NCBI GenBank assembly: GCA_903913285.1
Contig: CAIWKO010000037.1
Coordinates: 1-64,000, forward strand
Length of the DNA: 64,000 nucleotides
Direction of reading: 5' to 3'
Origin: an uncultured Bacteroidales bacterium
GTDB taxonomy: Bacteria > Bacteroidota > Bacteroidia > Bacteroidales > CAIWKO01
The translations under genes and the position numbers were made by a program. This document shows positions 1 to 64,000 of this stretch, piece by piece. The notes under the pieces were generated by a model. It did not search any database, had not been told where the DNA came from, and was given only the letters and a program-made list of their open reading frames with translations. Within the stretch, counting starts at the first letter, position 1; each line of letters opens with the position of its first letter.

Positions 1-1
1 A

Positions 2-394
2 GAACTTGAATTAATGTTGCGCAGTTTGGGTTTATATGTTGATAAAATCGCCCAGGGAAATGTCCTTATAATCGACCGAAGTGGGTTTGAAATTAACAAG
101 GATACCTCGAGAGGAAATAAAGCCGGTTTTTGGATCGACCGTGGTGGTTTTCCGGGCGAAATAGAATGCGGTTGTGCCAGCATCAAACGCTCGCGGTCGT
201 ATGTTTGGCAGTTTATTGTTAGTGAAACAGCGCCAACCGATGCCTCAATTTGGGTTTTGGCAGGAGTTTCAACTCAAATAAAAATGACCATAACCGACCT
301 CGATTCGGGCAAAAAAGTATGGATACGCTATTGCGGTGTTTTGCCCGAAGGCATGACACCCTGGAGCAAAGCTCTTGATATTATTGTAGGATAA
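2..394 (+). CDS. Fibronectin type III-like protein, 5' end cut by window
   Basis: The reading frame is open to the left edge, so only the C-terminal ~130 residues are seen. A short helix (LELMLRSLGLYVDKIAQGN) leads into a VLIIDRSGFEI segment and then an Fn3-like beta domain in which RSRSYVWQF, DSGKKVWIRYCGV and MTPWSKALDI occupy the usual strand positions. I recall Bacteroidota proteins of roughly 200 residues with this helix-plus-Fn3 plan and no known function. No signal peptide can be judged because the N-terminus is missing. A strong hairpin terminator follows 11 bases after the stop. An intact ATG at 14 exists, but the upstream in-frame codons and the family pattern argue that the gene starts outside the window. 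Confidence 0.6.
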   Translation, partial: ELELMLRSLGLYVDKIAQGNVLIIDRSGFEINKDTSRGNKAGFWIDRGGFPGEIECGCASIKRSRSYVWQFIVSETAPTDASIWVLAGVSTQIKMTITDLDSGKKVWIRYCGVLPEGMTPWSKALDIIVG

Positions 395-405
395 AAAACC
401 AAACG

Positions 406-443
406 AGTGATAGTTTCACTCAAAGTGAAGCTATCACTTTTTT
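406..443 (+). terminator. Hairpin terminator after the Fn3 gene; copy of a repeated module
   Basis: The arms AGTGATAG and CTATCACT enclose a further TTCACT/AGTGAA pairing with a CAA loop, giving a near-perfect 15-bp stem followed by six T. The same hairpin recurs at 2003-2035 and, diverged, at 22580-22612. Confidence 0.8.
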
Positions 444-480
444 AAGGATGAAACACGTTTAAAAATTAAAAAATAGAATT

Positions 481-1962
481 ATGAAAAAACCTTTACTTAT
501 TATTGCATTAATGTTTGTTACGTGTTTTGTGTCAGCACAGCAGCAGCACTACAATCAGATTAATAACGGCAACCGAATTGGGAATCCTGCACAACGGCAA
601 CCAACGGATAAAAACAATGCAATTGTACCCGCAAAAAAACACGATTTTTTAAATTCAAAATCGCTGATATGGAAATGGGATACCATTGTTGCTTATGATA
701 CTTTAGATATAAAAAGCCAAAGGCATACACGAACATTTGATATTAACGGCAATGTTCTGACTGAATTATTAGGAGAATCTTGGAATACCGGAACAAGCAC
801 ATGGGAAAATGGCGGTAGAAATAGTTATACTTATGACGGCAGCGGGAACTTGTTGACAGAATTAGAGGAATCTTGGAATACCGGTACAAGCACATGGGTA
901 AATATATATAGATATACTTATACTTATGACGGGAGCGGGAACATGTTAACTGAGTTAGATGAATTTTGGAACTCCGGCACAAGCTCATGGAGAAATTATG
1001 AAAGACTTACTTACACTTATAATGGTAGCAATAAAATTTTGACAGAATTAGAGGAATCTTGGAATACCGGAACAAGCACATGGGTGAATAACAGTAGATA
1101 CACATACACTTATGACGGTAGCGGGAATTTGCTGACAGAATTAAGTGAATCTTGGAATACCGGAACAAGTACATGGGTAAATAGCGATAGATATACTTAT
1201 ACTTATAACGGCAGCAATAAGATTTTAACAGAATTAGTTGAATCTTGGGATACTACAAGCATATGGGTGAATACCTATAGAGATACTTATACTTATGATG
1301 GCAGTGGAAATATGTTGTCCCAATCATGGGATATTTGGGATGGCGGCACCAGTACATGGTGGAATTATGAAAGCTTCACTTATGATAGTGGTGGAAACGT
1401 ATTAACTTGGTTAGAATTGGGCGTTTATAGATATACTTATGCTTATGACGGCAACGGGAACAAGTTAACAGAGTTAGAAGAATCTTGGGACGCAGGCACA
1501 AGCACATGGGTGAATCACAGTAAATATACCTGGACTTATGATGGGAATGATAATTCAGTCAGCGAAAAACGTGAAGGGTGGAAAAACAGCAATTGGCAGC
1601 CTGCTCTTGATGAAGGTTATGTTTATTCTAAAAAAAATTTAGTAGGACATCTTGGTAATATTTATAGATATGAGGCAAGTTTTGTATCTTTTATTAACAC
1701 AGGTATTGAAAACACTCTTACTGGAAATAATTACCTGAGTATTTATCCTAACCCTGCACAAGGCAATATAACAATTGAGATATCCGGTACAGATAATAAT
1801 ACCACAGCATCGGTTTATAACCTACAAGGGCAAATGCTATTGCAACAAACCTTAACAGTTGCAAAAACCGAAATGGACATCAGCAGTTTGCCCAACGGGG
1901 TTTATGTTATAAAACTCAATACAGAAAATGGTGTGGCAGTGAAGAAATTTGTAAAGGAATGA
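481..1962 (+). CDS. Secreted YD-like tandem-repeat protein with T9SS type A sorting domain
   Basis: A signal peptide (residues 1-20, ending CFVSAQ) is followed by about nine tandem repeats of ~31 residues (roughly residues 90-380), each carrying a YTYDGSGN core, an LTELEESW segment and a GTSTWVN turn. These resemble RHS/YD beta-hairpin repeats without the RHS core. The C-terminal ~80 residues form a Por secretion tail with SIYPNPAQGNITIE and GVYVIKLN. The protein is therefore expected to cross the outer membrane by the type IX system and stay on the surface or be released. At DNA level the repeats are 93-nt units of high similarity, so copy number could change by recombination. Function is unknown; adhesion or a structural role is an inference. 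Confidence 0.8.
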   Translation: MKKPLLIIALMFVTCFVSAQQQHYNQINNGNRIGNPAQRQPTDKNNAIVPAKKHDFLNSKSLIWKWDTIVAYDTLDIKSQRHTRTFDINGNVLTELLGESWNTGTSTWENGGRNSYTYDGSGNLLTELEESWNTGTSTWVNIYRYTYTYDGSGNMLTELDEFWNSGTSSWRNYERLTYTYNGSNKILTELEESWNTGTSTWVNNSRYTYTYDGSGNLLTELSESWNTGTSTWVNSDRYTYTYNGSNKILTELVESWDTTSIWVNTYRDTYTYDGSGNMLSQSWDIWDGGTSTWWNYESFTYDSGGNVLTWLELGVYRYTYAYDGNGNKLTELEESWDAGTSTWVNHSKYTWTYDGNDNSVSEKREGWKNSNWQPALDEGYVYSKKNLVGHLGNIYRYEASFVSFINTGIENTLTGNNYLSIYPNPAQGNITIEISGTDNNTTASVYNLQGQMLLQQTLTVAKTEMDISSLPNGVYVIKLNTENGVAVKKFVKE

Positions 1963-2002
1963 AAATGATTTGGAATTAACTTTTAGGCTTTAGGAAAAAA
2001 CG

Positions 2003-2078
2003 AGTGATAGTTTCACTCAAAGTGAAGCTATCACTTTATAAAATAAAAGTGGAGACCAGAAACCACTTGAAAAAACGG
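2003..2078 (+). repeat. Shared hairpin-plus-leader module, copy 1
   Basis: The hairpin at 2003-2035 is identical to that at 406-438. It is followed by a leader (2036-2078) containing GTGGAGACCAGAAACCA and then an A-rich run ending in CGG. The leader recurs on the minus strand at 22537-22580, where it precedes the gene starting at 22488. Here it precedes the CsgG-like gene at 2108. Position suggests a terminator for the upstream gene plus a 5' leader for the downstream one. Confidence 0.7.
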
Positions 2079-2107
2079 ATATTATTAAATTATAAAAAGA
2101 TAAGAAA

Positions 2108-3376
2108 ATGAAGAAAATTATTTACTTTTTGTTTACAATGTTTATTTCATTGCTGAGTACAGCACAAACCGTGGAATGTTTTGATGTAGTAACCCCAGAA
2201 AAAGTGTTGCAAAATACTCATAAGATTGCCATAATGGATTTTGGTATAACCTGTAATCCCTATTTTAATGAAGCCAGTACAGCAGGCACAAAACTTAACT
2301 CTTACATGACCGAATTATTATTAAAGGAGAATAGAGGCATTTATAAGTTAGAAGGAGGATGGTTTAGTGGTAGTGCCGAAGGTAAAACTTATGAAAAAAC
2401 GAGTTCGATAAATATTTATAAATTGATTGAGCGAAGCCAACTTGATAATGTTTTGCGCGAACAAAACTTTGCAAGTAGTGGTATGGTTACCGATAATCAG
2501 GCAGCACAGGTTGGAAAATTATTGGGAATTGATGTGATTATTATCGGTCAAATTGATATAAAACCTGCAAGTGCCGATTCAAAAGTAAGTTACAACGATG
2601 GTACAGTTGCTAACTGTAAAGAAAATTCTGTTCAGGTTGCTGCAACCATAAAATTAATTTCAGTAACAACAGGCGAAATACTTGGTACAAATACCTACAC
2701 ATGCACAAAAAAGGATAAACAATGTGGTAAAGATATTGATAAAACTATGAGCTATGGTCAATTGCTTGATGCAGGTTTGATTTCATTATCTTTTTCATTG
2801 GTCGATTATTTTGCACCACATTATATCTACTGCAAATATGAATTTGAAAAAATTAAAGTAGACCAATTTAAAGATAAGGTTAAAAATATTGATGATTATC
2901 TAAAGAATGGCGATTTGCAAAGTGCTTATGCCGTTTATAAAGCAATCTACGATGCCGATAATTATAATGCTTCGGCAGCTTATAATTTAGCTATTTTATA
3001 TGATATGACGGGAGATGCCGAAAATTGTTCTAACTATATAGAAATTGCCAATCAGATTGATGCAAAAAGATATGGAAAATTTTATACAGCTACTAAAAAA
3101 ACAGTAGAAATGATAAAAACACTTCAATCTATGGGTATAACTTTCGAGAAATACGATTTTCAAACATCTGCAACTGCATTAGCAGAAAAAATAACAACTA
3201 AAGGAAAAGATGCCGACAGAATTGATGTTTATACCGACCCCGACCCAAGCACTGCAGTGGTAGCAAAGATACCTGGCGGGAAAGAATTTATTGTATTGGA
3301 AAAGAAAGGCGATTGGTCGTGTATACAATTGTTGGGTGGAAAAAAAGGATGGATAAATAAATCAAATTGTAAATAA
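2108..3376 (+). CDS. Secreted CsgG-like protein with TPR and SH3-like domains
   Basis: A signal peptide (1-20, ending LLSTAQ) has no lipobox cysteine. Residues ~35-235 have a CsgG-like pattern: HKIAIMDFGI near the start, a LIERSQLDNVLREQNF segment (the E-R-x-x-hydrophobic-V-L-x-E-Q signature), QVGKLLGIDVIIIGQI, and a VQVAATIKLISVTTGEIL strand pair. Residues ~250-330 hold helices with a TPR look (AYAVYKAIYDADNYNASAAYNLAILY). The last ~60 residues (DRIDVYTDPDPSTAVVAKI to KKGWINKSNCK) look like a bacterial SH3 domain. CsgG proteins form outer-membrane secretion channels, but lipidation is absent here, so a periplasmic or surface role is more likely. A shared leader links it to the cluster at 18.2-22.5 kb. 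Confidence 0.65.
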   Translation: MKKIIYFLFTMFISLLSTAQTVECFDVVTPEKVLQNTHKIAIMDFGITCNPYFNEASTAGTKLNSYMTELLLKENRGIYKLEGGWFSGSAEGKTYEKTSSINIYKLIERSQLDNVLREQNFASSGMVTDNQAAQVGKLLGIDVIIIGQIDIKPASADSKVSYNDGTVANCKENSVQVAATIKLISVTTGEILGTNTYTCTKKDKQCGKDIDKTMSYGQLLDAGLISLSFSLVDYFAPHYIYCKYEFEKIKVDQFKDKVKNIDDYLKNGDLQSAYAVYKAIYDADNYNASAAYNLAILYDMTGDAENCSNYIEIANQIDAKRYGKFYTATKKTVEMIKTLQSMGITFEKYDFQTSATALAEKITTKGKDADRIDVYTDPDPSTAVVAKIPGGKEFIVLEKKGDWSCIQLLGGKKGWINKSNCK

Positions 3377-3400
3377 AAAAATAATTCTTTTAGAATAAAC

Positions 3401-3435
3401 AAGGCTGTTTGCTAATTCAAACAGCCTTTATTTTA
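3401..3435 (+). terminator. Rho-independent terminator
   Basis: AAGGCTGTTTG and CAAACAGCCTT form an 11-bp stem with a CTAATT loop, followed by TATTTT. It lies 25 bases after the CsgG-like gene. Confidence 0.8.
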
Positions 3436-3514
3436 AAATTTAAGCATACGCAAAAATCTAATTAAATACCTCTATTATTAAATCATATACTAATGAGGCA
3501 AATTCAAAACTAAA

Positions 3515-4051
3515 ATGAAAAATGCAATAAAAAAAACCTTAGCTGCTTTTATACAATCTCAACCTATTTCAAAAAATAAACGAATCGTTAGATCGTTAGT
3601 GAATTTATCCAAAATATTATCAGATAATTTTAAGTTTTTTGAATATAAAACAACTGTTACATTTCATCTAACTACTCAGGAACAGAATGTAAATCATGCC
3701 AAATTTGCAGAATTGTTTGGAATCGCACGAGAGAAATTTGGGTTAGAAACAATACCTAATTTTAAGGAAGATGTTGGGAAGAAGTATTTATTAAAAACCA
3801 GACACGCTAATTACGTTTATTTAAAAGATTTTTGTTTTGGAGAAACAATGCATATTAAACTTTTTGTGTCAGAAATTGATGATATAAGTTTTACATTAAT
3901 CGGGCTTTTTATTTCATCAGGAATTTTAAAAACAATTGGTGAACAAAAAATTATTTATGCAAATATAAATAATGAACCAGAAAGAATTCCTTCTTCTTTC
4001 AAGAGTATGATTGAATCAATTTGCATTCCCATTGATAAGTTTTTAAAATAA
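3515..4051 (+). CDS. Hypothetical cytoplasmic protein, 178 aa
   Basis: I do not recognise this protein. It has no signal peptide or membrane segment. The N-terminus is basic and helical (MKNAIKKTLAAFIQSQ), and the rest reads as mixed alpha/beta. The codons are strongly AT-rich, like those of the 47-54 kb island and unlike the downstream MBL-fold gene, which suggests accessory DNA. It stands alone: it has its own spacer, follows a terminator, and converges on the gene at 4264-4902. Confidence 0.55.
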   Translation: MKNAIKKTLAAFIQSQPISKNKRIVRSLVNLSKILSDNFKFFEYKTTVTFHLTTQEQNVNHAKFAELFGIAREKFGLETIPNFKEDVGKKYLLKTRHANYVYLKDFCFGETMHIKLFVSEIDDISFTLIGLFISSGILKTIGEQKIIYANINNEPERIPSSFKSMIESICIPIDKFLK

Positions 4052-4263
4052 GCGCATTTATTATAAAGTTGTTATTTCAATTAAAAACTAAACGGGCTGC
4101 CAGAAAACAGTGGCCTTTTTACTTTATAACTTTCCCCCGTTCGGCGGCAGGCTCCGCCTCCGTCGAAATATGAATTGAGGCTGCGCCTCCTTCAAATAAA
4201 CAAAAGGCCCGCCCAATCCGGCGAGCCTTTTTACTTTATAACTTTCACCTTCCCCCTTTTCCC
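4052..4263. repeat. Repeat-rich spacer between convergent genes, with two terminator hairpins
   Basis: Two hairpins are present. One near 4094-4120 (GGCTGC with GTGGCC, then five T) fits a terminator for the plus-strand gene. The other at about 4203-4232 (AAAGGC to GCCTTT around a CCGCC/GGCG core) could work both ways. The tail GCCTTTTTACTTTATAACTTTC is duplicated in two parts, at 4113-4134 and 4225-4246. Between them lie small GC-rich stem-loops, AGGCTCCGCCT and GAGGCTGCGCCTC. Confidence 0.6.
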
Positions 4264-4902
4264 TCAATCAATAAACGGGTTATTCATTTTTTCGTATCCA
4301 ATGCCGGTGGTGGGTCCGTGGCCGGGATAAACTGTGTAGTTTTCGGGCAGGGTGAAGAGCTTTGTTTTGATGCTGTTCATCAACAGGGGGAAATTGCCCG
4401 TGGGCAGGTCGGTGCGGCCTATACTTTCGGCAAACAACACATCACCTGTGAAAACTAATCGTTCTGCTTCGCACACAAAACAAACGCTGCCGTCGGCATG
4501 GCCGGGAGTGTAAATCACCTTCAGGCATGCATCTCCAAACGTAATGGTATCGCCGTCTTCAAAAAAACCCGCGGCTTTCACCATGCGTTCCAACTCGAAA
4601 CCGAACACGGAAGCGTAGCCCACCGAAGCACGCAAAAACTCTATGCCCGACGGATGTATTGTTGCGCCGATTCCATAAGTATCTTCAACATGCGCGATGC
4701 CCACAATATGGTCGATGTGGCAATGGGTGAGCAATAGTTTGGTAACTTTAAGTTTGGCGCCGGCAATATAATCGTCTAATATCTTTTCTTCGGCTTTGCC
4801 GTAGCAGCCGGGGTCGATTATCACACATTCGTTGTTTGCCGAAGAAAGCACATAGGTGTTTACCTGAACATCGTTAAATACAAAAGTTTTTATGTTGAGC
4901 AT
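4264..4902 (-). CDS. MBL-fold metallo-hydrolase (glyoxalase II-like)
   Basis: This is a 212-residue cytoplasmic hydrolase with the complete metallo-beta-lactamase metal ligands: THCHIDH (H60, H62, D64, H65), TPGHADGS (H135), FTGDVLF (D154) and YPGHGP (H195). Bacteroidota homologues are usually annotated as hydroxyacylglutathione-hydrolase-like or YcbL-like. The short length, without the C-terminal glutathione-binding domain of true GloB, argues against classical glyoxalase II. The gene follows the MuiA paralogue at 4916 by 13 bases on the same strand, so co-transcription is likely. The substrate is not evident. Confidence 0.85.
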   Translation of the reverse strand: MLNIKTFVFNDVQVNTYVLSSANNECVIIDPGCYGKAEEKILDDYIAGAKLKVTKLLLTHCHIDHIVGIAHVEDTYGIGATIHPSGIEFLRASVGYASVFGFELERMVKAAGFFEDGDTITFGDACLKVIYTPGHADGSVCFVCEAERLVFTGDVLFAESIGRTDLPTGNFPLLMNSIKTKLFTLPENYTVYPGHGPTTGIGYEKMNNPFID

Positions 4903-4915
4903 GAGGGTTTTGAAA

Positions 4916-6577
4916 TTAAAATTTCGGACAATCCATTGATTTCATCGCCCGCATGGGAATGGTGTAATCTTTGGGATATTTCACGGTATAGCCCAGTTTA
5001 ACGGTTTGCGTTTTGCCGGGTTCGATCACGAAATTCCACGAAAGAAATCCGGTGGCAGGAGTGAGGGTGGCGTTTGATATCTGGTCGACGCTGACTTCGA
5101 TATCCTGATTGCTGCTAACAGGCACCTGGTCGCGCACTTCGATAGTGATGGGCGCTGCATGATTGTTTTTCACGTTGAGTTCGTAAACATAAGTGGCTTT
5201 GCGTTTGCTTCCGCTCAGGGTGCGGCTGCTGTAATCTTTGAGTTTTACACGGTCGACCTGAATGCGGCTGTCGCGTCCCAGCGAAATGCGCAGGGTGTCG
5301 GAAATAGCATTGGGATTGAGATACGATTGGCCAACGTAGGTTCCGTCGAGATAAATATTGGCGTTGCCTTCCACCAGATTGAGTTCCTCCCAATCGGTGA
5401 TACAAGCCAGCAGGAAGGCGCTCTTTTCGACCACCGGAATGCTCACGTATTGGTAAGTTGCAGCGATTGAACGTTCTTCGATATCAACTATATAGGGCTG
5501 GGCATTCGATGGGATAGTGTATTTGTTTTTGATGGCAAAATTAAAACTGAGTTCGGGAATTTCGATGCGTTTGAGTTGTACCGATTGCAGGTGATTTTGA
5601 GTTATTTGCTGTTCGTTGGCTTTAAAATCCCACGTATAGTTTGTGCTTACACCACCTGTGATGGTAGAAACGGATAATCCATTACCATCTTCGCGATTGG
5701 TCAGGGCGTATGAGTTAGCCAAATACCAGGGGCTCATCTTGGGCACCGCAATGTTGAGTGATGGGTCGGCAGTGGAAAGTGTAAGCGGAATGTCGTTCCA
5801 GTCGATGCCCGAATTGTTGTAGGCTTTGGCACGATAGTTCAGAATAATGGGTTGCGTAATATCCGTACATTTCAGATCATAGTAAGGCATCCAACCTGCA
5901 TCGGTCACCACGTAAGAAATTTCGAGGGTAGTAGACAGTGCTTTTTCGGCCACCAACAAAACGGAGATTTCGGTGCGTTGGGTTTTAGTAGTTAACGAAA
6001 GTTTGTAGGCCTTGTTTTGCAAGTCAAAGAGCAAAGCAGTCTGCACGATAGAATCCGACATCAGATCGGTAGCTCTTTTGTTGATATCGAAAATGCGGAG
6101 CTGATAAAAATCGGCAGCTTTCTGGAGTTCGGTCACGTTAACACCCGTGTTTTGTCCGCCCAGCGAAATGTTTTTCAACAACAATGTTTTTTGAATGCCC
6201 AAAGCATTTTTTTCGTCGTTTATAGCTTCCAGTTTATTTGTGATGAGTTTAATCGAATCGTTCACCCTGATGTATTTTGCCTGTTCGGCATCTACCAGTT
6301 CGGTAGTGATTTTAGGGGAAATAGACAATACGGCCGAATTTTCATCGGCTGTTATGCGGATGCTTGTGGGGTCTAATTTAGGAGCCAGCTCCGACAAAAT
6401 CAGCATATTTCGGCCCTGCACCAGATTTACATTTACTTTGTAGCGGATTTGTGCCCCGGTGAGGTAAACAATTACATCATTTACGGCCGGACTCATTTTA
6501 ATGATGTTTTCTTTTTGCGAAAATGCCGTTGCTGAAATTAATATGCAAGCAATTATGGAGGTCAGAAGTTTTCTCAT
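4916..6577 (-). CDS. MuiA-family (DUF4140/DUF4139) protein, copy 2
   Basis: A signal peptide (1-20, ending ATAFSQ) is followed by an N-terminal DUF4140-like beta domain (VNDVIVYLTGAQIRYKVNV), a helical coiled-coil stretch (~residues 85-190) and a C-terminal DUF4139 beta domain (from ISYVVTDAGWMPYYDLKC to the end). The family is named after the mucoidy inhibitor MuiA and its biochemical role is not established. It is a close paralogue of the gene directly upstream (6626-8311): the last ~215 residues differ at only about 16 positions, whereas the segment around residues 285-335 is unrelated and gapped. The two copies are 48 bases apart on one strand and probably share a transcript. Confidence 0.85.
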   Translation of the reverse strand: MRKLLTSIIACILISATAFSQKENIIKMSPAVNDVIVYLTGAQIRYKVNVNLVQGRNMLILSELAPKLDPTSIRITADENSAVLSISPKITTELVDAEQAKYIRVNDSIKLITNKLEAINDEKNALGIQKTLLLKNISLGGQNTGVNVTELQKAADFYQLRIFDINKRATDLMSDSIVQTALLFDLQNKAYKLSLTTKTQRTEISVLLVAEKALSTTLEISYVVTDAGWMPYYDLKCTDITQPIILNYRAKAYNNSGIDWNDIPLTLSTADPSLNIAVPKMSPWYLANSYALTNREDGNGLSVSTITGGVSTNYTWDFKANEQQITQNHLQSVQLKRIEIPELSFNFAIKNKYTIPSNAQPYIVDIEERSIAATYQYVSIPVVEKSAFLLACITDWEELNLVEGNANIYLDGTYVGQSYLNPNAISDTLRISLGRDSRIQVDRVKLKDYSSRTLSGSKRKATYVYELNVKNNHAAPITIEVRDQVPVSSNQDIEVSVDQISNATLTPATGFLSWNFVIEPGKTQTVKLGYTVKYPKDYTIPMRAMKSMDCPKF

Positions 6578-6625
6578 TTTTTGTTTTGTTTGGAATATTA
6601 GATCAAAATTGTTATTAAAACCTGT

Positions 6626-8311
6626 TTAGAATGAGGGACATTCTATTGACCTCATTTGTTTCATCGGAATCGTGTAGTTTTTCGGATATTTAACCGTATA
6701 ACCCAATTTAACGGTTTGTGTTTTGCCCGGATCAATAACAAAATTCCACGACAAAAATCCCGTGGCAGAAGTGAGTACGGCATTTGATATCTGATCGACA
6801 CTGACTTCGATATCCTGATTGCTGCTAACGGGCACCTGATCGCGAACTTCGATGTTGATTGGCGTTGCATGGTTGTTTTTCACATTCAGTTCGTAAACGT
6901 ATGTGGCTTTACGCTTGCTTCCAATCAGGGTTCTGCTGCTGTAATCTTTGAGTTTCACACGGTCAACCTGAATGCGGCTGTCGCGTCCCAAAGATATATG
7001 AAGCGTATCGGAAATGGCATTGGGATTAAGATACGATTGTCCGACGTAGGTTCCGTCGAGATAAATATTGGCATTGCCTTCTACCAGATTTAGATCTTCC
7101 CAATCGCTGATACACGCCAGCAGGAATGCACTTTTTTCGACCACCGGAATGCTCACATACTGATAGGTGGCCGCAATAGAACGTTCCTCAATATCGACAA
7201 TATAAGGCTGGGCATTCGACGGAATGGTATATTTGTTTTTAATGGCAAAGTTGAAACTGAGTTCGGGTATTTCGATCTGTTTCAGCTGAACAGATTGTTC
7301 TTTCAATAATTCTTTTCCGCCATAATCTTTGCTTTTATCCATATCGGCATAAACACCATCGTTGTTCGTGCCATTGTTGTTTAAAACTATTTCGTTGATT
7401 GCTGCAGATTTTTTTTCATAATTCCGGTTCTGGTATCCGCCGTAATAATTGCTCAAATACCAGGGTTGCATCGCGGGCACTGCAATATTGAGAGCAGGAT
7501 CGGCGGTAGACAGCGTGAGGGGAATGTCATTCCAGTCGATGCCGGAATTGTTGTATGCTTTGGCGCGATAGTTCAGGATAATGGGTTGTGTTATATCCGA
7601 ACATTTCAAATCGTAGTATGGCATCCAACCTGCATCGTTCACCACATAAGAAATTTCGAGCGTGGTAGCCAAGGCTTTTTCAGCAACCAGTAAAACGGAA
7701 ATTTCGGTACGCTGTGTTTTTGTTGTGTAGGCAAGCTTATAGGCTTTGTTCTCAAGATCTACAAATAAATTTGTTTGCAGGGTTGAATCATTCTTCAATT
7801 CAGTAACTCTTTTGTTGATCTCTAAAATGCGAAGCTGATAAAAGTCGGCTGCTTTCTGTAGTTCGGCTACATTCACGCCAGTGTTTTGACCACCTAAAGA
7901 AAGGTTTTTAATGAGCAAGTCTTTTTGAATGAGCAAAGCATTTTTTTCGTCGTTTATTAAATTAATTTTTTTCGTGATCAGTTTAACAGAGTCATTTATT
8001 CTGTTCAGTTTTGCTTGTTCGGCATCAACAGTTTCGGTAGTTATTTTAGGTGAAATTGATAGCACCGCCGAATTTTCATCAGCTGTGATTCTAATACTTG
8101 CTGGGTTTAGTTTAGGAGCCAATTCTGATAGCACCAACATATTTCGGCCCTGTTGCAGATTAACATTTACTTTGTAACGAATTTGGGCACCGGTGAGATA
8201 TACAATGACATCGTTCACCTGCGGGCTGAGTTTAATGACATTTTCTTTTTGTGCAGAAATGTTTATCGAAAACAAAATGGCAAAACATAAAAAGCTCAGT
8301 TGTTTTTTCAT
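6626..8311 (-). CDS. MuiA-family (DUF4140/DUF4139) protein, copy 1
   Basis: The start is placed at 8311 (MKKQLSFLCF), giving a normal signal peptide ending NISAQ; an in-frame TTG at 8329 would add six residues ahead of it. Domain order matches the downstream paralogue: DUF4140-like N-terminus, helical middle, DUF4139 C-terminus. The variable insert, about residues 290-345, contains a charged N/D/K-rich stretch (LNNNGTNNDGVYADMDKSKD). A minus-strand TACTTTTG at 8327-8334 fits a Bacteroidota -7 element and would give a very short leader. The divergent neighbour is the threonine dehydrogenase gene at 8500. The protein is probably periplasmic or outer-membrane associated, role unknown. Confidence 0.85.
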   Translation of the reverse strand: MKKQLSFLCFAILFSINISAQKENVIKLSPQVNDVIVYLTGAQIRYKVNVNLQQGRNMLVLSELAPKLNPASIRITADENSAVLSISPKITTETVDAEQAKLNRINDSVKLITKKINLINDEKNALLIQKDLLIKNLSLGGQNTGVNVAELQKAADFYQLRILEINKRVTELKNDSTLQTNLFVDLENKAYKLAYTTKTQRTEISVLLVAEKALATTLEISYVVNDAGWMPYYDLKCSDITQPIILNYRAKAYNNSGIDWNDIPLTLSTADPALNIAVPAMQPWYLSNYYGGYQNRNYEKKSAAINEIVLNNNGTNNDGVYADMDKSKDYGGKELLKEQSVQLKQIEIPELSFNFAIKNKYTIPSNAQPYIVDIEERSIAATYQYVSIPVVEKSAFLLACISDWEDLNLVEGNANIYLDGTYVGQSYLNPNAISDTLHISLGRDSRIQVDRVKLKDYSSRTLIGSKRKATYVYELNVKNNHATPINIEVRDQVPVSSNQDIEVSVDQISNAVLTSATGFLSWNFVIDPGKTQTVKLGYTVKYPKNYTIPMKQMRSIECPSF

Positions 8312-8423
8312 AATCGTATTTTTTATCAAAAGTAATAAAATCAGGAGATTTTATGGTAAATCAGTTTAAATTATTAGTAAGGAGCAAATAATTTTTGTTA
8401 TAAGTAAAAAACTTAGAAACTTT

Positions 8424-8454
8424 ATTGGTAGTGAACTAAAAAAACTTAATTTTG
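8424..8454 (+). promoter_or_regulatory. Bacteroidota-type promoter for the threonine catabolism operon
   Basis: A TAATTTTG -7 element (8447-8454) matches TAnnTTTG. ATTG at 8424-8427 sits 19 bases upstream as a -33 element. Transcription would start about 40 bases before the ATG at 8500. Confidence 0.6.
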
Positions 8455-8499
8455 TACGACAAAATCAATAAATTAAAAACTTAATACTTTAGTTACAAT

Positions 8500-9462
8500 A
8501 TGAAAAAAATACTTATTGTTGGAGCTGTCGGTCAGATTGGATCTGAGCTTACTATGGAACTCCGCAGAATTTACGGCAACGATAATGTTATTGCCAGTAC
8601 CCGCAAATCACCTCCTTCAGAAACGGTTGCTAAATCGGGCCCTTTCGAATATTTTGATGTGGTGAACAAACAGGCTTTAGAAACAGTTTGTAAAAAACAT
8701 AATGTAGATTGCATTGTTAATATGGCTGCTATTTTATCAGCAGTTGGCGAACAAAATCCGATGATGGCTTGGGATATTAATATGAATGGCTTATTCAACG
8801 TTTTGGAAGTAGCACGCGAAATGAAAATGGAACAGGTTTTGGTTCCGAGTTCAATTGCTGTTTTTGGCCCCGGAACACCTCTGGATTGTGCTCCGCAGGA
8901 AACAGTTCTGAAACCTTCCACGATGTATGGTGTTACAAAAGTTGCCGGTGAATTGGTAGCTGATTACTATGTAAAAAAATACGGATTGGATGTTCGCGGT
9001 TTGCGTTATCCCGGAATTATCAGCAACGAAACTCTTCCCGGCGGCGGAACAACAGATTATGCAGTAGCTATTTATTACGATGCAGTTAAATACGGAAAGT
9101 ATACTTGCTTTGTGAAAGAAGATACCCGTTTGCCGATGATGTATATGCCCGACTGTTTAAAAGCTACCGTTGATCTGATGCAGGCTGATTTTTCGAAACT
9201 GAAACATCACAGCGATTTTAACGTGGGTGCAATGAGCTTTTCAGTTAAGGATTTGGCCGACAGTATTAAGAAATATATGCCTGGCTTTACAATTGATTAT
9301 AAACCCGATTTCCGTCAGGCTATTGCCGACAGTTGGCCCGATGCAGTAGATGATAAAGCTGCCCGTGAAGAATGGGGATGGAAACCAAGTTTTGATCTGG
9401 ATATGATGACACAGGATATGCTGAAAGTTATCGGAGAAAAACATAAAAAAGGATTAATTTAA
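8500..9462 (+). CDS. NAD-dependent L-threonine 3-dehydrogenase, SDR type
   Basis: This oxidises L-threonine to 2-amino-3-ketobutyrate with NAD+. The 320-residue protein is an extended short-chain dehydrogenase of the UDP-galactose-epimerase-like class. It shows the Rossmann motif IVGAVGQIG (residues 6-14), an NMAAILSA segment, and the catalytic YxxxK pair Tyr143/Lys147 in MYGVTKVAGE. It is not the zinc-dependent MDR-type Tdh of E. coli; SDR-type threonine dehydrogenases are known from Flavobacterium. The next gene, 25 bases on, encodes the enzyme that uses its unstable product, which strongly supports the assignment. Confidence 0.93.
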   Translation: MKKILIVGAVGQIGSELTMELRRIYGNDNVIASTRKSPPSETVAKSGPFEYFDVVNKQALETVCKKHNVDCIVNMAAILSAVGEQNPMMAWDINMNGLFNVLEVAREMKMEQVLVPSSIAVFGPGTPLDCAPQETVLKPSTMYGVTKVAGELVADYYVKKYGLDVRGLRYPGIISNETLPGGGTTDYAVAIYYDAVKYGKYTCFVKEDTRLPMMYMPDCLKATVDLMQADFSKLKHHSDFNVGAMSFSVKDLADSIKKYMPGFTIDYKPDFRQAIADSWPDAVDDKAAREEWGWKPSFDLDMMTQDMLKVIGEKHKKGLI

Positions 9463-9487
9463 TTTTTTAATACAAGGAGAAATAGAT

Positions 9488-10735
9488 ATGCAAAAAAAAA
9501 TCAATGAGTTTTTGGCTGTTGAATTAGAAAAATTACAGGAACAAAAACTTTTCAAAAACGAACGTATTATCGAAAGCCCTCAAGGTGCTGAAATTATCGT
9601 TAAAGGTAAAAAATGTCTGAATTTTTGTGCAAACAACTATCTCGGACTTTCATCGCATCCCGATTTAATTAAAGCTTCACATGAAGAAATTGACAGACGC
9701 GGTTACGGATTATCTTCTGTTCGTTTTATTTGCGGAACTCAGGATATTCATAAAGAACTGGAAAAAAAGGTATCTGAATTTCTGGGAATGGAAGATACGA
9801 TTTTATTCTCTTCATGTTTTGATGCCAATGGTGCTGTTTTTGAACCACTATTGGGCGAAAATGATGCTATTATCACCGATGCATTGAACCATGCTTCTAT
9901 CATCGATGGTATCCGTTTGTGCAAAGCACAACGCTGGATCTATAAACATGGCGACATGCGCGATGTTGAAGAAATTGACCCTGCCAACGATAAAATGGCC
10001 AAAGGTTTGGAACGTTGTCTGAAAGAAGCTAAAGCTGCTGGTTGCCGTTTTATTATGGTTGCTACTGATGGTTCGTTCTCTATGGACGGCGATATAGCAA
10101 AATTAGATCAAATCTGCGACGTTGCTGAAAAATACGAAGCCCTCGTGATGGTTGACGATAGCCACTCAACAGGTTTCTTAGGCAAAACCGGTCGTGGAAC
10201 TCACGAATATCGTGGTGTGATGGGCCGTGTTGATATTATCACTACTACGTTTGGAAAAGCTTTAGGCGGAGCTTCCGGTGGATGTATTTCTTCAAGCAAA
10301 GAAATTATCAACTGGATGCGTAACAAGGCTCGTCCGTATTTATTCTCAAACACAGTGGCTCCTGCAGTGGTTGGCGGTACGCTGAAAGTTATGGAAATTC
10401 TGATGGCTTCAACCGAACTACGCGATAAACTGGAACGCAATACAAAATACTTCCGTGAAAAAATGACAGCAGCAGGTTTTGATATTATCCCGGGCGATCA
10501 TCCAATCGTAGCTATTATGTTTGGTAAATATCCCGATTGCTCAAAACTGGCTGTTGATTTTGCCAACAAAATGCTGGAAGAAGGCATTTATGTTATAGCA
10601 TTTTCGTTCCCGGTTGTTGCAAAAGGTAAAGACCGTATCCGTGTTCAGGTTTCGGCCGGACATTCGCAGGAACATTTGGAAAAAGCAATTGCTGCTTTCA
10701 CCAAAGTTGGAAAAGAACTGAAAATGATCCCGTAG
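9488..10735 (+). CDS. kbl: Glycine C-acetyltransferase (2-amino-3-ketobutyrate CoA ligase)
   Basis: A fold-type I PLP enzyme of the alpha-oxoamine synthase family, 415 residues, that cleaves 2-amino-3-ketobutyrate with CoA to glycine and acetyl-CoA. Visible motifs are NFCANNYLGLS near the N-terminus, the DALNHASIIDG segment, VDDSHSTGF (PLP-ring contacts) and the Schiff-base lysine Lys257 in TTTFGKALGGASGG. Serine palmitoyltransferase and KAPA synthase belong to the same family, but the threonine dehydrogenase gene immediately upstream makes Kbl the clear choice. A strong terminator follows, so the two genes form a closed operon for threonine catabolism. Confidence 0.96.
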   Translation: MQKKINEFLAVELEKLQEQKLFKNERIIESPQGAEIIVKGKKCLNFCANNYLGLSSHPDLIKASHEEIDRRGYGLSSVRFICGTQDIHKELEKKVSEFLGMEDTILFSSCFDANGAVFEPLLGENDAIITDALNHASIIDGIRLCKAQRWIYKHGDMRDVEEIDPANDKMAKGLERCLKEAKAAGCRFIMVATDGSFSMDGDIAKLDQICDVAEKYEALVMVDDSHSTGFLGKTGRGTHEYRGVMGRVDIITTTFGKALGGASGGCISSSKEIINWMRNKARPYLFSNTVAPAVVGGTLKVMEILMASTELRDKLERNTKYFREKMTAAGFDIIPGDHPIVAIMFGKYPDCSKLAVDFANKMLEEGIYVIAFSFPVVAKGKDRIRVQVSAGHSQEHLEKAIAAFTKVGKELKMIP

Positions 10736-10751
10736 TATCATCACGAAGAAT

Positions 10752-10783
10752 AAAAAAAGGACAGCAAAAGCTGTCCTTTTTTT
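10752..10783 (+). terminator. Rho-independent terminator, potentially bidirectional
   Basis: GGACAGC and GCTGTCC with an AAAA loop are flanked by seven A upstream and seven T downstream. It ends the threonine operon. Confidence 0.92.
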
Positions 10784-10839
10784 ATGACCGGAACAAATAT
10801 TAAATCATTAAAGGTAAATTCGGGAAGCACTATTTATAA

Positions 10840-10847
10840 TATCTTTG
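10840..10847 (+). promoter_or_regulatory. -7 promoter element for the EamA gene
   Basis: TATCTTTG matches TAnnTTTG and lies 70 bases before the ATG at 10918. No clear -33 TTTG is seen. Confidence 0.45.
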
Positions 10848-10917
10848 CATAAGTTGTCCGACCGTGATATTTCCCTATTATTTTAACACGGTGGTATGAA
10901 CGAACCTCAATAGAATT

Positions 10918-11814
10918 ATGTTTTCGAACCATATCGGAGAGTTTGCTGCTTTATTCACTGCTTGTTGCTGGACAGCTACTGCCCTGGCTTTTGAATCGGC
11001 AAGTAACAAAGTGGGTTCTATAGCGGTGAATCTTATCCGGTTGATGCTGGCTTTATTTTTCTTAAGCATTTTTTCTTATTTCATCAGGGGCAAATTTCTT
11101 CCTATCGATGCTTCAGCTCATACCTGGATGTGGCTTTCAATTTCAGGTATTATAGGGTTTGTTATTGGCGACCTCTTTCTTTTTGAGTCATACACCATAA
11201 TCGGTTCGCGAATTTCGATGCTTATTATGACATTGGTTCCACCGATAACAGCTTTTGTAAGTTGGATGATGCTCGGCGAAACCATGACACTATTCAATTT
11301 TATCGGAATGGCATTAACAGTGGGAGGTATTGCAATTGTTATTGTAAATAAAGGTACCGGTAAAAAAATGTTTTCGTTCACGCATTCGCTCAAAGGAGTT
11401 TTGTTTGCATTTATCGGAGCCGTGGGGCAGGCTGTAGGCTTGGTGTTCAGCAAAGTGGGGATGGGAACCTATAGCGCTTTTGCAGCAACTCAAATAAGAA
11501 TTATTACCGGCATTATTGGTTTTGCAATTGTGATAACAGTGTGGAGGAAATGGGGAAATGTAGGTTTGGCAGTTAAAAATGTTTCGGCACTGAAACGAAT
11601 TGGCATCGGTTCTGTTTTCGGTCCTTTTCTGGGCGTTTCGTTTTCGCTGTTTGCAGTTCAGCATGCAAATGCCGGTATAGCTTCTACCATCATGGCCATA
11701 GTGCCCATACTCATCATCCCGGCATCATTGATTTTTCTGCATAAAAAAGTTACGTTGAAAGAAATCATAGGTGCTGTTATCAGCGTCAGCGGAGTTGCTT
11801 TGTTTTTTATTTAG
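10918..11814 (+). CDS. EamA/DMT-family membrane transporter
   Basis: An inner-membrane protein of 298 residues with about ten hydrophobic helices arranged as two EamA repeats (roughly residues 5-140 and 155-298). The second half shows the usual SLFAVQHANAGIASTIMAIVPI segment, with a Pro-rich helix pair near the end. Members export amino acids, nucleosides or other metabolites; the substrate cannot be read from sequence. It is monocistronic, lying downstream of the threonine operon terminator and convergent with the M20 gene. A second unrelated-context EamA gene occurs at 54061-54975. Confidence 0.9.
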   Translation: MFSNHIGEFAALFTACCWTATALAFESASNKVGSIAVNLIRLMLALFFLSIFSYFIRGKFLPIDASAHTWMWLSISGIIGFVIGDLFLFESYTIIGSRISMLIMTLVPPITAFVSWMMLGETMTLFNFIGMALTVGGIAIVIVNKGTGKKMFSFTHSLKGVLFAFIGAVGQAVGLVFSKVGMGTYSAFAATQIRIITGIIGFAIVITVWRKWGNVGLAVKNVSALKRIGIGSVFGPFLGVSFSLFAVQHANAGIASTIMAIVPILIIPASLIFLHKKVTLKEIIGAVISVSGVALFFI

Positions 11815-11853
11815 AGGAAGAATTATTGCGATTTATTTTCTGAAGCGCCTTCT

Positions 11854-13056
11854 CTATTCAACATTCTCTTTCAGTTCATTCACCGCCACCCAAGCCATAA
11901 ATCCCATTCCGGTTTCCATACACGATTCATCCACATCGAAACTTGATGTATGAAGGTTTAATATTTCGTTCTTCGAATTGTCTTTTACTCCCAACCGGTA
12001 AAAACATGATGGTATGGTGTGCGAATAGTAAGCAAAATCTTCGGCAGTCATACGCAAATCAATATCAAATACGTTGGCCGAGCCCAAATAATCAATGGCA
12101 TAATTTTTTATCTTGGCAGTCAGCTTGTCGTCGTTCAATAAATAGGGGTATCCACGGTCGATGAATACTTCGCAGCTTCCGTTGAAGGCGGTTGCAATGT
12201 TTTCAGCTATTTGTTTAATGAGTTTATGAGCTTCATCGCGCCATTTTTCATCCACAGTGCGAAATGTGCCTTCCATAAAAACCTGATCCGGAATGATGTT
12301 TGTTTTTCCGTTGGCAACAATTCTTCCGAACGAAAGTACTGTAGGAACTGTAGGTGTGGCCATACGGCTGACGATATGCTGCAAGCCGATAACAACATGT
12401 GATGCAATAACAATGGGGTCAATAATTAGTTCGGGAGTTGCCGCATGTCCGCCTTTACCATTAATAGTGATATATATCTCGTCGGTTGAAGCCATCGATT
12501 TTCCGGGTTTCAGGCCTATCTTTCCTGCACCGATTCCGGGATGAACATGCTGACCTATCATAGTTGTCACCAAAGGGTTCTGTAAAACACCTTCTTTTAT
12601 CATAAGAATAGCGCCACCGGGATATTTTTCTTCGGATGGTTGAAACACGAACTTAATAGTTCCTTCAAATGAATCTTTTAATGTATTCAGGATCTTTGCC
12701 GCCCCGATGAGGGAAGCCATGTGTACATCGTGTCCGCAGGCATGCATTTTACCTTCGTTCTTTGAACAATAATCCGCATTACTTTTTTCTGTGATCTGCA
12801 GGGCATCCATATCGGCACGCAACCCTATCGCTTTTTTTTCGGGATTTTTCCCTTCAATTATCGCTACGATACCTGTTTTTGCGATACCTCTTTTATAAGG
12901 TATATTTGCCTTGTCAAGTTCCGAGCAAATAATATCTCCCGTAACGATTTCGTCAAAAGCCAATTCGGGATTGGCATGAAACCGACGACGCAAATTAATG
13001 ATTTCGTTCAGGTATTGATTTGATAATTGCTGAATTTTGAACTTAAGTGTGTCCAT
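11854..13056 (-). CDS. M20-family amidohydrolase (N-acyl-amino-acid/hippurate hydrolase-like)
   Basis: This 400-residue protein carries M20D metallopeptidase signatures: GLRADMDALQI (residues 78-88), HACGHDVHMA with metal-binding C107 and H109, FVFQPSEEKYPGG, and a later MTAEDFAYY that supplies the distal ligand. The family hydrolyses N-acyl or N-aminoacyl bonds of small substrates in the cytoplasm. No signal peptide is present. The gene lies 3 bases downstream of the secreted C10 protease, so it may process peptides or acylated amino acids released outside; that coupling is an inference. Confidence 0.9.
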   Translation of the reverse strand: MDTLKFKIQQLSNQYLNEIINLRRRFHANPELAFDEIVTGDIICSELDKANIPYKRGIAKTGIVAIIEGKNPEKKAIGLRADMDALQITEKSNADYCSKNEGKMHACGHDVHMASLIGAAKILNTLKDSFEGTIKFVFQPSEEKYPGGAILMIKEGVLQNPLVTTMIGQHVHPGIGAGKIGLKPGKSMASTDEIYITINGKGGHAATPELIIDPIVIASHVVIGLQHIVSRMATPTVPTVLSFGRIVANGKTNIIPDQVFMEGTFRTVDEKWRDEAHKLIKQIAENIATAFNGSCEVFIDRGYPYLLNDDKLTAKIKNYAIDYLGSANVFDIDLRMTAEDFAYYSHTIPSCFYRLGVKDNSKNEILNLHTSSFDVDESCMETGMGFMAWVAVNELKENVE

Positions 13057-13059
13057 AAA

Positions 13060-14523
13060 CTATAACTTAATGAGTTTCCCTGTAAAAGTTTCGGATTGAT
13101 TTACGATGTAATATGTATAAACACCTTGTTTCAGGTTTTCTAAATTAATTTTAACAGAGCTTGTTCTTTTCGGTTCAACACTTGTTTGTTGTTCTGTAAC
13201 CTTTTTTCCGTAGGCATCGAAAAGCATTATACGGGCACGGCCTGTTATGTCGGATGTAAAACTTAACGTAGTGGATTGTTGCGCTGGATTCGGAAAAACT
13301 TCTGCAGACCGGCTTTCAACATTTGATCTTTCTACATTCAAAGAAGTATTTTTATCAATATCAACAATAACACCTTCAATAACGGTTAAATTATAAGGCA
13401 TTCCGCTCGGAAGATAATACCATCCATCATAAGCACCTCCCCATCCAAAATTCAGATGATAATAATCGTCGGTATTATATCCGTCGATAACCAGGTTATG
13501 GCCTGTGCTCCAGGCAGCATCAACAACGGCTAAAAAAACCGGCAAAGAATCTTTAATGTTGCTGATGATTTGATGGAAAGGATTGGAAACGCTTGTGTCG
13601 AGCAAAACAGCAGTGGAAAATCCGAACCGCAGGATACCATCGAGTGCCTGGTTCACACCGAATGTACCAGAGCCGGTTGAGTTATAAACACTTTTCGTTG
13701 CAACACCACAGCCAAACATTAATGAAGCCAAATCATTATTTGTCAGAGGTGCTTTTGTGAAATATAATCCTTCCAGTGTGTCAAGATACAAATTGAGTTG
13801 CGGAAATGAAGGGAAATCGTAAGCCAAATAATCATCGTCGATGTAAAACTGGTTGCTGCCGTAGTTGTGATAATAATCATCCGCATCATTAATACGGGTA
13901 CCATTTAATGTTTGATGATAATTTATGATCTGGGCCATAGCAGTGGCAGGGCAGCCGGTTAAAGAGCGGGCACTATGCCCCAGATCCATCGGACACATAT
14001 TATTGTATGGTGCCGATTGGTTCCATTTGGTCAGAACCCAGCCTTCGGTTGAGGTAGTTCCAACTGCGGGCCACTGTTCGAAAGTAGTATCAGCTTTTAC
14101 AGTTGATTTTACCAACAGTGCATTCCATAATCTTTGATTTTTATCGATCTGTTCTTTCGAATAATGGTCTTTATGAATGGAACGTAAACTCAAATCAGCC
14201 AGAATCATCTCCTGCAGCGGATTTTCCTTGACAGAATTATCAGAGAACGGATTATTAAATGAATAAGCGATCACAGGAATCTGATCTTTATCGGCATTCA
14301 CAACTATATAACCCACCGGCGAAAGGTCAAAAATATAAGCAAGTATGCTGCCCGATTTGGATGTTAAGTTTTGTTGCGAAGAGATCTGATATCCGGCAGC
14401 TTTGTTCTTAACGGATATAAAGTGGTTTGCAACGCTTTGTGCGTCATTGATCTCTATGTGTTGTGCAAAGGAGATCTGAAAAATAAACGCAAGAACTAAT
14501 AAGGAACTGATCTTTTTCAACAT
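13060..14523 (-). CDS. C10-family (streptopain-like) cysteine protease with T9SS tail
   Basis: Order of parts: signal peptide (1-20), an inhibitory prodomain (~22-145, with GYIVVNADKDQIPVIAYS), the papain-like catalytic domain, and a C-terminal Por sorting domain (~410-487, VFPNPAQQSTTLSF and GVYTYYIV). Catalytic Cys191 lies in SLTGCPATAMAQI and His342 in STGHNLVIDGY, with the conserved NFGWGG tryptophan at 361. This is the SpeB/interpain arrangement. The protein should be exported as a zymogen by the type IX system and act outside the cell. It is the middle gene of a tight unit with the 1108-residue barrel protein and the M20 amidohydrolase. Confidence 0.93.
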   Translation of the reverse strand: MLKKISSLLVLAFIFQISFAQHIEINDAQSVANHFISVKNKAAGYQISSQQNLTSKSGSILAYIFDLSPVGYIVVNADKDQIPVIAYSFNNPFSDNSVKENPLQEMILADLSLRSIHKDHYSKEQIDKNQRLWNALLVKSTVKADTTFEQWPAVGTTSTEGWVLTKWNQSAPYNNMCPMDLGHSARSLTGCPATAMAQIINYHQTLNGTRINDADDYYHNYGSNQFYIDDDYLAYDFPSFPQLNLYLDTLEGLYFTKAPLTNNDLASLMFGCGVATKSVYNSTGSGTFGVNQALDGILRFGFSTAVLLDTSVSNPFHQIISNIKDSLPVFLAVVDAAWSTGHNLVIDGYNTDDYYHLNFGWGGAYDGWYYLPSGMPYNLTVIEGVIVDIDKNTSLNVERSNVESRSAEVFPNPAQQSTTLSFTSDITGRARIMLFDAYGKKVTEQQTSVEPKRTSSVKINLENLKQGVYTYYIVNQSETFTGKLIKL

Positions 14524-14535
14524 ATCGACAATGAA

Positions 14536-17500
14536 TTAAAAATCTAAGCCAAGCGAAATATAAAATACTGGTTTTTGTATCACCCCGTCTTCAACTCCCC
14601 ATGCATAATCGGCACGGATAAAATAACCCAGCAATTTTGAACGGAGTCCGAAACCATAACCCCCGACTAGCGGATCGCGTTTTTTGATAAGAGTTACCGT
14701 GATTGGCCCCTGTTGCACAACCTGTGTTTTGAGTGTGTTTTCATTCGAATACGGATTCCATCCAACCCAGGCAGTACCGATATCGCCAAACCCGACGATC
14801 TGCAAATTAGTGAAGAAGTTATTTTTCAATGGTTTTTTCGAGAAATAGCGTACGATCGGAAACCGGAGTTCGTTGTTAAGAACAAAAAAGTTGGGACCGT
14901 TACGTACATTTTGGGTAAAACCGCGCATGTTGGTTGCTAAGGTCTGGTACGAATAGGTTTGATTTTGGGCAACGTTCTCATTCGCGTTGAATTTCGGAAC
15001 GATCCAGTTATCCACACCGCCCAGATAGTAAATAAGTTTGCTGTTGCCGAACGAAGTACTGGCAGCAAAACGGCTTGCCCAGATAAAGGTGCGGTGAATT
15101 TTCTGATAATGCCTGAAATCGCAACCCAACACAACCAGATCGTGATATTTGGTATTGATCAACTGGTAATATTCCCCAAAGATCTTCCAACGCCAGCCAT
15201 ACATAATATTTGTTGCTTTGGTTTGGGTGTTGTCGTAAACAAGTTCGCCTTTCACACCGGCCCAGTATTGATGCAGGTCGGGTTGCTGAAGGTTATAAAT
15301 ATCCGTTGAAGCATAAATCTGTTTATCGTAGCGGACCGAAGCCGTGCCTTTAATATGCATCACTTTCGACAGTGGCCATTTCAAAACATAATACAAGGTG
15401 TTTGAACGGAGTTTTATGATTGAATTATCAGTGGCATTCAGGTTCGACTGGCGGTCGAAGAATAAGCCTTTATCCAGCCTTTTCTTCAGATTTTCGAAGC
15501 CGATAAAAAATTCGTAATCATCGAAACTTAAAGAGATGCGTGCTCCGCCCGATATCCTGTAATCTTCCAATAGATCGATGATTCCCAGTTGAAACATGAC
15601 GTTTATACCCGGATTGATGTATATAGGGGAGTAGCCCCCTGTATATTGTTGGTACGATGCATTCAGATAATTAAAGTCGATCTGTCCCACCAACTGGTTG
15701 ATGCTATATTCCACGTTGTAATTTCCCTGACGGGGAATCTCGAACCCGGTTTTCTTTTTCAGCAGGAGCGAATCGGCAGTTTTTTTAAGACTGTCTTTCT
15801 TGGTTCCGCTCAGCGCATAATTATTGATGTTTACTTTACCGGTATCGGCAGGTTTATCGATTTGGTTGATCAATACATTATTAATCTTTTTGGCTTTGTT
15901 TTTTTCCCGTTCTTTTTTGGATTTCAGGTATTCAATTTCATTTGAATTGATGAGCGAATTATTTTTAATTTTCTTTTCGTTCAGTGATTTTAAATATTGG
16001 TCGCGATAGAAGGTGTTTGCAGGTTTTGTTTTGATGCTTTGATTGCCAGCCGTCATATCACCAAAATACAAATTGTAATAACCCTTTTGGTAAACAGCTT
16101 CGGCATATTTATCAATTTTCGGAACGATATCCTGTTGCAGTATATTGCGGTTATAATCGGTTATCGGGAAAGAGGTGGTATAATAACGGTAATGCGTTGT
16201 AGTATCTACAAAACTAATGGTACTGTCCACCCGTGCCAAATAGCGGTTCACGATGCCGTTCTCGTCGCTCAGATAACTGAAAAAACGTTTGTCATACTCC
16301 ATCGGCTGCGTTTCGTTGGCATTGGGAGTATTGGTAACTCTGCGCAAAACAGGGCTTTTGACGGCATAATTATACAGAAATATATCCGTTTGTTTCGGAA
16401 GCTGCGCTATGGTATCTTTAGGCGATGCCAGATAGGTTTCCACATCGTAGCGGATGGTGTCATCGGGACGGTTCGAACTGAAAATGATACCCGTTGAGTT
16501 GTTCACAAAACGCGGATTCAGGTCGTCATAAATGTCTTTGGTGATGGGTTCGTAGGTATGAGCGGCAATGTTATAAACGTAAATATCGGTTTGCCCTTTA
16601 ACAACTCCCGAAAAAACGATCATCTTTCCGTTTTGCGAGAACGAAAAATCCAGCACTTTTTCCATCGTAAAGAGTTGTTGTTTTTCGAAATGTTTTTCGT
16701 CTATCATGTACGAATACATCATGATCTTGCCTTTGGCTTCGATGATGATGGCCAGCATTTTTCCGCTGGGATGCCAGGCCAGCAATGGGAACGAATAATC
16801 AACCTTTTCGTCAAGTTTATGTTCGCGTTTCATCAGCTTGGTATAGGTTTTCTTTTCAGTATTATAGAGCCACACGCGGTATTGCCCCATGATGTTCGAT
16901 GTGTAGGCAATATATTTGCCGTCGGGGCTTAGTTTTATCTGATCGAACACCGTGCCTTTTTTCTTCTTTTTTTGCAGCACTTGTCCATCTATGTTTTGCC
17001 TGCCAGTATCGTTTCCCAAGTATATCTGTTCGTAATAGTTTGCCCAGTCTTTTATCAGCGATTTGAACGGAACTCCCAACACGTACATAAATCCGCTTTC
17101 AACGCTTTTACTGATCTTGGTCAGATAAACGATGTTCGAAATGGCCGACGGACCGAACCGGTCGGCGATGAATTTCCACATCGAATGTCCTGCATAAACA
17201 GCTTCGTCGCCGCTAAGGTTATTGAATTTTTTGTATTCGCCGCGCAGTATGCCGTCTTTCACCAGATTATCCAGTTCGGGGTTCCAGTCTTCCGCAATAT
17301 ACGATATCAGTCCCTGAGTATACCACGTGGGCAGCGAGAGCATAGTGGAGTTCTTGATGTTTGCACCTATCCTTCCGCCATACATCATTTCGTCGATGAT
17401 AACCTGTGCAATACCCGCGCGTATCTCTTTCTCGAAATTGGTGTGGCTGCCGTCGTAATACAAAAAAACCTTGGTGCCTACTATATGCGTTTGTCCGCCA

Positions 17501-17862
17501 ACATTATAATTGTCGTCGGTTATCATGCCGATGTTGCTTTCCTGCAGTTCCGAAAACTTGTTGTAGATGATGAACTGAATTTTATCTTCGATGCTGTAGT
17601 CGAGTTTGGCTTCTATTTCTTTGATGCTTTTGTTGGCATAGCGGGCAGCATAAACAGCAAGTTCTTTGCCGTTGGTATAAAAATACGTGTCGAACTTTTC
17701 GAAGCGCATATACGACCAAAACCTGTCGCTATATTGCACACGGCTTTTGCCGAAGGTGAGCTGCGAACCCGTGTAGAACTGCGCCTGCGCGGGCTTCATC
17801 ACGCCAACAAGCAGAGCAGCACCAAGCAGAAAGAGGGATGTATATTTGCTGATTCGCGACAT
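14536..17862 (-). CDS. Large propeller plus outer-membrane barrel protein with degenerate peptidase-MA region
   Basis: After a signal peptide (1-28), residues ~60-300 resemble peptidase-MA-like domains, ending in LPTWYTQGLISYIAEDW. The expected HExxH is not there: the matching helix reads QVIIDEMMYGG, so the zinc site seems lost. Residues ~305-560 contain PD40/TolB-type propeller blades (KLSPDGKYIAYTSN, LAWHPSGKMLAII, GIIFSSNRPDD). A lysine-rich low-complexity linker (~640-715) precedes a ~380-residue domain of alternating strands ending in ISLGLDF, with the terminal phenylalanine typical of outer-membrane barrels and a GYGFGLRSKLLGYFIRADYA hairpin as in BamA-like proteins. It heads the unit with the C10 protease, so a role in surface proteolysis or assembly is possible. 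Confidence 0.75.
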   Translation of the reverse strand: MSRISKYTSLFLLGAALLVGVMKPAQAQFYTGSQLTFGKSRVQYSDRFWSYMRFEKFDTYFYTNGKELAVYAARYANKSIKEIEAKLDYSIEDKIQFIIYNKFSELQESNIGMITDDNYNVGGQTHIVGTKVFLYYDGSHTNFEKEIRAGIAQVIIDEMMYGGRIGANIKNSTMLSLPTWYTQGLISYIAEDWNPELDNLVKDGILRGEYKKFNNLSGDEAVYAGHSMWKFIADRFGPSAISNIVYLTKISKSVESGFMYVLGVPFKSLIKDWANYYEQIYLGNDTGRQNIDGQVLQKKKKKGTVFDQIKLSPDGKYIAYTSNIMGQYRVWLYNTEKKTYTKLMKREHKLDEKVDYSFPLLAWHPSGKMLAIIIEAKGKIMMYSYMIDEKHFEKQQLFTMEKVLDFSFSQNGKMIVFSGVVKGQTDIYVYNIAAHTYEPITKDIYDDLNPRFVNNSTGIIFSSNRPDDTIRYDVETYLASPKDTIAQLPKQTDIFLYNYAVKSPVLRRVTNTPNANETQPMEYDKRFFSYLSDENGIVNRYLARVDSTISFVDTTTHYRYYTTSFPITDYNRNILQQDIVPKIDKYAEAVYQKGYYNLYFGDMTAGNQSIKTKPANTFYRDQYLKSLNEKKIKNNSLINSNEIEYLKSKKEREKNKAKKINNVLINQIDKPADTGKVNINNYALSGTKKDSLKKTADSLLLKKKTGFEIPRQGNYNVEYSINQLVGQIDFNYLNASYQQYTGGYSPIYINPGINVMFQLGIIDLLEDYRISGGARISLSFDDYEFFIGFENLKKRLDKGLFFDRQSNLNATDNSIIKLRSNTLYYVLKWPLSKVMHIKGTASVRYDKQIYASTDIYNLQQPDLHQYWAGVKGELVYDNTQTKATNIMYGWRWKIFGEYYQLINTKYHDLVVLGCDFRHYQKIHRTFIWASRFAASTSFGNSKLIYYLGGVDNWIVPKFNANENVAQNQTYSYQTLATNMRGFTQNVRNGPNFFVLNNELRFPIVRYFSKKPLKNNFFTNLQIVGFGDIGTAWVGWNPYSNENTLKTQVVQQGPITVTLIKKRDPLVGGYGFGLRSKLLGYFIRADYAWGVEDGVIQKPVFYISLGLDF

Positions 17863-18173
17863 GTATTCGTAATGATATCGACTGCTAAGTTAAGCTTTTT
17901 CGGCGAGGCGCTTGCAACTGTGCCTAAAAAAACTGTTTGCAGCTGTTTTTGTATAATTAATTACGCAAAAAACCAAAGTTTATTGCAGGGGTAAGAATTA
18001 AAACAAAGTTTTGGAAAGAAAGAATTTAAGATAGAACCACGACACGTCGTGACTTTTTTTACAATTATTTTTTTTTCTGATAGAAAAGACTTGCTGTGGT
18101 GGGCAAGTCTTTTCTCTTTTGATAATACAAGTATAAAAATGAAATTACAATTGATAATCTTTGCGATAATGAT
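17863..18173. other. Spacer with two inverted repeats
   Basis: No gene is seen. The palindrome CACGACACGTCGTG (18038-18051) precedes a T run. A 13-bp stem, AGAAAAGACTTGC with GCAAGTCTTTTCT (18082-18115), lies downstream of the minus-strand gene ending at 18174 and probably acts as its terminator. The promoter of the 14536-17862 gene should also lie here, but I cannot identify it with confidence. Confidence 0.6.
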
Positions 18174-19136
18174 TTACCATAAAGTTTTATAAGTCACATT
18201 TTTAGGTTGTCCGTTACCCCAAGCTACGCCAACATCTCTATATGCTTTAATCATATCTCTCTTAAGACCAATTTCCTGATCATATTTAAAATCCCATTCA
18301 CGTTTGTCAACTTCTAAAATTCTTTTTGCAATTTTATCTGATAATGTCTTTGATTCATTAAAGCATGATGATTTTGGATCAATAGAGGAAAGTATTTTGC
18401 CTGCATTTTGAGCAGCATCCCAACTTTGATCTGCATTCCATATATTTGTTGCTTCAAGAAGTTTAGTTTTACATTCAAAATCTATTTTTTGTTGAAAGAT
18501 AGAAGCCGAAGCTGCAATACATTTATCCCAGCATTCTGTACAAGCATCTGGCACACTAATAAGATTCCAAATAGCTTCGTCAAATTTATTCATCCCTGCA
18601 AGAGATTTTGCATTTTTAATAATATAATCGCATTGTGCATTATAATACTCCATAATCTTTGTTTTTCCTTGGTCAATAAAAGATTGGTAGTTTGGATCAT
18701 TTACTTGTATGTTTTTGAGAGCAGCATTATATGCTTTGGTTTCATTTTCGCCAACACCTTTAGCTGTGGTTGTGTAGCTTGAAAAACTTTTTCCTTCAAA
18801 ACCGTCACCAATATAAAGTGTAACATCCAAAGTATAGGCTTGCATAACGGGAGCTGTCGAGGTAATATCTTTTGAGGTAATAATTATATTGGCAGTAATA
18901 ATAAACCTCGAATTCATGGCATTTGTGGTAATCCCATTAGCTGCTATTATTTGGGTGAGCTTATTTTCCAGATTTTTTTTGGATGCAATCGGCATACCCT
19001 CAATTTGTTCTGGTACCCATACTGCAAGACCAAATCGTCCTTTATCTGACATTTTTACATTTGAATTTTGTGCCTGTGCTATATTTATGCTTAAAGCTAA
19101 TATCAGCAATAATAAAAAAATTTTATACGTTTTCAT
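18174..19136 (-). CDS. Secreted protein of the DUF6175-associated cluster, 320 aa
   Basis: A signal peptide (1-22, ending NIAQA) is followed by an N-terminal half with strands (GRFGLAVWVPEQIEG, SRFIITANIIITSK, LDVTLYIGDGFEGKSFSSYT) that reads like the LPP20/FlgO-type alpha-beta domain, and a helical C-terminal half with repeated short helices and several cysteines (SVPDACTECWDKCIAAS). I have met proteins of this type in Bacteroidia next to DUF6175 genes but know no function. It is the last gene of the minus-strand cluster, 21 bases after the DUF6175-like gene. A periplasmic location is inferred. Confidence 0.65.
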   Translation of the reverse strand: MKTYKIFLLLLILALSINIAQAQNSNVKMSDKGRFGLAVWVPEQIEGMPIASKKNLENKLTQIIAANGITTNAMNSRFIITANIIITSKDITSTAPVMQAYTLDVTLYIGDGFEGKSFSSYTTTAKGVGENETKAYNAALKNIQVNDPNYQSFIDQGKTKIMEYYNAQCDYIIKNAKSLAGMNKFDEAIWNLISVPDACTECWDKCIAASASIFQQKIDFECKTKLLEATNIWNADQSWDAAQNAGKILSSIDPKSSCFNESKTLSDKIAKRILEVDKREWDFKYDQEIGLKRDMIKAYRDVGVAWGNGQPKNVTYKTLW

Positions 19137-19157
19137 TTTATTAATTTTTAAATTTAA

Positions 19158-20114
19158 TTATTTATCTCCGAGTACAATAGTCACTTGCCCCAATCCTTTT
19201 GTCATAAGCTTGTTTGGAATATTATACGGTGGGCTTTTCAGAAATGATTGCAAATCCTTGCAGTAACCTCTGGCATCAATTGCTTTATTGGAAGCATCAT
19301 AAAGAGGTATTCTTACCTGTTCAAAAAACATCATGTTTTCGGTGGCATCTGTTGTGCTAAATCGTCCTTTTACAGTATTTTTTGCTAACCAATCCTCAAT
19401 TATTGCACCCAATTCTTTCCCATCATATTCTTTTTCCAGATCACCATCCCAACTATCAAACTTTTTAATTCGTATAGTTATTTCTCTTCCATTTTCAAAC
19501 ATGTCGTCAAAATGTGCCTGTAATTGTGCATTGAAATTATCGAGGTGAGCAAGAACAGCTTCTTCTAATAAAACAGGTAATTCTGTTGCGAATGAAGGAT
19601 CGCCGGTACCTGATGCTGATGCTATTTCCTTGTCAGTATATGAATCTAATCCTTGTAATATAAAAGTAATAGATTTTTTGGGACCTGTTACATTAACCGT
19701 CCAGGTTAATTGCATAATTATATCTGCTTTAGCTGCTTTCTTCAGTTTATCAATGGGGCTTTCTGAAACACTCCCACCACTTTTACCTGTCAACATTGCA
19801 TCTTCAGCACTTTCCGAAGCTAAACTTTTTAATACCGATTCAGCATTTTTTAATGGGAAGCCTCTATCAGTCATCATTCCATTAATTTTACTAATCATTA
19901 GGAGTAAATCTGCATTTTCCTGAAAAGCTTTTTTATAATCGGGCACTTTCACAATAGTGCCTTGGTTATCATATTCAGTCATATACCCATTTTTAGTACA
20001 CCATACATCACTAGGCAAAATCATAATGGTTGGTTTTTTTGCCTGAGAAAATACGGAATTTGAACACAGAAGCGTAAATACCGCTATAATTACTATTTTG
20101 TATATTGTCTTCAT
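19158..20114 (-). CDS. DUF6175-like secreted protein
   Basis: A signal peptide (1-24, ending NSVFSQ) is followed by KKPTIMILPSDVWCTKNGYM, a DYKKAFQENADLLLMISKIN helix and MMTDRGFPLKNAESVLKSL, a series I associate with the DUF6175 family of Bacteroidia. Later segments (KADIIMQLTWTVN, SITFILQGLDSYTDKEIASA) look like strands that report on an accessory component, as in CsgG/LPP20-like domains. The C-terminal third has MFFEQVRIPLYD and a short helix. No enzymatic motif is visible. It lies 27 bases after the lipoprotein gene and 21 bases before the last gene of the cluster. Confidence 0.65.
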   Translation of the reverse strand: MKTIYKIVIIAVFTLLCSNSVFSQAKKPTIMILPSDVWCTKNGYMTEYDNQGTIVKVPDYKKAFQENADLLLMISKINGMMTDRGFPLKNAESVLKSLASESAEDAMLTGKSGGSVSESPIDKLKKAAKADIIMQLTWTVNVTGPKKSITFILQGLDSYTDKEIASASGTGDPSFATELPVLLEEAVLAHLDNFNAQLQAHFDDMFENGREITIRIKKFDSWDGDLEKEYDGKELGAIIEDWLAKNTVKGRFSTTDATENMMFFEQVRIPLYDASNKAIDARGYCKDLQSFLKSPPYNIPNKLMTKGLGQVTIVLGDK

Positions 20115-20141
20115 TTTTATTTATTTTAATTAATGATTTTA

Positions 20142-20636
20142 TTATTTAAGAATGCCGTCAGCTTTCATTTTACTGATTAACTCCGGTCGTAATACGCGAA
20201 CGATTATGCCATATTTTTCCTGCGATCCGGCTTCTTTTCTTTCTTTTATTACCTCTATATGGTATCGCGATTCATCTTTCTCTGAAACAAATGCTTTATA
20301 TGGACCGCCATCAGCGAAGAATTTATTAAAATAATCCTGATATTTTTCCATTGCATTTACTTCTGAAATTACAGGTTTTACATTGCAGTCAGATTTTCCA
20401 TAATTTATGCCATTAAAAAGTACATCTCTGATAGCATTTTTGTAGGCTTGCTCTATTGCATCGGCTCTGTTTCGGCCATCACCCCATGCTTTTATGGTTT
20501 GCGAGCCGTCAAGCTCTATCCCTATACATTCCGTTTGATAGGTATAACGCCCTGCAAGATGCCTTTGAGGATTGCACCCCAAAATAAATAATAAGCTTAG
20601 TGTATAAGCTCCTATTAATACGATTTTCTTTTTCAT
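20142..20636 (-). CDS. Small lipoprotein, FlgO/FlgP-like, paralogue of upstream gene
   Basis: The N-terminus (SLLFILGCNPQRH) is a lipoprotein signal with the lipobox cysteine at about residue 21. The mature part shares a clear plan with the upstream protein: an EC-x-G strand (TECIGIELDGSQTIKAWG), a helix with A-x-E/N-A-x-KNA-x-x-x-V-x-F-x-G, then FNKFFADGGPYKAFV and YGIIVRVLRPELISKM. Such small domains occur in flagellar-type accessory lipoproteins FlgO/FlgP and LPP20, though no flagellum is expected here. It is probably anchored in the outer membrane. It sits 18 bases downstream of the paralogue. Confidence 0.65.
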   Translation of the reverse strand: MKKKIVLIGAYTLSLLFILGCNPQRHLAGRYTYQTECIGIELDGSQTIKAWGDGRNRADAIEQAYKNAIRDVLFNGINYGKSDCNVKPVISEVNAMEKYQDYFNKFFADGGPYKAFVSEKDESRYHIEVIKERKEAGSQEKYGIIVRVLRPELISKMKADGILK

Positions 20637-20654
20637 ATTATTTAGTTTAAATTA

Positions 20655-21188
20655 TTAAAATCCATTTCCTAATGATTTTATAATACCGGCAGCCTCTAAA
20701 TCTTTTCGCAAAAGATCTTTTTGCACCGAAACATAAACGCCAATTTTATATTCCTTCCCGATTTTCATTCTATCCCCGGCTTCTATTGCACCATCTCCTG
20801 ATACATTAACATACTTCATGTATTTTCCGCCATCGGCAAAGAAATCTTTAAAAAATGTCATTTGTTGTTGTTCAAGGTCAGGATTGTTTGTTAATGGCTT
20901 TTGAGTACATCCTGCTCCACCACCGGTAAAACCTTTAAAAATAACACCATGTACAGCATTCTTTTTGGCTTGCTCCGTTGCAACTGTTGGGTTTTTTGAA
21001 TAGCTCCATACTTTTAGAGAATAAGTTCCATCATTTCCAACTCCGGCACATTCTATTTCATATCTCCAAATTTTTGTATCCTTGTTTGCTTTATTTTCTG
21101 CCTGAGAAAATACCTTGTTAGAATAGGCTGATACTAACAAGACTGTTATGATTAATAACACTGTTGGTTTTAATTTTTTCATTTTCAT
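20655..21188 (-). CDS. Secreted FlgO/FlgP-like protein, paralogue of downstream lipoprotein
   Basis: This 177-residue protein has a cleavable signal peptide (ending NKVFSQ) instead of a lipobox. Shared elements with the next gene are IECAGVGNDGTYSLKVWS, a helix KKNAVHGVIFKGF, FFKDFFADGGKYMKYV, IGVYVSVQKDLL and a C-terminal AAGIIKSL. A cysteine before the second repeat (GGGAGCTQKP) also matches in position. The pair arose by tandem duplication with divergence of the export signal, giving one soluble and one lipid-anchored form. Function unknown. Confidence 0.65.
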   Translation of the reverse strand: MKMKKLKPTVLLIITVLLVSAYSNKVFSQAENKANKDTKIWRYEIECAGVGNDGTYSLKVWSYSKNPTVATEQAKKNAVHGVIFKGFTGGGAGCTQKPLTNNPDLEQQQMTFFKDFFADGGKYMKYVNVSGDGAIEAGDRMKIGKEYKIGVYVSVQKDLLRKDLEAAGIIKSLGNGF

Positions 21189-21270
21189 TTTAGTTTAAAT
21201 TTATTATTGTTTTTATATAAGCCAGATATTCTTGAAAATTACTTCAAATATACTATAATTTTTAATAGGC

Positions 21271-22488
21271 CTATTTAATTTGATTTAATAACATTCCTGG
21301 TTGAAAATCCCCTCCGCTTACTTTAACAAAAGTTGTACGGTCGTTGCCATTTTCTTTAGCTTGCTCTTCTGCAAGCATATATCTGTTATCCCATATTTTG
21401 TTATTATCCACTTTAACAACTCCAACTTTTTTATAAAAGGTTTTACCATTTTCATCGATGTTTTTTTCCAGAACTTCAAATTTTTCACCAGCTTCCAAGC
21501 CTTCTTTCTTCCCTATTTTTGCTGTTAGCGGTTCAACAGTTAATAAAGGTGTTTTCGTTTTGAACTCGTCATGATTTTTTTGAAGTTTTGAAATAACTTC
21601 ATCAACAGCTCTGTGTGTGGCTCTTACAACAAGTTGCTCATCACTTTTATTTGTAAATATAGAGGATTGAACATCGCAATAAGCTTGGTCAGTGCCTACA
21701 AATTCAAGTGTAAAAAGGGTTGAAACATCAAAATCTTTAGCTTTATTAATATCAAAAGTTGCTTCATCTGTCCAATACTTAGTATAAAAAGTATTAGCAA
21801 TTTCGTCATTCCATTTTAAACGATACAAATAGGCAATAGATCTCACTCTATATCCTTTCCCTAAAATATCAGCTCCAGTATTAGCTACAGAAACGACCTG
21901 TGAAGCACCAGATACACCAGCAGCACTGGCAATACTACCGAGTATTCCAATTGTTTTCTTCGCTTTTGCAGCATCATCTGCTTTATCATAATATTTAAAA
22001 TGAGACACCAAAACAAAAGTATTTGCTATAAGTTCCTCGCCTGCATCTGCCAATAAGGCTATGCCTCTTTTATTCAATTTAGCTTTATTAACGTCAATGT
22101 CTGAGGCATTATAAAATCCTCTTGCAGAAACAAGATCCATATTAAAGGTACCTTTTTCGCTTCTGTTAAACCATTTTGCAATCATTTTTTTTGCAACGTC
22201 GTTTGCTTTTAAATAATTTTCAATATTCGGTTGTTGGGTTTTAACTTTTTTCCCGGATTGATACGGTATTTTTCTAACACTTAAATTGTGATCATTAAAT
22301 TTATCAAGTGCATTAAGCTCGATAAAAGTACTCTCAATCTTATCACTAAATGGCATGCTGGGGTTAACAGTCATAAGAGTGTATAACGAACTCCTGTGAT
22401 ATTTTTCGCCAACATTTGAATTAGATGGATTTTGTGCAAAACCCACAAATGAAACAATGAACAATAAAAAGAATAAGGTTTTTTTCAT
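21271..22488 (-). CDS. Secreted protein with FlgT-like C-terminal domain, 405 aa
   Basis: A signal peptide (1-18, ending VGFAQ) is followed by a helical region with GFYNASDIDVNKAKLNKRGIALL and LIANTFVLVSHFKYYD, where the latter resembles a CsgG/FlgT-type strand. The C-terminal ~90 residues (LTAKIGKKEGLEAGEKFEVLE, KKVGVVKV, TFVKVSGGDFQPGMLLNQI) match the small beta-barrel of FlgT and related proteins. It leads the five-gene minus-strand cluster and is preceded by the same hairpin/leader module as the CsgG-like gene at 2108. The cluster may form an outer-membrane or periplasmic assembly; this is inference from fold resemblance only. Confidence 0.6.
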   Translation of the reverse strand: MKKTLFFLLFIVSFVGFAQNPSNSNVGEKYHRSSLYTLMTVNPSMPFSDKIESTFIELNALDKFNDHNLSVRKIPYQSGKKVKTQQPNIENYLKANDVAKKMIAKWFNRSEKGTFNMDLVSARGFYNASDIDVNKAKLNKRGIALLADAGEELIANTFVLVSHFKYYDKADDAAKAKKTIGILGSIASAAGVSGASQVVSVANTGADILGKGYRVRSIAYLYRLKWNDEIANTFYTKYWTDEATFDINKAKDFDVSTLFTLEFVGTDQAYCDVQSSIFTNKSDEQLVVRATHRAVDEVISKLQKNHDEFKTKTPLLTVEPLTAKIGKKEGLEAGEKFEVLEKNIDENGKTFYKKVGVVKVDNNKIWDNRYMLAEEQAKENGNDRTTFVKVSGGDFQPGMLLNQIK

Positions 22489-22536
22489 AATGATTTGAAT
22501 TTAATTTTCTTACTCATCTGGCTTTTCAGTTCCGCC

Positions 22537-22612
22537 CCGTTTTTTAAATGGTTTCTGGTCTCCACTTTTATTTTATAAAAGCAATAGCCCCACCCAAAGC
22601 AAAACTATCACT
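22537..22612 (-). repeat. Shared hairpin-plus-leader module, copy 2
   Basis: Read on the minus strand, the hairpin (22612-22580; AGTGATAG paired with CTATTGCT) follows the gene ending at 22655, and the leader (22580-22537) with GTGGAGACCAGAAACCA precedes the gene starting at 22488. The leader is identical to copy 1 (2036-2078) over about 30 bases and similar over about 42. The hairpin arms have diverged but still pair using G-U. Confidence 0.7.
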
Positions 22613-22654
22613 CTTTTATTTTCCTAAAAGTCTATAGCCTAAATGCCTTTTCCC

Positions 22655-23623
22655 TCATTTCGGCGAAACCACCGGAGCCGTATCTGCCGCTTCCAGCAAA
22701 AACTGCAAAGCCGTGGTCTTTCCGGCCTCTATCGTAAAATCAAACTCAATATCCTTATATCCCTCCATCATAATCTTTCCGTGAAACGTTCCCGGCTTAC
22801 ATCCGTCATTATAGCCTTCCCCGTCCTCATCCGTTGTGTCCGAAATACCCAATGCCGTAACAACATAACTGGCTCCTGCTGCCGGGCCCATCGATGCTTT
22901 AAACAACGCCATCAGTTCCAGTATTCCCGTGGTAGTTTCCGGGTCAACCACCTTGGGTTTCCGTTTCAAATGGTGATGCCGCACCTTACGTGCTGCCAGA
23001 TAAGCCAGATAAAGCGCCACCATGGCAACCTGATAAATCTCCATAAATGGGTCCATCTCATCATCAAAAAACTTCTTTATAGTTTTCAAATGATTCTCCC
23101 ACTGTTTCATATCAAGTGCATGTTGCTTAATAACATCCTGTGGCAATTTCGCCATAGTGTCTAGCTTGGCTGCCAGAGTGGTCAAATTTGTTGTGTAGGG
23201 CACATCAATCTTATAATCTGCCAAAGGAGTTTTATTGGCTGTTATCAATCCCATTATCACTGCAATATCATTTTGCAGATCAACTATGGGTGTTCTCAGC
23301 AAATTCGAATAAGTATACAGTGTTTTCAAACCTGTCAATTGTGCATCGCCTGTTTTCACTCCGTATGCACTCATGGCCGAAGCCGTAACGCTGAAATTCA
23401 CAGCCACAACCTCCTTAATATCCACACCGGCTATCGTAAATTGCTTCGACGATTTTGCCAATTTAAACTCCCAGTCTTTAGCTGTGGTCAACAAATCACC
23501 TACCGTATCAAAAAAATCCGATGTTGCTGTCGTTCCGCTTATTTCGGCCTGATAATCCGGATTACTTTTCATTGCATAAACTCTGTTTAGCATTTCAATC
23601 GTATAAATTCCTGAATCGTTCAT
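22655..23623 (-). CDS. Helical cytoplasmic protein with C-terminal beta domain (array-associated family)
   Basis: This 322-residue protein has no signal peptide. Residues ~1-235 are almost all helical, with an early LNRVYAMKSNPDYQ, a hydrophobic VAMVALYLAYLAARKV helix and a basic RHHHLKRKPKV stretch. A C-terminal beta segment (GTFHGKIMMEGYKDIEFDFT, EAGKTTALQFLLEA) ends with APVVSPK. The protein at 45986 has the same plan: helical body, an aromatic-x-x-Ala-Arg motif followed by basic residues, a carboxypeptidase-regulatory-like beta domain and an APVV tail. Both have a 21-nt-period repeat array just upstream. I know of no function. Confidence 0.6.
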   Translation of the reverse strand: MNDSGIYTIEMLNRVYAMKSNPDYQAEISGTTATSDFFDTVGDLLTTAKDWEFKLAKSSKQFTIAGVDIKEVVAVNFSVTASAMSAYGVKTGDAQLTGLKTLYTYSNLLRTPIVDLQNDIAVIMGLITANKTPLADYKIDVPYTTNLTTLAAKLDTMAKLPQDVIKQHALDMKQWENHLKTIKKFFDDEMDPFMEIYQVAMVALYLAYLAARKVRHHHLKRKPKVVDPETTTGILELMALFKASMGPAAGASYVVTALGISDTTDEDGEGYNDGCKPGTFHGKIMMEGYKDIEFDFTIEAGKTTALQFLLEAADTAPVVSPK

Positions 23624-23740
23624 AATGTTTAATTTTTAATGGTATTTATTATTACTTTAACTAATTAACTTTCAATCAATAAAAACAATAACGCTTCCTT
23701 CCTTCATCATAAATCCGTATTCTAACAACTCATTCTTCTG

Positions 23741-24213
23741 CTCATGTATATAACATTTCTGCTCGTTCATTTAACCTTTTCGCTCAATCATAACACATTT
23801 TTGTTCAATCATAACATTCCGAATCTCATTCATAAACTTTCCTATCTCATGCAGCCAAACTTTCAGCTCGTTCATAAAGTTCTTCGGTTCGTTCATTTAA
23901 ATCTTCAGCGCTATCATTCATGCCTTTGCTCATGTATAACACATTTTTGCTCGTGCATAACGTTTCCAAGCTCGTGCATAACACATTTTTGCTCGTACAT
24001 AACGTTTCCAAGCTCATGCATAACACTTTTTTGCTCATGCAGCGTATACTTTTCCCGTTCATTTCATTCTTCAACACAAACATTCGACTTTTCAGGCCAA
24101 TCATGCGACATTTCACGCCAATCATGAAACATTTTAGCTCGTGCAATTGACATTTTACGCCAATCATGAGACATTTCATACCAATCATGAAACATTTTAG
24201 CTCGCGCAATTGC
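23741..24213 (-). repeat. Degenerate 21-nt-period tandem array upstream of the helical-protein gene
   Basis: About 22 contiguous units, nearly all 21 bases with occasional 20 or 22. On the plus strand most units begin CTCATGC, CTCGTGC, CTCGTTC or AATCATG. Units alternate between CATAACGTTTCCAAG and CATAACACATTTTTG endings at 23930-24040. Because units are multiples of three and lack stops, several frames stay open. A 187-codon minus-strand frame (23847-24410) covers most of the array but stops inside it, and encodes Met/Cys-rich heptads such as SLETLCT and MIGVKCR. Whether it is translated is unclear. Confidence 0.75.
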
Positions 24214-25041
24214 TTCCTAAAACAAAAAATTGAATTAAAAGAATTCTGTACTATAAAAAGATTTTCTGGAAGTAAAAGTTTTCTGGGTGTTAAAGATTCT
24301 TCCTCAGCTAAAAAATTGGCATTAGCAAATAAACGATTATTTCTTTTTGTAAAAACCTTTAAAGTCTTACTGAAAAAATTTAAACCAATCTGAAAACTCA
24401 ACTTCATCATTTGATTTATTTTTATTAGAATGCCGCAACAAATTACGTTTATAAATTATTAAAAAACAAGAATTAAAAATTAGAATATTTTAATTGCACA
24501 TATAAACAGATTAACGTTTAAAATCTGCATAAAACGTAACTTTATATTGATATTGTATAATTTTGGCATCTTATATAGAGCCGAATCGAATATGCTAAAA
24601 TTATTAAAATAATTTAGTAATATTTTTGTCTTTTCTACCTAAAAAGAGGGATATTGATATTTATAGGCGTAACATTCAATAAACTGAAATTGAAAGTTAA
24701 TTAACTCATCTTCAGAAGATTTTAATATTTTCTTCGTACAAAATATACAATAATTAGTACTATGATGGGGTTAGAAAAACCGATTTTTTCCTCCACCAGT
24801 AATTGATGCTTTAAAATTAAAAAATATTTAACAAAATAAATGTAAAAATAATTTTAATAATACAGCAGAAGTAGATATTTTAGAACATAAGTTTCCGTAA
24901 TTTGAAGTATTATTTATGTGGTTAGAGTTTTCTTATACAGTCTACAGTATAAACCCCTAACGCCCTAAATCATTGCTCGTGGCTTTTGGCTAACTCCCAA
25001 CTCTAGGCAATCTTCAAACTTTAGGCACTTCCTCCTCGTAT
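24214..25041. other. Long AT-rich spacer with orphan promoter-like sites and a heptamer repeat
   Basis: No convincing gene is present. TAATTTTG at 24558-24565 (plus strand) resembles a -7 element without an obvious downstream gene and could serve a small RNA. At 24975-25030 the sequence breaks into 7-base words (GCTCGTG, GCTTTTG, GCTAACT, CCCAACT), reverse complements of words found at 55175-55234. The rest is low-complexity AT. Confidence 0.5.
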
Positions 25042-25797
25042 CTAAATAACCTGAGCTGTGCTTTCGGCTATCCAGCCGTCGCTTCCGTTGGCAATGCGCA
25101 CATCGAGCCAGTTGCCCACCTTGTCGAGTATCTTCACCTTGGTGCCTTCGTGTATCACAAAAATATCCTGGCTGTTGGCATCGGGCGAACTTTTGACGTT
25201 TACGGTGGGTTCGAAAATAATGGCCTCGTGCGAAGCGCTGACGGAACGATACTGACTGCAGGCATTAACACCCGAGACCACGGTAACCAGCAGAAACAGC
25301 AAGCCTGCCCAAAATGTTGCCTTGCGGATGCGAACTGCATTGGCCATGAGATAAACAGCCATGAACATAAAGAACAGGAACAGACACACCACGCTCACTA
25401 TGGCCCACACATCCATGGCAAAGAGGTTGCAGAAGTCGGTCATCCAATGTTTGTAGAAGGGTTGGGGCAATTCTTCGATTTTATCGACAATTTTGGTGTT
25501 GCACACCTGTATGTTGAAATCGATCTTAGGATCGGAGGGGTCGAGTTTTTTGGCTTTTTCGAAATACAAAATGGCCGAAGCGTAGTTCTTGGTTTTGAAA
25601 TACGCATCGCCGAGGTTATAATAAAGTGCGGCCGATTGGTAGCCTTTGTCGACAACCTGCTTGTAGAGTTCGATGGCGTTGTTGAATTTGGCATCGGTAT
25701 AGGCTTTGTTAGCCTGCGAAATGATATCGCTATAGGGCGAAGCCGAAACTATGAGGCTTTGAAAATAAATAAGAGCGGGTATGACAAATTTTTTCAT
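25042..25797 (-). CDS. batE: BatE: TPR and SH3-domain protein of the Bat operon
   Basis: The start is set at 25797 (MKKFVIPALIYF), which gives a normal signal peptide; a longer in-frame extension to 25893 would overlap batD and adds no domain. Residues ~25-115 hold TPR repeats (AALYYNLGDAYFKTKNYASAILYFEKAKKLDP). Two membrane helices follow (VVCLFLFFMFMAVYLMA and WAGLLFLLVTVVSGVNAC), and the last ~70 residues are an SH3-like domain (PTVNVKSSPDANSQDIFVI, GNWLDVRI, GWIAESTAQVI). BatE closes the operon and is thought to take part with BatA-D in a membrane complex affecting aerotolerance and envelope integrity. Confidence 0.9.
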   Translation of the reverse strand: MKKFVIPALIYFQSLIVSASPYSDIISQANKAYTDAKFNNAIELYKQVVDKGYQSAALYYNLGDAYFKTKNYASAILYFEKAKKLDPSDPKIDFNIQVCNTKIVDKIEELPQPFYKHWMTDFCNLFAMDVWAIVSVVCLFLFFMFMAVYLMANAVRIRKATFWAGLLFLLVTVVSGVNACSQYRSVSASHEAIIFEPTVNVKSSPDANSQDIFVIHEGTKVKILDKVGNWLDVRIANGSDGWIAESTAQVI

Positions 25798-25804
25798 GAT
25801 GCTA

Positions 25805-27685
25805 TCATTTAAGTTCCTGTTCGGTTTGACTGATGATGGCCACGGCATCGTTGTAAATTGATTCCATGGTAACGTTGGCTTCGGCGGGGGCAAAGCGCGC
25901 GAATTCGCAATTGTTCAATATTTCGATGAATTTATTGCGGATGGCTTCCGAAACATGTTTGTCGGTCAGGGTGTCGTGGGCCGAATCGAGCGATAGGTTT
26001 GCCAGCGGAATTGAGAACTTGTCGCTGATATATCCCCACAAAGCCCTCGAGAGTTCGATATAGAAATTATTTTTATCGGCGGCTTTCATAAAAATGTTTG
26101 CCTGTTTCAAACGTTTCAGGGCAATTTTGGTGGCCCGTTTGTGTTTCAGCAGCGCCGTGTTGCTGTGGAGTTTGATGCGGCGGCGCATTAAAATGATGAA
26201 GGCGATGAACAAAACAACAGGCAATAGCAAGAGCGCGAAATAGGCGAACGAAGCAAAAAAGTAGCTGCCGTTGGGAAACACTTCGGTAGTTTTAATGTTG
26301 ATAAATTTGATGTCGCTGCCGATGTATTTTATGTCTTCTTTGCTGGCCGAGCTGGTGATGCTGGCAGCGCTTCCGTCGCCTTTACCAACCTTAACGGATA
26401 TTTCGCCCGAAGTAAGTGTTACGTAAGTTTTTTTGTTTTTATCGAAATAGGTGAGGGTGATGGGTTTTATTTTGAAATCGCCCGGAGTTCTCGGTAAAAT
26501 AAGATAATTAAAGGTTTTGCTGCCCGAAATTTCGCCGGTAGCAGTAGAAATATTTTCGGTTATTTGCGGGTCGTACACTTCGAAATCGGGCGGAAATTCA
26601 ACGTTCAATTTATCGAGCAGGCTGAGGTTTCCTTTTCCGCTGAGTGTGATAGTGAGGTTGATGGGTTCGTTTGCTTTTACGATGTTTCTGTCGAGTTTGC
26701 TGTCCATGCTGAGCGAACCTACGAAACCGCTGAAATCGTCGGGTTTGTCTTTAGAAGGCAGGTCGGTGACATTGATACTTAATCCGTTTGATTTAAGGGA
26801 TTTTTTCACTTGCTGATACCCAAACGAAAATTGATTCTGAAAGAAGGGGTCGTTGAAGAAAGGGTCGTTGAAGAATCCGCTGAAAGGGTTTGCAGCTTTG
26901 CTTTTAACCTGAATTTCGGCAACACAATCCAATTCGAGCGGATCGACCGTAAGTTTTCCACTTTTTTGGGGAAACAAGGCCACTTTTCTGATCTCGGCTA
27001 CCAAATATTTTTGTCCGTTCACAGTTTCGTTATATTGTTTGGCTTTTTCGACACCTTTCATCAGGTCGTTCGACCAAAAACCCGTGAACGACGGGAGCTT
27101 TTGAATGGCATATTGGGTTATGGGGATGCGGGTATATATTTTGTAGGTAACCGTGATCTGTTCGCCTAGCATCACCGAGCTTTTATCGGCATAGGCTTTT
27201 ACAAAAAGATCGTTCGATGAAACATCGCCGCTTGCCTGAGTTTGTTGCGTAGTTGGTTGTTTGGTGTTTGTTGTTCCTGCGGCAGCTTTCGAAACGTCAA
27301 TCGTTAGGGTGTTCGAAGATATCCATTGCCCTTTTACCTTCACTTTGGCGGGGTCGATGGTTATTTTGCCTGTTTTAGCAGGAACAACAGTAAACATCCA
27401 ACTTTCGTTTCCACCACCTGCATCAACTTTTTTTCCATTATAATATATAGTCATTCCACTACCACCCGTAGATGTAGTAAATCCAATAATTGAAAAACCA
27501 TTGAATGAAGGCTGCTGAAAACTTTCGCTTTTGCCACCCGATAACGAATAGGTTACCTGGATCGAATTATTCGTTGCCATAGTGGTTGAGCTGGCAGTTG
27601 CCGTTAGTTTTTGTGCAAAAGAACAAAACGGACTAACAGTCAGCAATATCAAAATAAAAAAAACGATATGCAAAGATCTTTTCAT
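25805..27685 (-). CDS. batD: BatD oxygen-tolerance family protein
   Basis: The 626-residue protein has a signal peptide (1-24), several tandem Ig-like beta domains (LTATASSTTMATNNSIQVTY; LFVKAYADKSSVMLGEQITVTY; MDSKLDRNIVKANEPINLTI), one transmembrane helix near residue 475 (FAYFALLLLPVVLFIAFIIL) and a cytoplasmic helical tail. An F/D/P-rich insert (GFFNDPFFNDPFFQNQF) lies between the second and third beta domains. BatD is a periplasmic component anchored in the inner membrane, proposed to work with the VWA proteins BatA and BatB. It sits 7 bases before batE. Confidence 0.92.
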   Translation of the reverse strand: MKRSLHIVFFILILLTVSPFCSFAQKLTATASSTTMATNNSIQVTYSLSGGKSESFQQPSFNGFSIIGFTTSTGGSGMTIYYNGKKVDAGGGNESWMFTVVPAKTGKITIDPAKVKVKGQWISSNTLTIDVSKAAAGTTNTKQPTTQQTQASGDVSSNDLFVKAYADKSSVMLGEQITVTYKIYTRIPITQYAIQKLPSFTGFWSNDLMKGVEKAKQYNETVNGQKYLVAEIRKVALFPQKSGKLTVDPLELDCVAEIQVKSKAANPFSGFFNDPFFNDPFFQNQFSFGYQQVKKSLKSNGLSINVTDLPSKDKPDDFSGFVGSLSMDSKLDRNIVKANEPINLTITLSGKGNLSLLDKLNVEFPPDFEVYDPQITENISTATGEISGSKTFNYLILPRTPGDFKIKPITLTYFDKNKKTYVTLTSGEISVKVGKGDGSAASITSSASKEDIKYIGSDIKFINIKTTEVFPNGSYFFASFAYFALLLLPVVLFIAFIILMRRRIKLHSNTALLKHKRATKIALKRLKQANIFMKAADKNNFYIELSRALWGYISDKFSIPLANLSLDSAHDTLTDKHVSEAIRNKFIEILNNCEFARFAPAEANVTMESIYNDAVAIISQTEQELK

Positions 27686-27744
27686 CGTGTATGTTATTCT
27701 TTATTTTGGTTCATTATTAATTACTTTCGACTTTTAACTATTTT

Positions 27745-28449
27745 CTACCAGTCTTTTTCGATTGTGTATTTGCCAGCGACTTTCTTATCTTTATCTTTTT
27801 TGTCGCGCAGGTCTTTTTCTTTATTCTGTAAAGCGTTCAGCATGCGTTCGGCATCCTGTTTTGATATTTGGTTCTTCTGGTCGTTATTTTGTTTCTGATC
27901 TTGTTTTTGCTGATCCTGTTTCTGTTGATCCTGCTTTTGCTGATTTTGTTTGTTCTGTTGTTGCTGTTGTTGTTGCTGTTGTTGAATTATTTTCTTTTTA
28001 GCGTACTCCAGATTGTATTTGGTGTCGAGATCGTTGGGTTTTTGTTTCAGTGCATTTTTATAGGCGTCAATACTTTCCTGATATTTTTTTTGTTGAAGCA
28101 AACTGTTTCCCAAATTGTGATAGGCCTGAGCTGTCATATCTTTTGATATGTTGGCTTCCGTGAGGTTCTGGAATATTTTAGTAGCTTCATCGTATTTTTG
28201 CTGTTTATACATGGCATCGCCCAGATTGAACATGGCTTTGGTGTAATCGTTTTTATCTTCGAGCGATTTGCGGTAGTTTATCTCGGCAGCTTTATAATCG
28301 CCTTTTTCGTATAAGCTGTTTCCGGCGCGAAGTTCTTTAACTGCTTTTTGTCCGAAAACGGGAGCAAAGTCAAAACAAAAAGCCAAAACCATAATACCGC
28401 CCATAAGCTTCGCACCTAAATTAGTATTGATATTTTTCAGCATAGTCAT
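27745..28449 (-). CDS. batC: BatC: TPR protein with glutamine-rich tail
   Basis: A signal peptide or anchor (MVLAFCFDFAPVFG) is followed by three TPR units (~40-150: GNSLYEKGDYKAAEINYRKSL, FNLGDAMYKQQKYDEATKIF, YHNLGNSLLQQKKYQESIDAY). A glutamine-rich low-complexity tract (~158-200) then contains nine consecutive Q and repeated KQDQQ, and precedes a charged C-terminus. The CAA/CAG run at 27900-27990 is an obvious slippage site. BatC probably provides a scaffold for the BatA/BatB/BatD complex. A second in-frame Met at 28443 is an alternative start. Confidence 0.88.
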   Translation of the reverse strand: MTMLKNINTNLGAKLMGGIMVLAFCFDFAPVFGQKAVKELRAGNSLYEKGDYKAAEINYRKSLEDKNDYTKAMFNLGDAMYKQQKYDEATKIFQNLTEANISKDMTAQAYHNLGNSLLQQKKYQESIDAYKNALKQKPNDLDTKYNLEYAKKKIIQQQQQQQQQQNKQNQQKQDQQKQDQQKQDQKQNNDQKNQISKQDAERMLNALQNKEKDLRDKKDKDKKVAGKYTIEKDW

Positions 28450-28455
28450 CTTTGT

Positions 28456-29502
28456 TTACTTGAGTATATGTTTCTTTTCAAACAAATCCAGATTACGGGT
28501 CAAACGTGTTTTCCGGTCAAAAATAAAGAATTCCAGCAACAAGATCACTAAACCCAGTGCAACAAAATAAACATAGGTGCTGCTGTATTCAGAATAAACC
28601 TTGGCTTCGTAGTTTTTCTTCTCCATTTTGCTGATCTCATTGAAAATGGTATTCAACCCAACATCGTTGGTAGTGGCACGGGCATAAGTTCCTTTTCCGG
28701 CAGCTGCAATTTGCTGCAGCATGGGTTCGTTCAGTTTGGTGACAACGGTGTTGCCATCGCGATCTTTTTTATATTCCATATTGAATCCCTTCATCCCAAC
28801 CGGAATCGGAGCCCCGTTCTCGGAACCCATACCGATGGTATGGACCACGATACCTTCTTTTACTGCATTCTGCACAGCAGGTACGGCTTCGTCTTCATGA
28901 TTTTCACCGTCGGAGATAAGTATTATAGCTTTCTTATTCTTGCTGTTCTTGTCGAACGAATTGGTTGCCAATGTCAATGCTTCTCCAATAGCAGTTCCCT
29001 GAGTGGGGATTATTTCGGGGTTTGCACTTTGTGTAAGCATTTTTGCTGCTGCATAATCGGTGGTGATGGGAAGCAATACCTGAGCTGTTCCGGCAAATAC
29101 TACTATTCCGATCTGGTCATCTTCAAATTTATCGATGAGTTTCGAAATGGCCATCTGGGCGCGTTCTATCCGGCTGGGTTTAATATCCTGAGCAAGCATA
29201 CTATTCGAAACATCGAGGGCAATGATAATATCAACGCCTTTGCGTTTGGTCTTGTCCAACTTCGAACCAATTTTCAGGTTTACTACACCAAAAACCAGAA
29301 ATGTGAAAACAAGCATCAGCAAAATAAATTTCAAAACAGGCCTGCTCCGCGAATAGTCATTTATCAATTGCTGAACCAGTGCAGTGTCTCCGAAATTCTG
29401 TATGGCTTTTTTCCTGCGCCTCAACATCAATAAAAACACCAGAACAAATACAGGTATGGCTGCAAGCAGGCTTAAAAATATCAGATGGTCGAACTCTACC
29501 AT
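28456..29502 (-). CDS. batB: BatB: von Willebrand A-domain membrane protein
   Basis: It has two N-terminal membrane helices (LSLLAAIPVFVLVFLLMLRRR; FILLMLVFTFLVFGVVNL), a VWA domain (~90-290) with the MIDAS motif ALDVSNSM (D-x-S-x-S), the conserved threonine in PTQGTAIGEAL and the aspartate in ISDGENHE, and a C-terminal membrane helix (YVYFVALGLVILLLEFF). The protein binds a divalent metal and probably mediates protein contacts on the periplasmic side of the inner membrane. It overlaps functionally with BatA, 12 bases upstream. Confidence 0.93.
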   Translation of the reverse strand: MVEFDHLIFLSLLAAIPVFVLVFLLMLRRRKKAIQNFGDTALVQQLINDYSRSRPVLKFILLMLVFTFLVFGVVNLKIGSKLDKTKRKGVDIIIALDVSNSMLAQDIKPSRIERAQMAISKLIDKFEDDQIGIVVFAGTAQVLLPITTDYAAAKMLTQSANPEIIPTQGTAIGEALTLATNSFDKNSKNKKAIILISDGENHEDEAVPAVQNAVKEGIVVHTIGMGSENGAPIPVGMKGFNMEYKKDRDGNTVVTKLNEPMLQQIAAAGKGTYARATTNDVGLNTIFNEISKMEKKNYEAKVYSEYSSTYVYFVALGLVILLLEFFIFDRKTRLTRNLDLFEKKHILK

Positions 29503-29514
29503 AATGTCATTCTT

Positions 29515-30525
29515 TTAAGGTATTTTTTTGAACACGGTGTAACGTAAAAGTATTTCGGTCAGCAACAAACCCACGGCAACCAACATAAAAATAAAGTATT
29601 CGTCGTGGCGGTTGTTGTATTTGGTAACATCGATCTTCGATTTTTCGAGTTTATCTATTTGATTGTATATCTCTTCCAGTTTGTCTTTATTCGTAGCCCT
29701 AAAATATTTTCCGCCGGTGGTTTCGGCAACTTGTTTCAGCAATGCTTCGTCAATTTGCACATCGATATTTTGGTATTGAATTCCGAAAGAGGTTTGAAAC
29801 GGATAAGGAGCTTTTCCGATGGTGCCCACTCCGATGGTGTAAACCCGTATTCCGAATTTCTTCGCAATTTCGGCAGCGGTTTGCGGGTCGAGCGATCCGG
29901 TATTGTTGATCCCGTCTGTCAATAAAATAATTACTTTGCTTATGGCTGCACTTTTTTTGATGTGTGCGACAGAAAGTCCGAGTCCGTCTCCAATGGCAGT
30001 ACCGTCGGCTATCATACCGCTTTTAACTTCCGAAAAAAACGATTTGAGCACCTTATGGTCGATGGTGAGAGGACATTGCATAAAAGCTTCCGAGCTGAAA
30101 ATAACCAGACCGATACGGTCGTTAGGTCTACCGTCGATGAACTGCATAGCAACTTCTTTAGCAGCTTCTATACGGTTCGGTTTAAAATCTTCCGAAAGCA
30201 TACTTCCCGAAATATCCAAAGCCATCAAAATATCAATGCCTTCAACCGTAACATCGTTTTTATCGAAACTTTTCTGAGGCCGTGCAATGATGAAAATAAG
30301 AAGAGCCAACAATAACATGCGCAGAATAAATGGAACATGCATCATTCGCTGGCGAAATGAAGGACGCACTTTTGTCATTCCCGATATATCAGAATACCCT
30401 ATGGAAGTTGTGGTAATGTTTCGCTTTAAAATATACCAGACAACCAAAGCCGGTATAATGATCAACAGCAACAAAAACCAGGGTCGTGCCAGCATGATAA
30501 ATAATATGGTTAACGGCATGGTCAT
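29515..30525 (-). CDS. batA: BatA: von Willebrand A-domain membrane protein
   Basis: The layout matches BatB: two N-terminal membrane helices (PWFLLLLIIIPALVVWYIL; ILRMLLLALLIFIIA), a VWA domain with MIDAS ALDISGSM, DGTAIGDGLGLS and LTDGINNTGS, and a C-terminal helix (YFIFMLVAVGLLLTEILL). The start overlaps the upstream gene by 4 bases (ATGA), which implies translational coupling. BatA/BatB homologues in Bacteroides fragilis affect aerotolerance. Confidence 0.93.
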   Translation of the reverse strand: MTMPLTILFIMLARPWFLLLLIIIPALVVWYILKRNITTTSIGYSDISGMTKVRPSFRQRMMHVPFILRMLLLALLIFIIARPQKSFDKNDVTVEGIDILMALDISGSMLSEDFKPNRIEAAKEVAMQFIDGRPNDRIGLVIFSSEAFMQCPLTIDHKVLKSFFSEVKSGMIADGTAIGDGLGLSVAHIKKSAAISKVIILLTDGINNTGSLDPQTAAEIAKKFGIRVYTIGVGTIGKAPYPFQTSFGIQYQNIDVQIDEALLKQVAETTGGKYFRATNKDKLEEIYNQIDKLEKSKIDVTKYNNRHDEYFIFMLVAVGLLLTEILLRYTVFKKIP

Positions 30526-31532
30526 TCGGTTTTAGGTTCTTCAGGGTTATCGGTTAATTCTTCAGACACAACTTCTTTTTCTTCAACCACGATCTCCGGT
30601 ATAGTTTTCTCCACAAAAGCAACAGCATTTTTCAAACTGTTATCGTGTTCGTCGGGCAATGGATTATACTTGGCAAATTTTACCATATCGGCAAGGGTAA
30701 GTATTTGTTCAAGTCTTTTTAATTCCTCCACTTCGATAGTTTTTATTTTCAAGGAAGTAATAATGTCGTATGTGGTCATTTCCATTGCAATGGTTTCGAA
30801 ACGCGCTTCGATATAAACCCTTAAAATGTCGGTAAGTATAGAATGAAATTCTTTTACTTTTCCGCTCTGCCATAGTTTTTCATTTCGGAGTTTTTCAAGT
30901 TCTTTTAAGGCCTTCTCGTGAGGTGGCATTTTTGTTCTGAATTGCAAGTTGATGATCTTTTCCTTTCTGCGTATTTTCCAGATAATGAATATTATTAACC
31001 CGATCAGGAGTAAACTTCCTAAAACTATGGATCCGTAAATGAGAATTTCTCTTAAAGTAATAGGTTCCCGCAAAGGTGCTTTGATGTCTTTGATGGCTTT
31101 GGTTGTGTCGACAGGAACCGTAGTAATATTAATAACAATCGGCAGAGTGTTTACCAAAAGTTTCGTTGTATCGCCGGGCATGGTGTAACTGAAGACCAGA
31201 GGCGGAACTACAAAACTTCCGGAATCGTAGCACGAAATGTTCAAGGTTTGCTTGTAAGTTACAAGTTTTTTGTCGGCCGAAAACGATGTGTCCATTTTTG
31301 AACGCGAAACCACTTCTATTTTTTTAGTTAATGTGTCGGCGATAAATGGAAATTCAATATGAGCTTTGATTGAAAAGGTAGCTTTGTAGGTATATTTTAT
31401 GTGGTCGCCGATCAACACATTGTTGGTATCGATCATTGCCGAAGCGCTTGCATTTTGCGCCGATGCCCAAACGGGAGAAATTAACAGCAATAATTGGGAA
31501 AAATATTTTATTATCGTAATTGGGAATTTCAT
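30522..31532 (-). CDS. Bat-operon membrane protein, BatD-like ectodomain (336 aa)
   Basis: A signal peptide (1-25, ending VWASA) precedes an Ig-like beta ectodomain (~27-150, ASASAMIDTNNVLIGDHIKYTY; YTMPGDTTKLLVNTLPIVINI), a transmembrane helix at ~168-190 (ILIYGSIVLGSLLLIGLIIFIIW) and a cytoplasmic helical region (KALKELEKLRNEKLWQSGKVKEF to FVEKTI) with an acidic tail. The cytoplasmic part resembles DUF4381-type modules common between the DUF58 and VWA genes of moxR operons. It overlaps batA by 4 bases and follows the DUF58 gene by 4 bases. Confidence 0.85.
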   Translation of the reverse strand: MKFPITIIKYFSQLLLLISPVWASAQNASASAMIDTNNVLIGDHIKYTYKATFSIKAHIEFPFIADTLTKKIEVVSRSKMDTSFSADKKLVTYKQTLNISCYDSGSFVVPPLVFSYTMPGDTTKLLVNTLPIVINITTVPVDTTKAIKDIKAPLREPITLREILIYGSIVLGSLLLIGLIIFIIWKIRRKEKIINLQFRTKMPPHEKALKELEKLRNEKLWQSGKVKEFHSILTDILRVYIEARFETIAMEMTTYDIITSLKIKTIEVEELKRLEQILTLADMVKFAKYNPLPDEHDNSLKNAVAFVEKTIPEIVVEEKEVVSEELTDNPEEPKTE

Positions 31533-31536
31533 AGTT

Positions 31537-32409
31537 TTATCTTGAGCTTCGTTTTTTGAATAAAGTCATAAGTGGTTTAATATAATCTTCATCAGTACGA
31601 ATTGATGCAACATCAATACTGCTTTTCAGAAAAACTTCCTGCAATTTTTTCTCATGTTGTTCCCATCGGAATTTATGCGTATTTCGCAGTTCTTTGCTCG
31701 ATGTGTCGGCCCAAAAAGTGTTGCCGGTTTCAAAATCACGGAATTTAACCAGACCTATATTCGGGAGTTCCGATTCGCGGTGATCTACGATTCGTATACC
31801 TATCAGGTCATGTTTGCGTGAGGCAATCTTTATGGCATCGGTAAAATTGTTGTCCATAAAATCGGTGATCAGAAAAGCTGTGCAACGCTTTTTGATAGCA
31901 TTGGTCAAGAACTTTAAAGGTTCGGAGATATTAGTAGTTGTATTTTCAGGTTTGAAATCAACTAATTCGCGAATGATCCTTAAAATGTGTGCTGTGCCTT
32001 TTTTGGGCGGAATAAATTTCTCTATCTTATCGCTGAAAAATATTACACCAACTTTGTCATTATTTTTAATAGCAGAAAACGCAAGAACTGCAGCTATTTC
32101 GATAATTTTCTCCGACTTCAGTTGTTGCCGTGTTCCGAAGTTGTTAGAACCACTCACATCTATAAGTATCATCACAGTTAGTTCGCGTTCTTCTTCGAAA
32201 ATTTTAACGTAAGGATGGTTAAAACGTGCCGTAACGTTCCAGTCGATGGAACGGATGTCGTCGCCAAACTGATATTCGCGTACTTCGCTGAAAGCCATAC
32301 CGCGCCCTTTGAAAGCGCTGTGGTATTGACCTGAAAATATCTGGTTGGAAAGCCCACGCGACTTTATTTCAATTTTTCGTACCCGTTTTAGTAATTCTGA
32401 TGTTTCCAC
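31537..32409 (-). CDS. DUF58-domain protein of the MoxR/Bat operon
   Basis: The 290-residue cytoplasmic protein shows the DUF58 signature VREYQFGDDIRSIDWNVTAR and a VWA-like domain with the MIDAS-type IDVSGSNNF and TAFLITDFMDNN. No membrane helix is present. DUF58 proteins regularly lie between moxR and the VWA genes and are presumed partners of the MoxR ATPase. It is separated from moxR by a 107-base spacer that carries heptamer repeats, so a second promoter may lie there. Confidence 0.92.
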   Translation of the reverse strand: METSELLKRVRKIEIKSRGLSNQIFSGQYHSAFKGRGMAFSEVREYQFGDDIRSIDWNVTARFNHPYVKIFEEERELTVMILIDVSGSNNFGTRQQLKSEKIIEIAAVLAFSAIKNNDKVGVIFFSDKIEKFIPPKKGTAHILRIIRELVDFKPENTTTNISEPLKFLTNAIKKRCTAFLITDFMDNNFTDAIKIASRKHDLIGIRIVDHRESELPNIGLVKFRDFETGNTFWADTSSKELRNTHKFRWEQHEKKLQEVFLKSSIDVASIRTDEDYIKPLMTLFKKRSSR

Positions 32410-32457
32410 TTCTTTTTGTGATTAGCGCCCTTCGACTTTGCTCAGGGTAAAATTAGC

Positions 32458-32520
32458 GATTTGTGATTTGTTAGGAGTTATTCTCTGTTAACTTTTCACT
32501 TTTCTCTTTTCACTTCCTAG
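32458..32520. repeat. 7-nt-period repeat tract between DUF58 and moxR genes
   Basis: The spacer reads as nine consecutive 7-base words: GATTTGT, GATTTGT, TAGGAGT, TATTCTC, TGTTAAC, TTTTCAC, TTTTCTC, TTTTCAC, TTCCTAG. The last word overlaps the end of moxR. Confidence 0.6.
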
Positions 32521-33512
32521 GGCACTTCAACACTATTCAGAATTTCGTTGATAATTTCTTCAGTGGTGATATTTTCGGCTTCAGCTTCGTAGGTTAATCC
32601 GATACGATGGCGTAGTACATCATGGCATACAGCCCTTATATCTTCTGGATAGACATAACCTTTACGCTTGATAAAGGCATAAGCTTTTGCAGCCAAAGCC
32701 AAAAAGATACTGGCACGGGGTGATGCACCATAACTAATCAATCCTTCGAACTTTTTCAAATTGTATTTTTCGGGATAACGCGTTGCAAAAACGATGTCGG
32801 TGATGTAGTTCTCGATTTTTTCGTCAATATATACTTCTCTGACCAAATTTCGTGCTCTCGTAATATCTTCGGTTTTTATGATCGGGTTGGTTGTATAGAT
32901 CTTGTTCCCCACGTTTTGACGCATAATGAGTTTTTCTTCTTCTTTGCTGGGATAGCCTATTACGACTTTCAGCATGAAGCGGTCAACCTGTGCTTCAGGT
33001 AAGGGGTAAGTACCTTCCTGTTCGATTGGGTTCTGGGTTGCAAGGACCAAAAATGGTTCAGGCAAAGGAAATGTTTTATCTCCTATGGTCACCTGACGTT
33101 CCTGCATAGCTTCGAGTAAAGCGCTCTGGACTTTTGCCGGAGAACGGTTGATTTCATCAGCCAAAATAAAGTTTGAAAAGATAGGTCCTTTCTTTACATT
33201 GAATTCTTCGCTTTTCTGGCTGTAGACCATTGTTCCGATAAGGTCGGCGGGCAATAGGTCGGGGGTGAACTGTATCCGGTTGAATTTAGCATCAATAATT
33301 CCTGCAAGTGATTTTATAGCAAGAGTTTTTGCCAGGCCCGGAACGCCTTCCAATAAAATATGACCGTTTGATAAAAGTCCGATGAGCAAACGTTCGATCA
33401 TTGCTTTCTGTCCTATGATTACTTTGCCCATTTCCATGGTGATCATGTCAACAAATGCACTTTCGCGTTGAATACGATCATTTAGTTCTCTGATATCAAT
33501 TGTTTCCTGCAT
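32517..33512 (-). CDS. MoxR-family AAA+ ATPase
   Basis: The 331-residue AAA+ protein has Walker A LLEGVPGLAKT, Walker B FILADEINRSP, sensor-1 FLVLATQNPIEQEGTYPLPEAQ and the lid domain with SYGASPRASIFLALAAKAYA. MoxR ATPases act as chaperone-like activators of VWA proteins. This gene heads the operon through batE, with a TAATTTTG -7 element 26 bases upstream of the start codon. The end abuts a heptamer-rich spacer. Confidence 0.95.
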   Translation of the reverse strand: MQETIDIRELNDRIQRESAFVDMITMEMGKVIIGQKAMIERLLIGLLSNGHILLEGVPGLAKTLAIKSLAGIIDAKFNRIQFTPDLLPADLIGTMVYSQKSEEFNVKKGPIFSNFILADEINRSPAKVQSALLEAMQERQVTIGDKTFPLPEPFLVLATQNPIEQEGTYPLPEAQVDRFMLKVVIGYPSKEEEKLIMRQNVGNKIYTTNPIIKTEDITRARNLVREVYIDEKIENYITDIVFATRYPEKYNLKKFEGLISYGASPRASIFLALAAKAYAFIKRKGYVYPEDIRAVCHDVLRHRIGLTYEAEAENITTEEIINEILNSVEVP

Positions 33513-33537
33513 AAAAATGTGATTTATTTTTGGTCGA

Positions 33538-33545
33538 CAAAATTA
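33538..33545 (-). promoter_or_regulatory. -7 promoter element for the moxR-bat operon
   Basis: On the minus strand the sequence is TAATTTTG (TAnnTTTG), 26 bases before the moxR start at 33512. The -33 element is unclear. Confidence 0.5.
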
Positions 33546-33673
33546 TAAAAAGTGAATAAAATTTTTCAAGCGTTTTTTTGTTAAAAAATGTTAATTTGTT
33601 TCTTGCCGGTAAGTTTTTTAGCAAAGTTTATAACAAGATTTTTATCAAAATATTGCAAATAAACGGAAAAAAA

Positions 33674-33705
33674 TTTGCACAGATAATAAATAATCAATAT
33701 TTTTG
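33674..33705 (+). promoter_or_regulatory. Promoter for the secreted esterase gene
   Basis: TTTG (33674-33677) and TATTTTTG (33698-33705) are 20 bases apart, a full match to the Bacteroidota -33/-7 consensus, and lie 46 bases before the ATG at 33752. Confidence 0.7.
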
Positions 33706-33751
33706 CTTTAAATAAAACGGAATCAAAAGAATAAATTAAAAACGTAAAACC

Positions 33752-34921
33752 ATGAACCAAAAAAAACTCTTTTTATTATTCTTTTTTGTAGCTGCTTTTC
33801 TGCAGTCAAATGCCCAATGGTCGAACCATTCCTTCGTTTATCAAACCAAAACCCGTTCATACAGGGTTTATGTGCCTGCATCTTATAATGTGTCGAATCC
33901 GGCATCAATGGTGGTTACATTGCACGGGTTGGGTGATAATATGACAAATTTCAGTACACTAGGATTTAATTATATTGCCGATACTGCTAATATAATAGTA
34001 GTGGTGCCGCAAGCAATAGACGATCCGCTGCTTGCATCCGTTTATGGAGTCGGTAACGGAACTGCCTGGAATTCGGGCGCAGGGTTTTCAGGATATTATC
34101 CCAATTCAACAGTTGACGATGTGGGCTTTTTGAATGCACTCATCGATACCATCAAGGCAAACTATGCCATTGTTCAGTCGCGGGTTTATATGTGCGGTTT
34201 TTCGATGGGCGGATTTATGACGGAACGTATGGCGCTGCAATCGAATACGGAAATTGCGGCTTTTGCATCAATGTCGGGAACTTTCGGTTCAGCAATTACT
34301 ACTTATGCTCCAGGACGTTCTGTTCCGATTGCGCATTTTCACGGCACTAGCGATTCAACAGTATATTATCACGGCGATCTGTACGGCATAGATCCCGACT
34401 CGCTGATAAATTTCTGGGTTTTGAACAACGGAAGCAACCCCTTTCCGGATTCCATGCGCTATACCGACGCGGTGAACGACACAATTACGGTCGATCGGTT
34501 TGAATACTCAGGTTCTACTCCCGATCAGGATGTTTGGTTTTTTAGGATGAACGGTGCCGGACATACGCTTTTATATCAACCTGTGAATGATATTACCGAA
34601 ATTTACGAAGCTTGGTTGTTTTTTATCCGCCACAAAAATAATACCGCAGGGGTGGAGACATACAAAACTTTGGATAATAATGTTCAGGTGTATCCCAACC
34701 CGGCAACCAATTTTGTGGATGTATTTTTGCCACAAACCAAAAATGAAACGCTCAGGGTGGAACTTTTTAGTATGGAAGGAGCTTGTTTATATAATCAACC
34801 TGCCACCGGCGCTATGGTTCAGATAGCCCTCGACGATGCTAAATTTGCCAACGGAATATACATCCTTAGAGTTTTGGGCAATTCGGTGAATTTTTCGCAA
34901 CGGATAATGATCCAGAAATAA
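33752..34921 (+). CDS. Secreted alpha/beta-hydrolase esterase (PHB-depolymerase/feruloyl-esterase type) with T9SS tail
   Basis: A signal peptide (1-21, ending LQSNAQ) precedes an esterase domain with MVVTLHGLGDNMTNF (oxyanion region), the nucleophile elbow YMCGFSMGGFM, FHGTSDSTVYYHG carrying the likely acid aspartate, and NGAGHTLLY with the catalytic histidine. The tail (~310-389, VQVYPNPATNFVDVFLP and GIYILRVLGN) is a type A Por sorting domain. The fold belongs to the esterase family of poly(3-hydroxybutyrate) depolymerases (LpqC-like), which also cleave feruloyl or acetyl esters of polysaccharides. The gene has its own promoter and terminator. Confidence 0.88.
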   Translation: MNQKKLFLLFFFVAAFLQSNAQWSNHSFVYQTKTRSYRVYVPASYNVSNPASMVVTLHGLGDNMTNFSTLGFNYIADTANIIVVVPQAIDDPLLASVYGVGNGTAWNSGAGFSGYYPNSTVDDVGFLNALIDTIKANYAIVQSRVYMCGFSMGGFMTERMALQSNTEIAAFASMSGTFGSAITTYAPGRSVPIAHFHGTSDSTVYYHGDLYGIDPDSLINFWVLNNGSNPFPDSMRYTDAVNDTITVDRFEYSGSTPDQDVWFFRMNGAGHTLLYQPVNDITEIYEAWLFFIRHKNNTAGVETYKTLDNNVQVYPNPATNFVDVFLPQTKNETLRVELFSMEGACLYNQPATGAMVQIALDDAKFANGIYILRVLGNSVNFSQRIMIQK

Positions 34922-34943
34922 AAGATTTGATTAAACAATGAAG

Positions 34944-34973
34944 ATCCCGGTAGTTTTAGCCGGGATTTTTTTT
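34944..34973 (+). terminator. Rho-independent terminator
   Basis: ATCCCGG and CCGGGAT form a 7-bp stem with a nine-base loop (TAGTTTTAG), followed by eight T in a row including the last stem base. Confidence 0.9.
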
Positions 34974-35059
34974 ATAAAAAAGTTAGGATATTAAGAATTA
35001 TATAAAAAAAGATTTACGTAATTTGTACATATTTTAACTAATGTCCAAATTATTAATTT

Positions 35060-37888
35060 ATGAATAAAGTTATATTTGCTTTTCTTTTCCTAATCATATC
35101 AATTCAAGCGTTTTCGCAGCAACCTTCCAGAGAAACTATTAAAGGGATCATCAAAGACGGCGACAATAACATTGCGGCGTTTGCAACAGTAATGCTGCTG
35201 AATCCGCATGATTCAACGCTGCAAAACTTTACTCAAACAAACGTGGACGGAGCCTTTGTATTCAACAACGTGAGGAACACGGATTATCTGCTTAAAGTTT
35301 CGCACATCAGCTTTTTGCCATTGCAGATGCATGTTTCGCCCAGTCAAACTGCCATCAACGATTTAGGTGTGGTTGCTATCAAACCCATTGCCAAAGAGCT
35401 GTTTGAGGTGGTGATACACGAAGCCAAAGCGCCTTTAAGCATCAGGGGCGACACCATTGAATATGATGCCACTACGTTTAAGGCTCCTCCGGGTTCGACG
35501 GTTGAAGATTTGCTACGGCGGCTGCCTGGCATAGAAGTGGATGCGTCGGGGAACCTAAAGACACAAGGGAAAGATGTGAAGCGGGTTTATGTGGACGGGA
35601 AAACATTTTTTGGCGACGACCCCACAGGAGCCACTAAGAACCTAGATGCAAATGCCGTGGCCAAGGTACAGGTGTTTGACGAAAAGTCGGAACAATCGAA
35701 GCTGACTGGTGTTGACGATGGAGTGAAAGAAAAGGCCATGAATCTGGCCCTGAAAGAAGAGTATAAAAAAGGTTCGTTCGGCAAGGTGACCGTGGCAGGC
35801 GGAGCCAACGAAGAAGGAGTGGCACGCTGGGCCGGCCGCGCTAACTACAACCGTTTCAACAAAACTTCGCAGCTTTCGTTTATCGGCTATGCAAACAACA
35901 TTAACGAAACGGGCGTGAACTGGGAAGACTACAACGAGTTTAAAGGCCAATCGACCTTTGATGATTACGACAACGGCGATTTTGGTTTCAGCACCGGCCG
36001 GGGACGCTACTATTCGTTCAACTCCGACGATTCGCCATTGAATAATTTTGACGGACGCGGGTTTACGAAGAACTACGGAGCCGGGATGAATTATAATTTC
36101 GACAATAAAAAGACCAAACTGAACACTTCTTATTTTTATAAGAACAACCAGCAAAACTATGACGAGTTCGATTATAAAGAAACGTTTTTCAGCGACAGTT
36201 CTTTTTTTAACCACGACACGAAACACTATAACGATATGAGGCAGAATCACACAGTTGCTGCCCGCCTGGAACAAAACATCGATTCGAATAACGTCATCAT
36301 TGCTAAGGCAAATTTCAGATATAGTATTATTTCTTCTAATGAGAAGATGAATAATTTATATTCGGTGAATGAAACTGAAGTTTTGAATAATTTGTTTACC
36401 AACAACTCGCTGGATAAAAATTCGTGGAAACTGACCAGTGCGGCTATCTATCGTCATAAATTCAAGAAAAAAGGCCGTTCATTTGCCGTGAGTGGAGCGT
36501 ACAACAGAAATCCGGGCGGTGAAAACGATGACCTTTATTCGTTAAACCAATTTTATATACCGACTTTTGCGGAAGAAATTCACAGACTGGCCAAACAGGA
36601 TATCGATAACCAACAGATCAAAGCTAGTTTGCTCTATACCGAGCCGCTTTCGAAACGATTTTTCAATGAAATATTTTATAATTTCAACACACAGGACAAT
36701 AAGGTGAACGATCAGGTAAAAGACCACCTGAATAGCGATGCGAGAATTGACAGCCTGAGTGTTTATTATACCAACAAAGTGATGATAAACCGCCTGGGAA
36801 CCGATTTTCGCTATTCGTATAACGGATTGAATATCATGCTTGGTGTGGCCGGACAATATCTGCAGATGAACGGCAGGTATTCAGTAGATAAAGATTTACC
36901 GCTGATCATTCCTCCAATAAACAAAACCTATTGGAGTCTGAGTCCCAAGGTTGCGATCAGCAATGAATTTAAAAATAATATGCAGGTGAATTTTGAATAT
37001 GGCTATGAACTTACGGAACCTTCGTTCGAGTATCTGCAGCCAACACCTAATGTGCAGAATCCTTTGTACCGCATAGAAGGCAACATCGATCTGAAACCGG
37101 AACGTACGCAAACATTCAGCGCGAATTATAACTACTATAACCCTGCCTCGTTTTCGAATTTCGGTGTCTATGCCGATTACAGTTATTGTCCGGATGCCAT
37201 TTCGTATAATCAAACTCTGATGTGGGTCGATTCAGTTGGTATTGTCACAGTTTCGAAACCGTATAACAATTCGAAGTCGAATAATGTTAGTTGCTGGATG
37301 TGGACGGGATATCCAATCATCAAGACAAAATTCACCAACGACTGGAACCTGGGATTTAACTATGGTAATTCAGGGTCGTATGTGAACGATATCTTTAATA
37401 AAACAGATCAATACAGGTATTACATTAATACTGCATTTAATATAACCCCTACTCAAAAACTGGTGATAACATTGTCGGGCAGGGCAACCTTATCGAGTTC
37501 CAAACTTTCGATAAATACCGAACGTGACCAGTTTTCGCAGGAATATACGGCAGGTTTGACGGTGAAATGGCAATTTGCCAAGAAATCGTTTTTCGAAAGC
37601 AACTTCAACTACCAGTTTTACCGAAACTCTCAATATTCTTTCGATCAAAATCTTCCTATACTCAATGCTTCGGTGCGTCAGCTTATTGGCAAGAAGAACC
37701 ATTTTGAGATACGTCTGGCAGCTTTCGATATTTTGAATAAGCGACAATATATTGAACAATATACTTCTCAAAACTATTATACCCACAATTCAGCGGCCAC
37801 ATTGGCACGCTATTTCATGCTCAGTTTCAGCTATAATATTAATGGGTATGAAAGCAAAATTAAAAAACAACAGTATTGGGAAGAATAA
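35060..37888 (+). CDS. Outer-membrane beta-barrel protein with carboxypeptidase-like N-terminal domain (TonB-receptor-like)
   Basis: A 942-residue protein: signal peptide (1-19, ending AFSQ), a carboxypeptidase-regulatory-like domain (~24-108, IKGIIKDGDNNIAAFATVML), a plug-like region (RGDTIEYDATTFKAPPGSTV, VEDLLRRLPGIEVDASG, VYVDGKTFFGDDP, GVKEKAMNLALKEEYKKG) and a long barrel ending in MLSFSYNING. This matches the Bacteroidota OMP-barrel family that pairs with GLPGLI proteins. The barrel is rich in N, Y and F. A TonB box is not obvious. The downstream GLPGLI gene follows 32 bases later. The ligand is unknown; peptide or metal uptake is a guess. Confidence 0.88.
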   Translation: MNKVIFAFLFLIISIQAFSQQPSRETIKGIIKDGDNNIAAFATVMLLNPHDSTLQNFTQTNVDGAFVFNNVRNTDYLLKVSHISFLPLQMHVSPSQTAINDLGVVAIKPIAKELFEVVIHEAKAPLSIRGDTIEYDATTFKAPPGSTVEDLLRRLPGIEVDASGNLKTQGKDVKRVYVDGKTFFGDDPTGATKNLDANAVAKVQVFDEKSEQSKLTGVDDGVKEKAMNLALKEEYKKGSFGKVTVAGGANEEGVARWAGRANYNRFNKTSQLSFIGYANNINETGVNWEDYNEFKGQSTFDDYDNGDFGFSTGRGRYYSFNSDDSPLNNFDGRGFTKNYGAGMNYNFDNKKTKLNTSYFYKNNQQNYDEFDYKETFFSDSSFFNHDTKHYNDMRQNHTVAARLEQNIDSNNVIIAKANFRYSIISSNEKMNNLYSVNETEVLNNLFTNNSLDKNSWKLTSAAIYRHKFKKKGRSFAVSGAYNRNPGGENDDLYSLNQFYIPTFAEEIHRLAKQDIDNQQIKASLLYTEPLSKRFFNEIFYNFNTQDNKVNDQVKDHLNSDARIDSLSVYYTNKVMINRLGTDFRYSYNGLNIMLGVAGQYLQMNGRYSVDKDLPLIIPPINKTYWSLSPKVAISNEFKNNMQVNFEYGYELTEPSFEYLQPTPNVQNPLYRIEGNIDLKPERTQTFSANYNYYNPASFSNFGVYADYSYCPDAISYNQTLMWVDSVGIVTVSKPYNNSKSNNVSCWMWTGYPIIKTKFTNDWNLGFNYGNSGSYVNDIFNKTDQYRYYINTAFNITPTQKLVITLSGRATLSSSKLSINTERDQFSQEYTAGLTVKWQFAKKSFFESNFNYQFYRNSQYSFDQNLPILNASVRQLIGKKNHFEIRLAAFDILNKRQYIEQYTSQNYYTHNSAATLARYFMLSFSYNINGYESKIKKQQYWEE

Positions 37889-37920
37889 TTGATAGAATTG
37901 AATTATTAAATTTCTACCTT

Positions 37921-38685
37921 ATGAAAAGGAAATACATTTGGATATTACTATTTATTCTGGCAACAGGCCTGTTTTCGGCGAAATCGTTTGCTCAACAAGT
38001 GCAGGGCAGCGTGAAATATTTAACCACGTATGATTGGGTGAAAATGATTAATTCATGCTCATACCTGAGTAAAGACCGGAAAGACAAAACGGCCTATTTG
38101 TGGGGCAACCGATCGGAATGGAAAGTGTATAACAATTTATATTTTTCGTCTCAGCGTTCTAAATACGAAAACTCTGAAGAAAAAGCCGACCCCGATGATG
38201 ATGAAGGCTATGCAGGACGCAAGGAAACTTTTTATTTAACACGCAGCTACGAAAATAAAACCTATTTCGATGCCATCGAAATGCTCGGAAAGGTTTATCT
38301 GGTTTCCGATTCGCTGAAAACTCCCGACTGGAAAATATTGAACGACCTGAAAGAAGTGGCCGGGCATGTATGCATGAATGCTTCATTGACCGACACGCTT
38401 TTGAATGAGAAGATCATCGCCTGGTTTGCACTAGATATTCCCGTTCAGGCCGGGCCCGACCGCTTTTTCGGATTGCCGGGATTGATACTGGAAGTGAGCA
38501 TCAACAACGGCGCTAAAACCATGACTGCCGAAAAGATAGAGATGAAAGAACTCACAAAAGAATTCGACCTGCCGAAAAAACTAAAAGGCAAACAGGTGAA
38601 TGGTGCTGCTTATGCCGCAGTCATTAAAAAATTTCTGGACGAAAAACGCAAAGCCGAAGAATTCCCGTGGGGAATCAATTATTAA
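37921..38685 (+). CDS. GLPGLI-family secreted protein
   Basis: The start at 37921 (MKRKYIWILLFIL) gives a clean signal peptide ending SFAQQ; a GTG/ATG-type extension to 37876 would overlap the upstream gene and is less likely. The defining motif RFFGLPGLILEV is present at about residue 187, preceded by IIAWFALDIPVQAGPD. GLPGLI proteins are periplasmic or surface proteins of unknown function, often encoded just after a CarboxypepD-OMP barrel as here. An acidic D/E-rich stretch (KADPDDDEGYAG) lies mid-protein. Confidence 0.9.
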   Translation: MKRKYIWILLFILATGLFSAKSFAQQVQGSVKYLTTYDWVKMINSCSYLSKDRKDKTAYLWGNRSEWKVYNNLYFSSQRSKYENSEEKADPDDDEGYAGRKETFYLTRSYENKTYFDAIEMLGKVYLVSDSLKTPDWKILNDLKEVAGHVCMNASLTDTLLNEKIIAWFALDIPVQAGPDRFFGLPGLILEVSINNGAKTMTAEKIEMKELTKEFDLPKKLKGKQVNGAAYAAVIKKFLDEKRKAEEFPWGINY

Positions 38686-38715
38686 TTCTATTTGATCGAG
38701 AATTCTTAAAATTCA

Positions 38716-40275
38716 CTAGTTCACCACAAGCATTTTGGACGTACCAATCACGCCCTGATCTGATGTTATGCGAACGAGATACAATCCTTCTTTGAATTTA
38801 CGCACATCAATAGCTTTTTCCTGACTTTGGGCCGGAATGGGAGAACTATAAACTTCCTGTCCCGAAATATCATAAATAGCCAGTATGCAATTGGCAGGAA
38901 TTTCCATACCTGAAAAAGAAATCAAACACTGATCACTTGAAGGATTTGGAGAAATCAATGCCTTCAGTTGTGAGGTTGAAGTATTTTCTTCGATACCGGA
39001 AAGGTTTCCGCAATACAGATGTTTGGAGGATGAAACGATATTGTCGTAAGTATAGGTAACGGAAGCCATCAGCGAATTCGCAGCGATTGCGGTCAATGTT
39101 TGCGACTGCAAAACCAGAGTACGATGAACATTGTTCAAATCAAATGTTACATCATTGCATAAACCATTGCCATTGCTGTCGATGACGCCAATAACACGTC
39201 CTTCGTTGTAGCCGGCCCCGGCATGGATGGTTGTGTTTCCATTCAGCGTCAGTCCACGGAATTCCACATTGGTATTACTTGTTACCGTGTTTCCTGCGGC
39301 TCTTTTTTTCCAGATCACAGAGCCCGCGTTCGAAAGATTAATCGTAACCAGAGTAAATGCCGATCCGTCATAAATGCTGCCATCGACCACTACATTTCTG
39401 CCGTTGTTTATAGCTGTGATATCGTTCAGGGTGAATTGAGTGTAGGTTACTGTAAGTTCGTTAAATGTCAGCAGATTCAGCGCATTGTCATAAATTGCAA
39501 CAAATTCGGTCTTGTTGTCATTGCTGCTATTATAGTTTCCGACTATGGCATATCCGCCAGTCGCGTTAAGTTTTACGATCCGCATTGGGATAATTTGCAT
39601 TCCGGTATAAGTGTAAGCTGAATGAGAAAGTACATTGCCCGAGGCATCGATTTTCATGGTGAGCAACGAATTCGCGTTATATCCCGATGATACAATATAA
39701 CCGGTTCCTTCGGGCAAAATGCTCCAGCAGGTTGTGACACCAATTCCTAAAGGATAGTTGTATTGTTGCTGCCACACTATGTTGCCGTTTTGGTCGCATT
39801 TAATGATATAATTATTCAGGGTACATTGTCCTCCTCCGAACAGAAAGCCGTTATCACCGGCAGAAGCTTTCGACAATGCTTCCGAATACATGTTACCTGA
39901 TGCCAAATAATACACCTTCTGCCATAACAAAGTTCCTGCTGAACTGATCTTCATAATATACGTCGAACTGGTATGTTCTGTGGAAGCCGTCATAAAATAG
40001 AAACTGCCGTCGTTAGCTTCAACGATCTTTGGGAAAGAAGCCGTACAATTGGCATCCGTTATCCGATATTTCCAGCTAATATTGAAACTATCGTCCCAAC
40101 GTATTATCTGAACTTTATAGGCGCTGTCATATCCAACTGTGATATAGCCACCCGAGGAAACCCGTTCAATTTTTTCGAACGATCCGTTGATAGCTACGCG
40201 TAAATAACCTGTGTTCTGTGCTTGCGAAAGCAAAACAAAAAGCATGAGTATGGCAGTGCCAATTAGTTTTTTCAT
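38716..40275 (-). CDS. Secreted beta-propeller-like protein with T9SS tail
   Basis: A signal peptide (1-19, ending LLSQAQ) is followed by ~400 residues of repeating strand pairs of the type GGYITVGYDSAYKVQIIRWD, GSFYFMTASTEHTSSTYIMK and GGYAIVGNYNSSNDNKTEF, which read as propeller blades. The last ~80 residues (ALISPNPSSDQCLISFSG, GLYLVRITSD) are a type A Por sorting domain. No catalytic motif is visible. It is probably exported to the surface. It converges with the GLPGLI gene, from which it is 30 bases away, with no strong terminator between them. Confidence 0.85.
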   Translation of the reverse strand: MKKLIGTAILMLFVLLSQAQNTGYLRVAINGSFEKIERVSSGGYITVGYDSAYKVQIIRWDDSFNISWKYRITDANCTASFPKIVEANDGSFYFMTASTEHTSSTYIMKISSAGTLLWQKVYYLASGNMYSEALSKASAGDNGFLFGGGQCTLNNYIIKCDQNGNIVWQQQYNYPLGIGVTTCWSILPEGTGYIVSSGYNANSLLTMKIDASGNVLSHSAYTYTGMQIIPMRIVKLNATGGYAIVGNYNSSNDNKTEFVAIYDNALNLLTFNELTVTYTQFTLNDITAINNGRNVVVDGSIYDGSAFTLVTINLSNAGSVIWKKRAAGNTVTSNTNVEFRGLTLNGNTTIHAGAGYNEGRVIGVIDSNGNGLCNDVTFDLNNVHRTLVLQSQTLTAIAANSLMASVTYTYDNIVSSSKHLYCGNLSGIEENTSTSQLKALISPNPSSDQCLISFSGMEIPANCILAIYDISGQEVYSSPIPAQSQEKAIDVRKFKEGLYLVRITSDQGVIGTSKMLVVN

Positions 40276-40449
40276 AATATAGTTTTGATTAAAGTTCTGA
40301 TAAAAGACGCTTTATTTTGAAATAGGTTGCCCAATACCTAAAAAAAACACTATCTTAATTAATAGAGTGTAGCATTTATCCCACGATTGATGTTCAATAA
40401 CCGGATGGAATAGAAGCTACACTTCTGTTGTTTGACAAGTTTATAGTAT

Positions 40450-43400
40450 TTATTGCAACACCAACTTTTTCGTCAGTATACTATTCTTATTAGTGATCTT
40501 CACAAAATATACCCCTTTTGCCTGTTGGCTCAGATCGATATGAATGACATTGTCAGGAGTGCTATTCTGCCATACCAAACTGCCCACGGAATTATAAACA
40601 GAGATCAGATTTTCGTTGTCATAATCTCCTTTGGGCATTTCAATGGTTATTTCACCGTCAGACGGATTCGGATATAATAAGGTATTCGATTCGGGATTGA
40701 GTTTATTATCTATTCCGGTATAATAACCGTTAAAGTATTCCACATTCATCACCACATTATGCTTGTCGCAATGCACAATGCACACCGGATATCCGATGCC
40801 GTTGGCAAGATAGCTGTATGTGTTTGTTGAATCACGTGAATATTCTGTAGAATAAACCTGAATGCCCATATATTTCCCATACACGCTGTCAATCTCGGTA
40901 ATATATTCGTGTTCGCGCAGCACATTCGGGTAAGTGCCATGAGGTGTTATCAGCGAACCGCAGGCATCGGCAACAATTTGTTTTTTGATGGTTCTGACAT
41001 AAAATGTATCCACATCAGCGGGATGCTTGTCGAACGGCAATACCCAGCGTCCGTAGGCTGTAAACAGACTTCCGTATGTAGCAGGTGCACCTATCACAAG
41101 TTCCTGCGGAGCATTCTGCACATTAATTCCTGCACAGATTCCTGTTTCGGGTCTGAAACCGGCTACCCAAAAACCTGTGTTGTCGCTTCTCCAGAAACAA
41201 TATCCGTTGCCCGGACCTACAGGAGCGCCTCCGTATAAACTTCCGTAAAGATCGCCGGGACCGTAAGTGTCAATATTTGAGGTCGGGAAAACCGCAGCGT
41301 AAGGTGTGGCTGATGTCAATCCATACTGTGCATATTTGGGGTATTGCATCGTGAGCGCTGAATAATCCCAGCTTTCGGAGTTTCCGGGAGTTCCCAGCGA
41401 AACGTTGGTGGTGGTGTCAACAGCAAGAATAACAGCCAAACCGGAATAGGGCAGGTCGGCGCCGGTGATCGTTATATCGCATCCAGCGCTGGTAGTAAAA
41501 CATGAAGAGGTGTCGGAACAACCGTTCTGTGTAACGATAACGGCATAGCTTCCCGGAACCGTTGCTGTGTAGCATTGGTAGGTTTGTCCGGGTAGCGGAG
41601 TATAGTCACTGCAGTCTACCCATTGATAAACAGCTCCGCTTGCATTGGCCGTGAGTGTTGATCCGCTCTGAGTAACGGAGGCATCAACCGTATTCATCGT
41701 CACATATAAGGTTTGTGCAATCGAAGATCCTGAAATATTGTTGGCCGTAACCGTAATGGTTCCGCTCGATGTTACAATGGCGTTGATGCTGTTGGTTGTG
41801 CTGGTGCCGCTCCATCCGCCGGGCAGTGTCCATGTATAAGTGGTTGCACCGTCGACGGGAGAAACACTGTAAGTATTGGCGCTTCCCTGACACACCGAAA
41901 TGTTTCCCGAAATGGGTCCCGGTAATGGTGGTACACCCACTATATATACTGAATAACATGCAGAAGTATCTGAACAACTGCCTTGCGTAACGATCACGGC
42001 ATAGCTGCCCGATACGCTTGGAGTGTAACTCTGCGCTGTTTGTCCTGGAATGATAGCGTTGCCATGGCAATCCATCCATTGATAACCGGCTCCGCTGGCT
42101 GATGCAGTGAGGGTGGTTCCGACCTGGTTAACTGCGGTGTTCACAGTTGTGACAGTAACACCCAATGTTCGCGGTGCCGACGAACCGTATGCGTTATTTG
42201 CCGTAACGGAAATGGTTCCGCTGATGCCGGCTGTGGCAATTATGCTGTTGGTGGTGCTGGTTCCACTCCAGCCTGACGGCAATGTCCACGTATAACTGGT
42301 TGCTCCGCTTACGGCTGTCACACTGTAGGTACCAGTGCTTCCGAAGCAAACGGTGGTGCTGCCCGATATGGAACCTGGTGTGGCAGGGGCGGTGCCGGGG
42401 CCATTGACTTTGCGTATCACATTGTTTTCATCCAAAATATAAATATTTCCTGCTGCATCCACTCCAACACCTTCGGGGCCATTTAATGTTGCCGAAGTAG
42501 CCGGTCCGTTGTCGCCGGTATAACCCTGGGTTCCGTTTCCGGCCACGGTGGTTATGATGCCTGTTGCCACTGTAACTTTGCGTATCACGTTATTTCCGTC
42601 GTCGGCTATGTAGAAATTGCCTGCATGATCAAAAGCTATACCCAGCGAAGGGTCGTTGAGTTTGGCCGAGGTTGCAAGTCCGTTATCGCCACTGTAGCCA
42701 GCAACTCCGTTGCCTGCAATGGTTGTGATGATACCTGTGGTTTTTGTTACTTTACGTATTACATTGTTAAAATCATCCGAGATATACATATTGCCTAATG
42801 AATCTAATGTTATTCCGTCAGGGCCGTCCAGATTGGCTGATGTGGCAGGGCCGTTATCGCCGCTGTATCCTGCTGTTCCGGTTCCGGCAACGGTGCTGAT
42901 GATTCCGGTTGATGCCGTTACTTTTCTGATCACATTATTGCCGCGGTCGGCAATATAAATATTACCTGCTTTATCTACTGCAACTCCCCACGGGTCGTTC
43001 AACTGTGCATCGGTGGCAGGGCCTCCGTCGCCGCAAAAGGGCCAGAAATTATAAAAGATAGAGCCATCGCCTGCAACCGTGGTAATGATCCCGGTGGACA
43101 CGGTTATTTTTCGGATAACGTTGTTCAGATTGTCGGCAACATAAACATTTCCTGCCGTGTCGAGGGCCACAGCAAACGGATAGGCCAGATAGGCCGAAGT
43201 GGCCAGGCCACCGTCGCCGCCGTAATACCAGTTGGTGCCATTGTAAGTATAATAGGTTCCGGCAACTTTGGTTATGATACCTGTTGTTTTCGTAATCTTG
43301 CGGATGGCATTGTTGCCGTTATCGGCGAAAATAATGTTGCCGGCAGCGTCGAAAGCTATTCCAAAGGTTATTCCCAAAGTGGCTGAGGTTGCCAGACCTC

Positions 43401-43515
43401 CATCCCCTGAATGACCTTCAACTCCGGTTCCTGCTATGGTGGTGATGTAGCCGGGTTGTGCTTTGCCTATCAAACCTGCACATAATATTGCCAAGAAAAG
43501 TAATCGTGTTTTCAT
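40450..43515 (-). CDS. NHL-repeat/PKD-like secreted protein with T9SS tail
   Basis: The start is placed at 43515 (MKTRLLFLAILCAG), giving a signal peptide ending GKAQ; the ten upstream in-frame codons have no signal character. Residues ~22-375 carry six NHL-type blades with the pattern GYSGDNGPATSANLDGPDGI, NMYISDDFNNVIRKVTK. Two PKD/Ig-like modules follow, with nearly identical VTSYTWTLP and GWSGTSTTNSI cores, then a unique ~250-residue domain, and a Por sorting tail (LLYPNPSDGEITIEM, GVYFVKITN). Such propeller proteins are exported surface proteins; the ligand is unknown. Repeats at DNA level are long and similar. Confidence 0.88.
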   Translation of the reverse strand: MKTRLLFLAILCAGLIGKAQPGYITTIAGTGVEGHSGDGGLATSATLGITFGIAFDAAGNIIFADNGNNAIRKITKTTGIITKVAGTYYTYNGTNWYYGGDGGLATSAYLAYPFAVALDTAGNVYVADNLNNVIRKITVSTGIITTVAGDGSIFYNFWPFCGDGGPATDAQLNDPWGVAVDKAGNIYIADRGNNVIRKVTASTGIISTVAGTGTAGYSGDNGPATSANLDGPDGITLDSLGNMYISDDFNNVIRKVTKTTGIITTIAGNGVAGYSGDNGLATSAKLNDPSLGIAFDHAGNFYIADDGNNVIRKVTVATGIITTVAGNGTQGYTGDNGPATSATLNGPEGVGVDAAGNIYILDENNVIRKVNGPGTAPATPGSISGSTTVCFGSTGTYSVTAVSGATSYTWTLPSGWSGTSTTNSIIATAGISGTISVTANNAYGSSAPRTLGVTVTTVNTAVNQVGTTLTASASGAGYQWMDCHGNAIIPGQTAQSYTPSVSGSYAVIVTQGSCSDTSACYSVYIVGVPPLPGPISGNISVCQGSANTYSVSPVDGATTYTWTLPGGWSGTSTTNSINAIVTSSGTITVTANNISGSSIAQTLYVTMNTVDASVTQSGSTLTANASGAVYQWVDCSDYTPLPGQTYQCYTATVPGSYAVIVTQNGCSDTSSCFTTSAGCDITITGADLPYSGLAVILAVDTTTNVSLGTPGNSESWDYSALTMQYPKYAQYGLTSATPYAAVFPTSNIDTYGPGDLYGSLYGGAPVGPGNGYCFWRSDNTGFWVAGFRPETGICAGINVQNAPQELVIGAPATYGSLFTAYGRWVLPFDKHPADVDTFYVRTIKKQIVADACGSLITPHGTYPNVLREHEYITEIDSVYGKYMGIQVYSTEYSRDSTNTYSYLANGIGYPVCIVHCDKHNVVMNVEYFNGYYTGIDNKLNPESNTLLYPNPSDGEITIEMPKGDYDNENLISVYNSVGSLVWQNSTPDNVIHIDLSQQAKGVYFVKITNKNSILTKKLVLQ

Positions 43516-43639
43516 AAAACAAGGTGGTTTTAAATTTAATTGCACTAAAGTAATAGTTTTTATTGATATAGACTTTTATTTTTTTATGTACATAGAGTTG
43601 CAGACCATCCATTCAAGTATTGATTTCTGCAAAATGCCG

Positions 43640-44260
43640 TTAAAACGACCTCACTGCACGCACATAATGGTAGGAATCTTTTGTATCGATAGACATATCG
43701 AAGCTGCCGCCAAAGTTCATCGACCAGGCTTCGCCGATTTCTTCCGACGAAGTCCAGTAGTAGCCATTGCTAAAACCTCCGATGGCATCTTTGTTTATGT
43801 AGATCATGTCCAAATCATCCAAACTGGGTAAATACCAATCGCTGTAACCTTCCAAAACCAGATCGCTGCAAATGCGGGCAGCGGTTCCGGCTGTGGAACA
43901 ACCTGCAACTATGGCCATGGTGTTTTGATTTCCGGTGCCGACACCCGTGTTTTGTGCCCCGGTTATCGAAATATCTGTACATCCCCAGGGTGCTCCGGCG
44001 CTTTGGTCGGCAGTGGCCACTATCAATCCGTGTTTTTGACCTGCCACATATCCGTTATCGTACGACTGGAATATGTATGCTATCTTGCCTCCGTTATAGT
44101 TTTGGCCAATGGTAAGATAACGACAACTTCCGTCGTCATTGTTGGCTTCTTTTTTATAATTCAGGGCCTCCGGATCGGTGCAACCGTTAATTTTCTTGAC
44201 ACAACTGCTGAGCGAAAACAGTATTGCCGCCAGAATGAGGTAATAATTGATGTTTTTCAT
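43640..44260 (-). CDS. DUF1566-type lipoprotein
   Basis: The N-terminus (ILFSLSSCVKK) is a lipoprotein signal. It is followed by a small cysteine-bracketed motif (CTDPEALNYKKEANNDDGSC) common in Bacteroidota surface proteins, and a DUF1566/FGE-like module with GGKIAYIFQ, GLIVATADQSAGAPWGC, ICSDLVLEGYSDWYLPSLDD and YYWTSSEE to YVRAVRSF. The following gene upstream encodes the same module. Predicted to be anchored in the outer membrane, function unknown. Confidence 0.85.
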   Translation of the reverse strand: MKNINYYLILAAILFSLSSCVKKINGCTDPEALNYKKEANNDDGSCRYLTIGQNYNGGKIAYIFQSYDNGYVAGQKHGLIVATADQSAGAPWGCTDISITGAQNTGVGTGNQNTMAIVAGCSTAGTAARICSDLVLEGYSDWYLPSLDDLDMIYINKDAIGGFSNGYYWTSSEEIGEAWSMNFGGSFDMSIDTKDSYHYVRAVRSF

Positions 44261-44345
44261 GGTGTTGAGTTTTAGCTTGACAAATCCAAGTGGTGTTTGG
44301 GCTAATCAAAGGTGTTTTATGGTTTTTTTTGTGATTGTTTTTATG

Positions 44346-45206
44346 TTAAAACCACCTCACTGCTCTAACGCGATAGGTGAAATTTTTGCTGCTGGTGATA
44401 TAAGTGCCATCGATGAACGACAAGCGCCAGGCGTTGTTGGCCGATATTTCGGTCGAGCTCCAGTAGTCGGCTCCGGTGCTGAAACCTCCGATGAGGGCGC
44501 GGTTTTGATACAGTTTGTTGAGTTCGTCGTTGTCGGGCAAATACCAGTCGCTTTGGCCCAGTAACATCAGATCGGAGCAGAGTTTTGCCGCGTAGGTTCC
44601 GTTTCCCTGCGCTGCAACTATTAAAGCCGTGTTGGCGCTGCCTCTTCCGAGCGTGGTGGCCGAAGCTCCCGTGGCAACATAAGTGCCGTTATACCATTGC
44701 ATGGCTGTGCTTTGGTCGGCGGCAGCGGCTATAATTCCGTGGGGTTGGCCATACACGAAACCGGTGTCGTAAACCTGCAAAATGTAGGCTACTTTGCCTC
44801 CCAGATAGTCGTCGCCCAAGGCGAGCGAGCGGGTATTGAAAAGGCAGGCTGTGCCGTATGCAGTGCCCACGCCGTTGGTGGCAAAAGCACGCACGTAGTA
44901 GGACGATTCGGGTGCCAGCCATGTCATAGCGCTTTCAAAAGCTCCCATGCCGGTTCCGTCGCTGGTTTTATTGTCGGCTATGGTGGGGGCGGGGTTGGTG
45001 CTCCAGCAAACGCCTTTTTCGGTAACCGGCGAGGCTCCGTCTGATGTGATGTTGCCCCCGCAGTGGGCCCGTGTGCCCGAAATGGCGGTTACATCAGCCG
45101 TTATCACCGTGGCAAGTTGGGGAGTTACTTCCTTTTTTTTGCAGGAGGTGGTTATGGACAAAGTAAGCCCCGCGAATAACAACAAGGCTGCTGTATGCAT
45201 TTTCAT
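44346..45206 (-). CDS. Lipoprotein with Fn3-like and DUF1566 domains
   Basis: The start at 45206 (MKMHTAALLLFAG) gives a lipobox at LSITTSC; in-frame codons up to 45245 look like noise. Residues ~25-115 form an Fn3-like domain typical of Bacteroidota proteins (TAISGTRAHCGGNITSDG, VTEKGVCWSTNPAPT, SYYVRAFATNGVGTAYG). The DUF1566 module follows (GGKVAYILQ, GIIAAAADQSTAMQW, LCSDLMLLGQSDWYLPDNDE, DYWSSTEI to RVRAVRWF). It is a paralogue of the downstream lipoprotein with an added Fn3-like domain. Confidence 0.85.
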   Translation of the reverse strand: MKMHTAALLLFAGLTLSITTSCKKKEVTPQLATVITADVTAISGTRAHCGGNITSDGASPVTEKGVCWSTNPAPTIADNKTSDGTGMGAFESAMTWLAPESSYYVRAFATNGVGTAYGTACLFNTRSLALGDDYLGGKVAYILQVYDTGFVYGQPHGIIAAAADQSTAMQWYNGTYVATGASATTLGRGSANTALIVAAQGNGTYAAKLCSDLMLLGQSDWYLPDNDELNKLYQNRALIGGFSTGADYWSSTEISANNAWRLSFIDGTYITSSKNFTYRVRAVRWF

Positions 45207-45340
45207 ATAGTCCGATACCGTTGAGAGAAACATTTTACGGAACAAAAATAAACTCTATCTGCCTAAAATACAAGAAAAAAGTGAAATGATTTTATTTGAT
45301 GGGTGAATGGGGTGTTAATTTGTGTGATTTGCAATTAGAA

Positions 45341-45382
45341 TAGCCATGAGCCAATAGCCATGAGCCATGATTGGCGACCTGA
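45341..45382. repeat. 7-nt-period repeat tract
   Basis: Consecutive 7-base words TAGCCAT, GAGCCAA, TAGCCAT, GAGCCAT, GATTGGC, GACCTGA. Similar words (GCCATGA, GCCACGA, GCCAAAA) recur at 55175-55234. Confidence 0.65.
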
Positions 45383-45462
45383 GAAAGGGATTTGAGCAGA
45401 GAAATTTATAAAAACACAAAATGACCATAGGAATGGCTAGTGTTGCAACGGAAACGAAAATG

Positions 45463-45735
45463 GAGGCATTGGAAATGACACGGGAGGCATTGGAAATGAC
45501 ATGGGAGGCATTGGAAACGGTTCGGGAGGCATTGGAAACGGTTCGGGAGGCATTGGAAATGGTTCGGGAGGCATTGGAAATGGTTCGGGAGGCATTGGAA
45601 ATGGTTCGGGAGGCATTGGAAATGATTCGGGAGGCATTGGAAATGGTTCGGGAGGCATTGGAAATGGTTCGGGAGGCATTGGAAATGATTCGGGAGGCAT
45701 TGGAAATGGTTTGGGAGGCAATGGAAATGGAAATA
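45463..45735 (+). repeat. 21-nt tandem array, 13 units, all frames open
   Basis: Thirteen contiguous 21-base units built from the 7-base words GAGGCAT, TGGAAAT and GGTTCGG. Variation is mostly at one or two positions. On the plus strand one frame encodes heptads EALEMVR (open frame 45421-45783, 120 codons, beginning MTIGMASVATETK). A second plus frame reads GGIGNGS and one minus frame reads PMPPEPF. The array ends 250 bases before the gene at 45986. It may be a short coiled-coil-coding gene or non-coding DNA; the unit length forces open frames either way. Confidence 0.85.
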
Positions 45736-45736
45736 G

Positions 45737-45799
45737 GGTATTTGGTATCTGGTAGCAGGTATATGGTCAATGGTATCAGGTAGATGGTATCTGGTAGTC
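45737..45799. repeat. 7-nt-period repeat tract directly after the 21-nt array
   Basis: Nine 7-base words all starting GGT: GGTATTT, GGTATCT, GGTAGCA, GGTATAT, GGTCAAT, GGTATCA, GGTAGAT, GGTATCT, GGTAGTC. Confidence 0.75.
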
Positions 45800-45985
45800 T
45801 GTAAAAAAAGTTAAATAATGTTAAAAATGCGTTTGGAAGTAAAATATTGTTTATAGGCGTGCAATAATTGTTTTTATATATCGTTATTAGATTAAACGTC
45901 AAAATTGAAATGCTTATGATTAAATTTTACTCTGATGTATCGGGAGATATTTCAGTAATTTATGTTTAATTAAAAATAGGAAGTC

Positions 45986-46945
45986 ATGAGACGTACTAGA
46001 AGTAACGAAGTTCAGATGATGAAGGTCGTTAAAGCAGTTTTGGTCACGTTTGCAACTCTGGTTGCAGGCATTCCGGCATTAGCAGCTCTGGCCGCTGCCT
46101 TCGGGGATATACTCGATGGAATTGATGCCGCTACCCTTAAAGCCGAAGCCATTAAGATTGGCATGCGGAAGAAAAAGAAAATGAATAAACTGAATCTCGC
46201 GAGTATTGCCTCGAAAGTGGCCAATGCCATTTTTGCATACGGCAATGACAGCAGTAACCCTGAAATGGCTTATGAAGCCAATTACCCTGAGTACAAGCTG
46301 AAGAAAATGAAAGACATTAAGCTTGTAAATATTTGTAAAGACATACTCCTTATCGGGCAGGCCAATAAGACCGCCCTGTTAGATTACGGAATCAACCCAG
46401 CAGACCTGACAAATCTGGATGCCGCTATCACCGTTTTTGATGCCATCATCCCTGCTTCGCAACAAGAGATTGATGACCATAAAGACCTGATGGAAACTAT
46501 AGACGCGCTGGTTAGAGAAGGACTGAGCCTGATGAAACTGAAGATGGACCGCGTGGTGAAAGTTGCCGCAGATGCCAACCCTGATTTTTCGAGCCATTAT
46601 TTTAAGGCGAGAGCGATAGACGATTTTGTGGGGAAACGCAGAAAAGTAAAGCCTATAACAGGTACCGGAATTTTGTTGGGAACGGTTACGAACAGCGTGG
46701 ACGGCAGTGTGATAGAAGAAGCCACGGTGATGATCGTTGAGCTGAATTTGGTGGTGACCACGGATGAAGATGGAGCGTATTATTTTGAAAGTGTGCCCGT
46801 GGGAAATTACACAGTGCGGGTTACGGCGGCTACCTATCTGGAAAATACGGTTAAGAATGTTGATATAACCAAGGACAGCGAGGTTACACTGGATTTTGCT
46901 CTGGATGCTGATCTGAGTGCACCAGTTGTTCCTTTGGGTAGCTAA
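45986..46945 (+). CDS. Helical protein with C-terminal carboxypeptidase-regulatory-like domain (array-associated family)
   Basis: This 319-residue protein starts with a basic segment and a hydrophobic stretch (AVLVTFATLVAGIPALAALA, residues ~14-34) that does not look like a cleavable signal. Residues ~50-225 are helical, with VFDAIIPASQQEIDDHKDLM and HYFKARAIDDFVGKRRKVKPI. Residues ~228-305 form a carboxypeptidase-regulatory-like beta domain (GTVTNSVDGSVIEEATVMIV, TTDEDGAYYFESVPVGNYTV), ending in LSAPVVPLGS. The plan parallels the protein at 22655-23623. A 21-nt array lies upstream and a 7-nt tract begins inside its stop codon. Function unknown. Confidence 0.65.
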   Translation: MRRTRSNEVQMMKVVKAVLVTFATLVAGIPALAALAAAFGDILDGIDAATLKAEAIKIGMRKKKKMNKLNLASIASKVANAIFAYGNDSSNPEMAYEANYPEYKLKKMKDIKLVNICKDILLIGQANKTALLDYGINPADLTNLDAAITVFDAIIPASQQEIDDHKDLMETIDALVREGLSLMKLKMDRVVKVAADANPDFSSHYFKARAIDDFVGKRRKVKPITGTGILLGTVTNSVDGSVIEEATVMIVELNLVVTTDEDGAYYFESVPVGNYTVRVTAATYLENTVKNVDITKDSEVTLDFALDADLSAPVVPLGS

Positions 46946-46990
46946 TTACCAGTTATTAGTTATTAGTTACGAATTACTAGTTACTAGTTG
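46942..46990. repeat. 7-nt-period repeat tract overlapping a stop codon
   Basis: Seven 7-base words: CTAATTA, CCAGTTA, TTAGTTA, TTAGTTA, CGAATTA, CTAGTTA, CTAGTTG. The first includes the TAA stop of the gene ending at 46945. Confidence 0.7.
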
Positions 46991-46995
46991 CAATA

Positions 46996-47023
46996 AAGCC
47001 CGGATGAGAGTTCGGGCTTTTTT
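46996..47023 (+). terminator. Rho-independent terminator
   Basis: AAGCCCG and CGGGCTT with a GATGAGAGTT loop, followed by a T run. It terminates the gene ending at 46945. Confidence 0.88.
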
Positions 47024-47045
47024 GTTTTGGGGATGAAACAAAACT

Positions 47046-47140
47046 TTTGAAAAGGCAGAGCCTTTAATAATAAAATGGAGAAAAAAATAGATATAGTTGC
47101 AAACTACAAATTAGAAAGTGCGAAGTTGCAAACTTCGCAC
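47046..47140. repeat. Inverted repeats at the left edge of the AT-rich island
   Basis: AAAGGC-AGA-GCCTTT at 47051-47065, preceded by TTTGA, has a related copy at 53992-54015 on the other side of the island. A perfect 10-bp inverted repeat with a GCA loop (arms GTGCGAAGTT and AACTTCGCAC) lies at 47118-47140. It resembles a REP-like palindrome. Confidence 0.6.
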
Positions 47141-47189
47141 AACTGGTAAATTAATGTTTAGTAAAACTTATTATTATTTCAATTCTTTT

Positions 47190-47197
47190 TATCTTTG
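47190..47197 (+). promoter_or_regulatory. -7 promoter element for the HEPN/ATPase pair
   Basis: TATCTTTG matches TAnnTTTG and lies 20 bases before the ATG at 47218. No clean -33 TTTG is seen. Confidence 0.5.
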
Positions 47198-47217
47198 TTT
47201 GATTAATAATAATCGAC

Positions 47218-48066
47218 ATGGGTTATGAATTAAATACTGATGCTTATCGCCTTTTTATTCAAATTGAAGTTGGTATACGTGAATTTTTGATTGATTTAAT
47301 AAAACAAAAGGGTGTTTTTGAGTGGTATACTAATTTTCTTGGTCAATTTCAAAGAGAAGCGATTAATGTTATTATAACCAGAATCCAGAATGCTAAGAAA
47401 AGGAATGTGCGACCATCAATTGAAGATCAGTTTCAATATAAATTAAATAGGGTTATTAAAGATAATTATTTAGGATTGAAATGTGAAGACTTATACCATC
47501 CTTTCTATTATTTAAACTGGCCAGATATGGAGATGGTCTTGAATAAAAAAACAAATACCGATTTAATTGAAAATGTAATTGGTAAAAAAAACAGGGATGT
47601 TGTAAGTAATAATTTAAAATTACTCAATGAATTAAGAAATCATATAGCACATTCTCGTTTTATAACTGAAGAAGAATTTGTAATAATTAAAAGTGCTTTT
47701 GAACAGATATCGGCAGTTATTCCAAATTTCAATAAATATTATAATAATCAAACAAAAGAAGACAAACTTGATGTCTTGCTAAAGAAACTTAGAAATTTTA
47801 TCAATACTATTTGTGCCGAAGACATGATTTCAATACCACAAATTGAAGAATTTGACTATTGTATAAATATGTGCTTAAATTCATTTTGGTTGAATTCTCT
47901 TTATCCCGAAATTATTGAAGATTTAAGTAAATTGAACTCCGAATTGAATAAATATAAATCTTTTCGATCATCAATTGGAGGCATAATGCCAATTATAGAT
48001 TGGAAAAAAAGAAACACAACGTTATTTTGTAACATTTTAAATAAAATAGAAAATGGGGAAATTTGA
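47218..48066 (+). CDS. HEPN-domain protein (Swt1-like type), partner of the overlapping ATPase
   Basis: The 282-residue protein is helical and cytoplasmic. At residues 136-150 LNELRNHIAHSRF carries the HEPN R-x4-H motif (Arg140, His145), preceded by YHPFYYLNWPDMEMVL as in Swt1-type HEPN domains. HEPN proteins are often RNases in toxin-antitoxin, CRISPR or abortive-infection systems; here catalytic competence is inferred from R-x4-H. The last 14 bases overlap the ATPase gene start, so the two are translationally coupled. Base composition is very AT-rich compared with the surrounding core genes, which suggests horizontal acquisition. Confidence 0.75.
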   Translation: MGYELNTDAYRLFIQIEVGIREFLIDLIKQKGVFEWYTNFLGQFQREAINVIITRIQNAKKRNVRPSIEDQFQYKLNRVIKDNYLGLKCEDLYHPFYYLNWPDMEMVLNKKTNTDLIENVIGKKNRDVVSNNLKLLNELRNHIAHSRFITEEEFVIIKSAFEQISAVIPNFNKYYNNQTKEDKLDVLLKKLRNFINTICAEDMISIPQIEEFDYCINMCLNSFWLNSLYPEIIEDLSKLNSELNKYKSFRSSIGGIMPIIDWKKRNTTLFCNILNKIENGEI

Positions 48067-50413
48067 CATTAACCCTTTTGACCGATCTGCTTTAAGGGAT
48101 TATAAATTGCTTGCTGGTCGAAAAAATGAATTTAATTTAATTCGTTTTAAGTTAAGGAATTCTTCTAAGAATAATGGTCGCTTTAATATTATTATTGCAG
48201 GTAACAGAGGAGTTGGCAAAACAAGTTTCCTTAATTTAATTGAGGGCGAATGTCCAACAAACAATATTATATCTGTGCGAATAAACTTAACGGAGGCAAA
48301 TTCTGCAAATGCGAATGAATTCTTTTGGCACGTATTTATTCAGACATTAAATACTCTATTTGAATATAATTTATTTGGTGGCACTGGTGGTGAAATAGAT
48401 AAAGCTGTTCAATCAATACTACATTCTAATGGTATTGAAGATCAGGCAAACTGGGTATTTCGGTCACCTATTCTTCGCCGAAATTATTTATTAAGTTCAT
48501 CATGTCCGTATGAATCTGAACAATTCATTTCAGATATTAAGCAATTTCACAAAGGAATTATTAATTCAGACAATGATAATTTTAATAAAAACACCAAAAT
48601 AGTATATTTGATTGATGAATCACATCACATATATTCAAAAATACAAGTTATTGAACAAATAAGATATATTGTGCAACACCCAGATCTAAAAATAGGTTTT
48701 GTATTTGCAGGAGATAATAGTTTTGAAAATAGTAAATGGGAAAGTGAATTTGGCGGTTCTTGGAGAGATTTTGAAATAATTAATTTAAATTATTTTGACA
48801 ATGTTGAATCCGTAATTGACTATTTCAGGAAATCACTAGATTATATTGGATGGACTGAAAATGAAATTGAGGATACATTGTTCTTTAGATTTAAACGTGC
48901 ATGTACACAAATTTTTCAACTGACTTCAGGTAAGCCTTCGTGGATAAATGCTATTGCCAAAAAGATGTTCGAAAGATGCATGAACGGTGAGTCAAATATT
49001 CTTAGATTTGACAGATTGGCTCAAAATGATGTTAAGAATTTACTTGAATCGACAAATCTGTTGGATTCATCTAAAATTGATTTTATAGATAATTTGAGCA
49101 GAAATTATTATAAGTGGTTAACCATGATATTCGACTGTGAATATACTACGCTTAATCAGGTTTATTTCTTTGGCAAATTTATTTTTATTGATGATAATTT
49201 TTTAGATAAAGAATCTTATGCAGAGTTCTGTCAGACTTTATTGGAAAGAGGAATAATCTATCAAGAGACATCTGAAGACAAACTTTCAGTAGGCTATATG
49301 GCAAATCCTCCATTAACCAATATTTTAGATAAGCAATACATAGCATTTGGTTATAATACTGATACTATTAAGCAATGGTTACAAATAACAACTGATGGTA
49401 AAGTCAAATTCAGATCATTAATACCCGATGTCTATTTTATGTTTTACATAAATGATAGATTAATAACGGAAAATATTAATTGCTCACTATATAGATATGT
49501 TACACCAAGCGCATCCTATTCTAGAATTATTGATACAATAAATAAAATTAACAATGATAGCTTTGACGTTAATGAAATAAATTACGAAGATACGAAAGCA
49601 CTTTATGATCTATTCAAAATGATAATAAATTCAAAAGAGAAAGAGATTTTGTATGGTGAAATGGAATTTTTATCTTCAGGAAAAAAGATTAATTGGAATG
49701 TTTACAATTATGATGAAAAGAACAAGCTAATACCATTTCATGATTCTCCTAAAACAATATGTAAATTTATTGATAATGTTGCGTCTTATAATTCTGAATC
49801 TAATAGCTATGAATTTAAGCTTTCTATAGACAAATTACCTGTTCCTGATATTTCGAAATTCCAAAAATTAATTATTTCTTCTAATGATAAGAAAAAGTAT
49901 GGTGTAATTTTTGAAGACAAATTAAATGATTTGGTAGATCATTATGTAAAAGAATCAAACCTAGATTCATCTCATAGTCTCGCAATGTTCTTCTATGAGC
50001 GATATTATGATGGTTTTGATTTGAATATAAGAATGCTTAATAATTCTTCATATATTTTTATTGTAAAAAATGAATTTGATAAAGCAATTGACCTACTAAA
50101 AGAAGCATATAGAAAATTCCAAATGGATGATCTTGACAAATATGATTTAATGGGTATGGGGCTGATTTTTTATAATTTAGGTATTGCCAACTTTAAGCTT
50201 AACAATATAATAAAATCTAAGGATTACTTTGAATCATTGATTGAATATAGCGCAGATAAGGATAAAGAATTATTCGATGCACAGATCTTATATGTTTTAC
50301 AAAAAGATGCCTCCAATAATATTATATCAATTGAAATTAAAGAAAATGAAAAGGAATATCCTGTTATAAATATTATTGAATTTGCAAAAAGCAACTTGGC
50401 TATTTTAGAATAA
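48053..50413 (+). CDS. P-loop ATPase (STAND/AAA_16-like) with C-terminal TPR-like region
   Basis: A 786-residue cytoplasmic protein. Walker A is IIAGNRGVGKTSFL (~48-60) and Walker B is KIVYLIDESHH (~182-192), followed by a sensor-like IGFVFAGDNSFENS and GSWRDFEIINLNYFD, an Orc1/Cdc6- or STAND-like arrangement. A helical middle, a mixed ~400-600 region and a C-terminal TPR-like segment (LMGMGLIFYNLGIANFKLNN, SKDYFESLIEYS) follow. The TPR-like end is the sort of region that senses a trigger in STAND proteins. Overlap with the HEPN gene suggests the ATPase controls the HEPN effector. Defence against phage is an inference from this architecture. Confidence 0.75.
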   Translation: MGKFDINPFDRSALRDYKLLAGRKNEFNLIRFKLRNSSKNNGRFNIIIAGNRGVGKTSFLNLIEGECPTNNIISVRINLTEANSANANEFFWHVFIQTLNTLFEYNLFGGTGGEIDKAVQSILHSNGIEDQANWVFRSPILRRNYLLSSSCPYESEQFISDIKQFHKGIINSDNDNFNKNTKIVYLIDESHHIYSKIQVIEQIRYIVQHPDLKIGFVFAGDNSFENSKWESEFGGSWRDFEIINLNYFDNVESVIDYFRKSLDYIGWTENEIEDTLFFRFKRACTQIFQLTSGKPSWINAIAKKMFERCMNGESNILRFDRLAQNDVKNLLESTNLLDSSKIDFIDNLSRNYYKWLTMIFDCEYTTLNQVYFFGKFIFIDDNFLDKESYAEFCQTLLERGIIYQETSEDKLSVGYMANPPLTNILDKQYIAFGYNTDTIKQWLQITTDGKVKFRSLIPDVYFMFYINDRLITENINCSLYRYVTPSASYSRIIDTINKINNDSFDVNEINYEDTKALYDLFKMIINSKEKEILYGEMEFLSSGKKINWNVYNYDEKNKLIPFHDSPKTICKFIDNVASYNSESNSYEFKLSIDKLPVPDISKFQKLIISSNDKKKYGVIFEDKLNDLVDHYVKESNLDSSHSLAMFFYERYYDGFDLNIRMLNNSSYIFIVKNEFDKAIDLLKEAYRKFQMDDLDKYDLMGMGLIFYNLGIANFKLNNIIKSKDYFESLIEYSADKDKELFDAQILYVLQKDASNNIISIEIKENEKEYPVINIIEFAKSNLAILE

Positions 50414-50534
50414 AATTCTCTTTTCGAGACCTGTCATGCATCCGCCCAAGTCTAAATTCACAAATTTATCCTTCACGCTATGGGCTTTATTGATATACCA
50501 ACTCAGGCCGGAGCCATAGCCGAACGGAGTACAC
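50414..50534 (-). pseudogene. Gene remnant (about 40 codons) in the island spacer
   Basis: On the minus strand an open stretch reads CTPFGYGSGLSWYINKAHS, then VKDKFVNLDLGGCMTGLEK, ending at a stop next to the ATPase gene end; a TAG lies directly upstream and no start codon is present. It is richer in GC than the flanking island genes and has the Gly/aromatic pattern of an outer-membrane-type protein. I read it as a fragment of a gene disrupted by insertion or deletion. Confidence 0.4.
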
Positions 50535-50543
50535 TAAAATAAA

Positions 50544-51125
50544 TTACTCACCATCACCATGACACTTTTTATATTTTTTGCCACTTCCACACCAACAAGG
50601 ATCATTACGATTTAATTTTTTTTCTACCAGAGGTGAATGATTATTAATAGTTTCTGTAAGAAAATCAGTTTCCTTAAAGGATGGCATTCTAAAAGAAAAA
50701 GTTGATTTTCCTTTAAAATTACTAAATGAAAAATCACCCTGACTTATAATATCCATTCCGATAATCGCATCAAATCTTCCGGCGGTCTCAGGACATCCTG
50801 TGACATTTATATCTTGAATAACTAATCTGTTAGGTAAAAATATATTTACATTAAAAACCGGTTCTAAACTATTCCCGCCTCCATGATGAACCCAAACGAA
50901 ATTTATAGGTATAAGTCCCAACTTTTGGGCCATATCTTTTGTAATAACACTATGAGTAGCACCTGTATCCCATAAAGCCTTTAATTTTAATGGTGGTCCA
51001 TCAATAATTTTCTCAGTACTATTTGTAGGAGTAGTTATTCCAATTAAAGAAATTATTTCTTTTTCAACTTGATTGCTTTTTAATGTAAAAGCGAAGTATG
51101 GAGGATGATTATTATCGGGCATCAT
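50544..51125 (-). CDS. Retropepsin-like aspartic protease with SEC-C zinc motif
   Basis: The 193-residue protein has an aspartic-protease half-site ALWDTGATHSVITKDMAQKL (catalytic Asp53 in DTGA), a second strand region (GRFDAIIGMDIISQGDFSFS), and a C-terminal SEC-C motif NDPCWCGSGKKYKKCH. It should act as a homodimer, like retroviral and bacterial retropepsins. It overlaps the upstream gene by 14 bases. I have seen retropepsin plus DUF5678-type pairs in bacterial genomes; their role is unclear, and toxin-antitoxin or stress functions are possible. Confidence 0.82.
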   Translation of the reverse strand: MMPDNNHPPYFAFTLKSNQVEKEIISLIGITTPTNSTEKIIDGPPLKLKALWDTGATHSVITKDMAQKLGLIPINFVWVHHGGGNSLEPVFNVNIFLPNRLVIQDINVTGCPETAGRFDAIIGMDIISQGDFSFSNFKGKSTFSFRMPSFKETDFLTETINNHSPLVEKKLNRNDPCWCGSGKKYKKCHGDGE

Positions 51126-51360
51126 TAGCGTATATTACTCTAGCATGTGATATTTGAGTATACGCATCAGGACCTGGAGTGCAAAGTTGGATAATAAAAG
51201 TTCCTAATTTTTCTGTTTTTATAGTTTCAAAATAAGCATCATTCTTTGTGTCATAAACTCCAATTACCTTTTCATTCTTTATAACAATAAATTTACCATT
51301 AAACTTTTCAACAAGTTCAGTTTGATGGTCAAGATAATATTTAAACTCTTTTTCTAACAT
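51112..51360 (-). CDS. Small DUF5678-like protein, partner of the retropepsin
   Basis: This 82-residue protein reads EFKYYLDHQTELVEKFNGKF, IVIKNEKVIGVYDTKNDAYFE, then GTFIIQLCTPGPDAYTQ. The L-x-x-x-F/Y-x-GKFIVI-x-N-x-x-VIGVYD pattern fits DUF5678. Its 3' end overlaps the protease gene by 14 bases, which is strong evidence that the two work together. It may be a substrate, adaptor or antitoxin; nothing in the sequence decides this. Confidence 0.65.
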   Translation of the reverse strand: MLEKEFKYYLDHQTELVEKFNGKFIVIKNEKVIGVYDTKNDAYFETIKTEKLGTFIIQLCTPGPDAYTQISHARVIYANDAR

Positions 51361-51445
51361 AAAAAAATTTTAACTCATTTCAAATAACAAATATACGAAA
51401 AAAAAAGCAAAATTACAAATCTTTAATTACTAATATTCTAAAAAT

Positions 51446-51886
51446 TCATTCAGCGGCAACTTTATCAATAATTGATAAATGATATTTTGTTTCAAAAAAT
51501 TCTGCAATTTCAATCATTCGATTTTTTGATTTATTATAATGTTTTTCTGAAGTATGATGTATGACTTCTTCCCTATTATGCATTTTTTCACTAATAAGAT
51601 AACGCGATCTTCTTGAAAGATTATGAAGGCTTTTGTATGAAAGATAAATTTCTTCAGGTAATGCGCAGCCCCCATTATTATTCGGATTAATGGCATTTTC
51701 AACATCGCTATGTCTCCTGTAATGAACATTATCAATATAGGCTAAATGAGCATTAATCAGATGGATTCCAATATAAAAATTTACTGTAACTCTCCAATCA
51801 TAAAAATTATCAGAATTTTTGCAAATAAATTTACAAAATTCATAGTTATGCTTCGCTTGAGCAATATGATCATTAAATGTTGCCAT
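51446..51886 (-). CDS. HEPN-like protein, second gene of a coupled pair
   Basis: A 146-residue helical protein with FYDWRVTVNFYIGIHLINAH, NVHYRRHSDVENAI and LSYKSLHNLSRRSRYLIS, a series I associate with small HEPN-type proteins. It lacks a textbook R-x4-6-H, but YRRHSDV and SRRSRYL give candidate residues. Its start codon shares one base with the stop of the upstream gene (TAATG), so the two are expressed together. Such pairs usually are toxin-antitoxin or abortive-infection modules. The partner here does not carry a recognisable MNT nucleotidyltransferase motif. Confidence 0.6.
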   Translation of the reverse strand: MATFNDHIAQAKHNYEFCKFICKNSDNFYDWRVTVNFYIGIHLINAHLAYIDNVHYRRHSDVENAINPNNNGGCALPEEIYLSYKSLHNLSRRSRYLISEKMHNREEVIHHTSEKHYNKSKNRMIEIAEFFETKYHLSIIDKVAAE

Positions 51887-52404
51887 TATTTATTAAAAGA
51901 AATATAATGAGCTGGAATGGTTATTTTATCCGATTCTTCAACTATTGTAGTACTCAAATTAAATCCATACTTATGAAAGTTGAAATTAGTTTTTGCTTCT
52001 GAAAGCCATAATTTCTTTTCAGTTTCTTCATCATCATCTTTTATAACAGCCCAAACCAAAATTTCATCATTATTAAGATCGAAAGCAATATTTAATGGTT
52101 TACAACTATGATGATTCAATTCTTCAATGTAGGATTTCATTAATCCCTGAACAAAATGTAATTGCGAAGATTCTCTCATTATAGAATTCATTTTATCATG
52201 ATCATTATTAAATGCTGCATCTAATAATTCCGTCTTTCCCGAATTATCAATACCTAATTTAAACATTTCTACATCCTTACGCATAGAATTAACCAATTTT
52301 TCAAACCAAGTTGAAATATCGGTTGTAGATTTAACTTGTGTATCCATAACAGCTAAACGATTAAAGAATTTTTTTGTTTCATTTTGCATAAATTTTTTAT
52401 GCAT
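51886..52404 (-). CDS. Hypothetical partner of the HEPN-like gene, 172 aa
   Basis: Two starts are possible, 52404 or 52389 (MQNETKKFFNRLAV). The N-terminal half is helical (STWFEKLVNSMRKDVEMFKLG). The C-terminal half looks alpha/beta: PLNIAFDLNNDEILVWAVIK, KKLWLSEAKTNFNFHKYGF and SDKITIPAHYISF. No GS-x10-D-x-D nucleotidyltransferase motif is visible. Position and one-base overlap with the HEPN-like gene suggest it is the neutralising or sensing partner. I cannot assign a family. Confidence 0.55.
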   Translation of the reverse strand: MHKKFMQNETKKFFNRLAVMDTQVKSTTDISTWFEKLVNSMRKDVEMFKLGIDNSGKTELLDAAFNNDHDKMNSIMRESSQLHFVQGLMKSYIEELNHHSCKPLNIAFDLNNDEILVWAVIKDDDEETEKKLWLSEAKTNFNFHKYGFNLSTTIVEESDKITIPAHYISFNK

Positions 52405-52781
52405 TTAAAATAAAAAAAATATTATCCACCCCTCATACACAGAATTGTGCACCTTTTAAGGCACAAATATAGTATAACTGATCTGTTATAACATTAATTT
52501 CCCATAAAAAAACGTGAAATTTAGAGCCATTATAAATAACATTTCTACCAAAATATAAATTTTAATGCTCTACAGTACTAGATAAACGAAGACTTCAATT
52601 TTCTATTTTGCAGAAACAAATTAAAAAGAAATGCAGATGTCACGGTGCTCAGCAAACACAAAAACAAATTACTGAAAAGTTCTTCCGTCAACTGATAGAT
52701 ATAGCCATTCCTGAAACCGATTCACCTCTATAAGTTTAATTTTTAATTCAATATAAACACACCAAATCATATTTATTTTTA
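52405..52781. other. AT-rich spacer with a possible gene fragment
   Basis: No complete gene. A short plus-strand open stretch at 52608-52733 (42 codons with stop, reading LQKQIKKKCRCHGAQQT and then EKFFRQLIDIAIPETDSPL) has a protein-like composition but no start codon and no identifiable family; it may be a relic. A TTGTGC/GCACAA inverted repeat lies at about 52443-52465. Confidence 0.35.
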
Positions 52782-53876
52782 TTAATAATAATCTATTTCA
52801 CACTCTGTAATTGTTTCTTCAATACCATTATAAAATGCCGTCTCCATTATCCAGTTACCTGTCTTATCAAAATCATATTTCTTTGTATGTTTTTCCAAAA
52901 TAAGCCAGCCAGAATTTAGTTCTTTCTCTTCTTGAATAGATCGTAAATCTTTCCATTCTTCATTGTAAAAGGTATCATAATCATAATTATTTTTCTTATG
53001 TCCTAAACGTTTTTCTTCTATTAAATTTCCATTGTCATCAAATTTGTAAATATCTTTTGTCAATAAATCGTTTTCTAAATCGTATCTTTTTTCCTCAATA
53101 ATATTCCCTTTTTTGTCTACTATATAAAAATAATTATTTAATAATTTTCCTTTTTCTTCTTGCTTTTCTTCAAGCATGTTTCCTTGTTCATCATAGCAAA
53201 ATATATTTCTTTTTAATAAAACCCCATTTTCTTCTTGCTTTTTTTCAAGTATATATCCTTTATCATCATAGCAAAATGTATTTCTTTTTAATAAAATACC
53301 ATCTGAATTATAGCCATTTTCCTCTATCTTATTTCCTTTTTCATCATAATTATAAGTATATTTAAAAGTCAAACACCCGTCTAACTTATAAAATCTTTTT
53401 TCACTAATAGTCCCATTGTTACTAAATTCATAAATACTTTTTAAATTTAATTTACTGTTGGCTTTATAATTTATCTCTTCTGTTTTATTTCCTTTTTCAT
53501 CATAACCAAATGTATTTTTATAAATTAAACTACCATCCGATTTATATTTGCCATTTTCAATCATATTCCCATTATCATCATACCTGTAACTAATTTTACA
53601 CCAAAATCCATAGTCAGAATTAAAAGAATTCTCCTCAATTATTTTTCCATTACCATCATAAATACAAGTACGTTTATAAGTTGAATTGTTTTCCAAATTG
53701 GAAGTATTCTCCTCTATTATATTTCCATTGTCATTAAAAGAATAATTATTAATAAAAAATTCTTTATCACATTTTCGAGTTTCCCCTAATCCATCTACGT
53801 CCTCGAAACGATATGCTTTTCTTTTTAAATTTCTTATTTTTCCAATTAGTTTTAGCTCAACAAGATCGTTTTTCAT
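52782..53876 (-). CDS. Cytoplasmic YD-like repeat protein
   Basis: The start is set at 53876 (MKNDLVELKLIG); the ten codons upstream are low-complexity. The protein has no signal peptide and no secretion tail. It consists of about eleven repeats of ~24-28 residues with the core YDEKGNKIEE-x-x-Y-x-x-DG, similar to RHS/YD hairpins. Repeat units sometimes duplicate closely (LLKRNTFCYDDKGYILEKKQ and LLKRNIFCYDEQGNMLEEKQ). It is AT-rich like the island genes. A beta-helix-like scaffold is likely; no toxin domain is seen. Function unknown. Confidence 0.7.
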   Translation of the reverse strand: MKNDLVELKLIGKIRNLKRKAYRFEDVDGLGETRKCDKEFFINNYSFNDNGNIIEENTSNLENNSTYKRTCIYDGNGKIIEENSFNSDYGFWCKISYRYDDNGNMIENGKYKSDGSLIYKNTFGYDEKGNKTEEINYKANSKLNLKSIYEFSNNGTISEKRFYKLDGCLTFKYTYNYDEKGNKIEENGYNSDGILLKRNTFCYDDKGYILEKKQEENGVLLKRNIFCYDEQGNMLEEKQEEKGKLLNNYFYIVDKKGNIIEEKRYDLENDLLTKDIYKFDDNGNLIEEKRLGHKKNNYDYDTFYNEEWKDLRSIQEEKELNSGWLILEKHTKKYDFDKTGNWIMETAFYNGIEETITECEIDYY

Positions 53877-53991
53877 ATAAATATTTATTAAAATTATCAG
53901 CTCCACTCGTTCATTCTAACCAACCTCCAACCCATTCACACCCACAAATTTAATTTTTATTTATTATATGACAAATTTATTTAAAGATAAG

Positions 53992-54015
53992 TTTGAAGAA
54001 AAGGCAGGGTCTTTT
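53992..54015. repeat. Hairpin at the right edge of the island, related to 47046-47065
   Basis: TTTGA followed by an AAAGGC-AGG-GTCTTT hairpin (G-U pair) and an A/T run. The left-side copy reads TTTGA, AAAGGC-AGA-GCCTTT. The direct orientation and flanking position could mark an island boundary, but a simple terminator is also possible. Confidence 0.4.
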
Positions 54016-54060
54016 TAAAATATAATTGGCTTAGGCATTGCATACGCCCAACGAAGGCTT

Positions 54061-54975
54061 TTATTGAAACAGAAAAATACTTCCAATTATCATAATTGCA
54101 ATAGCAATTATTTTAGGTAATAGCACATTGCGCGATAAGTTTTCTTTTGCTATGCCAGGAAAAAACTTAGTTGCAATTAAAGTTAAAAAAAGCACTATTG
54201 CCGGCTGAAAGCTGCCAACCAAATAAACCATAGTAACCGGAGCCAAAAGAATAGCAAAATTGGTTAATAGATTTCCGCCTATTGTAAACACTTCGATTAA
54301 AATGTTTAAAGAGAATATTTTTACACCACCCTTTTTATTCATAACAATAAACTCCCTGCGAAATTTAGGCACAAAAATAAAAATGATGATACCGCATAAA
54401 CCCAAGCCCACATATTCCCAAAAGGACGAAACCCAAAAATTATTTTCAATTGTAACGTATTTGAAAATAACACCACATATAGCTATCAAAAAACAAGAGA
54501 AAAGCATATAAATGGCAGACTTCCATTTAAATTTCTTTTTCTGACCTGTGAAATCAATAAATGTTAATACCAACCCGATTAGCACAATCACTGACCCGAT
54601 TAATTGGTGTTGGGTAAGCATTTCGCCCAGAAATAAATAACCAAGCCCAAAACCAAAAATCGGAACCGTTAAAAACCACGGCACTACAGCCGAAACATCT
54701 TCAATTTCGAGGGCGAATAGATACAAAATAAACCATGAAATGGTAATTACACCTGTTAAAATAAGGAGAAGCATATTGGTAACCGGAATCTGAAATATGC
54801 CACTTTTATTAATACCGACAATTATAGCAACCACAATGCCGATAAGACTTGTAAACAAAATTAATCCACCGGAGCTTTTTTCACCTGTCGAAAATTTTGA
54901 GACAAGATACTGGTCGAAAATATTTACAAATGACCATAAAAATGGTGCAGCTAATGCAATAAAAAACCAACTCAT
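54061..54975 (-). CDS. EamA/DMT-family membrane transporter
   Basis: This 304-residue protein has ten hydrophobic helices in two EamA repeats. The N-terminus MSWFFIALAAPFLWSFVNIF, the mid SAVVPWFLTVPIFGFGLGYLFLGE and the second-half PVTMVYLVGSFQPAIVLFLTL are typical. The substrate cannot be read. Codon use is more AT-rich than in the glycosidase operon downstream, closer to the island, so it may belong to the acquired region. It is monocistronic and lies between the island hairpin and a heptamer tract. Confidence 0.88.
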   Translation of the reverse strand: MSWFFIALAAPFLWSFVNIFDQYLVSKFSTGEKSSGGLILFTSLIGIVVAIIVGINKSGIFQIPVTNMLLLILTGVITISWFILYLFALEIEDVSAVVPWFLTVPIFGFGLGYLFLGEMLTQHQLIGSVIVLIGLVLTFIDFTGQKKKFKWKSAIYMLFSCFLIAICGVIFKYVTIENNFWVSSFWEYVGLGLCGIIIFIFVPKFRREFIVMNKKGGVKIFSLNILIEVFTIGGNLLTNFAILLAPVTMVYLVGSFQPAIVLFLTLIATKFFPGIAKENLSRNVLLPKIIAIAIMIIGSIFLFQ

Positions 54976-55174
54976 TTATATGAAGCTACAGGAACACAGA
55001 TTTTAATTTTATATTTTTTAAGAAAAATGCAGGATTATAATGCAATTTAGATGTTCTTAATGATTCTAACCCTAAATCAGTTTCAAGGCTTACAAATTTA
55101 ATTTTAAAATGAATAGCCATTACAAAACATTTAAAGTTTTTTAGAAAAATTATATTTATAAGAGAAAATAGTTT

Positions 55175-55234
55175 GCCATGAGCCACGAGCCAAAAGCCAT
55201 GATTTAGCCATTAGCCACAAGCCAAGAGCCATGA
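55175..55234. repeat. 7-nt-period repeat tract
   Basis: Words GCCATGA, GCCACGA, GCCAAAA, GCCATGA, then after a 4-base phase shift GCCATTA, GCCACAA, GCCAAGA, GCCATGA. These share words with 45341-45382 and, inverted, 24975-24995. The tract ends just before the fucosidase gene stop at 55239. Confidence 0.75.
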
Positions 55235-55238
55235 ATTT

Positions 55239-56666
55239 TCAGAAAAACCTCACCACCCATGCATAATTGGTTGGCGGTTTTTTGCGCAGGGCGGCAGGTA
55301 TGCTCACCAGGGTGTTGCCGTTTTCGGTTTTCCAGGCCAGAGCTTTGGTTGTGCCGGGCATCATGGCTTTGGCGCCTGTTTTGGGCGAAAAGTTTTTGAT
55401 GGTGATGGTGGCAGGCATCGTGGTTTCGGTTTCCCCGGCCAGATAAATGGCATACACGGTGTCGGCTTTGGCCGTGAACACGATGTTGCCGCTTTGGTAG
55501 GGCGCTACGGGTTTGGTGCCGTAAATAGCGCCGCTGTTCACGTGCATCCACGCGCCAATTTCGTCGAGGCGTTCATAAGCCACCGAGTCCCATTCGCCGT
55601 CGGGGCCGGGGCCAACGTTGAGCAGCAGGTTGCCCCCGCGCGACACTATGGTGCACAGGGTTTGGATGAGCACGCGGGCAGGTTTATAGGTATCGTGGGG
55701 CACATAGCTCCAGCTTGTGGCCATGGTCATGCAGGTTTCCCAGGGGTAGGGCAGCGGTTTGTCGGGCACTTGCTGTTCGGGAGTGAGGTAGTTTTGGTTG
55801 GGGCCTTCCACGGCGCGGTCGACCACGATGAGGCCGGGTTGCAGCCCCCGAGCCATCTTCACGATGGAGTTCATATCGATATCCTGATTGCAGGGTGTTT
55901 TTCCCCAGCGCGGCGAGGTGGTGGTGTAGGGTTGCACCCAGCCCCCGTCGAGCCACAATATGTCCACGTGGCCATAGCCTGTCATCAGTTCTTTGATCTG
56001 ACCCGAAGTGAAGGCTTTAAATTTCTCCCATTTTTCGGGATATTTGGAGTTGTCGTAGTTGGGGTTGCGGTCGTAGGGCGGGAAATAGGGGTCCCAATAC
56101 CAGGGGCAGTGCCAGTCGGGTTTCGAGAAATAGGCGCCCGTCATAAATCCCTTTGCCCGAAACGACTTGAACACCTCGTTGATGACGTTGGCCTTTGCAT
56201 TGGCCGAAAAAGGGCAGGCAGCATCGGTAATTTTATAATCGGTGAGTTTGGTATCGAACATGCAAAAACCGTCGTGATGTTTGGCGGTAACAACCACGTA
56301 GCGCATGCCGGCTTTTTGCGCGGTAGCGGCCCAGCGGTCGGGATTGAAGCGGGTGGGATTGAAGGTGGTTTTCAGGTTTTCGTAGGCGGTGCGGTATTTA
56401 AAATAGTCGCCGGCAAAAGCACCCTGCCGCTTGCACCAGTCTTCGTCTTCGGGGCAGAGGCTCCAGCTTTCCACTATGCCCCATTCGCTATAGGTGCCCC
56501 AATGCATCAGCAGGCCGAATTTCATATCCTGCCATTGCGCCAGTTTGTGTATCACCAGCGTATCGGTTGGGGGATAGTAGTTCTGTTGCTCGTGTTGGGC
56601 TTTCAGGTTGAGGCTGCACAGCGCCAGAAGCATGAATGCAGCTAAGCTTGTAAAGTTCTTTTTCAT
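55239..56666 (-). CDS. GH29 alpha-L-fucosidase-like glycosidase
   Basis: A 475-residue protein with a signal peptide (ending NLKAQ). GH29 motifs are KFGLLMHWGTYSEWG (50-63), YVVVTAKHHDGFCMFDT (~123-139) and the nucleophile Asp240 in HVDILWLDGGW. The C-terminal ~80 residues are a beta domain. Family GH29 hydrolyses alpha-L-fucosidic bonds; the acid/base residue cannot be fixed by eye. It is the last gene of a minus-strand operon with DUF4838 and a second GH29 gene. A periplasmic location is expected. Confidence 0.9.
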   Translation of the reverse strand: MKKNFTSLAAFMLLALCSLNLKAQHEQQNYYPPTDTLVIHKLAQWQDMKFGLLMHWGTYSEWGIVESWSLCPEDEDWCKRQGAFAGDYFKYRTAYENLKTTFNPTRFNPDRWAATAQKAGMRYVVVTAKHHDGFCMFDTKLTDYKITDAACPFSANAKANVINEVFKSFRAKGFMTGAYFSKPDWHCPWYWDPYFPPYDRNPNYDNSKYPEKWEKFKAFTSGQIKELMTGYGHVDILWLDGGWVQPYTTTSPRWGKTPCNQDIDMNSIVKMARGLQPGLIVVDRAVEGPNQNYLTPEQQVPDKPLPYPWETCMTMATSWSYVPHDTYKPARVLIQTLCTIVSRGGNLLLNVGPGPDGEWDSVAYERLDEIGAWMHVNSGAIYGTKPVAPYQSGNIVFTAKADTVYAIYLAGETETTMPATITIKNFSPKTGAKAMMPGTTKALAWKTENGNTLVSIPAALRKKPPTNYAWVVRFF

Positions 56667-56675
56667 GATGAAAGT

Positions 56676-58952
56676 TTATTTGATTTCTACCTCATCTACA
56701 AACACCCAGGCGCCGCCGTCGACCACGCCGCTCCATTTGGGCATCTTGCCCACGTTGCGGCAAAACACGCGGATGTATTTTGCCATCACGCCCTTGCCTT
56801 TGTTGAGCGGAATGGTGTAGTGCACTATTTGTTTATCGATCTTTTCGCCGGCATGGGGATTCACGTAGCGGCCAATTTGTTTGAACTCTTTGCCGTCGGT
56901 TGAAAAGCTGACCTTAATCTCGGTAGGCGCCAGTATCCACGAATCGTTGTTGTCGAGACAGTTCAACTGCACTTCTTTCACCATTTGGGTTTCTTTCAGT
57001 TCGATGGTGGCTTGCATATTGGTGTCGCACCAGCCGAGCCAGAGGGCGTAATAGTTTTGCGTGCCAAACGCCCCGTCGACAATAGTGTTGGGTCCGTCGG
57101 CGGGATATTCGTCGGAATAGGGAATATCACAGGTGATGCCTTTCACTTTCGTGAAACTGGATGAAACAGCTTTATCAAAGTAGTTGAGCATGTTCTTTTG
57201 GTACTGTTCGGGCGGTATACCCGATTCGTGGAAGATGGCGGGACCGTATTTTTTAGCATGCGTTATCAGTTCGGACAACATGGTCAAGGCTTGTTTTTTT
57301 ACTTTGTAGGTTCCGTTGGGGGTTTGCTCAAAGAGCCAGTAGGGCGTGTGGGGCATCATCTGGCACACTTCGAGCCAGGCATAGCGAACGGGCTGCAGGG
57401 CGTTTTCAACCCGCACTTTCATCACGGTGTCGTTGCCCACGGCTTTGAGCGCTTTGTCGAACAGGTCGAAATAGGTTATGAGGTTTTGAGGCGACAGATA
57501 GCCGTCTTTGTGGGTTGATGCAGGTTCGTAGAGCGTGAGATCCTTCCCCGACTTCTTCAGTTCGGAGGTCATCAGGTCGATATAGGCTCGGATGTAGGGG
57601 GCAGCCTTGCCATAATAGCCGCGCAGAAAATCGTTCATCAGGCTGTCGGCATTCTGGTTCACGTTCCACATGAGTTTGGCAAGCATATAGCCGCGCAGAT
57701 TTGAGAATTCAGTGTTTTCGGTAGTGAAACCCTGCTCGAACATCATCGTTGCATGATTTTCTTTAAAGAACTTCAGGTTGGGTTGCAACACATGAAAATT
57801 CGGGAAAGGGAGCAAGGAATTCGAGAAATTCACCACGTAGTCCCAAACCAGAATGTTTTTTGTGATCTTCGACCATCCGATGATATCTTCTTTAAAACTG
57901 CCTTTGGCGGTGTCTTCGGAAATGGGTTTGCTGCGGTCGCATTCGATGGTGCACAACATGATGTTGACGTTGGATGCCGGTTTGGTGATCAGAGGCGGTT
58001 TGCGGCTGTATTGATAGGCAAGTGTTGAGATGATTTTATCGGGAAAAGCTGCCGCAACTTTATTTACAAAGCGTAATATGCTTCCCGATGGAGATCCCTC
58101 GGCTTTGTCGACAGCGCTGCATTTGGGACATTCGCAATAATCGAAGTTGTCGCCCTGGCTCACCGACCAGTATTTGGCATCGGGTCGGTCGGCCATAAGT
58201 TTTTGCAAAGAAGCAATGACAATTTTCAACACATCGGGATTGCTCAGACATAATTGGTTTGGATTTCGAACTCCGTCGCGCAATGCAAAATATTCGGGAT
58301 GAGTTTCGAAATATTCGGACGCAGGCACTAATTTGCGCAGTGTGTGAACCCAAAGTCCCCAATCGGATGAAATGTCGTAACCATCGGCGTTCTCTTCTGC
58401 CACGGCGTTGTTTAGCTTTTGCCAACTGGTGAAGGGTTGGTAATAGGCATTGTTGTTGTAGGATACCCTGAAACCGAAAGAAGGATTTTCAATAAGGTTT
58501 ATCTGCGGAATTTCGAAATAGGGGAGATTAGGAATGATGAGCACGTTTTTGGTATAGCAGCGGCAGTTGGCATATTTTTCGAAAAAGGTATACACGGCAT
58601 ATTCGAGCCCCTGATCGGTCCGGGCACAGAAGGTAAGGCCTTTTGCTTCGGTTTTTATTATAAACCCCTGATCGCTTAGCTGAGACCATTCTTTGTTGTC
58701 TTTTTGTATAATTTGAAAAAGAACGGAATAGGCAAGCACGGTTTTTTTATCGTCGAAGGTGATGTTGGCCCCCGTGAGTTTGTTAAAATAGGTGGTGAAG
58801 ATATTGGCAACAGCCAGGGTTCCCTCGCCGCCCATGGTTTCGATCTGATAGGGAGTTTTGCCGTTTTCGGCCAACAACAGTTTTTGAGCGCGGATAAAAC
58901 CAGTGGCTACAAGAATCAGTAAAATTGCGATAAAGCTTGTTTTTTTTATCAT
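56676..58952 (-). CDS. DUF4838-domain protein with C-terminal discoidin-like domain
   Basis: A 758-residue protein with a signal peptide (1-22, ending GFIRAQ). The N-terminal ~100 residues (GEGTLAVANIFTTYFNKLTG, QGLEYAVYTFFEKYANCRCY) resemble the alpha-glucuronidase-type N-domain, followed by the DUF4838 core (PEYFALRDGVRNPNQLCLSN, YWSVSQGDNFDYCECPKCSA, STLAYQYSRKPP). The last ~130 residues (TIELKETQMVKEVQLNCLDN; EIKVSFSTDGKEFKQIGRYV) form an F5/8-type carbohydrate-binding domain. DUF4838 proteins occur in glycan-degradation loci. It sits between the two GH29 genes and likely acts on the same glycan. Confidence 0.88.
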   Translation of the reverse strand: MIKKTSFIAILLILVATGFIRAQKLLLAENGKTPYQIETMGGEGTLAVANIFTTYFNKLTGANITFDDKKTVLAYSVLFQIIQKDNKEWSQLSDQGFIIKTEAKGLTFCARTDQGLEYAVYTFFEKYANCRCYTKNVLIIPNLPYFEIPQINLIENPSFGFRVSYNNNAYYQPFTSWQKLNNAVAEENADGYDISSDWGLWVHTLRKLVPASEYFETHPEYFALRDGVRNPNQLCLSNPDVLKIVIASLQKLMADRPDAKYWSVSQGDNFDYCECPKCSAVDKAEGSPSGSILRFVNKVAAAFPDKIISTLAYQYSRKPPLITKPASNVNIMLCTIECDRSKPISEDTAKGSFKEDIIGWSKITKNILVWDYVVNFSNSLLPFPNFHVLQPNLKFFKENHATMMFEQGFTTENTEFSNLRGYMLAKLMWNVNQNADSLMNDFLRGYYGKAAPYIRAYIDLMTSELKKSGKDLTLYEPASTHKDGYLSPQNLITYFDLFDKALKAVGNDTVMKVRVENALQPVRYAWLEVCQMMPHTPYWLFEQTPNGTYKVKKQALTMLSELITHAKKYGPAIFHESGIPPEQYQKNMLNYFDKAVSSSFTKVKGITCDIPYSDEYPADGPNTIVDGAFGTQNYYALWLGWCDTNMQATIELKETQMVKEVQLNCLDNNDSWILAPTEIKVSFSTDGKEFKQIGRYVNPHAGEKIDKQIVHYTIPLNKGKGVMAKYIRVFCRNVGKMPKWSGVVDGGAWVFVDEVEIK

Positions 58953-58988
58953 GGAGTTAGGTTGTTAGTTCGTTATTATTTTGATTTT

Positions 58989-60317
58989 TCAGAATCCACC
59001 TTTTCCGACATAGAGGCGGAGGGGCTTTTTAAGTTCTACTTTCAGCACGGTCATGTATTTGTCATCAACTTCGGCGGGAACATGAATATAAACCAATCCG
59101 GGAACGCTGCTCCACGATATTTTCCCCACGATCTTCCAGGTTAAAGAAGTGTTGATGCCCACCACGCTGATATTTTTTATTTCGCTGTCGAGACCTTTGA
59201 TGGTGAGATCGCCATTGGCATGGCCGGGAATAAAGAGGTATAAACTTGTTGAATCTTTTGAAAGGGTGGTTGGCCCGTAGAAATGTCCCTGAGGCATGCC
59301 TGCAATGGTTCCGAAAATGGCTTCGCTGTGTTTGTTCGTCCAGTTTCCGAGTTCGCGCAGAATATATTCCTGTTCTTTGGGAATGGTTCCGTCTTCTTTG
59401 GGCCCGATATCCAAAAGCATGTTGCCTCCCATAGAGATGGCATCGGCAAAAATGGAAATGATTTCGTAGGGAGTTTTATAATTGGTGTCGTATTTACCCT
59501 GATAGCCCCATGAATCGTTGGTGGTCATGCATAATTCCCAATAGGGTGAATTGGGACGCGTTACCGGGAAGTTCTGTTCGGGCGTATCATAATCGCCATA
59601 GCCCTGCAGACGGCTGTTGATAATGGTATTGGGGTTTGATTGCAGAATAATACTACGAATATAATCGGAACGCCATTCGCCTGCGCTGTGTTCCCAATCG
59701 CCGTCGAACCACATCAAGTCGGGGTTGTAGGCTTTGAGTAATTCCTTGATCTGTCCGTGACAGAACTCCAGAAACTTTCCCCAGCGAATCGGGTCTTCGG
59801 CAGAATTATAGCGCGAGGAATCCTTCAGAAAGCCCGGATAATCGGGATAGCTCCAATCGATGAGGGAATAGTATAAGCCTACTTTTATATTATTATCGCG
59901 TAAGGCTTTCACAAAGGGAGTGAGTAGGTCGCGTTTGGCGGGCGACTTTTTGGGAATGCTCAGGTCGTTCATCTTGGTATCCCACAAAGCAACGCCGTCG
60001 TGGTGTTTAGAAGTGAGCACGGCATAACGTGCCCCGGTGGATTTTATCAAAGCAGCCCAATATTCGGGTTTGTAGTTTTTTGCCGTAAAACCGTTGATCT
60101 GTTTCATATAATTGGCATGGGAAATATGCTTGTTATGGAATGCCCATGATTCGGAAGTAGGATTGACAGCATAAATTCCCCAATGGATGAAGATGCCCAA
60201 TTTGGCATCGGCAAACCACTGCATTCTGGTTTTGTCGGGCTGATCTTTACTTTGGGCATGGATGTTTTGCGACAAACTAAGGCAAAGCATTATTACTATT
60301 GATAGACATCTTTTCAT
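58989..60317 (-). CDS. GH29 alpha-L-fucosidase-like glycosidase, operon lead gene
   Basis: A 442-residue secreted protein (signal peptide 1-22, ending NIHAQ). Motifs: AKLGIFIHWGIYAVNPTSESW, ARYAVLTSKHHDGVALWDTK, the nucleophile Asp205 in PDLMWFDGDW, and a C-terminal beta domain. It is a distant paralogue of the gene at 55239 (different length and little identity outside motifs), so the two may have different fucoside specificities. It leads the operon of GH29, DUF4838 and GH29; no SusC/SusD pair is nearby. Confidence 0.9.
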   Translation of the reverse strand: MKRCLSIVIMLCLSLSQNIHAQSKDQPDKTRMQWFADAKLGIFIHWGIYAVNPTSESWAFHNKHISHANYMKQINGFTAKNYKPEYWAALIKSTGARYAVLTSKHHDGVALWDTKMNDLSIPKKSPAKRDLLTPFVKALRDNNIKVGLYYSLIDWSYPDYPGFLKDSSRYNSAEDPIRWGKFLEFCHGQIKELLKAYNPDLMWFDGDWEHSAGEWRSDYIRSIILQSNPNTIINSRLQGYGDYDTPEQNFPVTRPNSPYWELCMTTNDSWGYQGKYDTNYKTPYEIISIFADAISMGGNMLLDIGPKEDGTIPKEQEYILRELGNWTNKHSEAIFGTIAGMPQGHFYGPTTLSKDSTSLYLFIPGHANGDLTIKGLDSEIKNISVVGINTSLTWKIVGKISWSSVPGLVYIHVPAEVDDKYMTVLKVELKKPLRLYVGKGGF

Positions 60318-60436
60318 ACTGTAGTAATTAGATTGCTAAAATACGAATTATACTTTTAGTTTTATAAAAATGACTAAATATTAAACCAATGGGAGGTTTT
60401 TGTATTTTTTAGAGGTGTTACTGCAAGCAAGTATAA

Positions 60437-61132
60437 CTACTCCGAAGTAATGTTAAATAATCCCCACAGATTATTTTCGGGAGGAGGAGCCAGAATTTGC
60501 ATGGCCTGTTTGCTCACGGGATGAACGAATTCAACTTTGCGGGCATGCAAACAAATAGAGCCATCAGGATTCGTCCGGTTGAAGCCGTATTTTACATCAC
60601 CTTTTATAGCGCAATCCATGGCAGCCAGTTGAGCCCTGATCTGATGATGCCGGCCTGTCATCAGGTCGATCTCCAACAAAAAATAACGTTCGCTGCTGCC
60701 GATGAGTTTGTATTTTAGTTCGGCAAGCTGCGCATCTTTCACAGGCATATTATATACCTGACTTTTATTTTGTTTTGGATTGCGCAAAATGTATTGTGAA
60801 AGCAGGTCTTCTTCTTTAGGCGGTTTGTTTTTTACGATAGCCCAATAGGTTTTTTTGAATTCGTGCTTTTTCAGCATTTCGTTCAGGCGCACCAAGGCTT
60901 TGCTGGTTTTAGCAAAAACCACAGTTCCGCTAACAGGCCGATCGATGCGGTGTGCCACACCCAAAAAGGCATCGCCGGGTTTGTTATATTTAAACTTGAT
61001 GAAAAGTTTTACCTGTTCTTCCAGTGAGTCGTCGCCTGAATTATCGGGTTGAACCAGCTGTCCCGGCAATTTATTAACGATGATAAGATGGTTGTCTTCA
61101 AACAATAACTGTTTGGAAATATCGAAGCTCAT
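60437..61132 (-). CDS. RluA-family pseudouridine synthase
   Basis: A 231-residue protein with the RluA/RsuA catalytic signature GVAHRIDRPVSGTVVFAKT (the aspartate in HRID is the nucleophile), preceded by IIVNKLPGQLVQPD and followed by LIGSSERYFLLEIDLMTGRHHQIRAQL, all typical. It isomerises uridine to pseudouridine in rRNA or tRNA; the target is not decidable from sequence. It lacks an S4 domain. It follows panB by 3 bases, so it is co-transcribed. Confidence 0.93.
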   Translation of the reverse strand: MSFDISKQLLFEDNHLIIVNKLPGQLVQPDNSGDDSLEEQVKLFIKFKYNKPGDAFLGVAHRIDRPVSGTVVFAKTSKALVRLNEMLKKHEFKKTYWAIVKNKPPKEEDLLSQYILRNPKQNKSQVYNMPVKDAQLAELKYKLIGSSERYFLLEIDLMTGRHHQIRAQLAAMDCAIKGDVKYGFNRTNPDGSICLHARKVEFVHPVSKQAMQILAPPPENNLWGLFNITSE

Positions 61133-61135
61133 GGA

Positions 61136-61954
61136 TCAATATTGTTCTTTTTTATTCGGGAAATCCTTAGCCTTGACATCGCGAATATACGAAAGTACGG
61201 CACCGCGAACTTCTTCGTTGAGGTTATGGTATCTGCGTAAAAAGCGTGGAGAGAAATCGGTATTGATACCAAGCATATCGTGAAGCACAAGCACTTGTCC
61301 GTCTACTTCACTTCCTGCTCCGATACCGATGGTGGGAGCTTTGACTTCATGAGTAACTATACCAGCTAATTTGGCCGGAATTTTTTCCAGAACAATCCCA
61401 AAACAACCTGCTTCATCTAATAAACGAGCATCTTCGCGCAATTTTAATGCTTCTTTTTCTTCTGTAGCACGAACTACATACGTTCCAAATTTATGAATCG
61501 ACTGAGGTGTGAGACCCAAATGTCCCATCACGGGGATTCCGGCAGATAAAATACGTTCAACAGATTCGATGATTTCGCTTCCACCTTCCATTTTAACTGC
61601 ATCAGCCCCCGATTCTTTCATGATACGGATGGCCGAAAATAAAGCGTTCTTTGAATTTCCCTGATATGTCCCAAATGGAAGGTCAACAACAACCAAAGCA
61701 CGACTAACTCCGCGCATAACTGAAGCTGCATGGTATATCATCTGGTCGAGGGTTATCGGAAGCGTGGAAGTATGACCTGCCATAACATTAGAGGCAGAAT
61801 CGCCCACCAGAATAACATCTATTTCTGCAGCATCAAGAATTTTAGCGAACGAAAAATCGTAAGCGGTGAGCATCGCAATTTTTCTCCCACGTAGTTTCAT
61901 CTCCTGCAATACATGCGTGGTTATTTTTGAGATCTTTCCATATTCTGTTGTCAT
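61136..61954 (-). CDS. panB: 3-methyl-2-oxobutanoate hydroxymethyltransferase
   Basis: Catalyses the first committed step of pantothenate synthesis, ketopantoate from alpha-ketoisovalerate and methylene-THF. The 272-residue TIM-barrel protein shows [31 protein letters not shown] (Asp/Ser metal and substrate contacts), [19 protein letters not shown], and [12 protein letters not shown]. Length matches the family. A minus-strand TACCTTTG -7 element lies 20 bases upstream of the start. It is paired with an RluA-type gene. Confidence 0.96.
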
Positions 61955-61973
61955 AGCTGAAAATAATTTACTG

Positions 61974-61981
61974 CAAAGGTA
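61974..61981 (-). promoter_or_regulatory. -7 promoter element for panB
   Basis: The minus strand reads TACCTTTG (TAnnTTTG) 20 bases before the panB start. Confidence 0.5.
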
Positions 61982-62066
61982 TTAATTCGAACAATAAATG
62001 TTCAGATATTCAGTTTTTTTAATGAAATTATTTTAAAAGATTTAGCCTTAATGTTAATAGAATTCG

Positions 62067-62074
62067 TACTTTTG
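62067..62074 (+). promoter_or_regulatory. -7 promoter element for the lipoprotein gene
   Basis: TACTTTTG, 20 bases before the ATG at 62094, followed by TTGCAC as seen also upstream of rpsO. Confidence 0.55.
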
Positions 62075-62093
62075 TTGCACATAAAATAACATC

Positions 62094-63104
62094 ATGAAAG
62101 CGGTTTTTTATTCTTTATTTATTGTTGTAATATTTGTTTTTGCAGGTTGTTCTACAAAGTTTGATATTAATGCTACTCCACAAGATATTACTGTTGTTTA
62201 CGGATTACTTAATCAAAGTGATTCGACCCAATACGTTAAAATTACAAAAGCTTTTTTGGGAGAGAGCAGTGCCTACGAAATGGCACAGGATCCATCCCTA
62301 AGTTCCTATGGAAATGATCTGACGGTTACCCTCACCGAGATGTATGACGGAAACACCATGAGAACTATTACTCTTCAAAAATCGGTTGTAGCGAACAAAG
62401 ACAGCGGAATGTTCTATTATCCGAATCAGGAAATATATCTTTTTAAACCCGTTCCATTGCTGAATGCAAAGTATACTTATAAGCTTACCGTTAAGAATAA
62501 TACCAGCAATAAACTAACAACTGCAACTACAGGAATGGTAAATGATTTTACGGTCCAAAAGCCTGCCTATAACCCAGGCAATCCTCAAATTGGCTTTGTA
62601 GGTTCTAACGGGGATTATAGTACAAATGATGCTGAGTGGAGATCAAGTTTGAATGGACGAATATATGAGCCTTTGTTCAGATTTCATTACAGAGAGGTGA
62701 ATAAAGCAAGTCTTGATACCTCAAGTGATAAGTATGTTGACTGGGTTTTAAGTTCTGTGACCTCGGAAACTACAGCCGGTGGTGAAGACCTTACCATAAG
62801 CTATGATGGAAAGAGTTTTTATAAATTAATTCAAGCCAAGATCCCTATAAATACTAACGTTGATCGTATCATTGGAAAAGTAGATTTTATTATTTCGGCA
62901 GGCGGAGATGACCTAAGTATTTATATAGGATTGAATAAGCCAACAGGTTCCATAGTGCAAGAACGACCCTCATACACGAATGTGACAAACGGTGTCGGAA
63001 TTTTTTCCTGCCGCTTTTCAAAAAAATATACCTACACATTAAACCAATATTCCGTGAATAAACTTTTGAACGGAGAATATACTTCTCAGCTAGGGTTTAA
63101 ATAA
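62094..63104 (+). CDS. DUF4249-like lipoprotein
   Basis: A 336-residue protein with lipoprotein signal (VIFVFAGCSTKF). Residues ~28-150 form a beta domain with PQDITVVYGLLNQSDSTQYV and LNAKYTYKLTVKNNTSNKLT, the arrangement seen in DUF4249-type lipoproteins of Bacteroidota, which often associate with TonB-dependent barrels; no such barrel is adjacent here. The C-terminal half (WVLSSVTSETTAGGEDLTIS; RIIGKVDFIISAGGDDLSIY) is also beta-rich. Probably outer-membrane anchored, function unknown. Confidence 0.75.
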   Translation: MKAVFYSLFIVVIFVFAGCSTKFDINATPQDITVVYGLLNQSDSTQYVKITKAFLGESSAYEMAQDPSLSSYGNDLTVTLTEMYDGNTMRTITLQKSVVANKDSGMFYYPNQEIYLFKPVPLLNAKYTYKLTVKNNTSNKLTTATTGMVNDFTVQKPAYNPGNPQIGFVGSNGDYSTNDAEWRSSLNGRIYEPLFRFHYREVNKASLDTSSDKYVDWVLSSVTSETTAGGEDLTISYDGKSFYKLIQAKIPINTNVDRIIGKVDFIISAGGDDLSIYIGLNKPTGSIVQERPSYTNVTNGVGIFSCRFSKKYTYTLNQYSVNKLLNGEYTSQLGFK

Positions 63105-63126
63105 AAAATTAATTTTTTTTCCGAAA

Positions 63127-63159
63127 TTTGTTAATCATTAAAAATTAATTGTACTTTTG
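63127..63159 (+). promoter_or_regulatory. Promoter for rpsO
   Basis: TTTG (63127-63130) and TACTTTTG (63152-63159) are 21 bases apart, a full Bacteroidota promoter match. Transcription would start about 20 bases before the ATG. Confidence 0.75.
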
Positions 63160-63185
63160 CACTCCATTTTAACAAAGATGCAATT

Positions 63186-63455
63186 ATGTATTTAACAAGC
63201 GAAATTAAAAAAGACATTTTCAAAGAATACGGCAAATCAGAATTTGACACAGGCTCAGCTGAAGGACAAATATCATTATTTACTTTTAGAATTCAGCATT
63301 TGACAGGTCATTTAAAAGAAAATAAAAAAGACAGTTTTACGCGCAGATCATTAGTGCGTTTGGTTGGGAAAAGAAGACGCTTACTGGATTATTTGAAAGA
63401 ACGTGATATTGAACGTTACAGAAATATTATTAAAAAACTCAATTTAAGAAAATAA
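63186..63455 (+). CDS. rpsO: 30S ribosomal protein S15
   Basis: The 89-residue protein matches S15 in length and motifs: GSAEGQISLFTFRIQHLTGHL and SLVRLVGKRRRLLDYLKERD (16S-contacting helices). It binds the central domain of 16S rRNA early in 30S assembly. It precedes pnp, the classic rpsO-pnp arrangement, with a terminator or attenuating hairpin between them. An out-of-frame ATG at 63178 is ignored. Confidence 0.97.
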   Translation: MYLTSEIKKDIFKEYGKSEFDTGSAEGQISLFTFRIQHLTGHLKENKKDSFTRRSLVRLVGKRRRLLDYLKERDIERYRNIIKKLNLRK

Positions 63456-63477
63456 ATTTTATCAAAATACTGAAAAG

Positions 63478-63501
63478 AGGCAATGCGAATTGCCTTTTTT
63501 T
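63478..63501 (+). terminator. Terminator/attenuator hairpin between rpsO and pnp
   Basis: AGGCAAT and ATTGCCT form a 7-bp stem with a GCGA loop, then a T run. Its position between rpsO and pnp is typical. Confidence 0.88.
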
Positions 63502-63551
63502 GTTTAAAAATGTAATTAACAAAGAGGTCTAAAAAAAATAAAGAAATCATT

Positions 63552-64000
63552 ATGGAAGGTATAAAAAAATCATTTGACATTGGCGATGGAAGAATTATTG
63601 AAATTGAAACAGGCAAACTTGCCAAACAAGCGGATGGCTCTGTTGTTGTAAAAATGGGTGATACGATGCTATTGGCGACTGTAGTATCGAAAAAGGAAGC
63701 AGGAGAAAATGTTGACTTCATGCCATTATCAGTGGATTATCAGGAAAAATATGCTGCATTAGGACGTTTTCCGGGTGGTTTTTTTAAACGTGAAGCCAGA
63801 CCTTCAGAATATGAAATACTCATTTCAAGATTGATCGACAGAGCTTTGAGACCTTTATTCCCGGATAATTATCATGCAGAAACACAGGTTTTAGTAACAT
63901 TGATCTCGGGAGATAAAGAATGTATGCCCGATGCACTGGCAGGTTTAGCTGCTTCTGCAGCTTTGACCGTTTCAGATATTCCTTTTAACGGACCAATTTC
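63552..64000 (+). CDS. pnp: Polyribonucleotide nucleotidyltransferase, 3' end cut by window
   Basis: The first ~149 residues are present: the N-terminal RNase PH domain, with [75 protein letters not shown] and [20 protein letters not shown]. PNPase is a phosphorolytic 3'-5' exoribonuclease and degradosome component. The ATG at 63552 is preceded by an A-rich leader. Full length should be ~700 residues, so the rest lies beyond the window. Confidence 0.97.

Follow-up and report, generated by a model that had tools for sequence, protein, structure and literature searches.

Helically phased tandem arrays beside genes of multi-copy helical proteins in the Bacteroidales

Two tandem arrays of the window and their genes

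The window, that is, the whole stretch of 64,000 nucleotides analysed here, carries two degenerate tandem arrays with a period of 21 nucleotides, each upstream of a gene for a protein with a helical N-terminal part (Table 1). The first array forms a lag-21 run of 464 nt, or 22.1 units, in which 59.8% of the bases are identical at lag 21. Its score is 122.6; in 200 Markov shuffles of positions 23500-24500, no lag from 8 to 99 scores above 21.2. An array of about 22 units had been claimed in the preliminary description of this DNA, with the bounds 23741-24213; the array is there, and the measured run is 23736-24199 instead. The units had been called mostly 21 bases long, with alternating subtypes. 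Tandem Repeats Finder (TRF) returns a period of 21, together with a period of 42 for two parts of the array, which corresponds to the alternation, and the register slips locally at some points, in keeping with the word "mostly".

The array was said to lie just upstream of the gene at 22655-23623, and 112 nt separate its end from that gene's start codon. No consensus Bacteroidota promoter is recognised in this 112-nt stretch. As had also been described, the minus-strand frame over part of the array stops within it, and no frame in the sense of the gene is open over the entire array. The second array, which ends 189 nt before its gene, has the same period of 21 and the same type of neighbour that had been ascribed to it: the two window proteins are paralogues, with 62 of 243 aligned residues identical (26%).

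Table 1. Coordinates of the arrays, genes and adjoining stretches in the window
Feature	Position	Strand	Basis or remark
21-nt degenerate tandem array, about 22 units	23736..24199	- (sense of downstream gene)	Lag-21 score, TRF
Stretch from array to start codon, 112 nt	23624..23735	-	
Gene of a 322-aa helical protein with C-terminal CarboxypepD_reg-like domain	22655..23623	-	Domain below Pfam cut-off
Open frame over part of the first array, judged to be no gene	23847..24410	-	No Pfam match, stop inside array, class without codon periodicity
Second 21-nt tandem array	45445..45796	+	TRF core 45462-45730; score 246.4, at most 21.8 in 200 shuffles
Stretch from array to start codon, 189 nt	45797..45985	+	Alike in paralogues L008-L011
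Gene of a 319-aa paralogue, helical part with CarboxypepD_reg domain	45986..46945	+	PF13620 above cut-off

Both window proteins are built of two parts. The N-terminal one is modelled as helical, with low confidence, and the C-terminal one is a transthyretin-like (CarboxypepD_reg) domain. AlphaFold gives a usable model of the two window proteins for the C-terminal domain only (mean pLDDT 47.6, with the helical part below 50), and the best Foldseek matches fall on that domain. Matches of the window proteins in Pfam are confined to C-terminal beta-sandwich families and weak chance matches. No Pfam model matches the helical part, and its best E value in profile searches of the PDB is 0.03. A known DNA-binding domain was not found in family proteins by Pfam and related searches. 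Over the first 215 residues, net charge averages just +1.0.

Some further features of the window can be mentioned. An Rfam DUF805 RNA (RF03081, 83.5 bits) occupies 22503-22570 on the minus strand, directly 5' of the minus-strand gene 21271-22488. Behind the second family gene, at 46942-46989, there are short heptamer-like repeats of the form TAGTTAN (TRF periods 7 and 21), and other repeats are found by TRF at 768-1317 and 53152-53321, with periods of 93 and 75. At 47218-50413 on the plus strand, a DUF3644-like protein (below the Pfam cut-off) is directly followed by a KAP/AAA-type P-loop NTPase, a pair with the appearance of a candidate anti-phage defence module. The window also encodes a type IX secretion sorting domain (PF18962), which points to the Bacteroidota.

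Distribution of the arrays and the adjoining families

When one window protein is used to search its own genome, 10 matches are obtained. Nine of these have an upstream 21-nt array and one (L012) has none. A profile search places the helical part at 33 positions in the same genome, among the matches listed, and further profile searches find it in other genomes of the genus, in other families and then across the order. No relative was found in the viral contigs and phages searched. One window protein searched has no phage match, and matches to plasmid records cover at most 24% of it. A search of genome contigs gave four matches, to the C-terminal domain only. The neighbouring genes look chromosomal by eye.

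The flanking DNA up- and downstream of the fetched loci was scored with one run-scoring rule over all lags 8-99. Counting genes with at least 250 nt upstream, which leaves 10 loci with less out of the total, an upstream array is present in 112 of 149 family genes from 37 genomes and a downstream array in 18 of 137; four of the 18 have periods that are multiples of 21 (21n). The best upstream period is 21 in 70 genes, 42 in 19, 63 in 8 and 84 in 3, so that 100 of the 112 are exact multiples. Nine others have periods of 20, 22, 43, 62 or 85, and three have some other period. In the window's own genome 33 genes were found, three of which have less than 250 nt upstream and are not scorable; 27 of the remaining 30 have an upstream array at 21n or 21n±1.

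The proportion can be followed through the ways in which loci were gathered, near copies being left out in each case. Upstream arrays are present at 55 of 67 loci from the own-genome search and the profile search of the genus and other families, at 15 of 22 loci that are the best match per genome of the order-wide profile search, and at 40 of 58 loci picked from the order-wide match list. The first set was picked among listed matches with the helical part, with flanks unseen at picking. The picked order-wide set is part of the listed matches and was chosen after the best-per-genome scoring, its own flanks then being unseen. Occupancy is low in two genomes, G219 (1/5) and G057 (1/4). One repeated locus (L222, a repeat of L159) was dropped from the association table, and L133-L137 and L139, already in the set, were not rescored. 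Two near copies, L069 (of L066) and L084 (of L073), are in the 149 and in the set of 70 arrays used for codon periodicity, and are left out of the later harmonic statistics. L066 and L069 both lie at contig ends and may be one locus assembled twice.

The arrays thus have a preferred neighbour, as the preliminary description had suggested: 27 of 30 in the own genome, and 112 of 149 upstream over 37 genomes compared with 18 of 137 on the downstream side. The association is not an exclusive one: there are more arrays than family genes, and two more protein families have arrays of this kind. In 20 stretches of the own genome (G000; 352 kb) taken regardless of arrays, there are 12 arrays at 21n±1. 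Two of them (L118, L115) immediately precede family members identified by profile, and one (L127) lies upstream of a look-alike of which only the C-terminal part matches a member (tblastn E 0.002). Another (L130) stands immediately 3' of a 234-aa protein without a Pfam match, L121 is gene-less, and the remaining arrays have no recognised partner. The genome G197 has 17 arrays in 400 kb, and those stretches hold one family match. In G002, of the same genus, there are no arrays in 212 kb and no helical-family match in the sampled contigs; a profile search of the whole genome gave 8 matches, and the one listed is to the C-terminal domain. These counts in control DNA indicate that arrays are more numerous than known partner genes.

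In G197, whose genome is a single contig, arrays adjoin two other families that are helical by eye. DUF6261 (PF19775) has an upstream array at 25 of 30 loci and a downstream array at 2 of 30, among the matches listed in 19 genomes. The periods are 41 (14 arrays) and 42 (8), then 43, 63 and 83. The units are often palindromic, with a fold z below -2 in 15 of 25; examples with 41-43-nt, often palindromic and locus-specific units are L263, L268, L276, L279 and L284. A Pfam match to DUF6261 is found neither in the two window proteins nor in their own genome, and homology with the window family is unsupported by hhalign (probabilities of 0.8% and 7.5%).

A third family (alignment A6; for example L324, L325 and L340) occurs in 15 of 149 genomes, the own genome included. 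The two pieces of it scanned have no Pfam match. Of the 30 loci listed, 27 were scored; L326, L328 and L338, which are fragmentary, were left out. In this family the arrays lie downstream of the stop codon (18/25) and seldom upstream (2/26), and all 18 downstream periods are 21, 42, 63 or 84. Each family thus prefers one side, two of them upstream and one downstream, which favours reading the array as a partner site of the module, and as more than a part of its promoter.

Promoters of the Bacteroidota type have the motif TTG-N17-22-TAnnTTnG. Of 87 gaps separating an array from its start codon, 19 contain a match to it (6.5 expected), compared with 2 in antisense (4.7 expected). The -7 element is present within 150 nt before the array in 20 of 85 cases (7.8 expected). 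The full motif lies 150-400 nt before the array in 8 of 79 (3.5 expected) and, in antisense, in 10 (5.1 expected). Since promoter motifs are raised before the arrays, transcription into an array is possible.

Coding capacity, RNA structure and helical rhythm

The arrays were compared through the variability of each position of the unit, whose spectrum was set against column permutations, a null that does not preserve smoothness between adjacent columns. Over 94 arrays from 27 genomes, z is 10.1 at 10.5 bp, 5.8 at 21 and 0.0 at 7. The share of the 10.5 harmonic is alike in 43 same-genus arrays (0.186) and 51 others (0.182). Bootstrapping places its ratio to the 7 harmonic at 1.44-2.45, and its power exceeds that at 7 in the per-genome average of 21 of 27 genomes. 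It is not significantly above the share at 21 (interval -0.015 to 0.073).

A fold of 21 nt can show only periods of 21/n, so arrays of other lengths provide a sharper test. Fifteen 42-nt arrays, 10 of which belong to the 94 as well, reach z 11.2 at 10.5, with -2.0 at 14, -1.4 at 8.4 and a lesser peak of 3.1 at 7; the five outside the 94 give z 6.9 at 10.5. For nine 63-nt arrays, all of them among the 94, z is 6.4 at 10.5 and reaches 5.6 at 21. The peak lies at 10.0 in two arrays of 20 nt and at 11.0 in two of 22 nt, and a single 43-nt array has no clear peak. In the other families, 25 DUF6261 arrays (period 41-43) have a variability peak at about 10.35 bp (z 6.7, next 3.3), to which their palindromes may contribute, and 17 downstream arrays of the third family give z 3.5 at 10.5, L317 being too short and left out. 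In ten arrays of the own genome that have no gene beside them, the signal at 10.5 is weak (z 2.3) and is exceeded by that at 7 (3.2).

In the window, the second array has a 10.5 share of 0.195. The first has a share of 0.054 as a whole (0.1 expected) and a mean of 0.125 when cut into four register blocks, none of which reaches p<0.05. The 10.5-bp signal is a property of the class, and the first array alone does not show it. Conservation every 10.5 bp means conservation on one face of the double helix, and it is very probable that helical phase is under selection.

A rhythm of 10.5 nt would also be expected if the arrays coded for a coiled-coil heptad peptide, since seven codons make 21 nt and the a and d positions are 3.5 residues apart. 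Some arrays do contain long open frames (111 aa in L130; 45421-45783 in the window), and open sense frames number 37 in 70 arrays compared with 24.7 in column-permuted controls. Heptad coding was rejected on several grounds. The variability of unit positions is not 3-periodic: only 2 of 70 arrays have p<0.05 (mean p 0.56), and in 94 arrays there is a deficit at period 3 (z -2.4). No frame is open on either strand in 33 of 94 arrays, 14 of which have a single stop in the best frame, and in these 33 the 10.5 signal is kept as strongly (z 5.9). The rhythm also persists where each unit shifts the frame, as in the 20- and 22-nt arrays and in the 41-nt arrays that make up 16 of the 25 DUF6261 arrays. 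A peptide is therefore an extremely unlikely explanation. The preliminary description had held that the first array is not explained by one protein, and the absence of a conserved coding frame bears this out for the class. The arrays are almost certainly non-coding DNA elements.

Another possibility is that the arrays act as RNA. In type III toxin-antitoxin systems such as ToxI/ToxN, a tandem array lies upstream of one gene and provides structured RNA repeats of about 34-39 nt. The layout here is the same, with a tandem-repeat array followed by a single gene, the promoter-like motifs before the arrays leave room for transcription into them, and the palindromic units of many DUF6261 arrays could fold. 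An antitoxin-like or sponge RNA is nevertheless very improbable. For either strand, the folding of the 94 21-nt arrays is no stronger than that of column-permuted controls (mean z 0.11 sense, 0.09 antisense), so the RNA structure of ToxI is lacking in them; the downstream arrays of the third family and the 10.5-bp rhythm also speak against it. No Pfam match to a ToxN/AbiQ-like endoribonuclease is found for the window proteins or among the 25 families listed for 64 members.

General dyad symmetry is likewise not found in the 21-nt arrays (mean z 0.21, SE 0.11, with 7 of 94 above 2). Intrinsic curvature by A-tracts was considered and rejected, as A+T content has no peak at 10.5 (z -2.1, 68 arrays). 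The A+T share is slightly higher in conserved patches (0.66) than in variable ones (0.56), an excess that mutation bias alone might produce. Two regularities of composition are recorded as side observations. Within the units of 94 21-nt arrays, self-similarity is strongly depleted at a shift of 8 nt (mean/SE -7.0) and raised at 6 nt (3.2), and keto bases have a rhythm of 5.25 nt (z 7.3, 68 arrays).

Unit turnover, proposed mechanism and known systems

The consensus of the unit varies from locus to locus, and no shared motif among the consensus sequences is obvious on inspection. Where proteins are more than 90% identical, unit similarity is 0.64 on the same strand and 0.43 on the opposite strand. 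At 50-60% protein identity the values are 0.36 and 0.33, and below 20% they are equal. Turnover can be seen directly in close pairs. The arrays of the orthologues L073 and L084 (99% protein identity) agree unit by unit. Those of L078 and L086 (98%) have been wholly replaced in concert between closely similar flanks, which argues against simple sequence-specific recognition. The paralogues L009 and L010 differ by a single contiguous block within nearly all of their units. Strict co-evolution of unit and protein was rejected, for although similarity falls with protein identity, L078 and L086 contradict a tight link.

Phase appears to outlast the letters. In L169 the score is 177 at lag 42 and 9 at lag 21, and in L172 it is 207 and 22; such 42-nt repetition, where a shift of 21 nt yields hardly any similarity or none, suggests that phase can outlive sequence. 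Duplications of any length are possible, yet 109 of the 112 upstream periods are 21n or 21n±1, so phase persists.

Arrays also occur as copies apart from a gene. At L121:10760-11366, shortly after a tRNA-Lys gene (10760-10833), the L006 array and its leader recur as an 85% identical copy without a gene, as if arrays could be copied alone. L002 matches the first window array at 76%. Both cases would suit neutral minisatellites, in which slippage or unequal exchange turns units over in concert and a mutational process yields lengths of 21n, and so would the drift of periods to 20, 22, 43, 62 and 85. Neutral evolution leaves unexplained the side specific to each family, the occupancy of 27 of 30 genes in the own genome, and conservation at about 10.5 bp inside units of 20 to 63 nt. 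This explanation is unlikely.

The arrays may alternatively be phased platforms for a general chromosomal DNA-binding protein or other trans factor, with the helical gene as one regulated or insulated neighbour. The excess of arrays over family genes fits this (G000, 12 arrays in 352 kb; G197, 17 in 400 kb with one family match), as does unit turnover beside a 98% identical protein, which would suit a factor that reads phase and not letters. Against it, inspection of the unit consensus sequences reveals no obvious common motif. A general factor would have no need of arrays mostly on one side in each of three families, and the sampled part of G002, which is without family matches, is also without arrays. 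This explanation is given a low probability, similar to that of neutral evolution.

The preferred explanation is that the array is a non-coding, phased, protein-binding DNA element, most likely bound cooperatively by the linked protein; taken as a whole, it has about an even chance. A row of protein-binding sites agrees with conservation on one face, with spacing by whole turns and with the replacement of units in concert, and binding by some protein is probable. The linkage of arrays on a side specific to each family makes the linked protein the first candidate. That the linked protein is the binder is a somewhat weaker proposition, falling just short of an even chance: the lack of a recognised DNA-binding domain, the near-neutral charge (+1.0) and the turnover between L078 and L086 speak against it, as judged from sequence.

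In the proposed mechanism, the array would act as double-stranded, non-coding DNA with binding sites two helical turns (21 bp) apart on one face. It would be paired in cis with the gene of a multi-copy helical protein family, whose product would bind its own array cooperatively and form an autoregulatory or scaffold complex. Cooperative contacts along the face of the DNA would outweigh exact letters. Selection would then keep helical phase, leaving the letters of the unit private to the locus and replaceable in concert. A complex upstream of the promoter could provide autoregulation, and the downstream arrays of the third family suggest a wider role as a scaffold or mark. It is possible, though tentatively proposed, that these loci represent an undescribed class of chromosomal modules. 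Several multi-copy helical families would each be tied in cis to an array of fixed phase and private letters, giving dozens to more than 100 individually addressed platforms per chromosome, which may organise or mark the chromosome or set the expression of the module.

The closest known systems are found on plasmids. Iterons are direct repeats of about 17-22 bp, placed whole helical turns apart beside the gene of the Rep initiator that binds them. The arrays resemble them as direct repeats at whole helical turns (21, 42, 63 or 84 nt in 100 of 112) with a 10.5-bp rhythm. They differ in numbering dozens per genome, in having units private to the locus, and in the lack of a Rep or winged-helix domain among the searches made; no plasmid record covers more than 24% of the one window protein searched. 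In plasmid centromeres (parC or parH with ParR- or Omega-type proteins), phased direct repeats adjoin the gene of the binding protein. The arrays share this arrangement with respect to a candidate binding protein, and they differ in having many copies per genome and in the build of the protein, a helical part with a transthyretin-like domain. In the subset of window neighbours scanned there is no ParA or ParM match; about 1.1 kb beyond the second gene there is the KAP/AAA-type P-loop NTPase. The array may work somewhat like iterons or parC-type centromeres, but on these features it is not identified as either. CRISPR arrays are unlike it when the units are read directly, as the units here abut, vary along their length and have no unique spacers.

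Among chromosomal repeats, the BrickBuilt element of Porphyromonas gingivalis is a minisatellite/MITE with one 23-nt unit, a leader and a tail, and 19 copies in one strain (PMC4596501). It is similar in being an intergenic minisatellite with many copies per genome and a comparable length of tandem unit. It differs in that its abstract names no linked gene family (PMC4596501), while the present arrays have locus-specific units of 21n nt and linked protein families. They also lack a single common unit, similarity being 0.36 on the same and 0.33 on the opposite strand at 50-60% protein identity. DUF6261 is alike as a multi-copy family with helically phased upstream arrays, mostly of 41-42 nt, and unlike in its often palindromic units and in having no own-genome match.

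No description of such a locus was found among the literature matches listed, which include PMC4596501 and PMC4060949, in a search that excluded preprints and most subscription papers. The type of locus is new as far as the searched literature goes. If binding is true, it would represent the principle of the phased operator in a new form, without a fixed sequence.

If the mechanism is true, evolution conserves the geometry of the DNA, namely the face of the helix, and discards the letters at dozens of loci per genome. It would provide the first functional lead for DUF6261 and two unnamed families, and a natural test bed for phase-dependent cooperative DNA binding. With the rule of periods (21n, or 41-42 with palindromes), the modules are readily located.

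The modules may also account for the ends of contigs at such genes in draft genomes. In the own genome, contigs C32, C33, C43, C45, C46, C65 and C66 end in or near a family gene or array, which suggests that the modules may break assembly.
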